Below, in pieces: positions 1-64,000 of a DNA stretch of 64,000 bases. Location: the NCBI GenBank assembly GCA_938048185.1, contig CALIVT010000034.1, positions 1-64,000 on the forward strand, written 5' to 3'. Position 1 is the first letter of the stretch; each line of letters starts with the position of its first letter. A model generated the notes under the pieces. The model was not told the DNA's origin and did no database searches. It worked only from the letters and a program-made list of their open reading frames with translations. The position numbers and the translations under genes were made by a program. The DNA is from an uncultured Arenicella sp. (GTDB lineage: Bacteria > Pseudomonadota > Gammaproteobacteria > Arenicellales > Arenicellaceae).

Positions 1-48
1 AACCGTTACCTGAACCGTTACCTGAACCGTTACCTGAACCGTTACCTG
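1..48 (-). repeat. 12-bp tandem repeat at the visible end of gspJ
   Basis: Four perfect consecutive copies of aaccgttacctg on the plus strand, continuing to the window edge. Read on the minus strand in the gspJ frame they encode Ser-Gly-Asn-Gly units. The total copy number cannot be seen. Such in-frame repeats can vary in number by slippage. Confidence 0.9.
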
Positions 49-682
49 AAGCACTCAAAGACGCCGCGAGCGCATCTAAACTATCCCCGCCCAACATCGT
101 AAATATGCGTTGATACTCTTGCTTATTTTCCATTTTGATAGTGATACTTATCTTATCCGGCAGGCGAGTTTCCTCCTCCCATCGTTTGCTGGTTTTGTCA
201 CGACCATCTTCGATCACACTAAGCTCAATCTCGACATCGTCAACCTCTTTGAGTAGCGATTGACGCATAACACGGGTGTCGCCATCGGGGTCCATTACCG
301 GTGACTGTAGCCGCTTAAGCACATTATCTTCTAATACCCAGCGCACGCGTCGAGGCACATTAATTCCCCCAAGATTCAAATCAGGGTAAGCGGCCGTGAA
401 GTCGATCAAGCTGTCGTCGCCAACAATCATAGTGGCTTTACCTGGGTCGCCATACTGGTCCTTACCTAGGCGGTTAGCAGCATAACGAAAATCATTGGCC
501 AGAAAGAGAAACGTCTTCTGCAAGCCTTCTAAGCGCTCCTGCTTAGCACCGACTTTTTCACGTACATCTAGAAACTGTAATAGCGCCGGCCCCATAATGC
601 TGGCGATCACAGCGAAAATCGCAACCGACACCATCACTTCGATCAGCGTAAACCCTTTAAGCCTGCTTGCCAGTTGCATCAT
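1..682 (-). CDS. gspJ: Type II secretion minor pseudopilin GspJ (partial, runs off left edge)
   Basis: Minor pseudopilin that caps the T2SS pseudopilus with GspI and GspK in the inner membrane/periplasm. The first 10 residues end in Gly and are followed by FTLIEV, the prepilin peptidase (GspO) site with Glu at mature position +5; a hydrophobic helix follows to about residue 36. The start ATG shares one base with the gspI stop (TAATG), so the genes are translationally coupled. About 227 residues are visible and no stop is reached. The last visible residues form an (SGNG)n tract encoded by a 12-base tandem repeat at the window edge. Family assignment rests on the N-terminal motif, the long globular region and its place after gspI. 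The function is well supported; the C-terminus is unknown. Confidence 0.88.
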   Translation of the reverse strand, partial: MMQLASRLKGFTLIEVMVSVAIFAVIASIMGPALLQFLDVREKVGAKQERLEGLQKTFLFLANDFRYAANRLGKDQYGDPGKATMIVGDDSLIDFTAAYPDLNLGGINVPRRVRWVLEDNVLKRLQSPVMDPDGDTRVMRQSLLKEVDDVEIELSVIEDGRDKTSKRWEEETRLPDKISITIKMENKQEYQRIFTMLGGDSLDALAASLSASGNGSGNGSGNGSGNG

Positions 683-1086
683 TAAAGCCTATCCGTAACC
701 GCCGTAGTGACCGATGCGTACTGGCGTTTCTTTTGGTCGTTGTCATCGGTAACTTGTACAGTAACTAAATACACTTGCTCTACCTCTGTCTCTTCTATTC
801 GTGCACGCGAGCGCCAGCGCTGACCACCAAGCTTATAACGCTCGGTTTTACCGCCGGTTTTAAGCCTTTCGGTGCGCGCATCGTAGCGAATTTCTGCAAT
901 ATGATTACTCGCAACCCAAGACGCGACCATACGCTTCTCTAATTCAACCGTATTATTGACGTGCTGGGCAGCGACCTGAACCACTGACACGACCCCCAGA
1001 GCAACGATCAAGATAGCCACCAACACTTCCAACAATGTAAAGCCCTGCTCTGGAAACCGGCCGACTTGACTATTTAGGCCCGACAC
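682..1086 (-). CDS. gspI: Type II secretion minor pseudopilin GspI
   Basis: Minor pseudopilin of the T2SS pseudopilus tip, 134 residues, a normal length for GspI. A 15-residue leader ending in Gly precedes FTLLEVLVAILIVALG, the cleavage/methylation site and the start of the transmembrane helix. The start codon is GTG, two bases after the gspH stop (TAG at 1089-1091). The stop codon TAA overlaps the gspJ ATG by one base. The H-I-J order matches the conserved gsp operon. Function is assigned by prepilin motif, size and neighbours. Confidence 0.88.
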   Translation of the reverse strand: MSGLNSQVGRFPEQGFTLLEVLVAILIVALGVVSVVQVAAQHVNNTVELEKRMVASWVASNHIAEIRYDARTERLKTGGKTERYKLGGQRWRSRARIEETEVEQVYLVTVQVTDDNDQKKRQYASVTTAVTDRL

Positions 1087-1088
1087 AA

Positions 1089-1595
1089 CTATAGGCCTCG
1101 ATTTCGATCACGGCGCTCGAGCTCACCGTCTTGATTCAGGAACACCGTGTAAGTTTTCTCATCGCCACCTAAATGCAACTCAAACGGAGTAATTTCACCC
1201 AAAGAACTTATTAGCACTTTTGGCTCAGCGTCTTGATCTCCGTCGAACACCTCGAAAACCTCCCATTTAACATTGATTTCAGCGTCAAGAGTGCGTGGTT
1301 TGAACAATGCATCTCCTGGCGTAGTATTCCCTTGCTGGCGCGCAGCACTAAAGCTATAGGTGCGTGACTTTTCTTCCACGGTCAATGTGTAGCTGCCACC
1401 CGCAATAATCGCCTCGTCTCGCACTTCGTTAACCACGGCCATAAAACGATTGGCTTGTAATCGTGCATTACGATCCGCGTTCCCTCCCAAAGATAAAGAC
1501 ACCGCCACCGACATCACGGCAATAATAACCACCACCACCATGATTTCAATCAGGGTGAAGCCACTTTGCTGCTTAGAATAAGGAATGTGTATCAA
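1089..1595 (-). CDS. gspH: Type II secretion minor pseudopilin GspH
   Basis: Minor pseudopilin, 168 residues. A 12-residue leader ending in Gly is followed by FTLIEIMVVVVIIAVMSVAV, the prepilin cleavage site and membrane helix; the rest is a beta-rich globular region. An in-frame TGA lies only six bases upstream, so the start must be TTG at 1595 unless an even rarer codon is used; no clear Shine-Dalgarno sequence is visible. In the usual operon gspG precedes gspH, but upstream there is only a gap and then a plus-strand sigma factor. This is therefore the first gene of a split gsp cluster. Confidence 0.85.
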   Translation of the reverse strand: MIHIPYSKQQSGFTLIEIMVVVVIIAVMSVAVSLSLGGNADRNARLQANRFMAVVNEVRDEAIIAGGSYTLTVEEKSRTYSFSAARQQGNTTPGDALFKPRTLDAEINVKWEVFEVFDGDQDAEPKVLISSLGEITPFELHLGGDEKTYTVFLNQDGELERRDRNRGL

Positions 1596-1782
1596 GAGTC
1601 AGAGTATTTTTTTAATTAGGAGACAAGACTGAACAACAGCCTGAATGTTAGCACCGTCGCGAGCTAGCACACACAGGTTTAACCGCAGTTAATAAATAAA
1701 AAGTATCTTTTTCTGTATTTCCTCCAAGCTTTTTCCACATGTTATCGTCTTATGCATAGAAACAGCTTCTTGAGACGCAGAA

Positions 1783-2343
1783 TTGGACGACAACAGCCTA
1801 ATAAAACGTTGTCAAAATGGTGACACAGTAGCCTTCGAGCAACTGTTAAATCACTACTATGACACCATATACCGCTTTGCCTACCGCTGGTGCGGTGATC
1901 AACACAATGCGCAAGACATCACCCAACAGGCTTGCCTAAAGCTCACTAAAGCACTGAAACAGTTCAAAGGCCAATCGTCGTTTACCTCATGGCTGTACCG
2001 TCTGGTAATAAATTGCGCCAAAGATTTTTATAAAAGCCCTACTCAGCATAATCAACGCGAGGAGTCCGATCACGCGCTAGAGCGCCCCGCGCAAGATAAA
2101 AGCGCTCGACAATTTTATTCAAATCAAGTTCTCGAGCACATAGACAACTTACAAGAAGACTTTAAAGACGCGTTGATCTTAGTCTACGGGACAGGGCTGT
2201 CTCATCACGATGCTGCTCAACGCCTAGGAATAAAAGAGAGCACAGTGTCTTGGCGCATTTACGAGGCACGCAAGTTACTCAAACAAACCTTCAACACATC
2301 GGGTTTAGAGCAAGACCACAATGTGACAGGAGCCACGCTATGA
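1783..2343 (+). CDS. ECF-type RNA polymerase sigma factor
   Basis: Sigma-70 family protein of 186 residues with the two-domain ECF layout. Region 2 spans about residues 18-85 (FEQLLNHYYDTIYRFAYRWC, then the QDITQQACLKL helix and the FTSWLYRLVIN promoter-melting segment). Region 4 spans about 118-175, with the HTH around HDAAQRLGIKESTVSWRIYEA. The start is TTG at 1783, because an in-frame TGA lies at 1771-1773 and no ATG intervenes. The stop overlaps the next gene's start as ATGA, indicating coupling with a membrane VWA protein that may act as its anti-sigma partner (inference). The target regulon is not visible. Confidence 0.88.
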   Translation: MDDNSLIKRCQNGDTVAFEQLLNHYYDTIYRFAYRWCGDQHNAQDITQQACLKLTKALKQFKGQSSFTSWLYRLVINCAKDFYKSPTQHNQREESDHALERPAQDKSARQFYSNQVLEHIDNLQEDFKDALILVYGTGLSHHDAAQRLGIKESTVSWRIYEARKLLKQTFNTSGLEQDHNVTGATL

Positions 2344-4415
2344 ACGATAAATTTATAGATGACCTACTCGACGACACAATTCCCTCGGCGGACACCAACG
2401 CGCGAAAAGTTGCTATTAATCTCGCGGTTTCAGCGTTCGCACACGAAACCGCCCAAGGAAACACAGCGTTAACTCGCCCTATTGATAACGGAGACACATC
2501 GTCCTCAAAGCACAATCAATCGATAGGAGATTTTCTTGTGAAAGTTTTTAGCAATCTGCAAACAAAACCCGTTTTCGCAACAGTTGCCGTAGCGTTTATC
2601 GCTGGCAGTCTGGTGACCTTTATGCCTCACAAGCCAGACGCGGTCAGCACCCTAGAGGCACCCAATATTCTTGGCGATGTCCGGCTCGATGAAACAACTA
2701 TCACACCCTCGAAAAAAACAGAGGCGTTTAGCAGTGCGGACACGAACAGCGCGATTACGAGCGTAATTCAACCAAAACAAGATGCCGAACAAGCACCCGA
2801 CGAAAGCACTGACTCTGCCGCGCCTCAGACAGAGGCAGCCGCATCCCGGCAAGCGCCGGTTGCGACAGCGCGTGCGCAGGCCTCACTAAATAGAGACGCG
2901 AAAGTTCTTAACGAGAAAAAAGCATATGCTCTTCAATCTTACGGCGCAAATACCAAGGAAAAACGTATCGTAGAAGATCTCGATGGCGTTATAGAGCCTC
3001 AACGCCCAGATTTAGGAGAAGAGTATTTAGCGCATGAAGAAAACCTCGTAAGACTCGTCAGCGAGGAGCCAGTCTCTACTTTCTCGGTCGACGTTGACAG
3101 CGCTTCGTACAGCTTAGTTCGCAGCCAGCTTTTGCGCGGTTACCTACCATCACCAGCGGCGGTACGCACAGAGGAGTTTATCAACTACTTTGACTACAAC
3201 TACCCATTACCGGAATCGAAGAATCGCCCGTTTGAGGCATCGATTAACGTCTTTGATTCGCCCTGGAATACCGACAAAAAGCTGGTGCACATAGGCATAA
3301 AAGGATACGACATTGCAAAGACCGAGCAACCTGACAGCAATCTTGTATTCCTGCTTGATGTGTCGGGCTCAATGGGTCAGCCAAACAAGCTACCGTTGGT
3401 CAAGCAATCTATCAACCTCTTATTAGATACGTTAAAGCCGACAGACACTGTCAGCATTGTGGTGTACGCCGGTGCCGCAGGCACGGTTCTTGAACCAACC
3501 AAAGTCAGCGAAAAGTCGAAAATTTTCGACGCATTGCGACGACTTGACGCTGGTGGCTCAACCGCAGGTGGACAGGGCATTGAGTTGGCCTATCAACTCG
3601 CTGAGCTAAACTTCAATAAAGCCGCGGTAAATCGTATTGTATTAGCAACCGACGGAGATTTTAACGTTGGCCAACAAAGTAACGAAGCACTTAAAACGTT
3701 AGTTGAACGCAAGCGAGAACAAGGTGTTTTTCTCTCAGTGCTTGGCTTTGGGCGCAACAACTACCAAGACGACATGATGCAAACCTTGGCGCAAAACGGC
3801 AATGGCGTCGCAGCCTATATCGACAGTTTAAGCGAAGCCAAAAAAGTGCTGGTCGACCAAGCTACCTCGACGCTTTTCACCATAGCTAAGGACGTAAAGT
3901 TACAGGTCGAGTTTAACCCCGCAACCGTGAGCGAATATCGCTTAGTAGGCTACGAAACCCGCGCATTAAATCGCGAAGACTTTAATAACGATAAAATCGA
4001 CGCCGGCGATATTGGCGCGGGCCATAGCGTGACTGCGATTTACGAAATAACGCCAATCGACGCTGAGTCGGCGTCAATAGACAAACCACGCTACTCTGCC
4101 AACAAGTCACCAGCTAGCAAGGAAAATATCGGCGAGTATGGTTTTCTGAAAATACGTTTTAAATTGCCGAATGAATCAACATCGAGCCTAATTGAGAAGC
4201 CGATTGGCATTACGGAAAGTACGCCGAGCCCAGATGTACTATTTTCCACGGCAGTGGCGGGTTTTGCACAACTGCTCAAAGGTGGGAAAAACACCGGCTC
4301 ACTGAGCTATGACGACATTATCACGCGAGCTCAGGCTAACAAAGGTGAAGACAAGTTTGGTTATCGCGGCGAATTTATTAGGTTAGTCAATATGGCGAAA
4401 ATCGCGAAACCTTAG
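2340..4415 (+). CDS. Membrane-anchored VWA-domain protein, YfbK-like
   Basis: Protein of 691 residues from the ATG that overlaps the sigma-factor stop; an in-frame extension to 2250 lies inside the sigma gene and is not needed. The first ~70 residues are a short cytoplasmic region, followed by one membrane segment (about 76-96, FATVAVAFIAGSLVTF). A Gln/Ala/Ser-rich linker follows, then a YfbK N-terminal-type domain (YLAHEENLVRLVSEEPVSTFSVDV region). The von Willebrand A domain has a MIDAS motif DVSGSMG at 340-346 and a later ATDGDFNVG. The C-terminal part resembles the DUF3520 region of YfbK. The architecture (cytoplasmic tail, one helix, periplasmic sensor) and coupling to a sigma gene fit a signal-transducing anti-sigma role, but that is inference. 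Confidence 0.82.
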   Translation: MNDKFIDDLLDDTIPSADTNARKVAINLAVSAFAHETAQGNTALTRPIDNGDTSSSKHNQSIGDFLVKVFSNLQTKPVFATVAVAFIAGSLVTFMPHKPDAVSTLEAPNILGDVRLDETTITPSKKTEAFSSADTNSAITSVIQPKQDAEQAPDESTDSAAPQTEAAASRQAPVATARAQASLNRDAKVLNEKKAYALQSYGANTKEKRIVEDLDGVIEPQRPDLGEEYLAHEENLVRLVSEEPVSTFSVDVDSASYSLVRSQLLRGYLPSPAAVRTEEFINYFDYNYPLPESKNRPFEASINVFDSPWNTDKKLVHIGIKGYDIAKTEQPDSNLVFLLDVSGSMGQPNKLPLVKQSINLLLDTLKPTDTVSIVVYAGAAGTVLEPTKVSEKSKIFDALRRLDAGGSTAGGQGIELAYQLAELNFNKAAVNRIVLATDGDFNVGQQSNEALKTLVERKREQGVFLSVLGFGRNNYQDDMMQTLAQNGNGVAAYIDSLSEAKKVLVDQATSTLFTIAKDVKLQVEFNPATVSEYRLVGYETRALNREDFNNDKIDAGDIGAGHSVTAIYEITPIDAESASIDKPRYSANKSPASKENIGEYGFLKIRFKLPNESTSSLIEKPIGITESTPSPDVLFSTAVAGFAQLLKGGKNTGSLSYDDIITRAQANKGEDKFGYRGEFIRLVNMAKIAKP

Positions 4416-4499
4416 CAATCGTGCTGGGCGTTTATCGACCTAGCTACCATTCAGCTATTGACGTAAATAGACCAAACCTGCGCCAAAATAAGCACAAAC

Positions 4500-6044
4500 C
4501 TACTCCCACTCAATCGTTGCCGGTGGCTTACCTGATATATCGTAGGTCACTCGGCTGATTCCTCGAACTTCGTTAATAATACGGTTCGAGATATTACCTA
4601 GAATTTCATAGGGAATATGCGCCCAAGTCGCCGTCATAAAATCAATGGTCTGTACTGCACGCAAGGCAATCACATAGTCGTAAGCGCGATTGTCACCCAC
4701 TACGCCCACTGACTTAACGGGTAAAAATACGGCAAATGCTTGGCTGGTTTTTTCGTACCATCCGGTGGCGTATAACTCCTCCATGAAAATAGCGTCAGCT
4801 TCGCGTAGTACGTCGGCGTATTCTTTTTTAACTTCACCCAGGATCCGCACACCCAGACCTGGCCCGGGGAACGGGTGGCGTTGAATCATCTGCTCGGGCA
4901 GCCCTAACTCTAAACCGATTTCACGAACTTCGTCTTTAAAGAGTTCACGCAACGGCTCAAGCAATTGCAGGTCCATGTCGTCAGGCAAACCGCCGACGTT
5001 ATGGTGTGATTTAATGACCTGAGCCTTGCCAGTTTTCGAGCCGGCCGACTCAATCACATCGGGGTAGATAGTACCTTGTGCTAGCCATTTAGCATTATCA
5101 ATTTTCTTAGACTCTTCTTCGAAGATTTCGACGAAGACTCGCCCAATAATTTTGCGTTTGGCCTCGGGTTCATTTTCACCCGCCAACTGGTCTAAGAAAC
5201 GCTTTTCGGCGTCGACACGAATAACCTTGACGCCCATATTATCAGCGAAGGTTTGCATTACTTGATCACCTTCGTTTTTACGCAACAAGCCGTTATCAAC
5301 GAAAATACACGTGAGTTGATCGCCGACCGCTTGGTGCAATAGCGCCGCAACTACCGATGAATCAACTCCGCCAGACAACCCCAAAATTACACGCTCATCA
5401 CCCACTTGTTGGCGCGCCGACTCAATACAATCTTGAATGATATTACTGGCTGACCAACTATTTCCGCAACCGCAGATATCATGCGCGAAACGACTGAGTA
5501 ATTGCTTACCAAACTCGCTGTGCGTTACTTCAGGGTGAAATTGAACACCGTAGAAATGGCGATTTTCATCAGCAATTGCGCACAGCGGCGCATTTTCTGA
5601 CTTCGCAATAACCTTAAAACCAACTGGAAGTTTAGTAACTTTGTCTCCGTGACTCATCCAAACACTTTGCGATGCTTCACTAATCAGCGCGTTTGACTCA
5701 CAAAGCTCAACACTCGCGTGACCAAACTCGCGCTTATCTGAGGTAGACACGTCGCCGCCTAGCATCGCCGCCATGCATTGCAAACCATAACAGATACCCA
5801 ACACTGGCACGCCCATTTCAAAGATGCCGTCCGGCGCTCTTGGCGTATGTGCCTGGGTAACTGTTGATGGGCCACCAGAAAGTATTATTCCTCTTGGCGC
5901 AAATGCTTGAACGGTCGCGAGATCATTGTCATACGCCCATATTTCACAGTAGACGCCAAGTTCACGAATGCGACGAGCAATAAGTTGAGTGTACTGTGAG
6001 CCAAAATCTAGAATTAGGATTTTGTCGCTGTGAATATCAGTCAT
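4500..6044 (-). CDS. guaA: GMP synthase (glutamine-hydrolysing)
   Basis: Converts XMP to GMP with glutamine and ATP, the last step of guanine nucleotide synthesis, in the cytosol. The 514-residue chain is the usual length. The N-terminal class I amidotransferase has its nucleophile Cys85 in GICYGLQ and a catalytic His/Glu in QFHPEVTH. The ATP pyrophosphatase domain has the PP-loop [10 protein letters not shown], and the C-terminal dimerisation domain ends in the conserved PPATIEWE. It lies seven bases downstream of guaB, forming the classical guaBA operon. Confidence 0.97.
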
Positions 6045-6051
6045 TAGGCTT

Positions 6052-7543
<1,492 letters not shown>

Positions 7544-7554
7544 CGATCGCCAAA

Positions 7555-7588
7555 CAGAAAAAAGGCGCTCGAAAGCACCTTTTTTCTG
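7555..7588 (-). terminator. Rho-independent terminator of pyk
   Basis: A 15-base stem (cagaaaaaaggtgct with its partner, one G-U pair in the minus-strand RNA) and a four-base loop, ending in a run of T on the minus strand. It lies 50 bases after the pyk stop. One stem base mismatches when read as plus-strand RNA (C-A), so it is oriented for pyk. Confidence 0.85.
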
Positions 7589-7637
7589 TAAGTCTCGGGC
7601 AGCGGTAGCCCGACCGGCGCAATTACTCCCCGAACAT

Positions 7638-9095
7638 TTATGAAACTTGCAGAAGTTTTAATGTGTTTGTATGGCCATCAACACCAACCACGTCGCCAAA
7701 CGTGATTACAACGTAGTCTCCTTTCTCGAGCTCGACCGCTGTACGAACATATTTAATAACGTCGTCTAACTGGCTATTGCGCTCTGATTCATGAGGCAAT
7801 AAAGCCGAGCGCACACCTTTATAAAGCGCCACTCTGTTCAGTGTACTTGGCTTAGGGGACATTGCAACCAATGGTAGATGAGTCTTGATGCGCGACATCC
7901 ATAATGCAGTGCTGCCAGATTCAGTCAAACAAACAATCGCTTTAACTGCTTTAAAATGGTTCGCCATGTACATCGTCGCCATCGCAATTGACTCGTCGAC
8001 AAACTCGAAATCCATCTCAACCCGGTGCTTTGAAACTTGCGTTAAGGTGTGTTTTTCAGTGGCAATAATCACGTCATAAACCGTTTTGACAACTTCCAAA
8101 GGATAGTCACCAACCGCAGTTTCGGCCGACAGCATTACCGCATCGGCGTAGTCGAATACTGCATTTGCCACGTCTGATACTTCGGCACGAGTCGGCACCG
8201 GTGAATCAATCATGCTTTCCATCATCTGGGTAGCCACGATTACGGGTTTATTAAGTCTTCGAGCGCGCGCCACAATTTGCTTTTGATAGGACGTAACCGC
8301 CTCAAAACCGACTTCTACTGCTAGATCGCCCCGCGCTACCATCACACCCTCGCAGCTGTGTATCATTTCATCAATAACGGCTTCTGATGCGACCACTTCG
8401 GCGCGTTCTAACTTCGCGATCAATTGAGTATCGCAACCTATTTCATCTAGCTTTGCGCGCGCGTCTAACATGTCTTGCGCACACGAAGGGAAAGACACGC
8501 ACATGTAGTCAACATTTTGTGAAGCCGCAAACGCCATATCTCGAATATCTTTTTCGGTAAGCGCGTCCTCGGCCAACCCGCCACCTTTAAGGTTCAAACC
8601 CTTACGTGACGACAGCTTAGTACCAGCGACCACTTTGGTGTTAATGGCGTTGCCATTCACGGCGATAACCTCAAGTTGTACCCTGCCGTCATCTAGCATC
8701 AACACACGACCAGGGCTGCAGCTGGCAGCTAGAGTGTCACATAAATAGCTAACCCCTTGCGCGCTGCCGTCGTCGTCAGCAATATCGGAGTCGAGTAATA
8801 GTTCCTGCCCTACCGTCAATTCTATTTTTTCACCCTTGATCGCGCCAATTCGAATTTTGGGGCCTTGCAGATCACCTAAAATAGAAACGTGCTGAGAGAG
8901 ATTTCGTGCCGCCGTTCTAATATTACTGATCGATTCGCCATGAGATTCGTGCGAACCGTGCGAAAAGTTGATTCGAAAAATACTGCAACCATTTAAAATC
9001 AGCTTCTCCAGCATCTCAACGTTGCTGGTGGCAGGCCCAACTGTAGCGATAATTTTAGTTCGATTAAGGTTTTTTATTTTGTAACTTTCTTTCAT
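7638..9095 (-). CDS. pyk: Pyruvate kinase
   Basis: Transfers phosphate from phosphoenolpyruvate to ADP, the last step of glycolysis. From the ATG at 9095 the protein is 485 residues and starts just before the conserved RTKIIATVGPATS motif. Also visible are FRINFSHGSHE, the GDLQGPKIR segment, the active-site stretch KLERAEVV, MVARGDLAVEVG and the TQMMESMI motif. The reading frame extends to another ATG at 9143 that would add 16 poorly conserved residues; neither start has a strong Shine-Dalgarno sequence and I prefer 9095 for family fit. It is a single-gene unit ending at a hairpin terminator. Confidence 0.95.
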   Translation of the reverse strand: MKESYKIKNLNRTKIIATVGPATSNVEMLEKLILNGCSIFRINFSHGSHESHGESISNIRTAARNLSQHVSILGDLQGPKIRIGAIKGEKIELTVGQELLLDSDIADDDGSAQGVSYLCDTLAASCSPGRVLMLDDGRVQLEVIAVNGNAINTKVVAGTKLSSRKGLNLKGGGLAEDALTEKDIRDMAFAASQNVDYMCVSFPSCAQDMLDARAKLDEIGCDTQLIAKLERAEVVASEAVIDEMIHSCEGVMVARGDLAVEVGFEAVTSYQKQIVARARRLNKPVIVATQMMESMIDSPVPTRAEVSDVANAVFDYADAVMLSAETAVGDYPLEVVKTVYDVIIATEKHTLTQVSKHRVEMDFEFVDESIAMATMYMANHFKAVKAIVCLTESGSTALWMSRIKTHLPLVAMSPKPSTLNRVALYKGVRSALLPHESERNSQLDDVIKYVRTAVELEKGDYVVITFGDVVGVDGHTNTLKLLQVS

Positions 9096-9424
9096 TATTT
9101 TGGCTGGCCTATCGGTGTTCGTTACTTGATTACAGTCAATCATCGGGATGGCGCTGATTCTAGCGGATTCGACACCCGTTGTATTGTAATTAGTTTACAT
9201 TATGATGACAAATAGGATTTATATGACAATTAATCACCGAACGGCTAGAAACCAAGACTCAGACCTTGATTGAATAGTCATCTAGCTATGCTAGACTGCG
9301 CGTCGGTTTGAGCGCTAATTTAAACCGCTAAATTAAACCTTAGTACTCAACAATTAAGAAATTCACATGCCTGTAAAAAGTTATTTTTCAGTCATTTTTT
9401 TAGCCAACGACTTCGGAGTTATAA
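9096..9424. other. Divergent intergenic region between pyk and sodB
   Basis: About 330 bases carrying the promoters of two diverging genes. A TTGATT (9266-9271) lies ahead of TATGCT (9287-9292) and an overlapping extended -10-like TGCTAGACT (9289-9297), plausible for sodB. A short inverted repeat cggttt/aaaccg (9304-9309, 9322-9327) follows. No gene is visible. Confidence 0.4.
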
Positions 9425-10006
9425 ATGTCAATTGAATTACCAGCCCTTCCTTATGCTCGTGACGCACTCGCGCCACACATTTCAGAAGAAACCATTGATT
9501 ACCATTATGGCAAACACCATAACGCTTATGTTACGAATTTGAACGGCATGATAGCCGGCACGGAACACGCTGAAAAGTCACTAGAAGACATCGTTAAAAG
9601 CACCTCCGGTGGCATGTTTAATAACGCAGCTCAAATATGGAACCACACTTTCTATTGGCACAGCTTGAGCCCTACCGGGGGCGGCAAACCCAGTGGCGAG
9701 CTAGCGGCTGCGATAGATGAGGCGTTCGGTTCATTCGAAGAATTCCAATCAAAATTCACCGCTAGTGCGGGCGGTAACTTTGGTTCAGGTTGGACATGGC
9801 TAGTCAAAAACAGCGCAGGCAAACTAGAAATTCTAAACACCAGCAACGCAGACACCCCAATCACCGATGAAAGCATTACCCCATTACTCACAGTCGACGT
9901 TTGGGAACACGCTTACTACGTTGATTACCGTAATGCTCGTCCTGAGTATTTAAAGAATTTCTGGGAGCTAGCAAATTGGGAATTCGCGGCTAGCAATTAC
10001 GCATAA
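9425..10006 (+). CDS. sodB: Superoxide dismutase [Fe]
   Basis: Dismutates superoxide to oxygen and peroxide in the cytosol. The 193 residues match the FeSOD length. Metal ligands are His27 (DYHYGKHH), His74 (WNHTFYW), Asp158 and His162 ([13 protein letters not shown]). The [11 protein letters not shown] and GSGWTWLV contexts are those of the iron-type rather than the manganese-type enzyme. A GGAG ribosome site lies upstream of the ATG. It is monocistronic, followed by a strong bidirectional terminator. Confidence 0.97.
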
Positions 10007-10056
10007 CCCGTTGCAAAATGTCAGCCTACTCACCTAAACACTGACTAGCCTGATAG

Positions 10057-10092
10057 CATAAAAAAACCAGCGTATCGCTGGTTTTTTTTATG
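10057..10092. terminator. Bidirectional terminator between sodB and the convergent operon
   Basis: A near-perfect stem (cataaaaaaaccagcg, loop tat, partner with eight T) that carries A-runs on the left arm and T-runs on the right, so it works from either strand. It separates sodB from the convergent minus-strand operon. Confidence 0.92.
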
Positions 10093-10140
10093 CTCTTGGC
10101 ATTTTCGCACTCGGCTATATTGGCACTCGGCTCTGTGTCG

Positions 10141-11640
10141 CTAAAATCCGCCGCCAGTTTTAAAACCGCCACCACCACGACTACCGCCGCCACTGCGAGG
10201 CACTCTAAAGCCACCGCCACCACCGCGAGGTTTCGGCCAATGCCAAGTCGAACCGCGCCTAGAATTACGACTTCGACGACCCTTGCGCATTAGCTCATCA
10301 CCCAGAATATCGGCGATTTGACCCAAGCCACCGCTACCAAACTCAGGCGAGGACGCCACCTGACGATAACGCTGATTGCGCTTTATCACTCTCCAAACAT
10401 CGCCACCGGATACGACGCCTTGAATGAATTGTCCCAACACATTGGCGATAAGCGCTTGGTTGCCAAAACCCGAACGCACATCGTCAAAGCGCGAGTTTTT
10501 AAAATCACGACGAACTTTTTCCAGCTCTTTAAGCTTACCGAGTTTCCGATCATGTAGAGTACGAATATCAGCCAAATCGCCTTCCACATCGTCAAGCTTG
10601 TCTTCTAGGCTTTGTAATTCAAGCACTAGCATATCGTCGGTTGGCGAGTGGGTCGCACGCACATATTGGTGCACTGACTGCAAGCTTTGATGATCCAAGG
10701 CCTGGGTTAAGCGCGCTAGACATTGCTTAATATAATCGTCTTCACCGGCAATGTAGAGCGCGCGCTGATCCAGCAATACGTTGAGCTGTGACTCAACGGA
10801 CTCAAGTTGATCATCGTGCGCATCAAGCGTATTTCTGAGCGCTTCTAAATCGCTTTCCAAGCTCGTTACCCCAGCCACCTCAAGCGCATTTAGTTCGAGT
10901 TGCTGTAGCGTCATATGTTCGGCGTCAGCCGCGGCAGCTACCCGGTCTGCGTGCTCCTCTAAGCGTTTAGGAATTTCAATAAGATTCCAATAGTTTACGC
11001 GCGCGGGTTCATAGTTAATAACACGCGCGACCCACGAATCCATAAATCGACCCAGTAACCCACCCGAGTAGTCTGTGGTCCCATAGCCACGCTCCCACAA
11101 ATACATAAAAAGTGCATCAGCCTGATACGAAGCAGCTTTTTCAGCCATGCTGGCTTGCGCTTGCTGCATTTTTTGTTCAGCTTGGGTAGACACAGATTCG
11201 GCCTGCTGAGCCTGCGCGAACTGTGCCAAGTAGGCGTCGTCGAGTCTTAACTTAGCTTGTACCTCGCCCTCGACGTCAACAATTTTCTGCGAGCTATCAT
11301 TCACCTTAGCAAGCATTTCTAAACGCGTCGCTTCTGCGTCAAGCAACGCTTGGTTAATTTCGTCTATCTCCGCGTTAAGCTGTTGCAAGGCATTCTCTCG
11401 CTGCGCCAACAGCTCAGCAGCTTGTTGGTCCGCGGCATTGAAACTGCTCGTCAGTTGACCACGTTCAATTTCAGCAAGGCGTACCCCGGCGATATCATTT
11501 ATCAACTTAGATCGGTGACGCTGGTTGGCGGCCATTTGGTTGCTAAGCTGGTTCAACTGACCATCTAAACGAACCACCTCGTTGCGAATAGTTTGTAACG
11601 TTTGGTCAATGCTACCGAGTGCTGAGGTTCCGGCCCACAT
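10141..11640 (-). CDS. Coiled-coil protein with Gly/Arg-rich C-terminus, unknown function
   Basis: Not recognised with certainty. The 499 residues begin at the ATG at 11640, which has a GGAG site eight bases away; a GTG at 11649 overlaps that site. Almost the whole chain to about residue 440 is predicted coiled coil, rich in Gln, Glu, Ala and Leu, with a break around the YLWERGYGTTDYSGGLLGRF segment. The last ~40 residues are basic and glycine-rich (RRSRNSRRGS, then GGGGG and SGGGSRGGGG). No signal peptide or membrane segment is evident. Third gene of a tight three-gene operon: the start lies three bases after the preceding stop. A structural or scaffold role with the membrane protein encoded upstream is an inference. 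Confidence 0.75.
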   Translation of the reverse strand: MWAGTSALGSIDQTLQTIRNEVVRLDGQLNQLSNQMAANQRHRSKLINDIAGVRLAEIERGQLTSSFNAADQQAAELLAQRENALQQLNAEIDEINQALLDAEATRLEMLAKVNDSSQKIVDVEGEVQAKLRLDDAYLAQFAQAQQAESVSTQAEQKMQQAQASMAEKAASYQADALFMYLWERGYGTTDYSGGLLGRFMDSWVARVINYEPARVNYWNLIEIPKRLEEHADRVAAAADAEHMTLQQLELNALEVAGVTSLESDLEALRNTLDAHDDQLESVESQLNVLLDQRALYIAGEDDYIKQCLARLTQALDHQSLQSVHQYVRATHSPTDDMLVLELQSLEDKLDDVEGDLADIRTLHDRKLGKLKELEKVRRDFKNSRFDDVRSGFGNQALIANVLGQFIQGVVSGGDVWRVIKRNQRYRQVASSPEFGSGGLGQIADILGDELMRKGRRSRNSRRGSTWHWPKPRGGGGGFRVPRSGGGSRGGGGFKTGGGF

Positions 11641-11642
11641 AG

Positions 11643-12569
11643 CTACCACTCCGTAATGGTTGCGCCGGTGGTGGGAATGCTAAACACAGGTTTTAAATAC
11701 CCTGCGGCTTTCTCACCGACTTTGTTGCCTTGAATAATGCCGTCATCACGCTTATCTGCGGCGACCTTATAGAAGGTCTCTTCATTGACACGAAGACCCC
11801 ACGACTTCTTGCGCGCGGCCTTATTGTTCTCTTGATTCAAGATTGTCAACTCAACCACGTTATTACTTTTATCAATCGCCTCAACTATCAAGTAATAATT
11901 ACGCCCGTCAGGGTTATTCGGCGGGTTTCGGAACACACCCGAATTTTCGCCAGGTTGGGAGATAACACGAATGCTGTACTCTTGTTGCAACTGTATGTAC
12001 ACGTTCTGCATATTTTCGACAATAGCATTTGCTTTTGAAAAATCATCATTAACGAGCGCTTGTTCGGCGTTCGCAGCAGAAGCCTGTGCCTGAGAAACAA
12101 TGTCCGGATTCTTGGCAATGCTTATAATCGCATTTAACGAACGGGTCACCTTTTGCGGTAATTCAGCGCGCATCGATCGCTCTGGCATCACATCGGTCAG
12201 GAAGTAAACCCCATAAAAAACGCTGGCAATCACCGCCAAAAAACTCAGCGGTTTACCCCAGCGACCACGACTAACCCACGCGTGTGCTAGCTTAGTTTGC
12301 CAGCTTGGCGCAACGGCTTCATATTTGAAGCGCTCTTGCTCTAACGCATCAATACCTTCGTATAACACGTGATCAGGCACATCGATGCCTTGCGCAGAAT
12401 ACATCTCACGCAAACGCTCAAGTAAACGTTCACGACGCCCCTCTCCATCAAGCTCACGCTCGGCGATACTTTGGTCATGGCGTAATGTGTCTACCACATC
12501 CATCGCCACCATCACCTCCTCCAACGGCGTTTTACTCACCTGTGAGTTGCCTTGCTTGGCCTCGACCAT
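11643..12569 (-). CDS. Single-span membrane protein, DUF6384-like
   Basis: Middle gene of the operon. I place the start at the ATG at 12569 (308 residues), preceded by AGGAAA; the open frame continues to 12635 inside the upstream gene. Residues 1-105 are cytoplasmic and helical, with 'DHVLYEGIDALEQERFKYE' typical of the family. One membrane helix spans about 107-127 (PLSFLAVIASVFYGVYFL). The remainder has a helical stretch and then a beta-rich periplasmic part containing NYYLIVEAID and SWGLRVNEETFYKV. I recall this family as DUF6384, next to similar coiled-coil genes in other Proteobacteria; I could not check this. Function unknown. Confidence 0.75.
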   Translation of the reverse strand: MVEAKQGNSQVSKTPLEEVMVAMDVVDTLRHDQSIAERELDGEGRRERLLERLREMYSAQGIDVPDHVLYEGIDALEQERFKYEAVAPSWQTKLAHAWVSRGRWGKPLSFLAVIASVFYGVYFLTDVMPERSMRAELPQKVTRSLNAIISIAKNPDIVSQAQASAANAEQALVNDDFSKANAIVENMQNVYIQLQQEYSIRVISQPGENSGVFRNPPNNPDGRNYYLIVEAIDKSNNVVELTILNQENNKAARKKSWGLRVNEETFYKVAADKRDDGIIQGNKVGEKAAGYLKPVFSIPTTGATITEW

Positions 12570-12603
12570 ACCCAATTTCCTGCTTGTTAAGCTTGAGTGA
12601 CTA

Positions 12604-13776
12604 CTAAACCTTGTGCGCCAAAGGCAAGGAACCACCGCGTTCGATGATTTTCGCCATGCGTTGCTTACCGTCCTCTACTGACACTCGTATTTCTTCAGCA
12701 TTTTGGGTCGATAACACGCGCATTTCTTCAATAATCTCACGTGAGCGCTCTTGAAAGTTAACCACCGAATCGACCAGTTTTTTAACGGCGTCAGCACGAA
12801 TGGTAGGGCCATAACCTGCTTTGACCGCCGCTTCTTGAACCTTGCCACCAATATCAGCGAGGTCTTCCAAGCTTTTGGAAACGCCTTCCTTCATTGCTTC
12901 CAACGTCTGAGTGCTTTCGTGTAAACCAAACAAACCGGTAAACGACGCGGTTAAGGCCGTTAGCACGGATTCGTTGGTGCCGAAAAAGGTGATTGCCTGC
13001 TTATAGACGCGCTCTTTAGCGCTATTAGTTTGCATCAGGCGCGCCATGATAACTTCAGACGTGTTATAGCTGACTGTCAAATTATCGGATATGTCCTTGG
13101 CAACTTGATAACGGTCTTCGCCATACTGTAAGTCGCGCATACGCTCATCACGTGCTAACTCTAGCTTTGCACGCTCAGCCATATCCTCACCTGCAAAGGC
13201 GGTGACGGTATCGTTCGCTTGTTTTAGCGCACCCTTGGCTTCGTTCCAAATGGCTTCTGTTTGCTTTAGTACATCCAAAGCGTAAATTTCAGATTGCTTA
13301 ATCGCCCCACGAAAATCTTGATAAGCCTCTAAGATTACCCGCTCTCGTTCTATCTGGTCACGTGAATCTTCCGCCACTTCAAGATAGATTTCTTTAATTT
13401 CGTCAAAGCGCGACGCAATATCGCCGCGAGTAACTTTCATCCACACATTGTTGATGCGTTCAAAGGTATCTACTTTGCCATCTTCTACTTGGTCGACCAT
13501 GCGTTTTGCATCATTTCGAATCGAGTTGAATGATTCGGTGATCTTTTCATAACGCTCACCGACTCGCATTTCCGACACCTGTTCTCGAACAATATCGTTG
13601 AACACGGACGCTTGCGATAAAGTGCGCGCAATGGCCACCACTTTCGCTTCGTCTATATCAGTGAGTTTTTCGAGTAGAGACACCACCGGCGCCTCATCGA
13701 CCTTCTCAGGCATCAGGCCTAGGTCACGTACTTGTGCAAGCGCTTTGTCGAGATAATGAAACGTATTTCGGGCCAT
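12604..13776 (-). CDS. Helical protein of unknown function, first gene of the three-gene operon
   Basis: A 390-residue, almost entirely alpha-helical soluble protein with no signal peptide. Conserved-looking segments include TFHYLDKALAQVRDLGL at the N-terminus, ERINNVWMKVTRGDIASRF, ISDNLTVSYNTSEVIMARL and LTASFTGLFGLHESTQTL. Homologues, as I recall them, are often annotated loosely as 'cell surface protein', which the sequence does not support. The ATG has a strong AGGGGG site six bases upstream. It leads the operon with the membrane protein (34-base gap) and the Gly-rich coiled-coil protein. The overall look recalls TelA-like helical proteins, but I see no decisive motif. Confidence 0.78.
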   Translation of the reverse strand: MARNTFHYLDKALAQVRDLGLMPEKVDEAPVVSLLEKLTDIDEAKVVAIARTLSQASVFNDIVREQVSEMRVGERYEKITESFNSIRNDAKRMVDQVEDGKVDTFERINNVWMKVTRGDIASRFDEIKEIYLEVAEDSRDQIERERVILEAYQDFRGAIKQSEIYALDVLKQTEAIWNEAKGALKQANDTVTAFAGEDMAERAKLELARDERMRDLQYGEDRYQVAKDISDNLTVSYNTSEVIMARLMQTNSAKERVYKQAITFFGTNESVLTALTASFTGLFGLHESTQTLEAMKEGVSKSLEDLADIGGKVQEAAVKAGYGPTIRADAVKKLVDSVVNFQERSREIIEEMRVLSTQNAEEIRVSVEDGKQRMAKIIERGGSLPLAHKV

Positions 13777-13972
13777 GTGTTCCCCCTTTTGGATTTATTG
13801 GCGATGATCTAGAGATTGACAAGACAAACAATAGTAACTCAAGACCGTTAATTCAAGTATGACAGTTGGAACGAGGTGATAAAACAAAAATTCCCCGAGT
13901 ATTCGCGCCCGCGACGCCTTTGATCAAGTATTATCCAAGCCAACTAATTAACTCGAACGCAAACCTAAAAGT

Positions 13973-13995
13973 TTATCCACAAAAACTGTGGATAA
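13973..13995. promoter_or_regulatory. Pair of inverted perfect DnaA boxes
   Basis: TTATCCACA (13973-13981) and its inverse TGTGGATAA (13987-13995) are separated by five bases. The spacing resembles cooperative DnaA binding sites. Confidence 0.7.
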
Positions 13996-14043
13996 CTATG
14001 TGCACAACCTCGAACAACGCTGATGCTAGCAATAGATCAGATC

Positions 14044-14066
14044 AATTGATTAAAATTTAATCAATT
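14044..14066. repeat. AT-rich perfect inverted repeat
   Basis: Left arm aattgattaaa, a single central a, and right arm tttaatcaatt: 11 bases each, perfect. It lies in the most AT-rich part of the DnaA-box region. Confidence 0.85.
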
Positions 14067-14079
14067 TAATTTAATCATT

Positions 14080-14112
14080 AAAATCATATAGTTAAAGAGG
14101 TTATATGATTTT
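14080..14112. repeat. Second perfect inverted repeat in the DnaA-box region
   Basis: Arms aaaatcatata (14080-14090) and tatatgatttt (14102-14112) are perfect complements around an 11-base loop containing agagg. Confidence 0.85.
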
Positions 14113-14180
14113 ATTTTTAGGTATATCCGCTAATCACCGATAGGCTCGAACCGAATAGAATAATTGTGTACAACTCGAAT

Positions 14181-14189
14181 TTATCCACA
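14181..14189 (+). promoter_or_regulatory. Third perfect DnaA box
   Basis: TTATCCACA, 29 bases before the RDD gene start. Confidence 0.65.
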
Positions 14190-14217
14190 AAATAGTTAAC
14201 TGACAAACGCAAAGAAA

Positions 14218-14703
14218 ATGAAATCGATAAGCCTGTTTAAACGAATTCTCGTCATGATTTACGACGGACTATTATTGTGTAGTGTGGTTTTCTTTAGCTC
14301 CGCTTTGCTTATGGGCTTATTTACTTGGTTAGGGCCTGACGTCCTGTTTAACGCACCCGACCCTGACTACCCCAAACTGCTTGAGCGCAGTGAGCTAGGC
14401 CGTATTGTCGGCGGCGTTATCGTTAGCATCAATGTCGTTGCCGTGAGCTTTTTCTTCTATGGCTGGTTCTGGACGCACGGTGGGCAAACCCTTGGCATGA
14501 AGGCTTGGAATCTTTATTTGGTTAAACCGGATGGCAAATTTATCGGTTGGAAAACAGCGTTCAAACGCTATCTTGCGGCACTGCTGTCGTGGGCGTGTTT
14601 GGGTCTGGGTTTTACTTGGTCATTGCTCAACTCAAATAACCGAACCTGGCACGACATGTTGACCGACACCCACATTATCAACGTAAAAAAGCCAGCTAAA
14701 TAA
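14218..14703 (+). CDS. RDD-family membrane protein
   Basis: Small inner-membrane protein of 161 residues. The first helix (residues 8-35) contains the Arg and Asp of the RDD signature (KRILVMIYDGLLL). Two further membrane segments lie near 62-85 and 121-137, and the C-terminal NRTWHDMLTDTHII is typical of the family. RDD proteins are of uncertain, possibly transport-related function. Placement beside lptG/lptF is common in gammaproteobacteria, here in convergent orientation. The start is the first ATG after the DnaA-box region, with AAAGAAA upstream as a weak ribosome site. Confidence 0.88.
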   Translation: MKSISLFKRILVMIYDGLLLCSVVFFSSALLMGLFTWLGPDVLFNAPDPDYPKLLERSELGRIVGGVIVSINVVAVSFFFYGWFWTHGGQTLGMKAWNLYLVKPDGKFIGWKTAFKRYLAALLSWACLGLGFTWSLLNSNNRTWHDMLTDTHIINVKKPAK

Positions 14704-14799
14704 AGGATAGCGTGTACTCCTTAGACCGAGCTAGCGCGAATTTAACCAGGGGGCAGAATGCTTCGGGTTACCCACCCGCAACATTAAGGTAATGAATGG

Positions 14800-15894
14800 T
14801 CAAACTATGCGCCTTATCATAATCAAGCTGAGCACACACACCAGCATCGTCGGCAATGCCGCCCCCAAAAATGGCGGGATACTGAACAACGTCACAAAGT
14901 AGCTAAAGGCTTGATTAAGAATAAAGAACCCGAGACCAATCATAATTCCAGAAAACAAACTACGCCCCAAGTTACCACTGCGTGCCTCCTTAAACACAAA
15001 GGGAACCGATAATATAAGCATCACAAGAGTTGCGAATGGCGTCACAATCTTGGACCAAAACTCGAGTCGATAATTCGATGTATCTTGCTTATTCGAGCTA
15101 AGGTGAGAGATATATTCGCGTAATTGCCAAATCGATAGTTGCTCGGGCTTTACCTGGTAAATTTTCAGAATTTGAGGGTCCAATGCGGTGCTCCAGTACG
15201 CAGCGGTCACCTCGTCAGCGGCCGAACTTTGCTCATTAATCATGGTGCGCCGCAGCCCTTTCAATAGCCAGCGGTCTTTTTGTCCGCTGCCCGGCGCAGC
15301 TATTTGGTACTCGCCTTCTTTTGCGGTAGAGAGGAAGCGCAAGAAGTTCTGGTTATCAAATTCGAAAATTTTAATATTGAGGAGCTTTAACTGAGCACCT
15401 GGCAGAACCTCGCCAACGTTAACATAGGTATTGTCGTCGCGCAGCCACACGCCAAAATCACCTTTACGACCACTATTACTAACGATCGACTCAGCCTTCA
15501 CTTCAATCGCACGAGCCTCGGTATAAGGCGCAACGACCTCACCCATAAACATTGAAACCAACGCCAAGATCAAACCAACCTTAACCACCGAGAGCACAAT
15601 TCGTTGAATTGAAATGCCGGCCGCGCGCATGACTATTAGCTCAGAATCACGCGCCAAGGTCGACAAACCTAAGATCGAGCCAATTAACGCTGCCATTGGA
15701 AACACTTCATAGAGTGTTTTGGGAATGGTTAGAATGACATGCTGTATTACCTGCAAAATGCCATAGCTGCCGCGATCAAGGTCGCCGAGTTCGTCGATAA
15801 AGCTGACAAAGGTAAACAAGCCGAGTAATACGACAATGGTCACCATGATATAGCGCAATAGAATCTTGCCTATATAGAGATCTAAAATACGCAT
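14800..15894 (-). CDS. lptG: LPS export ABC transporter permease LptG
   Basis: Inner-membrane permease of the LptB2FG complex that extracts lipopolysaccharide and passes it to LptC. The 364 residues match the family. Membrane helices lie near the N-terminus (about 12-35, 60-80, 100-120) and C-terminus (four segments after about 270), flanking a periplasmic beta-jellyroll of about 140 residues. The conserved start reads MRILDLYIGKILLRY. The ATG overlaps the lptF stop as TAATG. Confidence 0.94.
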   Translation of the reverse strand: MRILDLYIGKILLRYIMVTIVVLLGLFTFVSFIDELGDLDRGSYGILQVIQHVILTIPKTLYEVFPMAALIGSILGLSTLARDSELIVMRAAGISIQRIVLSVVKVGLILALVSMFMGEVVAPYTEARAIEVKAESIVSNSGRKGDFGVWLRDDNTYVNVGEVLPGAQLKLLNIKIFEFDNQNFLRFLSTAKEGEYQIAAPGSGQKDRWLLKGLRRTMINEQSSAADEVTAAYWSTALDPQILKIYQVKPEQLSIWQLREYISHLSSNKQDTSNYRLEFWSKIVTPFATLVMLILSVPFVFKEARSGNLGRSLFSGIMIGLGFFILNQAFSYFVTLFSIPPFLGAALPTMLVCVLSLIMIRRIV

Positions 15895-17009
15895 TAACTA
15901 TTAGCCGTCAGTTGCTTCGATGAAAACAAGCTGAATTCAGGTACGAGCGGTAAATTATAATTTCGCCGGTACAAACAGTAACAAGCGAGCACAAAATATA
16001 ACCCGTGCACTAGCCAAATTGGCGTACCACTGTCGATGTCCCCTTTGCGAATGAGTGTCACCGCGTACGCCAACATATTGGTGTACGTTAGATACACCAA
16101 AAACGCTAGCACCATACCCGTCGATTTTCCTCGGCGAGAATCGACATGGCTGAGTGCCAACGCGAAAATAGCAAGAATCGGCAACGTAAATATTTTTGCG
16201 ACGCGCCAATACCACTCGCTTCGCAACTTCGGGTCATCAGATTCCCTGAGCTCAGAGTTGGGCCGCGCGCGCACTGGCAAATAAAGCTTGGTCTGGTTTT
16301 TCGGCTCGATGCGCAGCGCATATTTCTCAAAGTCTACAACGCGATAGTCAGGTGAGCCCGGGTTACCCTCATAGCGAGAACCGTTAACCAACACCAAGAA
16401 TTGATCCTGCGTGTCTTTGTCTTCGGTACGATACGCGGTTTTCGCAACCACCACACCCTCACGTTCAAAGGAAGCACGATAAACAAACACGTTTTCATAA
16501 TTACCGCTGGCGCGATTGTAGTCTTCCACAAAATACACACCATTGCCGTCTTTCGCTTCGACAAACCGCCCAGTGACAACGCCAGACACCTCGCTGCTTT
16601 GCCGGTATTCTTGTTCCAGGTTATAACCTTGGGCTAAAGACAGAGGTGTCAGATAGAAAGAAAAAAACGTAACGAGCCCACCGACGATCACGACTAAGAA
16701 GCCCAACGGGTTCAAAAAATTAAAAATACCGACACCCGAACTTGCTAGCACCGCCATCTCATGGTCGGAGTACCACCGATTCAGCACCATAATTAGGGCA
16801 ATGTAAAACATTAGCGGCAGCATCACGTCGAGATATGACATCATTTTCAAAACAACTAAACTCAACACCCCGCCTACCGGAATAATGCCCTCAGCCGCCT
16901 GGCTCAGAAACCCCATCACTCGCATCACCAAAAAAATACTGATGATTACAAAGGTTACTGCTAACGCTGTGCGCAAAACCTCGGTAACAAAAGACTTGTG
17001 GATGATCAT
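15894..17009 (-). CDS. lptF: LPS export ABC transporter permease LptF
   Basis: Partner permease of LptG in LPS export, 371 residues. It has a typical N-terminal helix (VLRTALAVTFVIISIFLVMRVM), helices around 45-80 and 100-120, a periplasmic jellyroll (about 130-265) and a C-terminal helical bundle containing the DSRRGKSTGMVLAFLVYL segment. First gene of the lptFG operon, divergent from pepA. Confidence 0.94.
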   Translation of the reverse strand: MIIHKSFVTEVLRTALAVTFVIISIFLVMRVMGFLSQAAEGIIPVGGVLSLVVLKMMSYLDVMLPLMFYIALIMVLNRWYSDHEMAVLASSGVGIFNFLNPLGFLVVIVGGLVTFFSFYLTPLSLAQGYNLEQEYRQSSEVSGVVTGRFVEAKDGNGVYFVEDYNRASGNYENVFVYRASFEREGVVVAKTAYRTEDKDTQDQFLVLVNGSRYEGNPGSPDYRVVDFEKYALRIEPKNQTKLYLPVRARPNSELRESDDPKLRSEWYWRVAKIFTLPILAIFALALSHVDSRRGKSTGMVLAFLVYLTYTNMLAYAVTLIRKGDIDSGTPIWLVHGLYFVLACYCLYRRNYNLPLVPEFSLFSSKQLTANS

Positions 17010-17053
17010 AATAGTTAATTAACGGCTAAAAACGTGTGTGAAAAAGCAGATGG

Positions 17054-17081
17054 TTGTCTGGGTTTGAATTCGAGCTATACT
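17054..17081 (+). promoter_or_regulatory. Probable pepA promoter
   Basis: TTGTCT (17054-17059), a 16-base spacer and TATACT (17076-17081) lie about 100 bases upstream of the pepA ATG. An alternative is TTGAAT (17064) with TAAAAT (17089), whose spacing is less good. Confidence 0.4.
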
Positions 17082-17183
17082 TGCGCGGTAAAATTTCAGG
17101 CTCCGATTGTATCAAGCAATCGTCTGGAATTGGCGAAAGACTAACTAAATAGATAAAAAGACCCTTTTTAGGACAAAACTTCC

Positions 17184-18671
17184 ATGAAGATACAAGCCAA
17201 AGCGACACAAAACTATCAAGCCAAAACCGACTGCTTAGTGGTAGCACTCAAGCCGCTAAAAAATATTGCGGCGCAATGCGCAGAGCTTAATGCCATCACC
17301 GGCAAAGTAGTCTCGCGCCTACAAAAAGCCGAGCAATTTAGTGCCAAGAAAGCGCAAATCGTTAATATTGCGGTGCCCGAAGGCATAGGGGCAAAACAGC
17401 TGCTGTTGATCGGAACGGGTGATGAAAAATCCCTAGATACCGAAGCATTACGCGACTTGCTCACCAGCCTTGCCAAACAACTAAAAGCGTTGAAGGTCAA
17501 TGAAGTGTCATTAGACCTGCAGGCGCTATTCACCAAGAGTGATGTCGAAACCGTAAGTCGACACCTAGCCGAAGCCATAGGCGAGTCAGACTACGTTTAT
17601 GTTCCCGCACCAAAGTCAGTACGTGGCGCGAAGGCAAATAAAGAGTCAAAGGCGATATTGTGGTGTAAAGACGCTAAACAGGCTAGCGCTGCTCGTAAAG
17701 CGGCCGGAATTGGTAACGCTATCAATAACGGTAAATCTCTCGCCAAAAACTTAGCTAATATGCCGGGCAACGTGTGTACCCCAACCTTTTTAGCCAGCCA
17801 AGCAAAAAAGTTAGGCCGATCACATGGACTAAAAGTCAAAGTTTTAAATGAAAAAGAAATGGATGCGCTTGGCATGGGCTCATTGTTATCGGTGAGTAAA
17901 GGCAGCCGCGAACCGGCTAAACTTATCGTGATGGAATACAAAGGCGCTAAAAATCCGAAAGAAGCGCCGCATGCGCTGGTCGGTAAAGGCTTAACCTTTG
18001 ATGCGGGCGGCATCTCACTAAAGCCTGCAGGCAAAATGGATGAGATGAAATACGACATGTGCGGCGCTGCCAGCGTGTTCGGCGCAGTACTAGCCGCCGC
18101 CGAAATGAAATTGCCAATAAACGTTGTTGCGGTTATTCCAAGCTCCGAAAACCTACCAGATGGCATCGCAAACAAGCCCGGCGACGTAGTCACAAGCATG
18201 TCAGGGCAAACTATTGAGATTCTTAATACTGACGCCGAAGGCCGCCTAATTTTGTGCGATGCGCTTACCTACACGCAACGCTTTAAACCGCAAACAGTGA
18301 TCGATATAGCGACCTTAACCGGCGCGGTAATCGTTGCGCTAGGTCATCAAACCGCAGGCGTGATGGGCAACGATCAAGGAGTGATTGATGACTTGATAGC
18401 AGCGGGCGAAACAAGTTTAGATCACGCATGGCAGTTACCGATTAAGGAAACTTATAAACGTCAACTGAAAAGTGAGTTCGCCGACTTAGCTAATATTGGC
18501 GGCCCTTCCGCTGGTAGCATTACCGCCGGCTCGTTCTTATCCTACTTCACTGAAGATTTTCGCTGGGCCCACCTAGATATCGCCGGCACGGCTTGGGGGG
18601 GAGCGGCCGGAAAGCGCGCCACAGGCCGAGCTGTACCCATCTTGACTCAATATCTTATCGATAGATGCTAG
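17184..18671 (+). CDS. pepA: Leucyl aminopeptidase (M17), PepA
   Basis: Cytosolic hexameric di-metal aminopeptidase; in E. coli PepA also binds DNA in Xer recombination and carAB control. The 495 residues carry an N-terminal macro-like domain (1 to about 170) and a catalytic domain. Metal and active-site motifs are KGLTFDAGGISLKP, the MKYDMCGAASV segment and NTDAEGRL. Length and start agree with the family. The gene is divergent from lptF and precedes holC and valS, the usual gammaproteobacterial order. Confidence 0.96.
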   Translation: MKIQAKATQNYQAKTDCLVVALKPLKNIAAQCAELNAITGKVVSRLQKAEQFSAKKAQIVNIAVPEGIGAKQLLLIGTGDEKSLDTEALRDLLTSLAKQLKALKVNEVSLDLQALFTKSDVETVSRHLAEAIGESDYVYVPAPKSVRGAKANKESKAILWCKDAKQASAARKAAGIGNAINNGKSLAKNLANMPGNVCTPTFLASQAKKLGRSHGLKVKVLNEKEMDALGMGSLLSVSKGSREPAKLIVMEYKGAKNPKEAPHALVGKGLTFDAGGISLKPAGKMDEMKYDMCGAASVFGAVLAAAEMKLPINVVAVIPSSENLPDGIANKPGDVVTSMSGQTIEILNTDAEGRLILCDALTYTQRFKPQTVIDIATLTGAVIVALGHQTAGVMGNDQGVIDDLIAAGETSLDHAWQLPIKETYKRQLKSEFADLANIGGPSAGSITAGSFLSYFTEDFRWAHLDIAGTAWGGAAGKRATGRAVPILTQYLIDRC

Positions 18672-18724
18672 TCGCCTAGCGATGTTAGCAAACCTGTTTA
18701 GCACCGTGAATTGGTTAAGCATCA

Positions 18725-19168
18725 ATGAAACAAGTTGATTTCTATCTAATATCAAACCGAGTTGACGATGCCAAGTACAAGCTTGCCAGCCGCCTTGCAA
18801 ATAAGCTGCAACGAATGCAGCAGACTTGCTTGGTGGTCACTGATGACGTCGAAGCGACCGCCCAACTCGATAAAGTAATGTGGTCGTTCAGTGATACCAG
18901 CTTTCTGGCTCATGAGCATTTTACTGAGGGCGAGCCTGCCTCATTAGTTCATATCGGCGGTCGCAACGAAGTCAGTGCCTCGGTGCTAGAACGCAATCAT
19001 GATGTATTAATCAATTTATCGTCCGAGGTGCCTATGTTTAACCATCACTTCACCCGAATCGCGGAAATAGTCGAAGCCGACGAAGACTCGAAAAACGCCG
19101 CGCGCGTGCGCTATAAGCTCTATCAAGGCGAAGGGTTTGAGTTAAAGATGCATAACATCGAGCTCTAA
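18725..19168 (+). CDS. holC: DNA polymerase III chi subunit
   Basis: Clamp-loader accessory subunit that links polymerase III holoenzyme to SSB. The 147 residues start with the family pattern MKQVDFYLI and contain ANKLQRMQQTCLVV, LDKVMWSFSDTSFLAHE and the C-terminal RYKLYQGEGFEL. Located between pepA and valS as expected. Confidence 0.92.
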   Translation: MKQVDFYLISNRVDDAKYKLASRLANKLQRMQQTCLVVTDDVEATAQLDKVMWSFSDTSFLAHEHFTEGEPASLVHIGGRNEVSASVLERNHDVLINLSSEVPMFNHHFTRIAEIVEADEDSKNAARVRYKLYQGEGFELKMHNIEL

Positions 19169-19271
19169 GGCAGCTCGCTCTCGGCGAACTGTCATCCTAC
19201 GCGCGCAGTTAAGTGCACAAATAGAGCACGCCAGACGCGCTATTCCTACTGAATCCGGCACCACAAAGCCG

Positions 19272-19277
19272 TATAAT
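19272..19277 (+). promoter_or_regulatory. Possible -10 box for valS
   Basis: Perfect TATAAT 42 bases before the valS ATG. No convincing -35 box is visible at the usual distance. Confidence 0.35.
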
Positions 19278-19318
19278 CTGCGCTTACAAACGCCCTCTCA
19301 CCAATTTTGAAAAACCCA

Positions 19319-22114
19319 ATGAGCAGCACTCTAGACAACCAATATCAGCCTTCGAAAATAGAACAAGCTATCTATCAGCGCTGGGAAAGTAATAACGCCT
19401 TTGCCGCACGCGAATCGGAAACAGCGTATTGCATCGCGATTCCGCCACCCAATGTCACCGGCAGCTTACACATGGGCCACGCGTTCCAAGACACCATCAT
19501 GGATTTGCTAACGCGCTACCACCGGATGAAAGGCGACCAAACATTATGGCAAGTCGGCACTGATCACGCTGGTATCGCGACGCAAATGGTGGTTGAGCGG
19601 CGTCTCGCAAGAGATAACATTAGCCGCCATGATTTAGGGCGTGAGAAATTTATTGAGAAAATCTGGGAATGGAAAGCTGAGTCCGGTGGCACAATCACAC
19701 GCCAACTTCGACGCATGGGCGCAGCCATCGATTGGAGCCGAGAGCGTTTTACCATGGACGACGGTTTATCCAGCGCCGTACAAGATGTGTTTATTCAACT
19801 CTATGATGAAGGCCTTATTTATCGTGGAAAGCGCTTGGTCAATTGGGACCCGGTTTTACACACAGCGGTATCTGACTTAGAAGTTGAGTCCACCGAAGAA
19901 AACGGGTTTCTCTGGCACCTTAGATACCCAATCAGTGATTCGACGGACGAATACTTAGTGGTCGCCACCACTCGCCCGGAAACGATGTTGGGCGACAGCG
20001 CCGTCGCCGTGCACCCGGATGACGAACGTTACGCAAAGCTGGTGGGCAAAACCATTGACCTGCCACTCACAGACCGGAAAATTCCAATTATCGCGGATGA
20101 TTACGTCGACCCTGAGTTTGGTTCTGGCTGTGTGAAAATTACGCCTGCGCATGACTTCAACGATTACGACGTAGGTAAACGTCACGACCTAGATAAAATC
20201 AATATCCTCGACATCAATGCAGCGATCAATCTCGAAGGCTCGCCGTATCATGGTCTAGACCGTTTCGAGGCACGAAAAAACATCGTCGCTGATTTCGAAT
20301 CCGCCGGCCTGCTAGAAAAAATTGATGACCATAAATTGATGGTACCTCGCGGCGATCGAACCGGCGCGGTGATCGAGCCTTACCTGACCGATCAATGGTA
20401 TGTAAAAGTAGAACCACTAGCCAAAGAGGCGATCAAAGCAGTTGAAGATGGTGATATTAAGTTTGTGCCTGAAAACTGGAGTAACACGTACTTTGAATGG
20501 ATGCGCAATATTGAAGACTGGTGTATTTCACGACAGATATGGTGGGGCCATCGTATACCGGCATGGTATGACCAAGACGGCAATATTTTTGTGGCAAGCT
20601 CACTCGAAGAAGCGCAAGCCAAAGCCGGTAGTGACGCGCAGCTAAGACAAGACAATGATGTGCTCGACACTTGGTTTTCATCCGCTCTTTGGCCTTTCTC
20701 AACCCTTGGCTGGCCCGAAAAAACGCCCGAATTAGCCAAATATTATCCGACTAATGTATTGGTCACGGGCTTCGATATCATCTTCTTTTGGGTCGCGCGC
20801 ATGATTATGTTTGGCCTAAAGTTTACTGGCCAAGTACCGTTTAAAGAAGTGTACATTCACGGTTTGGTGCGTGATCAAGAAGGTCAAAAAATGTCGAAAA
20901 CCAAAGGCAATGTACTGGACCCAATAGATCTGATAGATGGCATCTCACTCGAAGACCTACTAGAAAAACGTACTACTGGTCTGATGCAACCAAAGATGGC
21001 GGCTAAAATCGAGAAGTCCACGCGCAAACAGTTTCCTGACGGCATTGACTCCTACGGCACCGATGCTTTGCGTTTCACGTTTGCTAGCCAAGCAACCTTA
21101 GGCCGCGACATTCGGTTTGATCTAGCGCGCGTTGAAGGTTATCGCAATTTTTGCAATAAGCTATGGAATGCATCACGCTACGTACTAATGAATACGCAAG
21201 CGCATGATTGCGGTCAAGCAAGCGGTGACGTCAGCCTTAGCTTAGCGGATAAATGGATTATTTCACGCCTGCAACAAGTTGAAACTGACGTGACTGAACA
21301 AATTGAAAGCTATCGCTTCGATCAAATGGCGCAAACGTTATACAGCTTTGTGTGGGACGAGTATTGCAGTTGGTATGTGGAACTCACCAAAGTCGTTCTC
21401 AACGATGACACGGCCAGTGACGCTCAGTTGCGCGGTACTCGCCGCACCTTAGTGCGCGTGCTCGAAACAACGCTGCGCCTGCTGCACCCAAGCATGCCGT
21501 TTATTAGCGAAGAGCTTTGGCAACAAGTCAAACCCTTAGCAGCAGTCAGCGGTGACACGGTAATGAATTGCCAATTCCCAATTGCCGACCCAAGCAAGAT
21601 AGACCAAGCGGCAATTGATGAAATGCGCTGGGTGCAAGCGGTAATCACTGGCGTACGCAATATTCGCGGCGAGATGAACATCAGCCCAAGCAAGCAGCTG
21701 CCAATCTTGCTGCAAGGCGTGGATACTCAGACCCAAGCTTATATAGACAACAATCAGGCTTACTTAATTAAGTTTGGTCGCTTTGAATCCATTGCTGTCG
21801 TACAAGCCGGTGATGAAGTTCCCGAGTCCGCAACGGCCTTGGTCGGAGAGCTGCGTGTGTTAATTCCATTGGGCGCATTCATCGATGCCTCAGCCGAAAT
21901 TCAACGCCTAACGAAAGAGTTAGAAAAAGTTGAAAAAGACATAGCGGGGGTCGCTGGCCGACTGAGCAATCAAGCCTTTGTCGACAAAGCCCCGGAAGCA
22001 GTCCTAAATAAAGCCAAGCAACAACTCGCCGATGCTGAAACAGCCAAGCACGTGTTGTTAGAGCAAGTAGAGCGCATGCAACAATTTTTGAATGCCGATG
22101 CGTCAAGTAAATAA
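19319..22114 (+). CDS. valS: Valyl-tRNA synthetase
   Basis: Class I aminoacyl-tRNA synthetase charging tRNA-Val, with editing of misactivated threonine. The HIGH motif appears in [15 protein letters not shown] and the KMSKS loop in [14 protein letters not shown]. The editing domain (about residues 190-340) includes [18 protein letters not shown]. The C-terminal coiled-coil arm (about 865-931, [17 protein letters not shown]) is present. I use the ATG at 19319 (931 residues), which gives the usual start; a TTG four codons upstream is also open. yheS follows eight bases later. Confidence 0.97.
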
Positions 22115-22121
22115 CTGAACG

Positions 22122-24053
22122 ATGATTCAATTTGAAGGCCTGTCTATTCGCCGCGGCGAAAATCTTTTGTTCGATGGCGTCACTTGCCAGATACACCCTG
22201 GGCAAAAGGTAGGTCTAACAGGCGCTAACGGCTGTGGGAAATCCAGCTTATTCGCGGTGCTGCGTAATGAGTTAGTAATCGACTCCGGCGATGTAAAGGT
22301 TCCGCGCGATTGGGTAATGGCACACGTCGCCCAAGAAGCACCAGCCAACGAGCGCCCAGCTATCGAACACGTGTTGGATGGTGATACCGAATGGCGCGAG
22401 CTTGACGAAAAAATCAAAGACCCGGACCACCCACGCTTTCTAAAATACCAATCTCGTTATGAAGAAATTGACGGTTACTCGGCACGCAGCCGCGCGGCTC
22501 AGCTGCTTGATGGCTTAGGTTTTAATAGTAGCGATATTGAAAAACCCGCAAGAGAGTTCTCAGGGGGGTGGCGGGTACGGCTAAATGTAGCCAAAGCTCT
22601 CATGTGTCGATCGGACTTACTACTACTAGACGAACCAACCAATCACCTCGATCTAGATGCGGTGCTGTGGCTGGAGCGCTGGTTAAAACACTACACCGGC
22701 ACCCTGGTTCTAATCGCGCATGATCGAGATTTTCTCGACCAACTGACTACACACACCTTGCACATCGAGCATCAAAAAGCGCAGCTGTATAAAGGCAACT
22801 ATTCCGCGTTTGAGCGTATTCGCGCTGAACAATTATCAAACCTAAAGTCGCAATTTGATAAACAACAACGCGAGATAGCGCACATGCAAGATTTTGTGCG
22901 CCGCTTTCGCGCGAAAGCCACAAAAGCGACACAAGCACAAAGCCGCTTGAAAGCCTTAGAAAAAATGGAAGTGATTGCGCCCGCGCACGTCGATTCGCCT
23001 TTTAGTTTTAGTATTCCTGCGCCTGAGAAGAACCCAAGCCCGCTATTAAGCTTGCATAACGCCAGCGTTGGTTACGGTGATACAAACATAGTCGAAGACA
23101 TCGAGTTTGCGATGACGCCGGGTGACCGAGTTGGTTTGATAGGCCCCAATGGCGCGGGCAAGTCGACTATTATCAAAATGTTGGCGGGTGAGTTAAAACC
23201 TAATGGTGGCAACTTTCATTCGTCTAAAGAAATGAATATCGGCTATTTCGCCCAACACCAAATCGAACAATTGCAAATGGAGCACTCGCCCATGGAGCAT
23301 ATTCAATTACTGGACCGCGAGTGCAATAATGGCCTAGCCACCGAAAACCAACTGCGTCGTTACATTGGCAGCTTTGGATTCAGTGGCAATAAAGCCACGA
23401 GCAAAGTGGCGCCTTTCTCTGGCGGTGAAAAGTCTCGCTTGGCCTTAGCACTCATTTGTTACCAACGCCCTAACCTATTGCTACTCGACGAGCCGACCAA
23501 CCATTTGGATTTGGAAATGCGTCAGGCGTTGGCCGTCGCCTTGCAAGAATACGCTGGCGCGGTAGTGCTGGTATCGCATGATCGCCACCTACTCAAAGTA
23601 AACTCAGACAAACTCATGCTCGTCGCTAATGGCCGCGCAACAGAGTTCAAAGGCAGTGTCGACGACTACCCTAAGTGGCTCGCAGAACACAAGCGCGGCA
23701 CGGTGGCGACCGAGTTTGGCGAACAAGCCGACGCCAAAGCAAACCTGAACAGCGCGAGCGCTAAAAAGGAACAAAAACGCGTCGACGCCGAACGACGCAA
23801 ACAATTACAGCCACTGACTAGCAAAATTAAGCGTGCAGAACGCGTAATGGAAAAACTCGAAGCAGAAAAAGAAACAATTGAGTCGCAACTCGCTAACCCT
23901 GAGCTCTATAGCGATGATAATAAAGAAAAGTTAAAGCAAGTTTTAGCCGACCAAGCGTACGTTCAAAAGGAATTAGATCAAGCTGAAGCCGATTGGTTAT
24001 CCGCGACCGAACTGCACGAAGACTTATCAAATAGTCTAAAGGCCAGCGCCTAA
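22122..24053 (+). CDS. yheS: ABC-F family ATPase, YheS-like
   Basis: Ribosome-associated ABC-F protein of 643 residues, the usual YheS length. It has two ABC cassettes without membrane domains: Walker A GANGCGKSS and GPNGAGKST, signatures FSGGWR and FSGGEKSR, and two copies of LLLLDEPTNHLDL. The inter-domain linker (about 235-290) is charged and helical. The C-terminal coiled coil (about 540-640) follows the KKEQKRVDAERRKQLQPL segment. Its stop codon overlaps the next ATG by one base (TAATG). Translation-factor function is known for the family. Confidence 0.93.
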   Translation: MIQFEGLSIRRGENLLFDGVTCQIHPGQKVGLTGANGCGKSSLFAVLRNELVIDSGDVKVPRDWVMAHVAQEAPANERPAIEHVLDGDTEWRELDEKIKDPDHPRFLKYQSRYEEIDGYSARSRAAQLLDGLGFNSSDIEKPAREFSGGWRVRLNVAKALMCRSDLLLLDEPTNHLDLDAVLWLERWLKHYTGTLVLIAHDRDFLDQLTTHTLHIEHQKAQLYKGNYSAFERIRAEQLSNLKSQFDKQQREIAHMQDFVRRFRAKATKATQAQSRLKALEKMEVIAPAHVDSPFSFSIPAPEKNPSPLLSLHNASVGYGDTNIVEDIEFAMTPGDRVGLIGPNGAGKSTIIKMLAGELKPNGGNFHSSKEMNIGYFAQHQIEQLQMEHSPMEHIQLLDRECNNGLATENQLRRYIGSFGFSGNKATSKVAPFSGGEKSRLALALICYQRPNLLLLDEPTNHLDLEMRQALAVALQEYAGAVVLVSHDRHLLKVNSDKLMLVANGRATEFKGSVDDYPKWLAEHKRGTVATEFGEQADAKANLNSASAKKEQKRVDAERRKQLQPLTSKIKRAERVMEKLEAEKETIESQLANPELYSDDNKEKLKQVLADQAYVQKELDQAEADWLSATELHEDLSNSLKASA

Positions 24054-24910
24054 TGTCAGCTGCGCAACCACCTTTCAAGCAAAAGCCAAACGTCGTTATT
24101 ATCGGCGAGGGAAAAGTTGGCCGCGCCTTAACGCAGTTGCTGGAACTCAACCGTAATCCGGTCGAGCTTGTGGGTCGCTCATTGTCCGATCAAGATGCGG
24201 CGGTCAAATGCGCGGACATCGTTTTACTGTGCGTCAACGACGGCGCGATTCAAGCCGTGTGCCAACAAATTGCACCGTCATTAAAGAGTGAAAGCATAGT
24301 AAGTCATTGCTCGGCCGCGCTGGATAGCGAGATTTTAGCCGCCGCGAAAGACGCAAATTGCCACGTGGCGTCTACTCATCCATTGAACACATTTCCGAGT
24401 ATTGAGGCGGCCTTAAAAACCTTCTCAAGCACCGCGCACCAAAGCTATCTTTACGCCGAGGGGGACGCGCAAGCACTGCCACCGTTACTCTCCCTGTTTG
24501 AGACTCTTGGGTTTAATACCAACACCATCACCCGCGAAGCCAAACCTCTGTATCATGTTGCCTGCGTGTTCGCGTGTAATTACCTTAGTTCCTTAATGGA
24601 GTTAAGTATGCGCTCAGCCGAGGCGGCGGGCCTAGCTCGTGATTTGTTCTGGGATTCGATTCAACCAATCATCTACGCGACCTTGAGAAATATAGATGAA
24701 AATGGCGCGGCAAAATCATTGAGTGGCCCAATTGCTCGTGGCGATACCGGCACTATTCGCTCACACCTTAAAGCCCTTAACTCCGCCCCCGACGCCATTA
24801 AAGTCAGTTATTCGGATCTCGGAATTCACGCTCTAACGCTGGCAATTGAGAGTGGTGAGTTGGATACCCAAAAAGCGGCCACTATTAAGGAGTTGCTGCG
24901 TGGCACCTAA
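24053..24910 (+). CDS. Rossmann-like and DUF2520 domain protein
   Basis: 285 residues. The N-terminal NAD(P)-binding Rossmann domain has VVIIGEGKVGRALTQLL (GxGxxG). The C-terminal helical DUF2520 domain contains YHVACVFACNYLSSL and LSGPIARGDTGTI, with architecture like ketopantoate reductase-type dehydrogenases. Substrate unknown. It is translationally coupled to yheS. The stop codon lies inside the first copy of a 22-base tandem triplication, so the C-terminus has been altered by duplication. Confidence 0.85.
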   Translation: MSAAQPPFKQKPNVVIIGEGKVGRALTQLLELNRNPVELVGRSLSDQDAAVKCADIVLLCVNDGAIQAVCQQIAPSLKSESIVSHCSAALDSEILAAAKDANCHVASTHPLNTFPSIEAALKTFSSTAHQSYLYAEGDAQALPPLLSLFETLGFNTNTITREAKPLYHVACVFACNYLSSLMELSMRSAEAAGLARDLFWDSIQPIIYATLRNIDENGAAKSLSGPIARGDTGTIRSHLKALNSAPDAIKVSYSDLGIHALTLAIESGELDTQKAATIKELLRGT

Positions 24911-24952
24911 GGAGTTGCTGCGTGGCACCTAAGGAGTTACTGCGTGGCGCCT
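24887..24952 (+). repeat. 22-bp tandem repeat, three copies, at the 3' end of the DUF2520 gene
   Basis: Copies at 24887-24908, 24909-24930 and 24931-24952; the first two are identical and the third differs at two positions. Each contains ggagttgctgcgtggc. The unit is not a multiple of three, and the junction of copies one and two creates the present TAA stop. Confidence 0.95.
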
Positions 24953-25051
24953 GATCACGGCTAAGGTACGCATCATTGCAGTGCACGATGGCTCAGCCGA
25001 TGTCGACAACACCGGCTTATTATGAATAAAGAGGATGGCAAAACTTAGTAT

Positions 25052-25507
25052 TTACGACTTGATGGTACTGAGCAAACCGTTTTCTTTAAGATCAACCAAA
25101 ATTCTCTCGCCTAACAGGAGTAGATCTTCAGTCAGATCAGACCCAAGAGTGTCCGACTCATAGGCTTGAATCAACCTTGTGTACTTATCCATAAACCGTT
25201 GAACTCGTTCACGCTCGTCCTCGTAAAGTACAAATGCTTCCAATAACTGACCCTCGAGCTGCTGGCTATAAAACCTGAGCGCGCGCGCGTCTTTTAATGG
25301 CTGGCCCATGGCATCTATCGTTTGGATAGACGTGCTGGCGACCGCCGGCAAACTAAGCTTAATTGTTTCAGACACTCGCACTCTCAAGGCAACCGCCTTG
25401 GCTTTATTAATCGAGTACGCCCTAAACTTAGGGATTAATGTAATTATTACCCCAAAGCACACAGCAATTGCGACTAGTTCCACCCAAAAATTAAGAGATA
25501 AATTCAT
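25052..25507 (-). CDS. Small membrane-anchored protein of unknown function
   Basis: 151 residues, not recognised. A single N-terminal hydrophobic helix (about 8-27, VELVAIAVCFGVIITLI) is followed by a mostly helical soluble part with SQQLEGQLLEAFVLYEDERERVQRF. Codon use and a full-length frame look genuine, but the Shine-Dalgarno sequence is weak. It is divergent from the GST-like gene. Confidence 0.6.
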   Translation of the reverse strand: MNLSLNFWVELVAIAVCFGVIITLIPKFRAYSINKAKAVALRVRVSETIKLSLPAVASTSIQTIDAMGQPLKDARALRFYSQQLEGQLLEAFVLYEDERERVQRFMDKYTRLIQAYESDTLGSDLTEDLLLLGERILVDLKENGLLSTIKS

Positions 25508-25642
25508 GCAATCACGCCAATGTGTTTGAGGTTTGTTGTTTGATATTTATGCTTAGAAGCAATTTTTATAAAGGCTATGTTGCAACAAGATTAGGGGGAT
25601 TATACAGTGAGTTGCCACTCCACATTGGTAATGCTCAGCCCT

Positions 25643-26362
25643 ATGATAAAACTCTATACTTTTGGCCCCGCCTTTGGCCTCATTGACCCAAGCCCTTTTG
25701 TCGCTAAGGTGCACTTATTTATGACGCTGAACAAGATAGCGTTTGAAACCGAGAGCGATGCTCGCTTATTGGCCAAAGCACCTAAGAAAAAATTTCCAGT
25801 TATAAATGACGACGGCAAGATAATCGCCGACTCAAGCTTTATCTTAAAGCACCTATCCGAGAAATATAAAATCGACATGGATGCATCACTCAACGATACT
25901 CAACGGGCAACGGCCTACCACATTGGCAAATCGCTAGAAGAGAACCTTTATTGGTGTTTAGTGCATTCGCGCTGGATGAACGACGACACCTGGCCGATCA
26001 TCAAGCAACAATTTTTCAATGACCTGCCATTTCCACTAAACAAAATCGTGCCAGCGGTCGTGCGCAACGGAACCCGTAAACGAATCAACGGCCATGGCAT
26101 GGGGGCACATACCGATGACGAAATAAACGCAATCGCTAACGAAAGCTTTGCATCTGTCTCAACCTTATTGGGCAATAAAGCCTACCTTTTTGGCGATACG
26201 ATAAGCACACTAGATTTAATTATTTTTGCCCAAATTGGCGCATTTACCTTATCGATCATTGACAATAAAGCTGCGCGCATTGCAAAAGAGTATGACAACC
26301 TTGTTGGACTCACACAACGAATCCAGCACGCGTATTATCCTAAGCTAAACACCAACAATTAA
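25643..26362 (+). CDS. Glutathione S-transferase-like protein (Metaxin/FaxC type)
   Basis: 239 residues from the ATG at 25643. An N-terminal thioredoxin-like fold begins IKLYTFGPAFGLIDPSPF and includes KKFPVINDDGKIIADSSFIL; a C-terminal all-helical domain follows with LFGDTISTLDLIIFAQIG. The pattern is that of the metaxin/failed-axon-connections branch of GSTs rather than classical detoxifying GSTs. A GTG at 25607 with AGGGGG upstream is an alternative start adding 12 residues. The substrate cannot be inferred. The peroxiredoxin gene follows by 17 bases, suggesting a small redox operon. Confidence 0.78.
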   Translation: MIKLYTFGPAFGLIDPSPFVAKVHLFMTLNKIAFETESDARLLAKAPKKKFPVINDDGKIIADSSFILKHLSEKYKIDMDASLNDTQRATAYHIGKSLEENLYWCLVHSRWMNDDTWPIIKQQFFNDLPFPLNKIVPAVVRNGTRKRINGHGMGAHTDDEINAIANESFASVSTLLGNKAYLFGDTISTLDLIIFAQIGAFTLSIIDNKAARIAKEYDNLVGLTQRIQHAYYPKLNTNN

Positions 26363-26379
26363 TCTATCAGGAGTAGTTC

Positions 26380-27039
26380 ATGTCTCTACGCATCAACGAT
26401 CAAGCACCCAACTTCAATGCTCAAACCACCCTTGGCGAAATTAATTTTCACGACTGGATTGGCGACTCATGGGCAGTATTGTTCTCTCATCCAAAAGATT
26501 TCACTCCTGTATGCACCACCGAGCTGGGGTACGTAGCGGGCTTAGAAGCGCAGTTCGCCCAACGCAACACTAAAGTAATTGGCCTGAGTATCGACCCGGT
26601 CGACAATCACGCGGAATGGGCCAAAGACATTGAAGAAACGCAGGGGCACCCAGTAAACTTTCCGATGATTGGTGACACTGACCTAAATGTGGCCAAACTC
26701 TACAGCATGTTCCCTGCCGACGAAACAGGTTCAGCCGAAGGTCGCACAGCGGTCACTAACGCCACCGTGCGCTCAGTATTTATTATCGGCCCAGACAAAA
26801 ATATCAAATTAATGATGACCTACCCGATGACCACCGGTCGTAACTTTAATGAAATTTTGCGCGTAATCGACTCAATGCAGCTTACTGCGCAACACAAAGT
26901 CGCGACGCCAGCAAACTGGGAAAATGGCGATGACGTTATCATCGTGCCAGCAGTCAGCAACGAAGAAGCAGCCAAGGTCTACCCCGATGGCTGGGAGACA
27001 GTGAAGCCTTATTTGAGAGTGGTTAAGCAACCTTCATAG
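26380..27039 (+). CDS. 1-Cys peroxiredoxin (Prx6 type)
   Basis: Thiol peroxidase of 219 residues with peroxidatic Cys45 in HPKDFTPVCTTELG. No other cysteine occurs in the chain, so it is a true 1-Cys enzyme needing an external reductant. The long C-terminal region (NWENGDDVIIVPAVS, then PDGWETVKPYLR) is diagnostic of the Prx6 branch. An AGGAGT site precedes the ATG. It lies just after the GST-like gene; GST partners reduce Prx6 in animals, so a functional pairing is tempting but inferred. Confidence 0.94.
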   Translation: MSLRINDQAPNFNAQTTLGEINFHDWIGDSWAVLFSHPKDFTPVCTTELGYVAGLEAQFAQRNTKVIGLSIDPVDNHAEWAKDIEETQGHPVNFPMIGDTDLNVAKLYSMFPADETGSAEGRTAVTNATVRSVFIIGPDKNIKLMMTYPMTTGRNFNEILRVIDSMQLTAQHKVATPANWENGDDVIIVPAVSNEEAAKVYPDGWETVKPYLRVVKQPS

Positions 27040-27053
27040 CTGTTGTTTGCATA

Positions 27054-27073
27054 GCCGCTATTTAAATAGCGGC
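27054..27073. repeat. 20-bp perfect palindrome after the peroxiredoxin gene
   Basis: gccgctatttaaatagcggc reads identically on both strands, 15 bases after the stop codon. It has no T run, so it is a weak terminator candidate or an mRNA-stabilising hairpin. Confidence 0.8.
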
Positions 27074-27280
27074 CGGAGTTTGCTACTAGCGTATTTGTCA
27101 AACACCGCTAGCGTAACAAGCTCGCTGGTATGGAAATCAAGTTTGGGAATAAGGGTGTCGAGGTGAGGCTCGGCACCACACTTCAAGAATGAAGTAATAA
27201 AAGTAAGCTAGTCGTGACTTCGGCGGTCTCTTGGATAACTGACGCTGTATTCCAAAATTCGACCTGACAAAGGATTACCT

Positions 27281-27706
27281 ATGACTACTACTACTTTAAA
27301 AACATTTGCTCAAAAAACCTTCCGTCCCGCCGCTATTATATTGTTAGCAGCAACGATATCGGCTTGCGTGTCAACGCAAACTGTATCTAAAAATCAGACC
27401 AACGACTTAAGCTTAGATTGTGATTCTCTCGCCACCCGCCTTGGTGAGGTACAGGCTGCTAGAAACTACGCCAAGTCGAACCAAGGTCTTTCGGGTTCAA
27501 ATGTCGCGGCCGCACTGTTCTTTTGGCCTGCGTTGTTGGTCAACAATTCTAACACCTCGTCAATGATACGGTCGATGGACGAACGCGAAGCGGTACTGAG
27601 TGGGTACTATCAATCCAATCAATGCACCACCACTGTTCCAACGTTTGACAACAAAGAAATTAAAAAGAAAATCAAGGCTGGCGATACTCTGGAGTCATTT
27701 TCTTAA
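27281..27706 (+). CDS. Putative lipoprotein
   Basis: 141 residues. A basic N-region and hydrophobic stretch end in the lipobox TISAC with Cys29, so signal peptidase II processing is expected. After the Cys the protein has conserved-looking CDSLATRLGEVQAARNYAKS, then a small hydrophobic patch (AAALFFWPALLV) and CTTTVPTF. Similar small lipoproteins exist in other Gram-negatives, but I do not recognise a function. AAGGA precedes the ATG. It is followed by a strong bidirectional terminator. Confidence 0.78.
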   Translation: MTTTTLKTFAQKTFRPAAIILLAATISACVSTQTVSKNQTNDLSLDCDSLATRLGEVQAARNYAKSNQGLSGSNVAAALFFWPALLVNNSNTSSMIRSMDEREAVLSGYYQSNQCTTTVPTFDNKEIKKKIKAGDTLESFS

Positions 27707-27736
27707 GTGATTTTCGCCGCAAGTACTTTTGCTCAT

Positions 27737-27775
27737 CTCATAAAAAAACGCGATTAATTCGCGTTTTTTTATGAG
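27737..27775. terminator. Bidirectional terminator between the lipoprotein and fumarase genes
   Basis: Perfect 16-base stem (ctcataaaaaaacgcg) with a seven-base loop; A-run on the left, T-run on the right, so it works in both directions. It separates convergent genes. Confidence 0.92.
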
Positions 27776-27827
27776 TAAACATTGAAAGACGGTAAACATG
27801 AGAGACACAGTCGCTCAGCCACACGAA

Positions 27828-29354
27828 CTAAACTACCTCGATTTTAAATTTATCCGAGATCATGTTTTTCCACTTCGCGGGGCCGGTACTATGCACCGCC
27901 TCACCGTTGGTATCGACAGCGACGGTGACAGGCATATCTTTGACCTCAAATTCGTGAATCGCTTCCATTCCTAATTCTGGAAAAGCAACAACTTTAGCGT
28001 TTGTGATTGCCTTAGACACTAGGTAGGCAGCACCACCCACCGCCATTAAGTAAACCGCCTTGTGCTTGGCGATTGACGCGATCGTTGCCGGACCACGCTC
28101 AGCCTTACCAACCATGCCGATCAAGCCAGTTTGCTCTAGCATAAGGTCTGTGAATTTGTCCATGCGCGTCGCGGTAGTCGGGCCTGCAGGGCCAACAGCC
28201 TCGTCGCGTACGGCATCAACCGGGCCGACGTAATAGATAAAACGATTGGTGAAATCCACGCCCTCGGGCAAGCCTTCACCGCTGTCTAATAAGGATTGAA
28301 TTCGCTTATGCGCCGCATCCCGGCCGGTAAGCAACTTACCAGACAGCAGCACAGTTTCACCAGGTTGCCACTCCAACATTTCTTCTTTCGTAATGGTATC
28401 CAAATTTACTTTACGCGTGGTCGGGCCTACATCCCAACTAATTTCAGGCCAATCACTTAAACTTGGTGGCGTTTGTAATGCAGGCCCACTGCCACGCAAC
28501 ACAAAGTGCGCGTGACGAGTCGCAGCGCAATTCGGAATCATGGTCACGGGCTTCGACGCTGCGTGAGTAGGATAATCTTTAATTTTGACATCCAGCACGG
28601 TCGTTAGACCACCCAAGCCTTGTGCGCCAATGCCGAGCTGGTTCACCTTGTCAAAAATTTCTAAACGAAGCTCTTCAACTTTCGAATTCGGTCCACGCGC
28701 GATTAACTCATGAATATCCACCGGCTCCATTAACACCTGCTTGGCAAGCACGGCTGATTTCTCGGCTGTGCCACCAACACCGATGCCTAGCATGCCCGGC
28801 GGACACCAACCGGCCCCCATTGTGGGTACGGTTTTTAACACCCAGTCGACTAAGGAATCGCTCGGGTTCAACATCACCATTTTCGATTTATTTTCCGAGC
28901 CTCCGCCCTTCGCTGCCAGTTCAATATCGACGGTATCCCCTTCAACCACTTCATAGTGTATAACCGCAGGGGTGTTATCTTTAGTGTTAGTGCGCGCACC
29001 AAGAGGGTCCGACAAAATAGAGGCACGCAGTACATTGTCGGGGTTTTTATACGCTCGACGTACCCCTTCATTGATCATGTCGCTTACCGACATCTCGGCA
29101 TCCCACGTTACGTCCATGCCAATTTTTGCGAACACGGTAACAATACCCGTGTCCTGGCAGATCGGCCTGCGGCCCTCGGCGCACATTCGAGAGTTGATTA
29201 AAATCTGTGCCATCGCATCTTTAGCGGCTTGCGACTCTTCCTTTAAATAAGCCGCGTGCATCGCATCGACAAAGTCTTTGGGATGGTAATAAGAGATAAA
29301 TTGCAGCGCATCGGCGACGCTATCGATAAGGTCATCTTGCTTGATGGTGGTCAT
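27828..29354 (-). CDS. Fumarate hydratase class I (iron-sulphur)
   Basis: Interconverts fumarate and malate in the TCA cycle with a [4Fe-4S] cluster. 508 residues, a typical two-domain class I enzyme. Cluster cysteines lie in RPICQDTGIV, GAGWCPPGMLG and IPNCAATRH. The C-terminal beta domain has GKLLTGRDAAHKR and VGPAGPTTATRMD. Class I enzymes are oxygen sensitive; SOD and peroxiredoxin genes occur in the same window, but not as an operon. It is divergent from proS. Confidence 0.94.
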   Translation of the reverse strand: MTTIKQDDLIDSVADALQFISYYHPKDFVDAMHAAYLKEESQAAKDAMAQILINSRMCAEGRRPICQDTGIVTVFAKIGMDVTWDAEMSVSDMINEGVRRAYKNPDNVLRASILSDPLGARTNTKDNTPAVIHYEVVEGDTVDIELAAKGGGSENKSKMVMLNPSDSLVDWVLKTVPTMGAGWCPPGMLGIGVGGTAEKSAVLAKQVLMEPVDIHELIARGPNSKVEELRLEIFDKVNQLGIGAQGLGGLTTVLDVKIKDYPTHAASKPVTMIPNCAATRHAHFVLRGSGPALQTPPSLSDWPEISWDVGPTTRKVNLDTITKEEMLEWQPGETVLLSGKLLTGRDAAHKRIQSLLDSGEGLPEGVDFTNRFIYYVGPVDAVRDEAVGPAGPTTATRMDKFTDLMLEQTGLIGMVGKAERGPATIASIAKHKAVYLMAVGGAAYLVSKAITNAKVVAFPELGMEAIHEFEVKDMPVTVAVDTNGEAVHSTGPAKWKNMISDKFKIEVV

Positions 29355-29552
29355 AAATTTTTAGGCAATTGGGCGTCCAAATAGACCAATAGTTTAACAA
29401 AACAAAGAGGTTTTAGCCTAAGCCAAAATTTGTCAATTGAGAACTTGACGCATTCCTGCAATTATTGGCTTGAAACGCCTGATTTTACTCATTCTTTACG
29501 CTAAAATCGCTAGCCGTTTTATATTTAGCCCCGCAACCAATTAGATAAATAA

Positions 29553-31277
29553 ATGCGTACTTCGAATTTCTTACTATCCACTCTAAAAGAAACGCCAGCC
29601 GATGCTGAAATTATCAGCCATCAATTGATGTTGCGCGCAGGCATGATTCGCAAGGTCGCTGCAGGCATTTATAACTGGTTGCCGATAGGGTTGCGAGTAA
29701 TGCGCAAGGTCGAGAACATCGTGCGCGAAGAAATGGATAAGTCTGGTGCCCAAGAAATACTTATGCCTGCGGTTCAACCGGCTGAACTTTGGAAACAATC
29801 CGGCCGGTGGGAAATGTACGGTGGCGAGTTGCTGCGCATGCAAGATCGACATAATCGAGATTTTTGCTTCGGACCAACGCACGAGGAAGTGATTACTTCG
29901 TTGATCAGCAATGAAATTCGCAGCTACAAGCAATTGCCCGCTAATTTCTACCAAATTCAAACTAAATTTCGAGATGAACGCCGACCTCGTTTTGGTGTGA
30001 TGCGCGCACGTGAATTCATAATGAAAGACGCCTACTCATTCCACCTAGATCAGGCCAGTCTGCAGCAAACCTATGAGCTGATGCACCAAACCTACACCAA
30101 CATTTTCACTCGCTTGGGCTTAGGCTTTCGTGCTGTTGAAGCGGATACGGGTAGCATTGGCGGCAATGCATCGCATGAATTTCACGTGTTGGCTGACTCC
30201 GGCGAAGACGCAATCGCGGTGTGCGACAAATACGATTACGCGGCAAATGTAGAACTTGCCGAAGCGCTGGCCGTTGGTGGCGAGCGACCAGCAGCATCAC
30301 AAGAACTCGCGCGCGTTGACACGCCAGGTCAACATACTATTGCGGCGATCTGCGAATTTTTAGACGCACCGATTGAATCAACTATCAAGACTTTATTAGT
30401 TAAGGGCACCGAACAACCGGTGGTCGCACTGGTACTGCGCGGCGACCATGAACTCAATGAGCTGAAAGCGGAAAAGCACCCGCTTATAGCGACACCATTA
30501 ACGTGGGCCAGCGACGACGAAATTCAAACAGCGGTGGGCTGCGCACCAGGTTCGATCGGCACCGTTGACTTAAAGCTTAGCGTAATCGCTGATCGCTCGG
30601 CGGTAAACTTAGCTGATTTCATCTGTGGCGCGAACCAGGACGACGTACATTTAACCGGCGTAAACTGGGGTCGAGACTGCCCCGAGCCTGACGTATTTGA
30701 TCTGCGAAAAGTAGTAGAAGGTGATGTCTGTGCACGCGCAAATGACGAGGCACAAGAGTCAAAACTGAGCATCACACGCGGCATTGAGGTCGGGCATATT
30801 TTTCAGCTCGGCACCAAATACAGTGAAGCGATGAACGCAACATGCCTAGACAGTAATGGCAAAGCCGCAGTCATGCCAATGGGCTGCTATGGGGTTGGCG
30901 TATCGCGTATTGTCGCCGCCGCAATCGAGCAAAACAACGACGCACGCGGCATAATTTGGCCTGACGCGATTGCTCCGTTTAAGGTGGTAATTACGCCGAT
31001 CGGGTATAACAAATCGGAACAAGTCACCGCGCTATGCGATCAGCTCTATATCGATCTAAGTCAGCAAGGTGTTGAGGTATTACTCGATGATCGTAAAGAA
31101 CGCCCAGGCATCATGTTTGCCGACGCTGATCTAATTGGCATTCCGCACCGGGTCGTCGTTGGTGACAAAAGCTTGGACAAAGGCTTGGTCGAATATAAAA
31201 ACCGCCGAGCCGAATCATCTAGTGATGTTGCTAAGGACGATATATTAGCGCATCTGATGCAGCAACTCGTGCACTAA
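29553..31277 (+). CDS. proS: Prolyl-tRNA synthetase
   Basis: Class II aminoacyl-tRNA synthetase, 574 residues, bacterial type with the editing (INS) domain between motifs 2 and 3 (about residues 225-400). Motif 1 is near residues 60-80 ([12 protein letters not shown]), motif 2 contains [21 protein letters not shown], and motif 3 is near [17 protein letters not shown]. The anticodon-binding domain follows at about 470-570. The SLT gene begins ten bases after the stop. Confidence 0.97.
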
Positions 31278-31287
31278 ACACGTACCT

Positions 31288-31941
31288 ATGTCGCGTCTAG
31301 TCAAAATTTACCTTATCACCACTTTGCTCGCATTCGCCTGCGCAACTGCGACTGCGCGTGCTGACGGTGTAGACCCGGCGCTGATTCAGGCGTTAAAACA
31401 AGCAACGCATGACATTCAAGAACAAACAACTGATTTAGACTCACTAGTATGGTTATCGGCAATGTCGGAGAATCTTGAGCGCAGAATCCCGAATCCGTTT
31501 TACCGAGTCAGGTTACTAAAATCAGTCGCAAGTGAAGCTGAACGGGCGGGATTAGACCCGCAACTGGTGCTTGCTGTTATCGACATTGAGAGTAATTTCG
31601 ATCGCTACGCGGTCTCGCATGCGGGCGCACAAGGTTTGATGCAAGTAATGCCGTTTTGGAAAGAGGTGCATGGCAACAAAGAAGATGATTTATTCAACCC
31701 GTTGGTCAGTTTGCGCTATGGATGCACTATATTACGTCACTATTTAGACCGCTACCCCGACGCTAAAACAGCGCTGGCCGCGTACAATGGTTCGCTCGGT
31801 CGTGACCGCTACCCAAATAAGGTATTCGCTCGATTAAACAGAGACTGGACGTTCACGGAAGACAAATACTCACGTACACCTAATAAGAAGATCATGGTCA
31901 GTGGTAGCGAATCAATTAGTGATCGCTTGAATCTGAATTAG
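31288..31941 (+). CDS. Lytic transglycosylase, SLT domain
   Basis: Periplasmic murein hydrolase of 217 residues. A Sec signal peptide covers about residues 1-25 (hydrophobic LITTLLAFACATATA, cleavage near ARA-DG). The SLT domain has catalytic Glu101 in VIDIESNFDRYAVS, then the GAQGLMQVMPFW signature and the TALAAYNGSLG motif. Probably co-transcribed with proS. Its 3' end overlaps the convergent yihY gene by 26 bases. Confidence 0.9.
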   Translation: MSRLVKIYLITTLLAFACATATARADGVDPALIQALKQATHDIQEQTTDLDSLVWLSAMSENLERRIPNPFYRVRLLKSVASEAERAGLDPQLVLAVIDIESNFDRYAVSHAGAQGLMQVMPFWKEVHGNKEDDLFNPLVSLRYGCTILRHYLDRYPDAKTALAAYNGSLGRDRYPNKVFARLNRDWTFTEDKYSRTPNKKIMVSGSESISDRLNLN

Positions 31942-32818
31942 GAACGCCCGTTAGATTGCTTTCTAGCTTGTCCAAAACCGTGTGTTCGAGAAGCTTTCTC
32001 TGTTGCAATACGGCGACTACCTCAGCACCGATCAAAGCGACAACCCAAGATAGATAGACCCATATCAAAAAGATCGGCAGAGTTGCTAACGCGCCGTAGA
32101 CCACCTCGTAGTTACCGAAATTACTGACATAGGCACCAAAAGCCCGCTTAGTCAGCTCAAACAAGAAAGAAGCGACCATTGCCCCAACCAGTCCGTGCAT
32201 CAAACTTACCCGCACATTTGGCATGACCATATACAACAACCAAAACGCCGATGCCTCCAAGCATATAGGCACAAAAAACGCGCCAACTGACGCCGCCTGA
32301 CCGGTAAATAGAGATAAGGATAGCAGGTAGGTAGACATCGTGAGGCTCGCGCCCATTAACAGCGGCCCCAGTGTCACCAAGGCCCAGTAGACCGTCAATT
32401 TCTGACCGAAATTACGCCCCTTCTTGACCCGCCAAATATCGTTAAATGAAGATTCGATATTCGATAACATCAACAAGGCCGTGAGCAAAAATGCGCCTAA
32501 ACCAACAATCGTCAGCTTGCCGACGCTGCGGGTAAACTGATCGAGATAAATACGCACATCGTCACCCGCAGCGGGCACTAAAAACTTATAGATAAATGTT
32601 TCAACCGACTCGCTCATGCCTTCGAATGAAGAAAACAAAGAGAGCATTGACAAGGCAATTGCCATCATTGGCGCAAGTGCTAATAACGAGCTAAACGCTA
32701 ATGCGGCCGCATGTCGCGGTAGGCGATCGGAGCGAAACCGTTTGATGACGGCCAGCGGCAACTCAAATAACGTCGCCACGGTTTGTAATACTGAATTCTT
32801 TGACGAATAATCAGCCAT
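31916..32818 (-). CDS. YihY family inner-membrane protein
   Basis: 300 residues with about six membrane helices, RDRLPRHAAALAFSSLLALAPM near the N-terminus, and the conserved FNDIWRV and LIWVYLSWVVALIGAEV segments. The family was long annotated as ribonuclease BN, but that assignment is not supported; it is now regarded as a membrane protein of uncertain function. The C-terminal coding end overlaps the SLT gene on the other strand. Divergent from the arsC/yfgD gene by 22 bases, so the two promoters overlap the opposite coding starts. Confidence 0.9.
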   Translation of the reverse strand: MADYSSKNSVLQTVATLFELPLAVIKRFRSDRLPRHAAALAFSSLLALAPMMAIALSMLSLFSSFEGMSESVETFIYKFLVPAAGDDVRIYLDQFTRSVGKLTIVGLGAFLLTALLMLSNIESSFNDIWRVKKGRNFGQKLTVYWALVTLGPLLMGASLTMSTYLLSLSLFTGQAASVGAFFVPICLEASAFWLLYMVMPNVRVSLMHGLVGAMVASFLFELTKRAFGAYVSNFGNYEVVYGALATLPIFLIWVYLSWVVALIGAEVVAVLQQRKLLEHTVLDKLESNLTGVPNSDSSDH

Positions 32819-32840
32819 AGAAATAACTCGGAAATTTATT

Positions 32841-33191
32841 ATGGAAATTACCCTATATCATAACCCAAGGTGCTCGAAGTCACGCCACGCGCTTGAGCTA
32901 TTGCAAAATAATAACGTTGACGTAACCATTGTCGAGTATTTAAAGACCCCACCGACCCATCAGCAACTGGACAGCCTATTGCGTGGTCTAGAAATGCATC
33001 CACGTGAACTAATGCGCAAAAATGAATCACTATATAAAGAACAAGGGCTGGACGACGAGGCTCTGACGCGAGACCAGTTGATCAACGCCATGATCAATAA
33101 CCCAATCCTAATTGAGCGTCCTATTCTAATCGCAGGTAACCAAATCACGATCGGGCGTCCACCCGAAAATGTGTTGACGATCCTGCCATGA
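32841..33191 (+). CDS. ArsC/Spx-family glutaredoxin-like protein (YfgD type)
   Basis: 116 residues with ITLYHNPRCSKSRHALELL, the thioredoxin-fold Cys of the ArsC family, then VEYLKTPPT and the conserved RPILI plus GRPPENVLTIL end. It is nearest to YfgD, an arsenate reductase-like protein with unproven activity. Its stop overlaps the next ATG by four bases (ATGA), showing coupling to the wrbA-like gene. Confidence 0.88.
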   Translation: MEITLYHNPRCSKSRHALELLQNNNVDVTIVEYLKTPPTHQQLDSLLRGLEMHPRELMRKNESLYKEQGLDDEALTRDQLINAMINNPILIERPILIAGNQITIGRPPENVLTILP

Positions 33192-33769
33192 AGGTATTGA
33201 TCGTATATGACAGTCGGCTCGGCTCAGTACAAAAAATGGCGCGACTCATTGCACGTGGCGTCGAGTCGGTCGAGGGCGCAGACGCTCTGGTCCGCAGCGT
33301 ACCAACCGTTGCACTCGAACCGTCAAACAAGGAGCTTCCCGAATTTGGCGATATGTATGTAGAAGCAGACGAGTTAAGCAACTGCGATGCACTCATAATC
33401 GGCAGCCCGACACGTTTTGGTAACATGTCGGCGTCTATGAAATTTTTCTTGGACGGCACCAGCGCGCTTTGGATGTCGGGCGCATTAAGCGGCAAGCCTG
33501 CGGCGGTGTTCACATCCAGCTCATCGATGCACGGCGGTCAGGAGTCAACCCTGTTATCAATGTTAAACCCCTTGTTGCACCATGGCATGGTAATTTGTGG
33601 TTTGCCGTACAGCGAAAAAGCCTTAAGTAAAACAGTGACCGGAGGCACCCCTTATGGCGCCAGTCATGTTGCCGGCAGCAGCAATACCAACCCTATTTCG
33701 GGCGACGAGAAAGCCTTGTGTATCGCGCTCGGAAAACGCGTGGCAACGCTGGCCCGACAACTATCTTAA
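33188..33769 (+). CDS. NAD(P)H:quinone oxidoreductase, WrbA-like flavoprotein
   Basis: 193 residues of flavodoxin fold. The FMN phosphate loop is at the N-terminus (VLIVYDSRLGSVQKMARLI), followed by the flavin-side loops IIGSPTRFGNMSASMKFFLD and AVFTSSSSMHGGQE and the FMN-type PYGASHVAG segment. WrbA-type enzymes reduce quinones by two electrons to avoid radicals. The yihY/arsC/wrbA neighbourhood recurs in gammaproteobacteria (from memory). Confidence 0.9.
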   Translation: MKVLIVYDSRLGSVQKMARLIARGVESVEGADALVRSVPTVALEPSNKELPEFGDMYVEADELSNCDALIIGSPTRFGNMSASMKFFLDGTSALWMSGALSGKPAAVFTSSSSMHGGQESTLLSMLNPLLHHGMVICGLPYSEKALSKTVTGGTPYGASHVAGSSNTNPISGDEKALCIALGKRVATLARQLS

Positions 33770-33794
33770 AGTAACTCAACCGTAAATTATCTAA

Positions 33795-34772
33795 CTAACG
33801 CAGAGTCAGTTGACCACCGATAATGGTCGCGATTCCAGCACCAATTGAGACACCAAAGTCTTTAGCGAATTGCTCGAGAAAGTCAGGTTTGTGGGTGTAA
33901 TCAACCAAGTCTTCTTGGCCCACTATCTCTTTAGCAACATAATTGATATTGCCATAATCGTCTACCAGGCCAAGCTGTTTCGCTTGCTCCCCGCTCCAGA
34001 ACAAACCGCTAAAGAGATCAGGATTGTCACCTAGACGCTCCCCTCTACCGGCCTTTACCTTATTAATAAATTGCTGATGCACGATATCCAGCATTTGTTT
34101 AGCGTGTGCCTGCTGTTCAGGCTTGATCGGCAAGAAAGGGTCGAGAATCGATTTATTACTACCCGCGGTAAGAGAGCGGCGCTCAACCCCCAATTTTTCA
34201 AGCGCGTCGACAAAGCCAAAGCTGTCCATACGCACGCCAATCGAACCAATAATCGATGACGGGTTCGCGTAAATATTATTGGCGGCCGCGGCAATATAAT
34301 AACAGCCCGATGCGCAAACATCTGATGCCACCACGTGTAGCTCTTTATCTGGGTATTTCGCGCGTAAGCGAGTGATTTCAGCATTAATTTCGTCTGACTG
34401 AACCGGTGAACCGCCAGGACTATTAATTCGCAGCACAACACCTTTCGATTTTTTTGCCTCAAATGCGCTTCGCAAACTTCGATTAGTTTGATCTGCGTTG
34501 ATGCCACCCTGCACGCCAATCACCCCGTTTAAATCAATCAAGGCAGTGTGAGGTTTTGCTACATTAGCTGCGGCGCCGCCAGTTTTACTGGCCATAAAAC
34601 CTAAGCTAAGCACGTACAAAAGAAATAACCCCAACAGCGAAAATTTAAAAATTCGTCGCCATTTCCGATCTTTCATATAATCGACAGCCAAGCGCTCCAT
34701 TACGTCATTCGGGCTTACCGGGGCGCGATTGCTACCGGGTAGCGCAGCGTTACTTTTATTTCGTCCAAACAT
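33795..34772 (-). CDS. sppA: Signal peptide peptidase SppA-type serine protease (S49)
   Basis: Single-domain, membrane-anchored S49 protease of 325 residues. A membrane helix spans about 43-63 (FSLLGLFLLYVLSLGFMAS). RINSPGGSPVQSDEI precedes the nucleophile Ser in DVCASGCYYIAAAA, and the general-base Lys is probably in AGSNKSILDPF. The ASGC context departs from the common ASGG. Family role: degradation of released signal peptides in the inner membrane. A GAGG site precedes the ATG. First in neither operon direction: the Rieske/HAD genes lie upstream on the same strand, 41 bases away. Confidence 0.9.
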   Translation of the reverse strand: MFGRNKSNAALPGSNRAPVSPNDVMERLAVDYMKDRKWRRIFKFSLLGLFLLYVLSLGFMASKTGGAAANVAKPHTALIDLNGVIGVQGGINADQTNRSLRSAFEAKKSKGVVLRINSPGGSPVQSDEINAEITRLRAKYPDKELHVVASDVCASGCYYIAAAANNIYANPSSIIGSIGVRMDSFGFVDALEKLGVERRSLTAGSNKSILDPFLPIKPEQQAHAKQMLDIVHQQFINKVKAGRGERLGDNPDLFSGLFWSGEQAKQLGLVDDYGNINYVAKEIVGQEDLVDYTHKPDFLEQFAKDFGVSIGAGIATIIGGQLTLR

Positions 34773-34813
34773 GCTTCATATCCTCTAATTTCAGATAATT
34801 CTATTTATGCTCT

Positions 34814-35212
34814 TTAATTGCTAGCCACAACGGAATAGCCTTGATGCATTAAAAACAGCTGACCATCTTGCTCAGCGATGGTCAGCGGCTCTAAGCCTAC
34901 CCCATAACAAGGTCCCCCAAGACACGCCCCGGTATCCGGCGCGTATTCGGCGCCATGCGTGGCACAGATTAGGGTTTGACCGTCATCACCAAAAAATTCG
35001 CCGGGCATATAGTCGAGCTGCACGGCAATATGTCCGCACTTATTCAAATACGCGAAGTATTGGTAATCAAAATTGACCACAAACGCAGGAACAGTCTCAC
35101 CTTCAACGTTTTGCACGTCAAACCTAAGACCTTTACCACCCTCTTCCAAACCGTTCACTGAGCCGATTAACTGACCTTGGATTTTACTCTCAGACGTTTT
35201 ACTCTCAGACAT
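34814..35212 (-). CDS. Rieske [2Fe-2S] domain protein
   Basis: Soluble ferredoxin-like protein of 132 residues from the ATG at 35212, which has a GGAG site; the frame stays open further upstream inside the HAD gene. The Rieske ligands are present as CGHIAVQ (Cys-X-His) and CATHGAEY (Cys-X2-His), with CLGGPC closing the fold. There is no membrane anchor, so it is an electron carrier or regulatory iron-sulphur protein rather than a bc1 subunit. Its start overlaps the HAD stop by eight bases. Confidence 0.88.
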   Translation of the reverse strand: MSESKTSESKIQGQLIGSVNGLEEGGKGLRFDVQNVEGETVPAFVVNFDYQYFAYLNKCGHIAVQLDYMPGEFFGDDGQTLICATHGAEYAPDTGACLGGPCYGVGLEPLTIAEQDGQLFLMHQGYSVVASN

Positions 35213-35873
35213 AGGCACGCTCCAGACGATTTTGTAATAACCACTCAACGACTTTGATAAAACTGGGCTGTACTGACACGGCGTTCGAATCAAACAACAT
35301 TTGCTCGCTGTGCACACCATAGCCAGCTCCTAAGCCCGCCATATCGGCGCTAGCGGCCATATCCAAATCAAACGTTGTATCTCCTACCATAATAGCTTTG
35401 TGTGGTTCAATTGCGGTGAAATCAAGTAGCTCTAGTAACATTTGAGGGTGCGGCTTCGAACGAGTCTCATCCGCACAACGGGTGGCAATAAAATGATGCC
35501 GCAGACCCACTTTATCAAGAATTCGGTCTAAGCCCACCCGTGACTTACCCGTTGCAACGGCTAATACAGCACCCGCTTCCTCTAAAGCACTAAGCCCCTC
35601 GGCAACACCGTCAAACAGCTTTTGTTCGGTTTTGTCGACGTTTACAAAATAGTATTTATACGCCTCAACTAATTCGCTGATTCTGTTCTCATTTGCGTCA
35701 GGAAAAAGAACGCGCATAGCTTCGAACAGACCTAGACCAATAATACTTTTTGCGCTCTCAAGGCTCGGTTCAGGCATGCCAACTGACAGCGCAGATGCTT
35801 GTATACACGTGCCGATTTTAAAAGCGGAGTCCATTAGGGTTCCATCCCAATCGAAAATAACTAATTGGTACAT
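35205..35873 (-). CDS. HAD-family hydrolase (Gph-like phosphatase)
   Basis: 222 residues. Motif I is FDWDGTLMDS with nucleophile Asp, motif II is around LAVATGKSRVGL, motif III Lys lies in RSKPHPQML, and motif IV is MVGDTTFDLDMAASA. The helical cap between motifs I and II (about 20-85) fits phosphoglycolate phosphatase-like enzymes. The substrate is unproven. The gene lies 42 bases downstream of rluC, an arrangement common in gammaproteobacteria. Confidence 0.9.
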   Translation of the reverse strand: MYQLVIFDWDGTLMDSAFKIGTCIQASALSVGMPEPSLESAKSIIGLGLFEAMRVLFPDANENRISELVEAYKYYFVNVDKTEQKLFDGVAEGLSALEEAGAVLAVATGKSRVGLDRILDKVGLRHHFIATRCADETRSKPHPQMLLELLDFTAIEPHKAIMVGDTTFDLDMAASADMAGLGAGYGVHSEQMLFDSNAVSVQPSFIKVVEWLLQNRLERAYV

Positions 35874-35915
35874 AAATTTATTAACATTAAATCGCTAAGA
35901 AAAAGAAGTTGAGAC

Positions 35916-36971
35916 TTACAAAGACAACGCTAAATTATCGAGTACCGACAGTAACTCACTGGGCAGTGGCGCTTCCACGGTAATTGACTTCTCGGTAGTT
36001 GGGTGAAAAAAAGTGAGCCTTGCTGCATGCAAAAAAAGGCGCGACAAGCCGCTCGATTTCATACGTTTATTAAACTCTTTATCGCCATAGCGTTGATCAC
36101 CTGCAATCGGGTGATTCTCGGATTGAGCGTGGACTCGAACTTGATGAGTGCGGCCCGTGAGCAACTTAACCTCAAGCACGGATGCAATCTCGGAGACTGC
36201 CTTGGGCTGCATAATTGAGCTGGCGTAGCTACCTTGACTATCGACCACGACAAAACGTTCACCGTGTCGTTTTGCGTTGGTATTTAGTGCTTTAGTGACA
36301 CGACGCTGGCCGCCCCTCCATTCACCTTTAACCAAACATAAATAGCGTTTATCTAAGCGCGAATTTTTAAGAGAGTTATTTTTAAAATCATCATTCAGCT
36401 TTTTTAACACGCTGGATTTTTTTGCTAAAACCAAACATCCAGATGTTTCTCGATCAAGCCGATGGGCAAGTTCAAGATAGCTTACGTCGCTGCGCAGGGC
36501 TCGCAGCGCTTCTATTACGCCCACTTTAATACCGCTGCCAGCATGCACTGCCATGCCGCACGGCTTGTTCAAAACCAAAACACCATCATCTTCGTACAAT
36601 ATAGCCTTACTTAAAAAACTATATTTAGCACCGTCGAGTGCTTCGTTCGAACGCTCGCTTAAACGAATGGGCGGAATGCGCACAAGGTCACCTTCAACAA
36701 GTCGAGTGGTTTGCCTAACCCGTCCCTTATTGATTCGGACCTCACCTTTGCGAATAATGCGATAAATGTGTGTCTTCGGAACACCTTTGAGGCGCGTGAT
36801 CAAAAAATTATCTAAACGTTGGCCAGCATGCTCCTTATCGACTTCCACAAAAAATGGCTTTGTCGGGAGGTTTGCAACGGAACTTGCGGTTTTCACTTGG
36901 GCTTTTTTCGACACGTATGTACTCGACTGAGTTGAAGCGGAATTATAAGCCAGCCGATTACGCAAAAACAC
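35916..36971 (-). CDS. rluC: Ribosomal large subunit pseudouridine synthase RluC
   Basis: Makes pseudouridine at 23S rRNA positions 955, 2504 and 2580 in E. coli. An N-terminal S4 RNA-binding domain (about 50-100, GQRLDNFLITRLKGVPKTHIY) is followed by the catalytic domain with the Asp in AHRLDRETSGCLVLAKKS and the LLTGRTHQVRVHAQ motif. The open frame begins at GTG 36971 (351 residues), longer than E. coli RluC; GTG codons at 36914 or 36896 are other possible starts and none has a clear ribosome site. It diverges from rne, as in E. coli. Confidence 0.92.
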   Translation of the reverse strand: MFLRNRLAYNSASTQSSTYVSKKAQVKTASSVANLPTKPFFVEVDKEHAGQRLDNFLITRLKGVPKTHIYRIIRKGEVRINKGRVRQTTRLVEGDLVRIPPIRLSERSNEALDGAKYSFLSKAILYEDDGVLVLNKPCGMAVHAGSGIKVGVIEALRALRSDVSYLELAHRLDRETSGCLVLAKKSSVLKKLNDDFKNNSLKNSRLDKRYLCLVKGEWRGGQRRVTKALNTNAKRHGERFVVVDSQGSYASSIMQPKAVSEIASVLEVKLLTGRTHQVRVHAQSENHPIAGDQRYGDKEFNKRMKSSGLSRLFLHAARLTFFHPTTEKSITVEAPLPSELLSVLDNLALSL

Positions 36972-37987
36972 CGATAAATTGAGTATTTACCGTCCATTGC
37001 TTACAACGAAACTAGCTGTTATGCTCGCACGGTCTGGTTGTTTAGTCAGCCGGGCGAAACGAATTTCAAGAAATCCTCACAGTGTGACGATTTCAGGATA
37101 ATACGTAGTCTCGAAATCGGTTTAAAACCATCTTTCTCGCGATTCCTATATACAACGGATCATGCAATTGATCTGTTTCGTTTGACCTTCTTTTGAATTC
37201 ATAAAAAAGAAGGTCAAGGCGGTAAAAGGGTCACAACGAGCTTTAGCAAACCGACAAGGCAACAAATGGCCTGCTCGAGAACTACACACAGGGCAATGTA
37301 CCTCACCCTGAATTTTTGAAGTACATCGCTGTAATACGATTTGAGTGCTAGAACTAGCCTCAGCGATAAAACAGCAAAGCAGTCTCAGCTTCGACCTCGG
37401 ATTATCTGGGTATTTATGTAACGAGGCGATACTGTAAACGAAGCACTTTAGCTGGTGAAAAGCAGGTGGTTGGGTAACGAACATCGTTAGCGATTAGAGC
37501 TCAACCTCACCCTTACATCACTAATGTGGCGAAGAAAAATTTTAGTCACTTGTTTAGCTTTATATTCGTACATAAGATATTGGTACGCGAGATAATAGGT
37601 ATGCACGTGGTCAACAGATTGAACGATGCAGGTTTCGCTCAACCTCGGCAACGCTATGTTATTCGGTGTTGAAGTAGAGCCGAAAACGCTAACGCGTGAG
37701 CTCTTTTTAGCTCAAGCTGGACTTAATAAAGCTCAAGCTGCACATAGTACGTTCAAGCTCGAGTTAGTTGTCAGTTAGCAACTGCTTTTAATCTGGGACA
37801 TTGAGTGTAAATGCTGTCTTGGCCAACGACGCCAAGGCTCAAAAGACTAGCAAGCTCCTGATTTTGCTTGCTACTACCGTTCACTGTCGCCCTTCTTCTT
37901 TCGTTCGCAGACGTCGAATTGCCCGCCCAAAACCGACTCCGGATTTGATACTGTTTCTCTAACTTGCCAAGTTGGCAAAGGTGAAGC
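36972..37987 (+). promoter_or_regulatory. Long rluC-rne intergenic region and rne leader
   Basis: About 1 kb without a convincing gene. It must hold the divergent rluC and rne promoters. RNase E autoregulates through its 5' leader in E. coli, and a long leader is expected here. Visible structure: a perfect 13-base inverted repeat at 37182-37194/37205-37217, and near 37709-37745 a repeated agctcaagctg followed by ttcaagctcgag. Small reading frames here look like chance. Confidence 0.5.
37182..37217. repeat. 13-bp perfect inverted repeat upstream of rne
   Basis: ttgaccttctttt pairs with aaaagaaggtcaa across a 10-base loop. It lies about 770 bases before the rne start. There is no clear T run after either arm, so a terminator is doubtful. 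Confidence 0.75.
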
Positions 37988-40255
37988 ATGAAAAGAATGT
38001 TATTTAACGCGACACACTCAGAAGAGTTGCGCGTAGCGATTGTAGACGGCCAGAAACTGGTTGATTTAGACATTGAATCAGCCAGTACCGCTCTTAAAAA
38101 AGGCAACATTTATAAAGGTAAGATTACCCGTATTGAACCCAGCTTAGAAGCTGCTTTTGTTGAGTATGGCGGTAATCGTCAAGGCTTCTTACCGATGAAA
38201 GAAGTCTCGCGTAACTACTTTCAAAATCACAAAGCTGACACACCGATGTCAAAAGTAAAAATCGCTGAAGTATTGAAAAGCGGTCAAGAGCTCTTAGTTC
38301 AAGTAGAAAAAGACGAGCGCGGTAATAAAGGCGCCGCTCTTACTACGTTCATCAGTTTGGCGGGCCGTTACCTAGTGTTGATGCCAAACAACCCGAAAGG
38401 CGGTGGAATTTCACGCCGAATCGAAGGCCAAGAACGCCAAGAGTTACGTGACGCAATGTCTCAGCTAGACATTCCTCGCGAGCACGCACTCATTGCACGC
38501 ACTGCCGGTATTGGTAAAAGCGCCGAAGAGCTACAGTGGGATTTAGACTACTTGCAACGACTATCAGACGCGATTGAATCAGCGTCTGACTCCCAGCCCG
38601 CCCCGTTTTTGGTGTATCAAGAAACCAATCTTGTGGTGCGCTCAATTCGTGATTACTTCCGCAGCGACATCACTGAAATCATCATTGACGATAAAGAAAT
38701 TTTTGATCGTGCAACACGTTTCATGAACCAAGTAATGCCGCACAACGTTATCAAGCTGAAAATGTACGAAGATACAGTTCCGCTATTCTCGCGCTACCAG
38801 GTTGAGCATCAAATCGAATCAGCCTATGCGCGAGAAGTTCGCCTGCAATCTGGTGGCGCCTTGGTTATTGATCCGACCGAAGCGTTGACCTCAATTGACG
38901 TCAACTCGGCACGTGCAACTAAAGGCAGTGACATCGAAGAAACTGCGCTGCAAACCAATATGGAAGCCGCGGAAGAGATCGCGCGCCAACTTAGAATTCG
39001 TGACTTGGGCGGCCTGGTCGTCATCGATTTTATCGACATGCTCGCCAACAAAAACCAACGTGCAGTGGAGCAGTGCCTGCAGCGCGCGTTAAAAGCGGAT
39101 CGAGCACGTGTGCAAGTCGGCCGTATTTCGCGCTTCGGTTTGTTAGAAATGTCACGCCAACGTCTACGTTCTTCGATCAGCGATTCGAATTATCACGTTT
39201 GCCCTCGATGCGAAGGCAATGGTCATATACGCAGCGTTGGCTCTTCAGCGTTAAGCGTCTTGCGCATTATCGAAGAAGAAGCATTGAAAGAAAACACTGA
39301 GGCCATCAACGCACATTTGCCAATCAAAACAGCAACGTATTTGTTGAATGAGAAGCGTCATGAAGTGAGCCTATTAGAAAATCGTCTCGGTACCAATATC
39401 ACCATCGTTCCGACTATCGAATTAGAGACGCCACACTTTAAGATTCAGCGCTTGCGCAGCGAAGACTTGGACGATATGCCAAACCTTCCGAGCTATAAAA
39501 CTGAGATACAAGAGCCGAAGGAAGATCCTCGCAAAGCAAAGTATCAAAAAAAGAACCAGACAAGCAATGTGGTTATCGCGCCAAATACCGCGCCTGCCGT
39601 TGGCATAGAATCGATACAAATGGGCGACAAACCCATGCCAACTCCGGCTCCCGCGCCGGCTCCAGTAGCAGAACCGATAAAGCCGGGTATTTTCGTTAGA
39701 CTATGGCGCGCGCTGTTCGCAACAGGCGACGTGGAGCCCGAGAAAAAACAGTCGAATAAAAACGCCAAAGATGGCGATAATAAAAACGGACGTCCGAACA
39801 ATCAACGTGGTGGTAACCGCGGTACTAACAATCGTGGTGGTCGTAACAATAAAAACACCAATCAACGCGGTGGTAACCGCGGAGGCAAAGGCAATACTCA
39901 AGGCAACAAAAACGTCAAGTCTAATGATAAGCCGAATGACAAGCGCAAAAACGACGCGAGTACCGGTAACGAAAATAGAGCAAATGACGCGAAGGGGGAG
40001 AAAGCAACTAACGAGGGCGGTAACCGCAATCGAAACCGCAATCGAAACCGTAACCGCAATCGAAACCGTGGGCCGCGTAACAATAAGCCTGAAAACAATA
40101 CCGAGAACAACAAAGGCAACACCAAGCAAGGTGGCGATAACCAATCTAAAAGCGACAGTAGCGCGCCGAATGGCAATAGAGCTGCGGATGCTCCCAAACC
40201 GCAGCCAGCCGCCAAGAGTCAACCGAGCGAAAAAGCGCCATCCACCGCTGAATAA
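37988..40255 (+). CDS. rne: Ribonuclease E
   Basis: Endonuclease for mRNA decay and rRNA/tRNA processing, core of the degradosome. 755 residues. The S1 domain (about 35-125) is followed by the 5'-sensor and DNase I-like catalytic region, with metal Asp residues in the [12 protein letters not shown] and VVIDFIDM segments, equivalent to E. coli D303 and D346. The zinc link CPRC uses Cys405 and Cys408. The C-terminus (about 510-755) is disordered: a Pro/Ala stretch, then Asn/Arg/Gly-rich repeats (NQRGGNRG and Asn-Arg dipeptides) ending in Lys/Pro/Ser. It is shorter than the E. coli enzyme. An AGGTG site precedes the ATG. Confidence 0.96.
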
Positions 40256-40280
40256 GTCGCTACTTGCCTTGGCTGCTTGA

Positions 40281-40313
40281 TTAGCGCTTGGGCTAGCAGG
40301 TTAGCGCTTGGGC
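40281..40313 (+). repeat. 13-bp direct repeat after rne
   Basis: ttagcgcttgggc occurs at 40281-40293 and 40301-40313 with a 20-base period, just downstream of the rne stop. Confidence 0.85.
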
Positions 40314-40361
40314 CATATACTTACGTAAGTTGCTGTTTCTTTTGTAAGAAACTATAGTAAA

Positions 40362-40401
40362 GATCTCGGCGATCAAGATTCAAACCTTGATTGTCGAGAT
40401 C
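40362..40401 (+). promoter_or_regulatory. Strong hairpin in the asnB leader
   Basis: Arms of 16 bases (gatctcggcgatcaag and cttgattgtcgagatc) pair fully in plus-strand RNA if two G-U pairs are allowed, around an eight-base loop. In the minus-strand RNA the same positions would be A-C mismatches. It ends 33 bases before the asnB ATG and has no T run, which favours a leader structure over a terminator. Confidence 0.6.
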
Positions 40402-40434
40402 GATTAATAAGAACATAAAAAGTGACTAACAACT

Positions 40435-42228
40435 ATGTGTGGCATAGCAGGAATACTCTACTCGCAAGCGATTAGCGACCCGGCTGAAGAAAAAAAGACG
40501 GCCTTAAGTTTATCGGCCATGCAGTCAGCGATTGCACATCGAGGGCCCGATGGACGCGGGACCTATATCTCGCCTTCTAAACATGCCGCGATTACTCATA
40601 CTCGTCTCGCCGTTATTGACCTATCGGACAGTGGACAGCAACCAATGAGCTCGACGGATGGGCGCTACACCATTAGTTACAATGGCGAGATCTATAACTA
40701 CAAAAAATTACGAACACAACTCGAGCAGAGTGGTGAGGAGTTTAGTGGTAACTCTGACACCGAAGTGATACTAAAACTCTACGCAACCAAGGGTGAGAAC
40801 TGCGTTCATTCCTTGCGTGGCATGTTTGCGTTCTTAATCTGGGATGAACAAACTAAACGTGGTTTTGCTGCACGCGATGCGTTGGGCATAAAACCGTTTT
40901 ACTATCGCAATAAGGGTGGCGTGTTCGCCTTCGCGTCTGAACTGCGAGCCGTACTGGCCTCGGGTTTGAGCTCACAAAGAATATCGTCGCGTGGCGTTCT
41001 AAGCTACTTGCAACGCGGTAGCGTAACCGAGCCCGACACCGCGATACGAGACATAAAGGCGTTGCCTGCAGGCTCTTATCTATATTGGAACGGCGGTAAA
41101 TCGAAGGTCGTCCGATACTGGAAACCGCGCTTCGAAACAGTAATGTATCAGCCACCCAAGGCAATAGAAATGACCAGAACCGCACTCGAGCACAGCGTGC
41201 GCGCGCACCTGGTAAGTGATGTCCCGGTGGGTATCTTCCTGAGTGGCGGCATTGATTCGTCGGTTCTCGTCGCACTTGCTACCAAATTGAGCCGCAAACA
41301 AATCAACACCTATTCAATCGCTTTCGAGGACCCGGCGTGGAACGAAGGCGATATTGCCAGTCGCGTCGCGCAACACTTTGGCACCAATCACACTGAATTC
41401 TTGATGACCCCGGAGAAAGCTCGCCCCCTTTATAGCAAGTTTCTCGAAGCGATAGATCAACCCACGATCGACGGTTTCAATACATTCTGTATTGCCAAAC
41501 TCGCCAGCGAAAAGGGGGAGAAAGTAGTTTTATCCGGCCTCGGGGCAGACGAATTATTTGCAGGGTATAAGTCGTTTAGCGTATTGCCCGACATGCTTGA
41601 TAAAAGCGCTAAACTCGCAAAAATCGGCTTTATCGTGCGACCAATACTAAATAAAATCGACACCTATTTGTCTGGCAAACAACGCCGCATTGCGGATGCA
41701 ACTCGACAGCCTGACTCTCTGGTTGCCGCGCACCAAAGTTTGCGCGGGATTTTTTCGAACTCTGAGGCCGACCACTTAACTAAGGTAGTCTGCAGTAAAA
41801 CCGCGAAACGTGCACTTATCAATGAACCTAGCCACGCCACATTGGCCGACAGCATCAGTGACCTCGAGCTTAGCGTTTACATGCGCAACCAACTTCTGCG
41901 CGACAGCGATGTCGCGAGTATGGCCTGGGGCTTAGAGCTGAGAGTTCCCTTTGTAGACCGCGTCTTTGTCGAACAAATCAGCGCAATACCGTCAAGCCTG
42001 CGCCTGGCTGAAAACAAACAACTCCTCAAGGCGTGCATGCCTGAACTACCCGATTGGGTAGTCAATCGTCCCAAACAAGGCTTTCGCTTTCCATTTGATC
42101 AGTGGTTTGCCAACGAATGGCACGATATGCCTTTACCCGAAACCCCAAAATGGATTTCACTTAAACCATGGTACCGACGTTGGAGTTTGACCGTGCTACA
42201 GGATTGGAAAGCACGCTATGTCAAATAA
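40435..42228 (+). CDS. asnB: Asparagine synthase (glutamine-hydrolysing)
   Basis: 597 residues. Cys2 (MCGIAGIL) is the N-terminal nucleophile of the class II glutaminase domain (1 to about 195), with RLAVIDLSDSGQQPM and YNGEIYNY. The synthase domain has the PP-loop FLSGGIDSSVLVAL and VLSGLGADELFAGY. Proteins of this size commonly serve either free asparagine synthesis or amidation steps in polysaccharide clusters. The following glycosyltransferase overlaps it by 11 bases, which favours a cell-surface glycan role, but both remain possible. Confidence 0.88.
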   Translation: MCGIAGILYSQAISDPAEEKKTALSLSAMQSAIAHRGPDGRGTYISPSKHAAITHTRLAVIDLSDSGQQPMSSTDGRYTISYNGEIYNYKKLRTQLEQSGEEFSGNSDTEVILKLYATKGENCVHSLRGMFAFLIWDEQTKRGFAARDALGIKPFYYRNKGGVFAFASELRAVLASGLSSQRISSRGVLSYLQRGSVTEPDTAIRDIKALPAGSYLYWNGGKSKVVRYWKPRFETVMYQPPKAIEMTRTALEHSVRAHLVSDVPVGIFLSGGIDSSVLVALATKLSRKQINTYSIAFEDPAWNEGDIASRVAQHFGTNHTEFLMTPEKARPLYSKFLEAIDQPTIDGFNTFCIAKLASEKGEKVVLSGLGADELFAGYKSFSVLPDMLDKSAKLAKIGFIVRPILNKIDTYLSGKQRRIADATRQPDSLVAAHQSLRGIFSNSEADHLTKVVCSKTAKRALINEPSHATLADSISDLELSVYMRNQLLRDSDVASMAWGLELRVPFVDRVFVEQISAIPSSLRLAENKQLLKACMPELPDWVVNRPKQGFRFPFDQWFANEWHDMPLPETPKWISLKPWYRRWSLTVLQDWKARYVK

Positions 42229-43402
42229 GGCCCATCGCCTTAAAGTATTGCACGTCATTCCATCGATTGCGCCCTGTCGCGGAGGGCCAAGCAAAGCCGT
42301 GATCGAGATGGTTTCCGCGCTGCGAAATATCAATATTGATGCAGAAATAGCGACCACTAATGACAACGGGTTGACTACCTTAGACGTTAACCTCGGCGCA
42401 TTAATCAATTACAGCAATGTCCCCGTCCGTTTTTTTCAGCGCTACTCTCCACACGTTAGCGCACTTCGAGAATTTGGCTATTCGGCGTCGTTCAAAACGT
42501 GGTTAAGAGCACATATTCACGATTACGATTTAATTCACATACACGCGATTTTTTCGTATTGCTCTAGCATAGCTATGTTAATCGCGAGAAAGAACAAAGT
42601 GCCCTATGTAGTGCGCCCGATAGGCCAGTTAGAAGATTGGTCATTGGCGCAATCAGCACTAAAAAAGAACGCATACCTCGTGTTGCTTGAACGAGCGAAT
42701 ATTGAACGCGCCAGCGCGGTGCACTTCACCGCCCAATCAGAACGAGATCAGGCGCTCAGACGCTTCTCGGTTATAAACCCGGCAGTCATACCGCTCGGCA
42801 TTAACCCCGCAAAACCAATACCGAATGCGAAAGCACTGGCTTTCGAGCACTGGCAAGTCAACCCTAATACACCGTGTCTTGCGTTTTTATCACGCCTACA
42901 CCCGAAAAAAGGTTTAGAGTTTTTGCTGCACGCACTGGCTTACGTGAAAGAAAAACAATGGCAGCTGATAATTGCGGGCAGTGGCGATGAAGACTATATC
43001 GAGACACTAAAAGACCTTTGCTCTGCTCTAGAGATAACCGAACAGGTTCGCTTTGTCGGGTTTATCGATGGCGACGTGAAAAACATCTTATTACAGCGAG
43101 CCGACCTGTTCTGCCTAACCTCTTATTCCGAAAATTTTGGCATTGCTGTGCTGGAAGCCTTGGCCAGCGGAACCGCCGCACTCGTTAGCAGAGACGTAGC
43201 CTTGGCAAGAAAAATTGAGGAGCACGCGCTTGGCTTTATCTGTGATTTAACCGTCGACGATATCAGCGCCAAGTTAGCCTTGGCCCTGGGAGACGTAAAA
43301 CAAACCCGCCACATGGGCAATACGGCTCGCGATTTCGTGGCAGAACACTACCAATGGTCTGGTGTCGCGGGGCGGTTATCTGAACTGTATGCCACGCTAT
43401 AG
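42218..43402 (+). CDS. Glycosyltransferase family 4 protein
   Basis: 394 residues, GT-B fold. The N-terminal acceptor domain starts KVLHVIPSIAPCRGGPSKAVIEM (Gly-rich loop). The C-terminal nucleotide-sugar domain contains LAFLSRLHPKKGLEFLLHAL, VRFVGFIDG and the E-x7-E motif in ENFGIAVLEALASG. The sugar donor cannot be read from sequence. Its ATG lies inside the end of asnB, so the two are translationally linked. No other polysaccharide genes follow. Confidence 0.9.
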   Translation: MSNKAHRLKVLHVIPSIAPCRGGPSKAVIEMVSALRNINIDAEIATTNDNGLTTLDVNLGALINYSNVPVRFFQRYSPHVSALREFGYSASFKTWLRAHIHDYDLIHIHAIFSYCSSIAMLIARKNKVPYVVRPIGQLEDWSLAQSALKKNAYLVLLERANIERASAVHFTAQSERDQALRRFSVINPAVIPLGINPAKPIPNAKALAFEHWQVNPNTPCLAFLSRLHPKKGLEFLLHALAYVKEKQWQLIIAGSGDEDYIETLKDLCSALEITEQVRFVGFIDGDVKNILLQRADLFCLTSYSENFGIAVLEALASGTAALVSRDVALARKIEEHALGFICDLTVDDISAKLALALGDVKQTRHMGNTARDFVAEHYQWSGVAGRLSELYATL

Positions 43403-43533
43403 CAGTCGTGTGATGGGCCGTGCACAATCCAGTCCACGGCCCCAAATAAAACCTAAAATCACTACCTTTCGATAACAGGCCAATCTACTCGACTAGTCAA
43501 GAATATTAAACCCGGCGGCTATGAGGGCAAAGG

Positions 43534-44976
43534 CTATGAGGCAAAGCTTTTAACAAACGTAGGCGAGCTATTAAACACGAACTTGCTAACGCCTAGAGAC
43601 ACCAATACGCAGCAAATCAAGGTCACGAACATTGAGTGAATATAATGAATTGGAGCGTTGAAGAACAAGAAACCGTAAAACGCGACACCAAAAATCACTG
43701 CGATAATCGCGGCTTTTGCACTCACATTATTAAACAATAAGCACACAATGAACGCGGACAAAATTGGCATGCTTAACAGACCATAAAGCTGCTGAATAGT
43801 CTCGATAATGCTGCCAGACTTTTGGTAAAACGGAACTAAAAGCAAAGCAATAATCACAATGCAAATGGTAATAATTACGTTGAGCTTTTTAACGTTCGGT
43901 GGGTTCGACGCGTACGTCTCATGAATGTCGCACACATAGAGCGCGGTTGACGCATTTAGAATACTGTTAACACTGGTCAATACCGCCGCCGCAATCGCCG
44001 CTGCAAATGCGCCCGACAAATAGACTGGCAACACGTCACCCACGATACGTCCGTATGCACCGTCATTCTCAATACGGCCGTAAAGCTTATACGAAACGAT
44101 ACCCGGAATAACGATGATCGCCGGTACAATGAGAAGGCGAATAACCGCAGCCGCGTAAACCCCTTTTTGACCCTCTTCAATACTCGGTGACGCCATCGCG
44201 CGTTGAGTGATGGTCTGGTTAGTACTCCAATAGAATATTTGGATGAACAACATGCCCGTGAGTAACGTGTGCCACGGTATAGCGGATGCGCTATCGCCAA
44301 TTAAAGTAAGGCGCTCAGCGGGGATACCTGAAAAATCAAAATTGATCGCTTTCAACGCCAAGAACACAACCGTCGCGCCAAGCGTCAGTAACAAAACGCC
44401 ACTGTAAGCATCGGATACGGCAACTGCTCGTAAACCACCAAACACAGCGTATGCTGCGCCAGCGCAGGCAAATGCAATTGCTAGCGTCATGATTGAGGTA
44501 TCCAAACCGAACATGGTTTTCATAAACAACGAACCACCGTACAACATCGCAGGAATAAAAATGCCGACGTTACCCAATAAGAACAACACACTGATTACCG
44601 CTCGAATGTGTTTATCGTTATAGCGCTTCTCGAGTAATTCAGTGGTCGTGGTGCATTCGTATTTGTAATACACCGGCAAAAATACTTTGGCCAGCACAAT
44701 AAGGCCAATCACGGCTGCGAATTCCCACCAAGCGACGAGCAACATTTGATTGCCGTTCATGCCAACTAATTGGTCGGTACTTAGGTTGGTCAGCGTAATT
44801 GAACCGGCCACGAAAATCCATGACAGACTTCCGCCAGCAAGGAACACCTCCTTATTTTCTCCAGCAAGAGAGTGGTCGGTATTACGTATCGCTGCGCGGC
44901 ATTTTAAGTAGGTTAAAAACGCAATTAACCCGGTTATAAACACGAAAATGCCGAGTTGCAGAGTCGATGATGACAT
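43534..44976 (-). CDS. Sodium:solute symporter (SSS family)
   Basis: 480 residues with about 13 membrane helices. The SSS signature region is AVFGGLRAVAVSDAYSGVLLL, and GSITLTNLSTDQLVGMNGN near residue 60 resembles SGLT-type sugar symporters. Predicted Na+-coupled uptake of a sugar or related small solute in the inner membrane; substrate unknown. Monocistronic. An AGGAG-like site (tcctccta complement) precedes the ATG. Confidence 0.88.
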   Translation of the reverse strand: MSSSTLQLGIFVFITGLIAFLTYLKCRAAIRNTDHSLAGENKEVFLAGGSLSWIFVAGSITLTNLSTDQLVGMNGNQMLLVAWWEFAAVIGLIVLAKVFLPVYYKYECTTTTELLEKRYNDKHIRAVISVLFLLGNVGIFIPAMLYGGSLFMKTMFGLDTSIMTLAIAFACAGAAYAVFGGLRAVAVSDAYSGVLLLTLGATVVFLALKAINFDFSGIPAERLTLIGDSASAIPWHTLLTGMLFIQIFYWSTNQTITQRAMASPSIEEGQKGVYAAAVIRLLIVPAIIVIPGIVSYKLYGRIENDGAYGRIVGDVLPVYLSGAFAAAIAAAVLTSVNSILNASTALYVCDIHETYASNPPNVKKLNVIITICIVIIALLLVPFYQKSGSIIETIQQLYGLLSMPILSAFIVCLLFNNVSAKAAIIAVIFGVAFYGFLFFNAPIHYIHSMFVTLICCVLVSLGVSKFVFNSSPTFVKSFAS

Positions 44977-45146
44977 AGTGAGCTCTCCTAAATTGGTGAT
45001 TTTGGTGAACGATCAGTGTTGTCGCTCTTAATAATAACGGCGTGCTCTGACCTTAGCAGAGCCGCCGCTTTAATAATCATATAAATAATACCAGCCAAGA
45101 CCGAGACCCTCCAGTCTTATTTATTACGCGTGTAAACGACCTGCCG

Positions 45147-45848
45147 CTAGGCTAATTGTGCGTCTAAGGCGCGTGTGAGGTCAGGACTCATGCCTAACGC
45201 TGCAACCAAGCTGTCTCGATAAACCTTTTCTTGAGGGCTTGAGTCCGTGCCAATGAGTAAGCCAGTTGCGATATAGACCTCGGCCGCCTCAGCAGGGGAA
45301 GACACTTTTTGCGCTAGCTCGCCAGCACTCAGCGGCGAGTCAATGATGTTCTCAAGCACCATCGCCATCTCACCGGGCAGATGCAGCTCTAAGATTTGAT
45401 GTTTAATCGCTTGCTGCTCCTCGTCGTCTACCTTGCCGTCGGCATTGGCCGCAGCGACAAGCGCTTCGATCAGCAGTAGGCCTCTATTCTCGGCCTGTGA
45501 ATCAGTCAACTCATGGACTGGGGCTACGTCCTCCCCGCCCAGCACATCACCGCTAACTTTCCAGTTCTGATAGCCCTTGTAAGCCGCCGTTCCAAGTGCA
45601 GCCAAGCCTCCTACTTTAAGTGCGGTGCCGGTCAGCTTTCGGCCACCACTGGTACCGAGTAAGCCGAGCAGTACCGCAGACGCAAGTGCGCCCTTTTTAA
45701 GCCCACTAAGCATGGCATCACGCTCTTCACCTTGTTCAGGTATGTTAAGTTTTTCTTCAGCCACAGCTTGGCCTTTCTCGACATATTGTTTACCAGTATT
45801 TAGTAGCTGCTCAAGCAAAGCACGAGGGTCAAATTCAGAATCGGACAT
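45147..45848 (-). CDS. DUF533 / TerB-like protein (YebE type)
   Basis: 233 residues from the ATG at 45848, which has a GGA site; a further ATG at 45860 lacks one. An N-terminal polar helix is followed by a hydrophobic Ala/Gly-rich stretch (about 50-90, GALASAVLLGLLGTSGGRKL and VGGLAALGTAAYKGY) and a TerB-like helical domain with ALVAAANADGKVDDEEQQAI, an acidic motif. YebE-family proteins are inner-membrane associated and of unknown function. Confidence 0.85.
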   Translation of the reverse strand: MSDSEFDPRALLEQLLNTGKQYVEKGQAVAEEKLNIPEQGEERDAMLSGLKKGALASAVLLGLLGTSGGRKLTGTALKVGGLAALGTAAYKGYQNWKVSGDVLGGEDVAPVHELTDSQAENRGLLLIEALVAAANADGKVDDEEQQAIKHQILELHLPGEMAMVLENIIDSPLSAGELAQKVSSPAEAAEVYIATGLLIGTDSSPQEKVYRDSLVAALGMSPDLTRALDAQLA

Positions 45849-45918
45849 AGGGCGTTCCATTTAAAGTTAAATAATCTCCCTATTTAAACATAGTTAATTA
45901 TTGAATGTTTTGCTAAGC

Positions 45919-47268
45919 CTATTTTTCAAATACCGCAATCGACTCAACGTGGGCCGTATGCGGAAACATATCGATCACCCCAGCATAGGTCATACGATAA
46001 CCATGCTGGTTTACCATAACCCCGGCGTCTCGCGCTAACGTCGCCGGGCCACAAGATACATACACCACTTTTGATGCACCGAACTCAGGTATACGTTTAA
46101 TCATCTCAGCCGCCCCCGAACGCGGTGGGTCGAGTAATATCTTGTCAAATTTCTGCTCTAACCAATCTCCATGCGAGCTTGAATTCATGTCTTCTTTAAA
46201 CAAGTCACCAAAATGAAAGTCGACGTTACCGAGCTTATTAAGCTGTTTATTGTGAATCGCGCGATTAACCAAGGCCTGATCGCCTTCCACCCCAATCACA
46301 TGATTCGATTTACGAGCCAGTGGCAAAGTGAAGTTACCGACGCCACAAAACAAATCTAATACTCGGTCTTCAATTTGAACATCAAGCAGGTCGATGGCTT
46401 TAGCAACTAGTTGCTGATTAATCCCACTGTTCACTTGAATAAAGTCGGTCGGTAAAAATTCGACTCGAATATCAAACTCAGGGAAATCGTAATACAGCGC
46501 ATCCGGCTCGACGGGGTATAACGGGTGCACGCTCTTTAGATTGCCAGGTTGCAGAAATACTTGTACATGGTTGCGCTTGGCGAAGTCAGTTAATAAGTCT
46601 AAGTCGTTTTGCACAAAGGCTTCTAAGTGTCTGATAATCATAACAATTGCGTTATCCGCAACCGATATTTCGACTTGAGGAATTTTATCGTTGCACGAGG
46701 TCTGCTCTAAGGTGGTGCGCAAATCAGGGAACAATGCTGATACTTCGGGATATAGGACCTCGCACTTATCAGTCGGCTGAATATAGCTAGTATTGCGCTC
46801 GCGAAAGCCAACGATCATTCCGCCCTTTTTGGGTACGAACTTAGCACCCAGGCGGGCACGGCGGCGATAGCCCCAGTGGTCGCCAGTCATAGGCTCGAGC
46901 AAAGCCTGCGGTTGTACATCGCCAATCTTTTTAAAGTTCTCGAGCAGCGCTTGCTGTTTATATTGAATTTGCACCGTTTCGTCTAAGTGCTGTAACACGC
47001 AACCACCGCAGTCACCAAACACGGCACACTTCGGTTCAATACGGTGCTCTGAAGCTTCAAGCACTTCGATCGTTGTGCCAAATAGATAGCTCTTGCGGTT
47101 CATCACCGGCACGTAGCGCACGTGCTCGCCTGGTAAAGCGAAGTCGACAAAGACAACCTTTCCGTCTTCGCCCCGACCCACCCCACGACCATCATGCGCC
47201 ATTGACTCAATCTTAATTTCTCGTGGAGTTAAATCCAGTTGCTTGCGGTTACGACGACGTCTAGCCAT
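45919..47268 (-). CDS. rlmD: 23S rRNA (uracil-1939-C5)-methyltransferase RlmD
   Basis: 449 residues from the ATG at 47268; a TTG start four codons upstream is possible. An N-terminal TRAM domain (about 8-70) is followed by the [4Fe-4S] cysteines in CAVFGDCGGC plus a later Cys. The SAM-binding domain has VLDLFCGVGNFTLPLA, LDPPRSGA and the catalytic Cys in KVVYVSCGPATLARD. Also called RumA. Divergent from the MAPEG gene. Confidence 0.94.
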   Translation of the reverse strand: MARRRRNRKQLDLTPREIKIESMAHDGRGVGRGEDGKVVFVDFALPGEHVRYVPVMNRKSYLFGTTIEVLEASEHRIEPKCAVFGDCGGCVLQHLDETVQIQYKQQALLENFKKIGDVQPQALLEPMTGDHWGYRRRARLGAKFVPKKGGMIVGFRERNTSYIQPTDKCEVLYPEVSALFPDLRTTLEQTSCNDKIPQVEISVADNAIVMIIRHLEAFVQNDLDLLTDFAKRNHVQVFLQPGNLKSVHPLYPVEPDALYYDFPEFDIRVEFLPTDFIQVNSGINQQLVAKAIDLLDVQIEDRVLDLFCGVGNFTLPLARKSNHVIGVEGDQALVNRAIHNKQLNKLGNVDFHFGDLFKEDMNSSSHGDWLEQKFDKILLDPPRSGAAEMIKRIPEFGASKVVYVSCGPATLARDAGVMVNQHGYRMTYAGVIDMFPHTAHVESIAVFEK

Positions 47269-47374
47269 TTCATGTCTCAAAGGTTGCGGATTAGAGCGGG
47301 CGCCATTTTAGTGCAAGCGCAGGTCGTTGGGTATATGATTTGATCACTTAAACAAATTCAATACCGGAGTCTTT

Positions 47375-47758
47375 ATGAGCTATGTTGCCTTAGTCACCCT
47401 TCTACTACTCGTTCAGTACATGTTTTTCACCCTGCAAGCTGGCCTAGCACGGGGTAAAGACACGGTGGTCGCGCCCGCAACCTCAGGCGATGAAATGTAT
47501 GAACGCAAGTCCAGAGTGCAGATAAATACCTTAGAGCAACTGGCGGTAACGTTACCCGCCATGTGGGTTTGCGCACATTATTTTCGTGCGGACGTCGCCG
47601 CACTTCTTGGTTTGGTGTTTTTTATCAGCCGATTCGCCTACTCGGCTCTGTATATCAAGAACCCTAAATCACGCGCGCCGGGCTTTATCCCGGGTTTTTT
47701 TAGTAATGTGGCGCTGGTTCTTTGTGCTGCGTTTGGCGTTATCTCGCAGATTATTTGA
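47375..47758 (+). CDS. MAPEG family membrane protein
   Basis: 127 residues with about four membrane helices and the family motif ERKSRVQINTLEQLAVTLP (the Asn/Glu pair of the MAPEG core). Human relatives are glutathione-dependent enzymes of eicosanoid metabolism; bacterial members are mostly uncharacterised, possibly with glutathione transferase activity. Confidence 0.9.
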   Translation: MSYVALVTLLLLVQYMFFTLQAGLARGKDTVVAPATSGDEMYERKSRVQINTLEQLAVTLPAMWVCAHYFRADVAALLGLVFFISRFAYSALYIKNPKSRAPGFIPGFFSNVALVLCAAFGVISQII

Positions 47759-47770
47759 CTAAATCAATGT

Positions 47771-47796
47771 GGCCGAGGCTTCATTATGTCTCGGCC
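47771..47796 (+). terminator. Possible weak terminator after the MAPEG gene
   Basis: A seven-base GC-rich stem (ggccgag/ctcggcc) with a 12-base loop 13 bases after the stop. Only two T follow, so it may be a Rho-type or processing hairpin. Confidence 0.4.
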
Positions 47797-47979
47797 TTAG
47801 CGTAAATTTGGTGATCGCCATCAATGGCTACCACGCTGGCGTTTCTAAATCCATTTTAAAGCGCACCAGACCGCGCGCACAGACATGAAGAGCACACGCG
47901 AAGGCCCACCTTCATATTTTTCAGTAGCATCGGTTCATCACGATAAATAGCACGGCTAAGTTTCAATCGTGATTTTGAT

Positions 47980-48312
47980 TTAGGCCACAAACTCTCTGCC
48001 ACGGAAACGGCAGGTCCGCCCTTTTGCGATATGAGTCATAATTTGATGAGCAAGCATCGGGTCGCACCGCGTTACAGAAGTCTCAATTTTGTTAGTGAAT
48101 TCCGCTCGAAGATGTAAGTAGATAGAGCGTAAACGTCTATTATTACTCCGCTTAGCGTTGCGGAAAACTCGTATTACAGCATCGTCCGAATCTACGTCAA
48201 TTATCTCGCCGGTATTCGCACCCCAAGTTGCCACAAACTCTGAAAATAGCCCCAACGCATTGTCCGACAGCATCTCTTTTTTTAGGTCTTTATAACTGAT
48301 TTCAGTGCTCAT
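47980..48312 (-). CDS. Small hypothetical protein
   Basis: 110 residues, not recognised. A GGAG site lies at good spacing before the ATG, which supports it as a real gene. The protein is hydrophilic, basic in its second half (FRNAKRSNNRRLRS and the final CRFRGREF) and has no signal peptide or membrane segment. Flanked by gaps of over 200 bases on both sides. Could be a nucleic-acid-binding protein by charge alone, which is weak evidence. Confidence 0.55.
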   Translation of the reverse strand: MSTEISYKDLKKEMLSDNALGLFSEFVATWGANTGEIIDVDSDDAVIRVFRNAKRSNNRRLRSIYLHLRAEFTNKIETSVTRCDPMLAHQIMTHIAKGRTCRFRGREFVA

Positions 48313-48633
48313 TTTTGGTGCTCCGAGTGGGTAAGATAGGTAAATTTAATCACCCGGCGATGGAGGGAGCAATGGACTAAAGGCCCGACTTTACAGTGAT
48401 AATTTTTGACACCGGTGAGCAGCCCTAGAATAAGGTGTTTACTGGCCTTGAGACAAAATTTGTCAGCTCATTTTTTAGCAAATTTAGTACGAATTACAAT
48501 TTTGTCGCCTCATTCTCGCGGCATTATTTGCCTAGATTTGAACGCTGGCGGGAGACCCAATTATTTTTTTACGTTAGAGACAGGTGTTATTCAAGCAGGC
48601 ATCTGAGAACACCTAACTGAGCTCGGTAAATAC
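48313..48633. other. Intergenic region without a recognised gene
   Basis: About 320 bases. Overlapping plus-strand frames of about 60 codons exist but lack ribosome sites and family likeness. A short inverted repeat gacaaa-a-tttgtc lies near 48455. I see nothing else. Confidence 0.5.
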
Positions 48634-49425
48634 TTAGGGTGCGTCCGAACCAGTGGCCTCCCAAACGTCTAAGAACTCCACCAAATGTGGGTCTCCTTTT
48701 TTAAGCGCAGATTTAACAACCTCATGCTCAGACGCCAAACCCGGGTCGGTAAGATTACCTCGTACATACTGCCAATGCAGATAGACCAAGTAGGTATTTA
48801 AGGCGTCAGTCTCACAATAGTCCCTTATCGCTTTTAGTTGACCTGCTTGATATTGCTCCCAAACCTTAGAGCCGCTCATACCCATTTTACCCGGGAAACC
48901 CAGTAAAACCGCTATCTCATCTAAGGGCGCGAACGCACGATTACTGTAACCTGCAATCACATCCATTAGGTCAGTATGACGCATGTGAAAACGCCCAATG
49001 TAGTTATTCCACTTAAAATCACGGTCATCTTCACCCAAATCCCAATAACGCGGGGCCTGAACACCATTTATCAAGCCGCGATAGTGCAACACAGGTAAAT
49101 CAAAACCTGAACCGTTCCAGGTAACCAAGGTGGGCGTGTGCTTATCAACCCCGTCGAAGAAATTCTGTACTATTTCTTTTTCCGCGCTGTCTTCGGTACC
49201 TAAGGTCCAAACTGAGAATTGGTCTTTGTGTATATTTCGGTAAACGGCTGAAATTGCGACCACTTTCTGTAAGTGCGTGGCGATAAAATCACTACCTGTT
49301 TTCTCTCGACGTTTAGCGAACATTACCTCAGCAACCTCGCTGTCGCTTAAGCCCTCGAGTTCATAAAGCTTGCGCCCACCGTCAACATCGGGGATGGTTT
49401 CGATATCAAAGGCCAATACGTTCAT
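48634..49425 (-). CDS. Predicted 3'-5' exonuclease, PolB-like (DEDD superfamily)
   Basis: 263 residues. Exo I is FDIETIPD near the N-terminus, Exo II is in LVTWNGSGFDLPVLHYR, and the third motif lies in RDYCETDALNTYLVYL. This is the stand-alone exonuclease family related to the proofreading domain of B-family polymerases. The ATG lies immediately after the cysM stop, so the two genes are likely co-transcribed; the pairing is a common one. Confidence 0.9.
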   Translation of the reverse strand: MNVLAFDIETIPDVDGGRKLYELEGLSDSEVAEVMFAKRREKTGSDFIATHLQKVVAISAVYRNIHKDQFSVWTLGTEDSAEKEIVQNFFDGVDKHTPTLVTWNGSGFDLPVLHYRGLINGVQAPRYWDLGEDDRDFKWNNYIGRFHMRHTDLMDVIAGYSNRAFAPLDEIAVLLGFPGKMGMSGSKVWEQYQAGQLKAIRDYCETDALNTYLVYLHWQYVRGNLTDPGLASEHEVVKSALKKGDPHLVEFLDVWEATGSDAP

Positions 49426-50325
49426 TTAGTAAACTCCGGTTGATAGGTAGCGATCACCTCGATCACACACGATCGACACAATCACCGCCTTACGCCCTGC
49501 CGCCTCTTCCTCGGCCGCGACTTTTAAAGCCATGGCCATTGCCCCACCAGACGAAACCCCCGCGAATATACCTTCTTTGGTGGCAAGGTCGCGCATGGTT
49601 TCTTCGGCTAAGGTTTGATGCACATCGAGCGTTCTATCGACTCGCTTGGCATTAAAAATCTTCGGTAAGTATTCAATCGGCCAGCGGCGAATACCTGGTA
49701 TTTCAGACTCACCCTCAGGCTGCACGCCGACTATTTGCACGCCCGCATTCTGTTCTTTCAAGTATTTAGACACCCCCATAATGGTGCCGGTGGTGCCCAT
49801 TGAGCTGATAAAATGAGTGACCTCTCCGCTGGTATCACGCCAAATTTCAGGGCCAGTCGACTCGTAATGAGCGTTCCAATTGTCGTCGTTGGCGAATTGA
49901 TCTAACACGACGCCCTCACCATTAGCATGCATTTCAGTTGCCATGTCGCGCGCGAGCTCCATGCCCCCTGCTGCCTGCGAAACCGAGATAATTCGAGCAC
50001 CGAACGCCTGCATAGATGCGCGACGTTCCTCGCTCATATTGTCGGGCATAATCAAGGTCATTTTATAGCCCTTCATCGCCGCCGCCATCGCCAGCGCAAT
50101 ACCGGTATTGCCACTGGTCGCTTCAACCAGAGTATCGCCCGGCGTTATATCACCGCGGGCTTCGGCCTTAGCAATCATATTCAAAGCAGGCCTGTCTTTA
50201 ACCGACCCAGCCGGATTATTACCCTCAAGCTTGCCAAGAACGGTCACGTGCTCACCCTGCCACAGGCGTTTAATCTTAACTAACGGCGTATTACCAACAA
50301 GGTCTTCAAGGTGTTTATATTGCAA
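49426..50325 (-). CDS. cysM: Cysteine synthase B
   Basis: PLP enzyme making cysteine (or S-sulfocysteine from thiosulfate) from O-acetylserine. 299 residues, CysM length. The PLP Lys is in NNPAGSVKDRPALNM, the substrate loop is TSGNTGIALA and the phosphate-binding loop is GTTGTIMGVSKYL. Strong AGGAGG-type site before the ATG. Confidence 0.94.
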   Translation of the reverse strand: MQYKHLEDLVGNTPLVKIKRLWQGEHVTVLGKLEGNNPAGSVKDRPALNMIAKAEARGDITPGDTLVEATSGNTGIALAMAAAMKGYKMTLIMPDNMSEERRASMQAFGARIISVSQAAGGMELARDMATEMHANGEGVVLDQFANDDNWNAHYESTGPEIWRDTSGEVTHFISSMGTTGTIMGVSKYLKEQNAGVQIVGVQPEGESEIPGIRRWPIEYLPKIFNAKRVDRTLDVHQTLAEETMRDLATKEGIFAGVSSGGAMAMALKVAAEEEAAGRKAVIVSIVCDRGDRYLSTGVY

Positions 50326-50401
50326 AAGGAGGTCCTAAAATTGACTGAGGAGATTCAATCAGAAGACTGCCATGTCAGCGCGCTCCTCGCAATGACATGG
50401 C

Positions 50402-50449
50402 AAAAAAAATCCCCGCTTAGCTTCGCAAGAAGACTAAGACGAGGATTTT
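50402..50449 (-). terminator. Terminator downstream of the YccA gene
   Basis: Read on the minus strand: aaaatcctcgtcttag pairs imperfectly with ctaagcggggatttt, then a run of T. It lies about 85 bases after the yccA-like stop and before cysM. Confidence 0.75.
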
Positions 50450-50533
50450 GTAATCAATCGACGCTCGCATTACACGAACAAAGTGCGGCGTCTCCTCATT
50501 TTACTAACGAGGACGAATGACTGAAGCGCCCTA

Positions 50534-51241
50534 CTAGTCTGAACCAAATGACATTAGGAACTGGATAACATACCAAAACATTAACGCCACCGAAGCAAAC
50601 AACGCCAATGAGGCCGCTACATGCTGGTCTTCGCGATAAGTGTGCAGGATATTTGAGGTGGTATACAACACACATCCGCCGGCAAACAGAATCATAACGC
50701 CTGAGAAGAAAGTGCCCAGCTCTAAACCAAACACAATCGCAGCGACAATCACACCAAGCGCGACCATACCGCCGATCTTTAGGGCGGGGGCGATAAATGA
50801 GAAGTCTTTTCGAGTCGTAAATACAACCAGCGTAATACCACCGACCAAGGCCCCGGTTATTAGGGCAGCGTTCTCTAACACACCCGGTGCAATCGCTTGC
50901 GCCATAAAAATTAGCGGCAAGAAAACGATAGCATCAGCAACCACGTACAAACCAAGGCCGACGTACTGAAGTTCACGCGATGCGCCACTGTGGGCCCACT
51001 TGTTTGCCAACATGCCAACACCCATGAACGCGGCTAAAACAATTAACCAGCTCCACTTACTAGTCGCAAGTAAGGCCATCGCCTTCTCGCCAAAGCCCAT
51101 CTGAATTAACTGATATTCAATCAATGCAAAGGCAGCAATAGCGAGTGCTAAATGCCCATATGTGCGGCGAATAAAGCCGGCTTTTGCCTCACCTGGAAGT
51201 TCGCTTACAACCGACCCTGAGGCGACGTCTAAATAACTCAT
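50534..51241 (-). CDS. Bax inhibitor-1/YccA family membrane protein
   Basis: 235 residues with seven membrane helices. Starts with a short cytoplasmic region and the family's RRTYGHLALAIAAFALIEY. The last helices include GVMILFAGGCVLYTTSNILHTY, typical of the UPF0005/BI-1 family. E. coli YccA modulates FtsH. Monocistronic, ending at a hairpin terminator. Confidence 0.92.
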   Translation of the reverse strand: MSYLDVASGSVVSELPGEAKAGFIRRTYGHLALAIAAFALIEYQLIQMGFGEKAMALLATSKWSWLIVLAAFMGVGMLANKWAHSGASRELQYVGLGLYVVADAIVFLPLIFMAQAIAPGVLENAALITGALVGGITLVVFTTRKDFSFIAPALKIGGMVALGVIVAAIVFGLELGTFFSGVMILFAGGCVLYTTSNILHTYREDQHVAASLALFASVALMFWYVIQFLMSFGSD

Positions 51242-51306
51242 TTAACTGCTCCGTTAAGTAAATGTAAAAATATAACTGACTTTAATATAACACGCGTTTG
51301 ATGTCT

Positions 51307-53028
51307 TTATTGTATATGTTGAATCATCAATTGCAGACTTAAGCGCTCACGAAACTCGTTTACGTCAAGTCGATAAGCAGCGCGAACGTTGCCCTCAGGC
51401 AAGTGTGCGTGCTGATCCAAGTAGTCAAAACAAATACCATCAATGATTTGCTCGCTGCCAAGCGGCTTTAGCTTCAGCTTAGCATGAGTGTCACCGACTA
51501 CCCGTGCCTCGACTACCTCGAATTCACCATCGAAAACTGGTTCTGGGAAACCTTGGCCCCACGGGCTTGCCTGTCGCAACTGCTCAGCGATGTCCATATT
51601 AAACTCGTCGGCTGTTAGCTCACCGTCAGTCAGCAGCACGTGGCTCCAATCCCGGCCTTTGGTCAACGCTTGCATTACCTCTAATAGGGCGATTTTAAAT
51701 TTTTCCAAGTTTTTGGCATGCAAAGACAGGCCCGCGGCCATGGCGTGACCACCAAATTTAGAAATCAGTCCAGGGTGCAAGGCATCAACACGAGCGAGCA
51801 CATCACGAATGTGTACGCCCTCGACGCTGCGAGCCGACCCCTTCCACTCGCTATCAGCGTCGCCAGGTGCAAGCGCAACGACCGGACGATTCACTCGCTC
51901 TTTGATTCTAGAGGCAACCAAACCAACCACGCCTTGATGCCAACTTTCATCAGAAAGTGCGTAAACGGGTGGAATTTCAGCATCGTTAATGCTGATTTTT
52001 TCAACAATGGCTAACGCATCTTGTTGCATCGACTGCTCGACTTGACGGCGATCTCGGTTTAACGCGTCTAGCTCGGTCGCGAGTGTGATCGCATGCTCAA
52101 AGTCATCGCTTAATAAGCACTCGATACCCACCGACATATCGTCCATGCGTCCTGCGGCGTTTAAACGCGGCCCAACCGTGAACCCAAGGTCGCTGGATGC
52201 CAAGCGCAGAGGGTTACGCTTACCCACCGTGAGTAGCGCCTGAATGCCGGCACACGCTTGGCCGTTACGAATGCGCTGCATGCCCTGTTGCACTAAAATT
52301 CGGTTATTTTGATCCAAAGGCACAACATCAGCGACAGTACCCAGTGCGACTAGATCCAAAAATTGCGACATATTCGGTTCGGCAATTGCTTGCTCACTAA
52401 ACCACTGCATTTGCCGTAAACGCGCGCGCACTGCCAGCATAACGTAAAAAATCACGCCTACCCCGGCCAAATTTTTACTCGCAAATCGATCACCAACTAG
52501 GTTTGGATTAACAATCACATCGGCGGTTGGTAATTCATCACCGGGTAGATGATGGTCGGTGACCAACACTGACATTCCGAGTGCTTGGGCGGCGTGAACT
52601 CCCGCAATACTGCTGATGCCATTATCAACAGTGACAATAATATCTGGATGGCGCATGGCGGCCATGCCGACTATTTCGGGCGAAAGACCATAACCATATT
52701 CAAAGCGATTCGGCACCATATAACTAACGTCATTCATGCCAAAGGCCTTGAGACAGCGCACTGCTAAGGCACAACTGGTTGCGCCATCAGCATCAAAATC
52801 GCCAACAATCACTACGCTTGCATCTGCGGTAATTGCTTCTGCCAGCATTTCTGCCGCATCGTTAATGTGGCTTAGCCCGGCAGGTGGCAGAAGGTTCTTC
52901 AGACTGTAATCGAGCACGGCTGAATTAGTCACGCCTCTATTGTGAAGCACTTGAGACATTACTCGGTCTAAGCCCGCCATTGGCTCGGCTTGTTGCTGAG
53001 AACGGGGTTTGATTTGCAGGTCAGTCAA
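51307..53028 (-). CDS. recJ: Single-stranded-DNA-specific exonuclease RecJ
   Basis: 5'-3' single-strand exonuclease of RecF-pathway and mismatch repair. 573 residues, normal length. DHH-family motifs: VGDFDADGATSCALAV, the TVDNGISS segment and VTDHHLPGDELP. The DHHA1 domain carries GGHAMAAGLSL, and a C-terminal OB-like region follows. Its upstream region is shared with the divergent fused carboxylase gene. Confidence 0.95.
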   Translation of the reverse strand: MTDLQIKPRSQQQAEPMAGLDRVMSQVLHNRGVTNSAVLDYSLKNLLPPAGLSHINDAAEMLAEAITADASVVIVGDFDADGATSCALAVRCLKAFGMNDVSYMVPNRFEYGYGLSPEIVGMAAMRHPDIIVTVDNGISSIAGVHAAQALGMSVLVTDHHLPGDELPTADVIVNPNLVGDRFASKNLAGVGVIFYVMLAVRARLRQMQWFSEQAIAEPNMSQFLDLVALGTVADVVPLDQNNRILVQQGMQRIRNGQACAGIQALLTVGKRNPLRLASSDLGFTVGPRLNAAGRMDDMSVGIECLLSDDFEHAITLATELDALNRDRRQVEQSMQQDALAIVEKISINDAEIPPVYALSDESWHQGVVGLVASRIKERVNRPVVALAPGDADSEWKGSARSVEGVHIRDVLARVDALHPGLISKFGGHAMAAGLSLHAKNLEKFKIALLEVMQALTKGRDWSHVLLTDGELTADEFNMDIAEQLRQASPWGQGFPEPVFDGEFEVVEARVVGDTHAKLKLKPLGSEQIIDGICFDYLDQHAHLPEGNVRAAYRLDVNEFRERLSLQLMIQHIQ

Positions 53029-53694
53029 TTTATTGTCGGCAGATGAGGTGTTAGATGCATTAAGTATGAACCAATAAAACCAGCAGGTGAAACCCTTTTG
53101 GGCAAAGCTGAATAAGTGCCTGTGTAGACTGTTTCTTGCCTGCTTGTTGCCTCAGCGAGCTACGTGACTCGCCGCCAACAACACAATTTCGCGCATCAAA
53201 TTCCGTGCAATGTGCTGCGCGAAACCGGCTTCTCTTATCAGAACCTTTTACGAATTGGGGTAAATAGTGAATACGTTCTGCCGGGCGTCGGTTCTTGTGT
53301 AATAACCGCCCTACTCAATGGCGCGAAATGTGAAAAAAATTAATCTAATTTCAGCCATCGCCTCGGTGTCCGTTAGCGATTATTTCATGCCCGTGCCTTG
53401 TCGCTCAAGGCATGCAATTCTCGATCGACAGAGCAGCCGAAAGCAGCGATTTACTACTCGGAATATTAGGTAGTTTCATGGCATACTTAGCGTTTACTAA
53501 AAATAAAAAAGCTTCCAACTAGCGCCCTATAAAACAAATATTAAAAGCAAACTTAGTCGAATATTAGTCGAATACATCGTATCTAAACAATTTGACTGAT
53601 TACTAGCTTAATAGTATTGAATATGCTCGGATGAAAGCAATAAACGATTAATAACCAGCTAAACGAATGAGTAATCAACTCAGGGTAAGTACCG
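53029..53694. other. Divergent intergenic region between recJ and the fused carboxylase
   Basis: About 670 bases without a gene. Contents: a 9-base inverted repeat tttcgcgca/tgcgcgaaa (53187-53195, 53216-53224); a compact hairpin tgccttg/caaggca (53394-53412); and a possible promoter for the carboxylase, TTGACT (53592-53597), 17 bases, TATTGA (53615-53620). The length suggests a long regulated leader. Confidence 0.45.
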
Positions 53695-56600
53695 TTGAAT
53701 ACCAAAGAACAAGTTAGTCTTTTCAAAGACATCGAACGCCGCGCCAAAAATTTAGCCCTAAACGGTATCAAACATCCGTTTGAATGGCATAAAAAAGTGG
53801 CCGGACTAATCAGCCCTAAAGCCGTAGAGTCAACTCGCCAAAAGCTCAAGAAGTTGGCGGTTGATGACTACGTTGCGAAAGTGCTCGACCCTGCCGAGTC
53901 AGCGAGTCGACCCAGCGCCAGAGCCGCCGTTAGCCAGTTGCGCGGCAAAATTTACAGCGAATTTGAGCTAGGCCCGCTCTACTCTGTTGAACTCGCGCTG
54001 GAGTATGAAGGCAAAACCCGACGCTTAGCGTTCATTGCACAAGACCGCAGTGTCACAAACGGTGTTTGGTCACCCGAGCACCACCTCGAAGCATGCCGCT
54101 TGGTTGAAGAATATTCTAGCCGTGCAATCCCAATCGTCACGTTTATGGACACCCCTGGTGCCGATGCGGGTACCGACGCTAACGAAAATAACCAGGCGCA
54201 CTCAATCTCACGTCTAATTGCAGTGATGGCCGCTGCCAAGGTGCCATCAATCGGCATTATCTATGGTTTAGGCTATTCCGGTGGCGCGATTCCATTGGCA
54301 ACGACGAACCTACTGCTGGCGGTGCGTAACGGTGCATTCAATACCATTCAGCCCAAAGGCTTAGCGAATATTGCGCGTCAATACAATTTATCATGGCAAG
54401 AGAGTGCACGTTATGTCGGCGTATCACCGTCCGAGCTTTTCCGCAGCGGCGCAATCGACGGAGTTATAGATTGGGACCCAAGCGACAGTGATACCGCGCT
54501 GACTCAAAACCAAAACCTAGTGGCGGCTGTTTTTACCGGCATTCAAGAAATTGAAGCCGACGCTAAACGAGAAGTTTTAGAAAACCCAAAAGTCGCCGCC
54601 GACTATGTAGATAGCGTTCGCAGCGAAAAATTACACAAACGCGAATTCGAGAATCTACAAAAAGCCGCCAATTTCGAACTATGTAGAGAACTCACTGAAT
54701 ACCCAAACGTCTACGTTCACGCGATGAGCTACTTGCGCTCACTATCTATGCGCAGTCGTATTCACTCTACCACCGTCGAGGCCTACGGTCGTTTAGCCGA
54801 TGAAGAAATACCGAAAGGTGATTTGAATACCCGCACGCAATTGCTGCGAGAGGTCGCTTTTAAGCAATGGCTTTCTGACCCTGAAAAGCTGGTATACAAC
54901 GAACAGTTGGCGAAGTCTTGGGCACTGTTAAAACAACGTCGCGACGAACTTGAGTACGAGCGCAACAAATTAACCACCTTTATCCTGGGCGACCCGCAGA
55001 ATAACTTTAAGACTGCACAGAAAAATTTTTGCTTTGTTCTGTGTTTGTATTTGTATAACCGCTGGAAGTCGGACGCTGCTTTTAACTTCGTCGAGATGAG
55101 TCGCAAAGTCGCGGCCCTGCCCGACCATGAAGAAGGCCAAGACACGCCACTTGATAAGCCCGAATCAGACCTAACCTTACTTGACACTCTTTATGAGCCA
55201 AGTATTCGTGAAACCTTACAAGACCAATTCAGTGATATCTTAGTTTTCGACGCGGTCTACAACAACATCGTAACCAATTTTGGCGAGATTGCCGAAGAGT
55301 CGAAAGCCTTTCAATCAATTTCAGAGAATACGCTGCGACGTATTCTTGATAGCTCCTTAGAGCAAGTGGCGTCAAGTGTAAGCGACACCATGACCGAAGG
55401 CGCAGTTATCGATAGCGACATTAAGAACGAGTTTGCTAAATGGCTATCGCACTTTGTTAAGTATGATCAACGTGGTGAATTTTTAGCCGATGTTGAAGAG
55501 TGGAAACGTGTGAATTTTCCACGCATGTCAGATTCGTTGCTGGTGCTAATCACCTATTTTTTCGAAACACTTGTACCGCGATTTATCGAATCGCAGAAAA
55601 GCGGTAAGGCCTACAATGGCCAAATTAACCCGGGGCGCATCGGCAAACGTAAGGACTTTTGGAATCAGTTAAACATCGCCTATCAAGACTTGATGGTGCA
55701 ACGTGTTTTAACCTCTTTTAAGCGCCAAAAGCTAACAACTGTGGACGCATTCAAATCAGAACTCTTCACGAGCTTTGACGAAACTAATGCGAATCGCATG
55801 ACCGCCAACCCAGTATCATTTCCCGGTTTTAGGCAGTCGATTGAAAAATCACTGAATAATGGAATTACCCCTTGCGGCGTGGTTACCGGATTTGGGGATT
55901 TAAAACTCAATAGCGAAGGCAGCACCGCGAAAGTTGGGGCGCTAATTTCCAACGTTAGCTTTCAAGCTGGCGCGTTTGATATGGCCGGTGCAGAAAAATT
56001 ATGTTCCCTGCTTATTGACTGTGCAGACCACGGTCTGCCGGTGGTCTGTTTTGTCTCCTCAGGGGGTATGCAAACCAAAGAGGGCCCTAGCTCATTGTTC
56101 TCAATGGCGATCGTAAACGACCGCATTACCAACTTTATTTCCGAAACCGGCTTGCCCGTTATTATTTTCGGCTTTGGTGATTGCACCGGCGGCTCGCAAG
56201 CTAGTTTTGTCACCCACCCACTCGTACATACCTATTACTTCAGTGGCACCGATATGCCGTTTGCTGGCCGTGTTGTAGTGCCCTCGTTTTTGCCATCAAT
56301 GGCGACTACGTCGAACTATCTAGCGAATAAACCTGGTTCAATGCAAGGCCTTGTCACGCATCCGTTCGCGAAAGGTCTCGACGAAAAACTGAAAGAAGTT
56401 GACCCGTCAATCGCTCTACCAAACCAAACGATTGGTGATGTTGTGAGTGATGTTATCGCGGGTGTGGTCAGTGTTGACGCCAAGGAATCAGAGCGGAAAG
56501 TTTTCCGAGCTGTAGACCAAATGGGCAAAATCAAAACGGTCTTAATTCACGCTCGTGGTTGCACCGCGGTGAAGTTAATCCGCGTAGCACAACAACAAGG

Positions 56601-58260
56601 CCACAAAGTCTTGTTGGTGCAATCCGACCCGGATATGGATTCGGCGGCCTGCGACATGCTCACTGAACACGACGAAGTGGTGTGTTTGGGCGGCCAAACA
56701 CCCGGAGAAAGCTATCTAAACGGCTTGTCGGTAGTCACCATTGCGCGCAACCGTGGCGCTGACGCGCTGCACCCGGGCATTGGGTTTCTATCTGAAAATG
56801 CTGGGTTCGCGCGACTTTGCCGCGCCAACGGTTTGAATTTCATTGGCCCTAAAGCGAGCAGCATGGACACCATGGGCAACAAATCCAACGCGATCAGCAC
56901 TGCAATGTCTAACGATGTACCAGTAGTGCCTGGCTCGCACGGTATCCTAACCAGTGCCGAAGCAACCGCAAAAGTGGCTGAAGAAATTGGCTACCCGGTG
57001 TTACTAAAAGCCGTTCACGGTGGCGGCGGTAAAGGTATTAAGGTCGTGCGCAGCGCGTCGGAAGTTAAAGACGCCTTTAATAATGTTTACAGCGAGGCGC
57101 GCTCAGCGTTTGGCAACGGCGACTTGTATCTAGAAAAATTCGTCGAATCTATGCGTCATATCGAAGTGCAGATATTGCGTGATACCCACGGCGTAACCAA
57201 AGTGCTAGGTCTACGAGACTGTACCGTGCAGCGTAATAACCAAAAAGTGTTGGAAGAATCGGGTTCTACCATGCTGCCAAAGCACCTCGAAAAGATGGCC
57301 TATGAATGTGCCGAAAACTTAGCGGATGCGGTTGACTACTTTGGCGCTGGTACTGTCGAGTTCATCTACGACCTAAAAGCAGACACCATTTATTTTATGG
57401 AAATGAATACGCGCCTTCAGGTAGAGCACCCAGTCACTGAGTGGACCTCAGGTGTGCGCATTGTCGGCACTCAGTTCGAAATCGCGGAAGGTGCAACAAT
57501 TAAAAACATGAAAATCCGTAATGATGGATTTTCAATCGAGGCGCGAATTACTGCTGAGAAAGCACGTTTAGACAGCAATGGCGCAATTGACTTCTTGCCC
57601 ACGCCAGGTCTCGTCACCGAATGTAAGTTCCCGCAAGGAAAACACATTGAGGTTATTGCGGCAGTGTCCGAAGGCAAAACAATTTCGCCGTTTTACGATA
57701 GCATGATTGCGCAACTAGTAGTCCATGGAAAAAACCGCAAAGACGCCATCAAAAAACTGATTGACGCGTTAGATCAGACCAGCATCAAGGGTGTTTGTAC
57801 TAATATAACCTTACTCAAACGTATTTTAACCGACCCAACCTTTGTCGGCGGAAATTACGATACCGGGTACCTACCGGCTTTCTTAGACACCTTAGACAAA
57901 GATCTATTGGTTGAGGAGATGGAGTATACGGGGGTAGATAAGGCTGATAGTGATCTAAGTAGCTTGCAGATCAGTGGTACTGACGAGATTAAGGTTATCT
58001 CACCGATGACCGGTATCTACTACTCCACGCCATCGCCAAATGAACCCGAGTTTGCAAAAGTAGGCGATAAGATGAACTTAAGTCAAACCTTGTGCCAGGT
58101 CGAGGCGATGAAACTCTTTACGCATATTTCTTTGTCGAGTGTACCCGGGTCTGGCGAAGTATTCACCGCAGAAAACCAATACCAAATAGTTCGCGTAAAC
58201 CAAGCCAATGGCGCGCAAGTAAACGCGGGCGATTTACTGTTTGTGGTTAAGCCGGTTTAG
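53695..58260 (+). CDS. Fused acetyl/acyl-CoA carboxylase with all four activities (CT-alpha, CT-beta, BC, BCCP)
   Basis: 1521 residues from TTG 53695, preceded by AGGG. In order: (1) an AccA-like carboxyltransferase lobe, about 90-300, with FMDTPGADAGTDA (150-162) and GLGYSGGAI (191-199); (2) a helical region of about 370 residues with no motif I recognise; (3) an AccD-like lobe, about 705-930, with CGVVTGFGD, CFVSSGGM (785-792) and GDCTGGSQAS (829-836); (4) biotin carboxylase, about 945-1400, with the ATP-grasp loop HGGGGKGIK (1108-1116) and EMNTRLQVEHPVTE (1236-1249); (5) a biotinyl domain with VEAMKL, biotin Lys1473. The AccD zinc finger (CxxC pairs) is absent. It should carboxylate acetyl-CoA or another short acyl-CoA as a single chain. 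The domain order differs from eukaryotic ACC (BC-BCCP-CT). Substrate specificity cannot be read from sequence. Confidence 0.85.
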   Translation: MNTKEQVSLFKDIERRAKNLALNGIKHPFEWHKKVAGLISPKAVESTRQKLKKLAVDDYVAKVLDPAESASRPSARAAVSQLRGKIYSEFELGPLYSVELALEYEGKTRRLAFIAQDRSVTNGVWSPEHHLEACRLVEEYSSRAIPIVTFMDTPGADAGTDANENNQAHSISRLIAVMAAAKVPSIGIIYGLGYSGGAIPLATTNLLLAVRNGAFNTIQPKGLANIARQYNLSWQESARYVGVSPSELFRSGAIDGVIDWDPSDSDTALTQNQNLVAAVFTGIQEIEADAKREVLENPKVAADYVDSVRSEKLHKREFENLQKAANFELCRELTEYPNVYVHAMSYLRSLSMRSRIHSTTVEAYGRLADEEIPKGDLNTRTQLLREVAFKQWLSDPEKLVYNEQLAKSWALLKQRRDELEYERNKLTTFILGDPQNNFKTAQKNFCFVLCLYLYNRWKSDAAFNFVEMSRKVAALPDHEEGQDTPLDKPESDLTLLDTLYEPSIRETLQDQFSDILVFDAVYNNIVTNFGEIAEESKAFQSISENTLRRILDSSLEQVASSVSDTMTEGAVIDSDIKNEFAKWLSHFVKYDQRGEFLADVEEWKRVNFPRMSDSLLVLITYFFETLVPRFIESQKSGKAYNGQINPGRIGKRKDFWNQLNIAYQDLMVQRVLTSFKRQKLTTVDAFKSELFTSFDETNANRMTANPVSFPGFRQSIEKSLNNGITPCGVVTGFGDLKLNSEGSTAKVGALISNVSFQAGAFDMAGAEKLCSLLIDCADHGLPVVCFVSSGGMQTKEGPSSLFSMAIVNDRITNFISETGLPVIIFGFGDCTGGSQASFVTHPLVHTYYFSGTDMPFAGRVVVPSFLPSMATTSNYLANKPGSMQGLVTHPFAKGLDEKLKEVDPSIALPNQTIGDVVSDVIAGVVSVDAKESERKVFRAVDQMGKIKTVLIHARGCTAVKLIRVAQQQGHKVLLVQSDPDMDSAACDMLTEHDEVVCLGGQTPGESYLNGLSVVTIARNRGADALHPGIGFLSENAGFARLCRANGLNFIGPKASSMDTMGNKSNAISTAMSNDVPVVPGSHGILTSAEATAKVAEEIGYPVLLKAVHGGGGKGIKVVRSASEVKDAFNNVYSEARSAFGNGDLYLEKFVESMRHIEVQILRDTHGVTKVLGLRDCTVQRNNQKVLEESGSTMLPKHLEKMAYECAENLADAVDYFGAGTVEFIYDLKADTIYFMEMNTRLQVEHPVTEWTSGVRIVGTQFEIAEGATIKNMKIRNDGFSIEARITAEKARLDSNGAIDFLPTPGLVTECKFPQGKHIEVIAAVSEGKTISPFYDSMIAQLVVHGKNRKDAIKKLIDALDQTSIKGVCTNITLLKRILTDPTFVGGNYDTGYLPAFLDTLDKDLLVEEMEYTGVDKADSDLSSLQISGTDEIKVISPMTGIYYSTPSPNEPEFAKVGDKMNLSQTLCQVEAMKLFTHISLSSVPGSGEVFTAENQYQIVRVNQANGAQVNAGDLLFVVKPV

Positions 58261-58304
58261 CGAATTTGAACGTACGGGGGTGTGACTTAAAGCCCTTAAA
58301 AATT

Positions 58305-58334
58305 AATGGCCTGTTCAATATTGAACAGGCCATT
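58305..58334. terminator. Palindromic terminator after the carboxylase gene
   Basis: Perfect 15-base arms (aatggcctgttcaat and its complement) followed by tttt on the plus strand and by ttaattttta on the minus strand. It lies between two convergent genes and probably serves both. Confidence 0.8.
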
Positions 58335-58361
58335 TTCGTTTACGCATGCGCTTACTACTAA

Positions 58362-59093
58362 TCAAGAGTCGGTAACGTTCTGCGAACCCTGATATCCGGC
58401 GAGCACATCCACCGGCACATTATCACCGACCGTGTAGCTCAAAATTTTACTAAGATGGGTCATAGGCAAGCCAGTCTCGTCTTGCCAATCGTTAAAGGTT
58501 TGTTGTATGCGTTTTAAGTCTCGCAAACTTGATGCGTTCGGGTGAATATCCAACCCATTCGCCAGCAGCGCGGTAATGACATCATCGCTCAGCATAAAAC
58601 TGTCCTTACCGGTAAAGCGAATAAACCATTGCGCGGTTTTACCGCCCAAGCGCGCGCCATGTTTGTGTAGATACTTCATTAAACCGACTTGATCAGCGAC
58701 CGGCCATTGCGCAAAAAATTCACCGAAACTGCCATGCTCAGCAGCGATGTCATCGACCATCGCCGCATTGTGAAAAACGGTTTGAATCTTCTGCCAATTC
58801 CGAATAATTCGCGTATCTTCGACATAAGCCTCCCATTCATCCGGTGACTTAGTGAGCAATTGGCCGATATCAAATTGGTGAAAAGCCTCCTCAAAGCCAT
58901 TCCACTTCGCTGAAATAACCCGCCAATGGAAACCTGCGTTAAAGACGCAGCGGGTCATTTGGGCTAGATATCGCTCATCTGAAACCTCCAGCAACTCGCC
59001 ATGTGTGGACGGTCTATTAAGCAGTTTATTGATTTCTTTTTTGCCGCCTTTGCGTTTGGTAGCCGTTTCTTGGATGAGTTTAAATTTTTTCAT
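58362..59093 (-). CDS. DNA-3-methyladenine glycosylase I (Tag)-like protein
   Basis: 243 residues. The Tag-family core is recognisable: TRCVFNAGFHWRVISAKWNGFEEAFHQFD, IIRNWQKIQTVFHNA and a helical HhH-GPD-like body. It lacks the N-terminal Cys and HDxEWG motif and the C-terminal Cys/His that form the zinc snap of classical Tag, and carries instead a basic N-terminal extension. The catalytic Glu of E. coli Tag sits in a segment that here reads FNAGF. Either a divergent base-excision glycosylase or a repurposed relative. Confidence 0.8.
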   Translation of the reverse strand: MKKFKLIQETATKRKGGKKEINKLLNRPSTHGELLEVSDERYLAQMTRCVFNAGFHWRVISAKWNGFEEAFHQFDIGQLLTKSPDEWEAYVEDTRIIRNWQKIQTVFHNAAMVDDIAAEHGSFGEFFAQWPVADQVGLMKYLHKHGARLGGKTAQWFIRFTGKDSFMLSDDVITALLANGLDIHPNASSLRDLKRIQQTFNDWQDETGLPMTHLSKILSYTVGDNVPVDVLAGYQGSQNVTDS

Positions 59094-59413
59094 TTCGTTT
59101 TCTTTAACTATTCACCGTACTCACTGTGAGTTTATCTGTTGATGATAGAAATTGCATTGACATAGGTATACCAAACCCACAAACTCGAGACATGTATAAG
59201 CAATACTTAATCACTTCATGCCGTCCAGCGTTGCGCAAATCAGTCGCAGTGCAAGGCCTGTCTGTGCCTGTGCGTTGGACAACCAAGCCGCGATTAAGAT
59301 GTGATTTTTGACTGAACCCATACCGTAAGTTAAAAACCGCATCCCACCAACGGCATGCGGTTTTTTTTTGACCGTAGAAAATCAAGAACTGAAAATTAAA
59401 ATAGTGATATCAA
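59094..59413 (+). ncRNA. Gap with an orphan plus-strand terminator; possible small transcript
   Basis: About 320 bases between divergent genes. A good plus-strand terminator sits at 59332-59369, yet no plus-strand gene precedes it. A TTGACA lies at 59157-59162 but no convincing -10 box follows. A 61-codon frame beginning with GTG at 59126 has no ribosome site. A short RNA ending near 59369 is therefore plausible but unproven. Confidence 0.3.
59332..59369 (+). terminator. Rho-independent terminator
   Basis: Stem aaaaaccgcat/atgcggttttt with a 12-base loop and nine T on the plus strand. Its minus-strand reading also ends in five T. Confidence 0.8.
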
Positions 59414-60325
59414 ATGAAGTCATGGTTAACTAAGCTAGACAAAATAGGGGTTCCCCTCGCATTTGTAGTGGTTTTACTCATCTGGAGCACCACGCCGTTG
59501 GCGATTAAGTGGAGTTCTACTGACGCCCCTCTAACCAGCGTGCTGTTGCGTATGCTGATCGGTGTTTGCTTTTGCGCGCTAAACCTCGCGCTGTTTACGC
59601 CTAGCCTGCCGCTGCATCGCGCGGCAAAGCGAGTCTATATTGTTGGTGGTTTTTCGATCTTTGTTTGTATGACTTTATTCTACTCAGCGGCGCAGCTCAT
59701 ACCCTCGGGTTGGGTGGCTGTACTATTCGGTCTCTCGCCGTTGAGTACCGGCGTATTTTCAGCAATGGTTGAACCCGAAACAAGGTTAACACCCAGTAGG
59801 GTTCTAGGTTTGTTGTTGGGTTTATCAGGGCTTTACTTAGTCTTCGCTGCAGGCTTAGATATCAAAGACGCGTCATTATTAGGCATTATATTAGTCCTTG
59901 CCGCGACCTTGATATCATCCGCAACCTCAGTAATTAGTCGGCAGTTAATGAAAAATCAAGACCTTTCAGGAATTCAAATTACGACCGGCAGTCTGCTTGT
60001 TGCCATCCCGTTTTTTGCGCTCTCGGTTATCCTATTTGAGCCGAGCCTAAACGTTGATTTTTCCGACCGCGCCATTAAAGCAATCGTATATCTTGGTCTG
60101 ATTGGCACTGGGGTCGGATTCACACTTTACTATTACTTACTAAAACGAGTGTCGGCGAACCGCCTGGCGCTGGTGTCTTTAGTGACGCCAATTACCGCCT
60201 TGACGGTAGGAAGCTGGCTCAACGATGAACCCTTAGTACCCGAAGTGTGGCTAGGCGCTTCACTCGTTAGCGTGGGTCTACTACTATATGAGTTTAAACC
60301 AAAGCTAGGGCTGCGAAAGCTCTAA
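59414..60325 (+). CDS. EamA/DMT-family transporter
   Basis: 303 residues with ten membrane helices arranged as two EamA repeats (about 12-145 and 158-293). FVVVLLIWSTTPLAIKWSS and the second-repeat end LVTPITALTVGSWLNDEPL are typical. Drug/metabolite exporter family; substrate unknown. The flavodoxin-like gene follows 26 bases later. Confidence 0.9.
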   Translation: MKSWLTKLDKIGVPLAFVVVLLIWSTTPLAIKWSSTDAPLTSVLLRMLIGVCFCALNLALFTPSLPLHRAAKRVYIVGGFSIFVCMTLFYSAAQLIPSGWVAVLFGLSPLSTGVFSAMVEPETRLTPSRVLGLLLGLSGLYLVFAAGLDIKDASLLGIILVLAATLISSATSVISRQLMKNQDLSGIQITTGSLLVAIPFFALSVILFEPSLNVDFSDRAIKAIVYLGLIGTGVGFTLYYYLLKRVSANRLALVSLVTPITALTVGSWLNDEPLVPEVWLGASLVSVGLLLYEFKPKLGLRKL

Positions 60326-60351
60326 GCACTGATGACTAAAATAGATTAACT

Positions 60352-60834
60352 ATGCCCTCGAACGGTAAATCGCTATTAATCGTTGCTCACACGCCCTCAC
60401 CCAATACGCTGGCGATGGCGCACGCGTTGCTCGAAGGTGCTGAGGATGACGCTGTCGACGACGTTGCTGTCACGCTGGTCTCGCCACTCGAGTGCGATGC
60501 CGACATGATTCTAAAAAGTGATGGTTTGATTCTTTTTACCACCGAAAACTTCGGCTACATGGCGGGCAGATTAAAAGATCTTTTTGAACGTATCTACTAC
60601 CCTTGCCTAGACGACCCCAGACGTAACGACGCGAAACCTTTCGCGCTGGTCATTAAAGCCGGTTTGGACGGCACCGGAACTGAAATAGCTGTGACCAAAA
60701 TCACTAAGGGCTTAAACTGGCGAGCGGCACAAGAAACGACTCTCTGCAAAGGCGACTTTAACCGCACGTTTATCGCCCGTTGCAGAGAATTAGGATTAAC
60801 CATTGCGGCTAGCCTAGACGCAGGAATTATTTAA
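60352..60834 (+). CDS. NAD(P)H-dependent FMN reductase / flavodoxin-like protein
   Basis: 160 residues with a flavodoxin fold: LLIVAHTPSPNTLAMAHALL at the FMN phosphate loop, then FTTENFGYMAGRLKDLFERIYYPC for the flavin-facing loop. Close to the NADPH-dependent FMN reductase superfamily; physiological substrate unknown. Probably co-transcribed with the EamA gene upstream and the DUF1244 gene 12 bases downstream. Confidence 0.82.
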   Translation: MPSNGKSLLIVAHTPSPNTLAMAHALLEGAEDDAVDDVAVTLVSPLECDADMILKSDGLILFTTENFGYMAGRLKDLFERIYYPCLDDPRRNDAKPFALVIKAGLDGTGTEIAVTKITKGLNWRAAQETTLCKGDFNRTFIARCRELGLTIAASLDAGII

Positions 60835-60846
60835 ATAGGAACACTT

Positions 60847-61140
60847 ATGAGTAAACAAACTGAGATCGAAGCAGCCGTATTTCGTAAACTACTGGCTCAT
60901 CTAGATAACCATAAAGAAGTACAAAACATTGACCTAATGAACCTTGCAGACTTCTGCCGTAACTGTTTGTCGAAATGGTATTCAGCCAGCGCGGCCGATT
61001 TAGGCGAAGAAATAGACTACGAGCAGGCCCGAAATATCGTCTACGGTATGCCTTACTCACAATGGAAAGAAGAACATCAAACCGAGGCGACGCCAGAGCA
61101 ACTCGCCTTGATGGCTGAACGTAAGAATGCCAAAACCTAG
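60847..61140 (+). CDS. DUF1244 family protein
   Basis: 97 residues. Family hallmarks are VFRKLLAHLDNHKEVQNIDL, MNLADFCRNCLSKWYSASA (two Cys) and IVYGMPYSQWKEEHQ. Small soluble helical protein widespread in Proteobacteria, function unknown. AGGA before the ATG. Last gene of the EamA-flavodoxin-DUF1244 set, ended by a terminator. Confidence 0.92.
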   Translation: MSKQTEIEAAVFRKLLAHLDNHKEVQNIDLMNLADFCRNCLSKWYSASAADLGEEIDYEQARNIVYGMPYSQWKEEHQTEATPEQLALMAERKNAKT

Positions 61141-61160
61141 CAATCAGAAAATCTAAAACT

Positions 61161-61193
61161 AAAAAGCCTCTACCAAATGGCAGAGGCTTTTTT
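61161..61193. terminator. Terminator between the DUF1244 and mdh genes
   Basis: Stem aaaaagcctct/agaggcttttt around a 10-base loop, with T on the plus strand and T5 on the minus strand. It can serve both convergent genes. Confidence 0.88.
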
Positions 61194-61217
61194 GCCTGCA
61201 AAAAATACCCGCGTTAG

Positions 61218-62198
61218 TTAGCCTAAAAGATGTTCTATCGCAGAGCGTTCTTGGCGCAACTCATCTTCAGTGACGTCCATGCGTGCACGACTGAATTCGC
61301 TAACTTCCAAGCCTTGGACAATTTCATAATTGCCATCTTTGCAGGTAACAGGGTATGAATACATGATGCCCCGCTCGATGTCATAACTGCCGTCGCTAGG
61401 AATCGCCATGCTCACCCAATCACCTTCAGATGTGCCTAAGGCCCAAGTACGCATGTGGTCAATCGCCGCCGCCGCCGCTGACGCAGCACTCGAGGCACCG
61501 CGCGCTTTAATAATAGCCGCGCCACGTTCTTGCACGGTTGGGATAAAATCTTCTTCTAACCAAGACTGATCAACTAAACCGCTGGCAGCATCGCCATTAA
61601 CGGTTGCGTTGGATATATCTGGGTACTGAGTATTTGAATGGTTGCCCCAAATTGTCATGCGCTTGATTTGGGTCGTGTGAGCACCGGTTTTCTCTGCTAA
61701 TTGACTCAACGCACGATTATGATCAAGGCGTGTCATGGCAGTGAATTGCCCCACAGCCAGATCCGGCGCATTTGCCGATGCGATCAACGCGTTGGTGTTT
61801 GCTGGGTTACCAACAACCAATACCTTGATTTCACGGCTTGCAACTTTGTTCATCGCCTTGCCTTGTACGGAAAAGATTGCGGCATTCGCTTCGAGCAGAT
61901 CTTTACGCTCCATACCCGGACCACGTGGCCGAGCACCTACTAGCAACGCGTAGTCTGTGTCTTTAAACGCCACTTCTGGATCATCAGAGATAATTACTTC
62001 TTGCAACAAGGGAAACGCACAGTCATTTAATTCCATAACCACGCCTTCTAGCGCACCCATGGCTGGTGTTATTTCCAACAACTGTAAGACAACAGGTTGG
62101 TCTGGGCCCAACATCGCGCCGGAGGCAATGCGGAACAATAAAGCGTAGCTGATTTGACCAGCAGCACCAGTGACGGTAACGCGAACTGCTTGTTTCAT
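61218..62198 (-). CDS. mdh: Malate dehydrogenase
   Basis: NAD-dependent oxidation of malate to oxaloacetate, TCA cycle. 326 residues. The nucleotide loop is [32 protein letters not shown] holds substrate-binding Arg residues, and [13 protein letters not shown] and the catalytic His in [12 protein letters not shown] follow. This is the cytosolic/LDH-like group found in Pseudomonas and Burkholderia relatives, not the E. coli type. AGAGGA precedes the ATG. Confidence 0.96.
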
Positions 62199-62532
62199 GG
62201 TAGATCCTCTTAATAAATCGGTAAGTCTTAGGCTTAAGCCGTTTTTGGTTCGCGCAGAGTGTACTAAAAATGGGGTTTTCTGGCTATATATTGGTACTGA
62301 ATTACGCGAATGTCGAGTATTTAGGCAAACTTAGCTAATTTCTTAATTGCCTCATGTGCCCAGAGTACCTATGATTAGTCAAACTGATACAAGACTGACC
62401 CGGTCCCGTTTTGTGGTTGAAGCTAGTTAACCTTAATTGAAATTTAACAAGCTGGTAAGCAGGGCCGACGAATAACATATGAAAACCCTCTAAGATCGAC
62501 TTGTACTACAGAGCTTAGGCTCAGGATTGGGT
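62199..62532. other. Divergent intergenic region between mdh and the LuxR-type gene
   Basis: About 330 bases with no gene. A TCGACA on the minus strand near 62315 with tatata about 20 bases downstream is a weak mdh promoter candidate. Nothing distinctive seen for the plus-strand gene. Confidence 0.35.
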
Positions 62533-64000
62533 ATGGATAACTCTCGCTTTAGTAGTTTAATCTATAGAATCATCGGCAAACCTGAGCGTTGGCATGACGA
62601 CTATCTTGACGTCATGCACCAAGTTTTAGATGAAACAGAGTCGTTTGATGACCCTGCTAATTTTTCCGAGCTTGCTATCGGTGATCAGATATTAAGCCGA
62701 ATTAGCAATACCAATGAAGCGTTGAATGCGTTTGGCACACTGCTGGATAAAAGCCGTTTCAGGATGATTGTCTTAGACGCGTCGTTTACCCCCATCTACC
62801 ATAACCAAAACGCCGAAGAGCTATTTCATTTCGTACAAAGCAAGAGCAAGCCAAATACAGTCGCGCTTCAGGTTTTGGATAAGATACGCAAAGCTGCGCT
62901 GCAAAATGCCAAACACTCAAACAAGAGCGAGAGCAACCTCTCATCAATTGACACCGTTGACCAAAACGGTGACCAGATGTACCTGCGCTCAATCCATAAT
63001 CTGAGTGAAATTGATGGAACTGTTTCCACTTATTATCTGCTGCTTGTCCTCGATAAAAGCGCGAATACCAAACAGTTAAACCCAGAATTAATCGAACGCT
63101 ATGAGCTCACGGATAAAGAGCAAATGGTATTAATCAGCTTGATTCATGGAAAAACCATCAAGCAAATTGCCAGCGACGAATTTATTACCGAAAACACGGT
63201 CAAAACGCATCTTAAAGCACTTTTTAGAAAGACCGAAACCAAGTCTCAAGCAGATATAGTTCGACTAATATTGACTCACGAATCACAGATTCTTGATAAC
63301 TATTTCGGCACTTCAGGCGGCTTGCTAAACACGACTAAGGTTGAACCAACACAAGACAAGTTCATAATCTTAAGCGGCGATCATGAGATTGCATACAGAG
63401 AGTACGGGCCGCGCGATGGTGACCCAATCGTTGTTTGCCATAATGGCTATGGGTGTCGCGTCACCATACCTCGCGGCTACGATGAAATTTGTCGTCGCCA
63501 TAATAAACGCATCATCATTCCAGACCGTCCAGGCTACGGGCTAAGTCCGTATATTGAAGGGCACCCGAACAACTGGAATTCCATGTTCTCTGAGTTTATC
63601 GACAAACTCCGGCTAGACAGTTACGAATTACTCGGCACAGTACTTGGCTCGGTCATCGCATTGAATTTCGCCGTGACCGCCGATCAACGTTTAAAGCGCG
63701 TGATGCTCTGCTCCCCGGTGTTTGTGAACGTGCGTAAAGACAACGACTACTTACTTGGCATCTTCTCTCCGGTGACGCGGTTAATTCGCGCCTCCGAGCG
63801 TTTTGCACGAGAACTCTACGAGCTGTGGCTGCGAAGCATCACGATGAATCTCTCAGTCCACTATCGAACGATGTTGAATAATAGCGTCGGCAGTGCTGAG
63901 CGAGAAGCCTTTGAGAAAAACGACACAGTTGATTTAATGATCGAAGGATTCCAACAAGGAAGCAGTCATGGGCTCGATGGGATCTCGCATGAAATGGTGC
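62533..64000 (+). CDS. LuxR-type HTH regulator fused to an alpha/beta-hydrolase domain (partial, runs off right edge)
   Basis: 489 residues visible, no stop reached. The N-terminal part (1 to about 185) resembles a PAS-like sensory region, with FRMIVLDASFTPIYHNQNAEEL near 85. A LuxR/GerE-type HTH spans about 193-258 (TDKEQMVLISLIHGKTIKQIA, then TENTVKTHLKALFRKTETKS). From about residue 277 an alpha/beta-hydrolase fold begins: EIAYREYGPRDGDPIVVCHN, the oxyanion region HNGYG (303-307), PDRPGYGLS and the nucleophile-elbow position LLGTVLGSV (366-374). At the usual GxSxG serine the residue is Val370. The HTH lies in the middle rather than at the C-terminus as in most LuxR proteins. A ligand-sensing pseudo-hydrolase regulator is my inference. 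Confidence 0.8.
   Translation, partial: MDNSRFSSLIYRIIGKPERWHDDYLDVMHQVLDETESFDDPANFSELAIGDQILSRISNTNEALNAFGTLLDKSRFRMIVLDASFTPIYHNQNAEELFHFVQSKSKPNTVALQVLDKIRKAALQNAKHSNKSESNLSSIDTVDQNGDQMYLRSIHNLSEIDGTVSTYYLLLVLDKSANTKQLNPELIERYELTDKEQMVLISLIHGKTIKQIASDEFITENTVKTHLKALFRKTETKSQADIVRLILTHESQILDNYFGTSGGLLNTTKVEPTQDKFIILSGDHEIAYREYGPRDGDPIVVCHNGYGCRVTIPRGYDEICRRHNKRIIIPDRPGYGLSPYIEGHPNNWNSMFSEFIDKLRLDSYELLGTVLGSVIALNFAVTADQRLKRVMLCSPVFVNVRKDNDYLLGIFSPVTRLIRASERFARELYELWLRSITMNLSVHYRTMLNNSVGSAEREAFEKNDTVDLMIEGFQQGSSHGLDGISHEMV

Follow-up and report, generated by a model that had tools for sequence, protein, structure and literature searches.

A LuxR-type regulator of Arenicella with a C-terminal alpha/beta hydrolase domain that lacks the catalytic serine

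The window analysed here, a stretch of 64,000 nucleotides from an uncultured marine Arenicella sp. (assembly GCA_938048185.1, contig CALIVT010000034.1, positions 1 to 64,000), ends within a gene for a putative regulator that joins a PAS-like domain, a central LuxR/NarL-type helix-turn-helix (HTH) and an alpha/beta hydrolase domain in one chain. At the position of the nucleophilic serine the hydrolase domain carries a valine (Val370), and the column of the catalytic histidine is occupied by glutamate (Glu542). The initial annotation, made for this one protein, understated the trait, which is genus-wide and found within a broader family that is often without the catalytic serine. Judged from sequence comparison, the protein is probably a one-component regulator whose former hydrolase now serves as a non-catalytic ligand pocket.

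Gene, domain architecture and neighbourhood

Followed along the host contig, the open reading frame comprises 556 aa from the ATG at 62533. Codon 556 ends at contig position 64200 and the stop codon (64201-64203) lies outside the window (Table 1). The ATG was chosen over a TTG at 62527 because the orthologues L061 and L063 start with MDNSRFS. With the 3' end, which had been missing from the initial annotation, the hydrolase domain is full length and includes a cap. The HNGYG motif is what we take, from the general alpha/beta hydrolase fold, to be the oxyanion-hole region.

Table 1. Position of the regulator gene, its domains and motifs, and the adjacent features in the window
Feature	Position	Strand	Remark
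Putative PAS-like / LuxR HTH / pseudo-alpha/beta-hydrolase regulator gene	62533..64000	+	ORF open to window edge
N-terminal helical region, residues 1-72	62533..62748	+	16/72 positions invariant (24 copies); low model confidence
PAS-like domain, residues 73-178	62749..63066	+	most variable domain
LuxR/NarL-type HTH, residues 190-250	63100..63282	+	Pfam PF00196
Alpha/beta hydrolase domain with cap, residues 276-556	63358..64000	+	last 67 residues outside window
HNGYG, presumed oxyanion-hole region	63439..63453	+	His303, Gly305, Gly307 invariant in 24/24
Nucleophile elbow GTVLGS, residues 368-373	63634..63651	+	Val370 codon GTA 63640-63642
Malate dehydrogenase (mdh) gene	61218..62198	-	divergent neighbour of regulator
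mdh-regulator intergenic region	62199..62532	+	only block near mdh well conserved

The truncated window protein matched the GerE family (PF00196) with 44.8 bits at a Pfam cut-off of 23.5, which assigns its HTH to the LuxR/NarL type, and Abhydrolase_1 (PF00561) with 27.1 bits at a cut-off of 25.8. The GerE HTH of the orthologue L063 scored 52.7 bits. AHL-type LuxR receptors are defined by an N-terminal autoinducer-binding domain. Among the five Pfam matches of the window protein up to an E value of 1 there was neither an autoinducer-binding nor a receiver family, and the N-terminus of L063 is PAS-like by fold, placing the protein outside the AHL-type receptors. PAS was also absent from the Pfam matches of the truncated protein; sub-threshold PAS matches were detected in five of the ten relatives scanned (L081, L088, L089, L098 and L100).

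An AlphaFold2 model was made for L063 with an alignment of 38 related sequences (mean pLDDT 80.0, hydrolase core mostly above 90, cap partly 65-80). In the structure comparison its hydrolase domain matched 9wlv with a Z score of 30.1 (rmsd 2.8, 279 aligned residues), while the other 49 of the 50 matches listed were esterases and related enzymes with Z scores of 22.8-26.5. Together with the PF00561 match, this model places the whole C-terminal domain including its cap in the alpha/beta hydrolase fold. Single-domain hydrolases such as 9wlv and PhaZ (8ynv) share the fold (Z 22.8-30.1 over 242-279 residues among the 50 matches listed) with 12-21% identity to the L063 hydrolase in the same matches. 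Residues 62-183 of L063 were modelled in isolation (mean pLDDT 87.5), and the 50 Foldseek matches listed for this N-terminal model had mostly PAS/LOV titles (probability 0.97-1.00), including DosP, TraJ and EcDOS, with a best E value of 2.4e-4 and TM scores of only about 0.4-0.5. The predicted fold of the N-terminal domain can be called PAS-like on this basis. The order PAS-like domain, central HTH and C-terminal hydrolase fold, as given in the initial annotation, was borne out by the Pfam matches and the fold search on L063. A structure combining HTH and hydrolase was found neither in the PDB sequence profile search, where the best 60 of 505 matches cover the hydrolase region alone, nor among the VIA-align matches listed, which cover the hydrolase range alone, too.

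Within the genus, a full-length copy from the window gene's own group (clade A) is present in 16 of 18 Arenicella genomes and a copy from a second paralogue group (clade B) in 10 of 18; the assignment was read from the genome match table and the tree, in which clade A has a support of 87 and clade B of only 40. Neither copy was found in three genomes of two other genera of the family.

The neighbourhood was inspected at ten of 13 fetched loci of clade A. All ten have a divergent upstream minus-strand gene of 326 aa with a near-identical mdh N-terminus, and nine have a minus-strand gene of 741-747 aa downstream of the regulator; L063 differs downstream. The neighbours of the window's own copy score as malate dehydrogenase and, below the curated cut-off, as a member of the RelA/SpoT family (scored on its C-terminal part). 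Six clade B loci inspected by eye have no single common neighbour pair. From the conserved synteny we infer that the mdh promoter or the regulator's own promoter would be the nearest candidate target. In an alignment of 11 intergenic sequences inspected by eye, no inverted repeat that could represent a conserved operator held in the window. Several Arenicella intergenic regions share a conserved block close to the start of mdh (TACTAAAAAT, then TGGCTAT; 62258-62292 in the window), which might be the promoter of mdh or a binding site.

Elsewhere in the window, a plus-strand gene (53695-58260) encodes a fused acyl-CoA carboxylase of 1521 aa with carboxyltransferase matches within residues 111-288, biotin carboxylase matches within 946-1393 and a biotinyl domain at 1434-1517. 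Such a transferase-first order seems unusual.

Catalytic residues in the Arenicella copies

The elbow column holds Val or Ile in all 26 Arenicella copies of the two paralogue groups. As this conservation rules out chance, Val370 is neither a private change nor a sequencing error, and the loss of Ser is shared by the homologues in the genus. Among the 24 codon-aligned copies the elbow position is encoded by GTA, GTC, GTT, GTG, ATA, ATT and ATC, i.e. exclusively as Val or Ile. The L063 model has a strand at 364-369 leading to a helix at 372-382, so that residue 370, a Val as in the window protein, sits on the turn of the nucleophile elbow, where it had initially been placed from the sequence motif.

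The catalytic-His column contains Glu in 25 and Asp in one of the same 26 copies. In the window protein His543 adjoins Glu542, and we considered whether the GYSEH motif might provide an intact catalytic His; read without gaps, the alignment has Glu542 in the His column with His543 next to it. His543 is kept in 23 of 24 copies, L007 having Tyr instead (GYSEY). The catalytic acid Asp514 is kept in all 24 aligned copies. From the expected triad the alignment therefore returned the Asp alone, with Ser replaced by Val370 and the His column by Glu542. Judged by these columns, the regulator would retain the acid of a catalytic serine hydrolase and neither its nucleophile nor its histidine. The initial expectation that hydrolysis is unlikely, which had been derived from the missing Ser, holds up and now extends to the canonical His column.

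A different Ser at the elbow was likewise considered, and no invariant one emerged. Residue 369 (Ser in 15, Thr in five, His in two and Ala in two of 24 copies) and residue 373 (Ser in 14, Cys in nine and Ala in one) are often Ser, neither of them invariantly.

The window genome encodes a third, distant fusion (L003 on contig C12) with 22% identity, Met at the elbow (GNMAGS) and a Gln in its His column.

Related fusions and losses of the serine

We collected 110 HTH-hydrolase fusions, mostly from Pseudomonadota, which makes the architecture a recurrent one and not a one-off. The genome contig scan used peptide patterns outside the elbow, and all other searches scored complete sequences with the elbow included. 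Near-full matches to profile A3, built from 61 fusions (first position at most 11, last position at least 315), were found among the rows listed in 13 of 369 class genomes, four of these being Arenicella, and in 37 of 398 genomes of the phylum sample. The best 30 or best 80 loci per search were taken, leaving many single-domain matches outside the set. The fusion set is not a random one, as the searches started from Arenicella sequences, from a mixed profile or, for plasmids, from one Ser-keeping fusion.

The fusions were compared with 57 fetched single-domain relatives after removal of redundant and truncated rows. Left out as truncated fusions were L254, L118, L257, L251, L097, L216 and L022. 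L260 and L261 were counted as fusions (HTH match with E 7.6e-4 and 2.8e-9, respectively). Three more rows were left out: L258, which has a long N-terminus and R at the elbow and in which no HTH was detected; L262, with G at the elbow and a partial match to the HTH; and L245, which lies at a contig edge and has S at the elbow but no His. L045, L056 and L057 were rejected as fusions, as they were gone under a cleaner profile.

The full Ser-His-Asp triad is present in 57 of 57 single-domain relatives and in 22 of 110 fusions. The catalytic Ser is absent from 73 of the fusions, the catalytic Asp being kept in 95. Their elbow residues are Ser (37), Val (21), Ile (10), Gly (10), Gln (7), Ala (6), Asp (6), Met (4) and Cys (2), with a gap in two and one each of Tyr, Asn, Leu, Trp and Thr. 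Without the 26 Arenicella rows, Ser is present in 37 and missing in 47 of 84 fusions, and the triad is kept in 22. Among the 73 Ser-less fusions, 26 have a Ser one column off and 47 do not. For the group with GSDF-like elbows (L047, L050, L164, L166, L169 and L244) the nucleophile column is uncertain. These six, as well as L163 and L217, have an Asp at the elbow or beside it (GSDF-like, GYD). Such elbows are reminiscent of Asp-nucleophile hydrolases, in an alignment that is ambiguous here.

In a quick IQ-TREE analysis of the fusions and single-domain relatives (274 columns, catalytic columns removed), all 110 fusions fell into one clade with an SH-aLRT of 91. There were 14 changes between Ser and non-Ser on the fusion tree; with Ser as the ancestral state and irreversible loss, 19 losses were counted, or 15 once branches below 80 were collapsed. 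In an earlier tree, built from 97 fusions and 56 single-domain rows, fusion changed once and Ser 11 times, with 16 losses. Related regulators thus seem to have lost the catalytic residue several separate times, a pattern suggestive of enzymes that became chemical sensors. Placed next to the Arenicella clade are, among others, Ser-keeping fusions outside the class of the window organism, a placement that is weak (support 57). The median root-to-tip distance is 3.08 for the fused domains vs 1.61 for the single-domain ones, and because of these longer branches long-branch artefacts are possible in the fusion tree. Since the fused domains evolve fast, part of the Ser loss could also reflect relaxed constraint instead of selection for sensing.

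Three fusions encoded on plasmids are annotated as 'alpha/beta fold hydrolase', 'alpha/beta hydrolase' and 'LuxR C-terminal-related transcriptional regulator'. The two hydrolase names imply an enzyme activity that many fusions (88 of 110 are without the full triad) may lack.

In L084, L085, L087 and L091 from Woeseia/Woeseiaceae, a Ser-keeping fusion is immediately preceded, in line, by an ORF of about 340 aa with a LuxR-type HTH (gene-by-gene inspection covered L084 and L091). At L049 a single-domain, triad-keeping hydrolase is located between two same-strand ORFs with LuxR-like HTH matches, possibly an unfused arrangement; the upstream ORF of this locus has no Pfam family at E 0.001.

Proposed function and alternatives

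In the proposed mechanism the LuxR/NarL-type HTH would bind DNA, as its domain family suggests. The hydrolase, without nucleophile and catalytic His and with fold, cap, oxyanion loop and Asp514 retained, would hold in its pocket a small ligand, probably a hydrophobic compound or an ester, lactone or acid. The initial annotation likewise suggested a one-component sensor for an ester, lactone or hydrophobic signal, which stays a putative role here. A bound ligand could displace the cap or rearrange the domain interface, with an effect on dimerisation or on the binding of DNA. A contribution to dimerisation or a second input may come from the N-terminal PAS-like domain.

A hydrolase used as a receptor is known from plants. 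As described in excerpts of PMC3531792, the gibberellin receptor GID1 is an alpha/beta hydrolase turned receptor without enzyme activity, which holds its ligand in the former active-site pocket beneath a lid, has lost the active-site His of the ancestral lipase, contacts the hormone by Ser and Asp, and works through DELLA/F-box partners. The likeness lies in the hydrolase fold as a receptor, the ligand-pocket role in Arenicella being our proposal. GID1 lost the His and keeps the Ser, whereas the Arenicella regulator is changed in both the Ser and the His column and keeps the Asp. Moreover, the regulator has its DNA-binding domain in the same chain, in contrast to the separate DELLA/F-box partners of GID1. 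The strigolactone/karrikin receptors D14/DAD2/KAI2 are likewise built on an alpha/beta hydrolase fold, with a lid of alpha helices, and an active-site Ser mutant of DAD2 does not complement (excerpts of PMC3531792). Unlike the Arenicella regulator, they keep a working triad.

In bacteria, an alpha/beta hydrolase and a PAS domain form the RsbQ-RsbP sensory unit, which is coupled to different outputs, those named in excerpts of PMC3183031 being PPM phosphatase, histidine kinase and diguanylate cyclase; the term 'LuxR' does not occur in the main text of this paper. RsbQ is a separate gene product and requires its triad (PMC3183031, excerpts), whereas the hydrolase of the regulator lies in the same ORF, is fused C-terminally, lacks Ser and His and has a LuxR HTH as output, so that the protein falls outside the RsbQ-RsbP type. 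The GerE HTH is common to the regulator and other LuxR/NarL regulators, but here it is central and flanked by the PAS-like domain and the hydrolase. For RcgA/RcgR, hydrolase and HTH are described in separate proteins (excerpt of PMC9601222). Among the papers listed in a limited literature search, none described LuxR-HTH/hydrolase fusions in its title or abstract opening. In the sources cited, pseudo-hydrolase receptors and hydrolase-PAS modules are already known, and neither precedent is a LuxR fusion.

Conservation among the 24 Arenicella copies differs between the domains. Mean entropy was 0.90 for the N-terminal helices and 0.98 for the HTH, both being more conserved than the hydrolase (1.16-1.27), which in turn is more conserved than the PAS-like domain (1.82); the value for the linker is 1.83. 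The pocket loops H303-x-G-x-G, DRPG, GTED and GYSEH are nearly invariant within the genus. In the cap, E427, Y429, L431, W432 and L433 are invariant in these copies, and the GYSEHIYY motif is near-invariant. These cap residues could form an interface and the PAS-like domain, a common sensor fold, might do the sensing, in which case the hydrolase, its catalytic residues gone, would be a ligand-free structural or dimerisation module, i.e. a dead enzyme used as an interaction surface. We regard this as unlikely, because the supposed sensor would be the most variable domain in the genus while the pocket loops are nearly invariant, and a mere scaffold has no obvious need for these loops. The higher conservation of the hydrolase pocket compared to the PAS-like domain favours an input domain over a passive scaffold.

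The conservation of Asp514, His543 (23/24) and His303 makes some other chemistry possible. The regulator might be a catalytic receptor with a shifted mechanism, in which Ser/Thr369 or Cys/Ser373 acts as nucleophile with His543 and Asp514 and, as in D14/KAI2, the signal includes ligand turnover. Ser or Thr at 369 in 20 of the 24 copies would agree with this, as would the conserved His543 and Asp514 and the ordinary triad kept by 22 of the 110 family members. Such a mechanism is nevertheless quite improbable, since neither 369, with two His and two Ala, nor 373, with one Ala, is invariably Ser, Thr or Cys, since L007 carries Tyr at 543, and since the L063 model puts residue 370 at the elbow turn and not 369, with which the preceding strand ends.

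For three close pairs, dN/dS of the whole protein was 0.043/2.03, 0.064/1.52 and 0.067/2.68, and for the hydrolase part of the pair L013-L015 it was 0.080/1.52, dS being near or beyond saturation and not computable for three further pairs and for the hydrolase part of L025-L031. The low dN/dS in the three close pairs and a codon turnover confined to Val and Ile suggest that a function is maintained. The long fusion branches and the many different elbow residues across the family could alternatively mean that the enzyme domain is degenerating after the fusion and the protein is heading to its loss, which is very unlikely for Arenicella given the low dN/dS, an elbow held to Val or Ile via seven codons, and a full-length hydrolase domain read through without a stop in 26 copies (L031 is cut 5' by the contig).

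The reading of the hydrolase as a ligand pocket can tentatively be extended, with somewhat less confidence than doubt, to a Pseudomonadota-wide LuxR family. A hydrolase would have been captured once as a sensor, its catalytic site dismantled repeatedly and independently, and the elbow residues (V, I, G, Q, A, D, M, C and others) fitted to different ligands. Such a family might represent a bacterial, directly DNA-coupled counterpart of GID1, and its triad-keepers would be surviving stages on the way from enzyme to receptor.

Should the pocket be a sensor, triad-keeping and triad-less regulators would stand side by side in one family, and the steps from enzyme to receptor would be directly testable. 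Ligand screens of the hydrolase domain could then reveal which signals feed into a group of LuxR regulators that is poorly understood.
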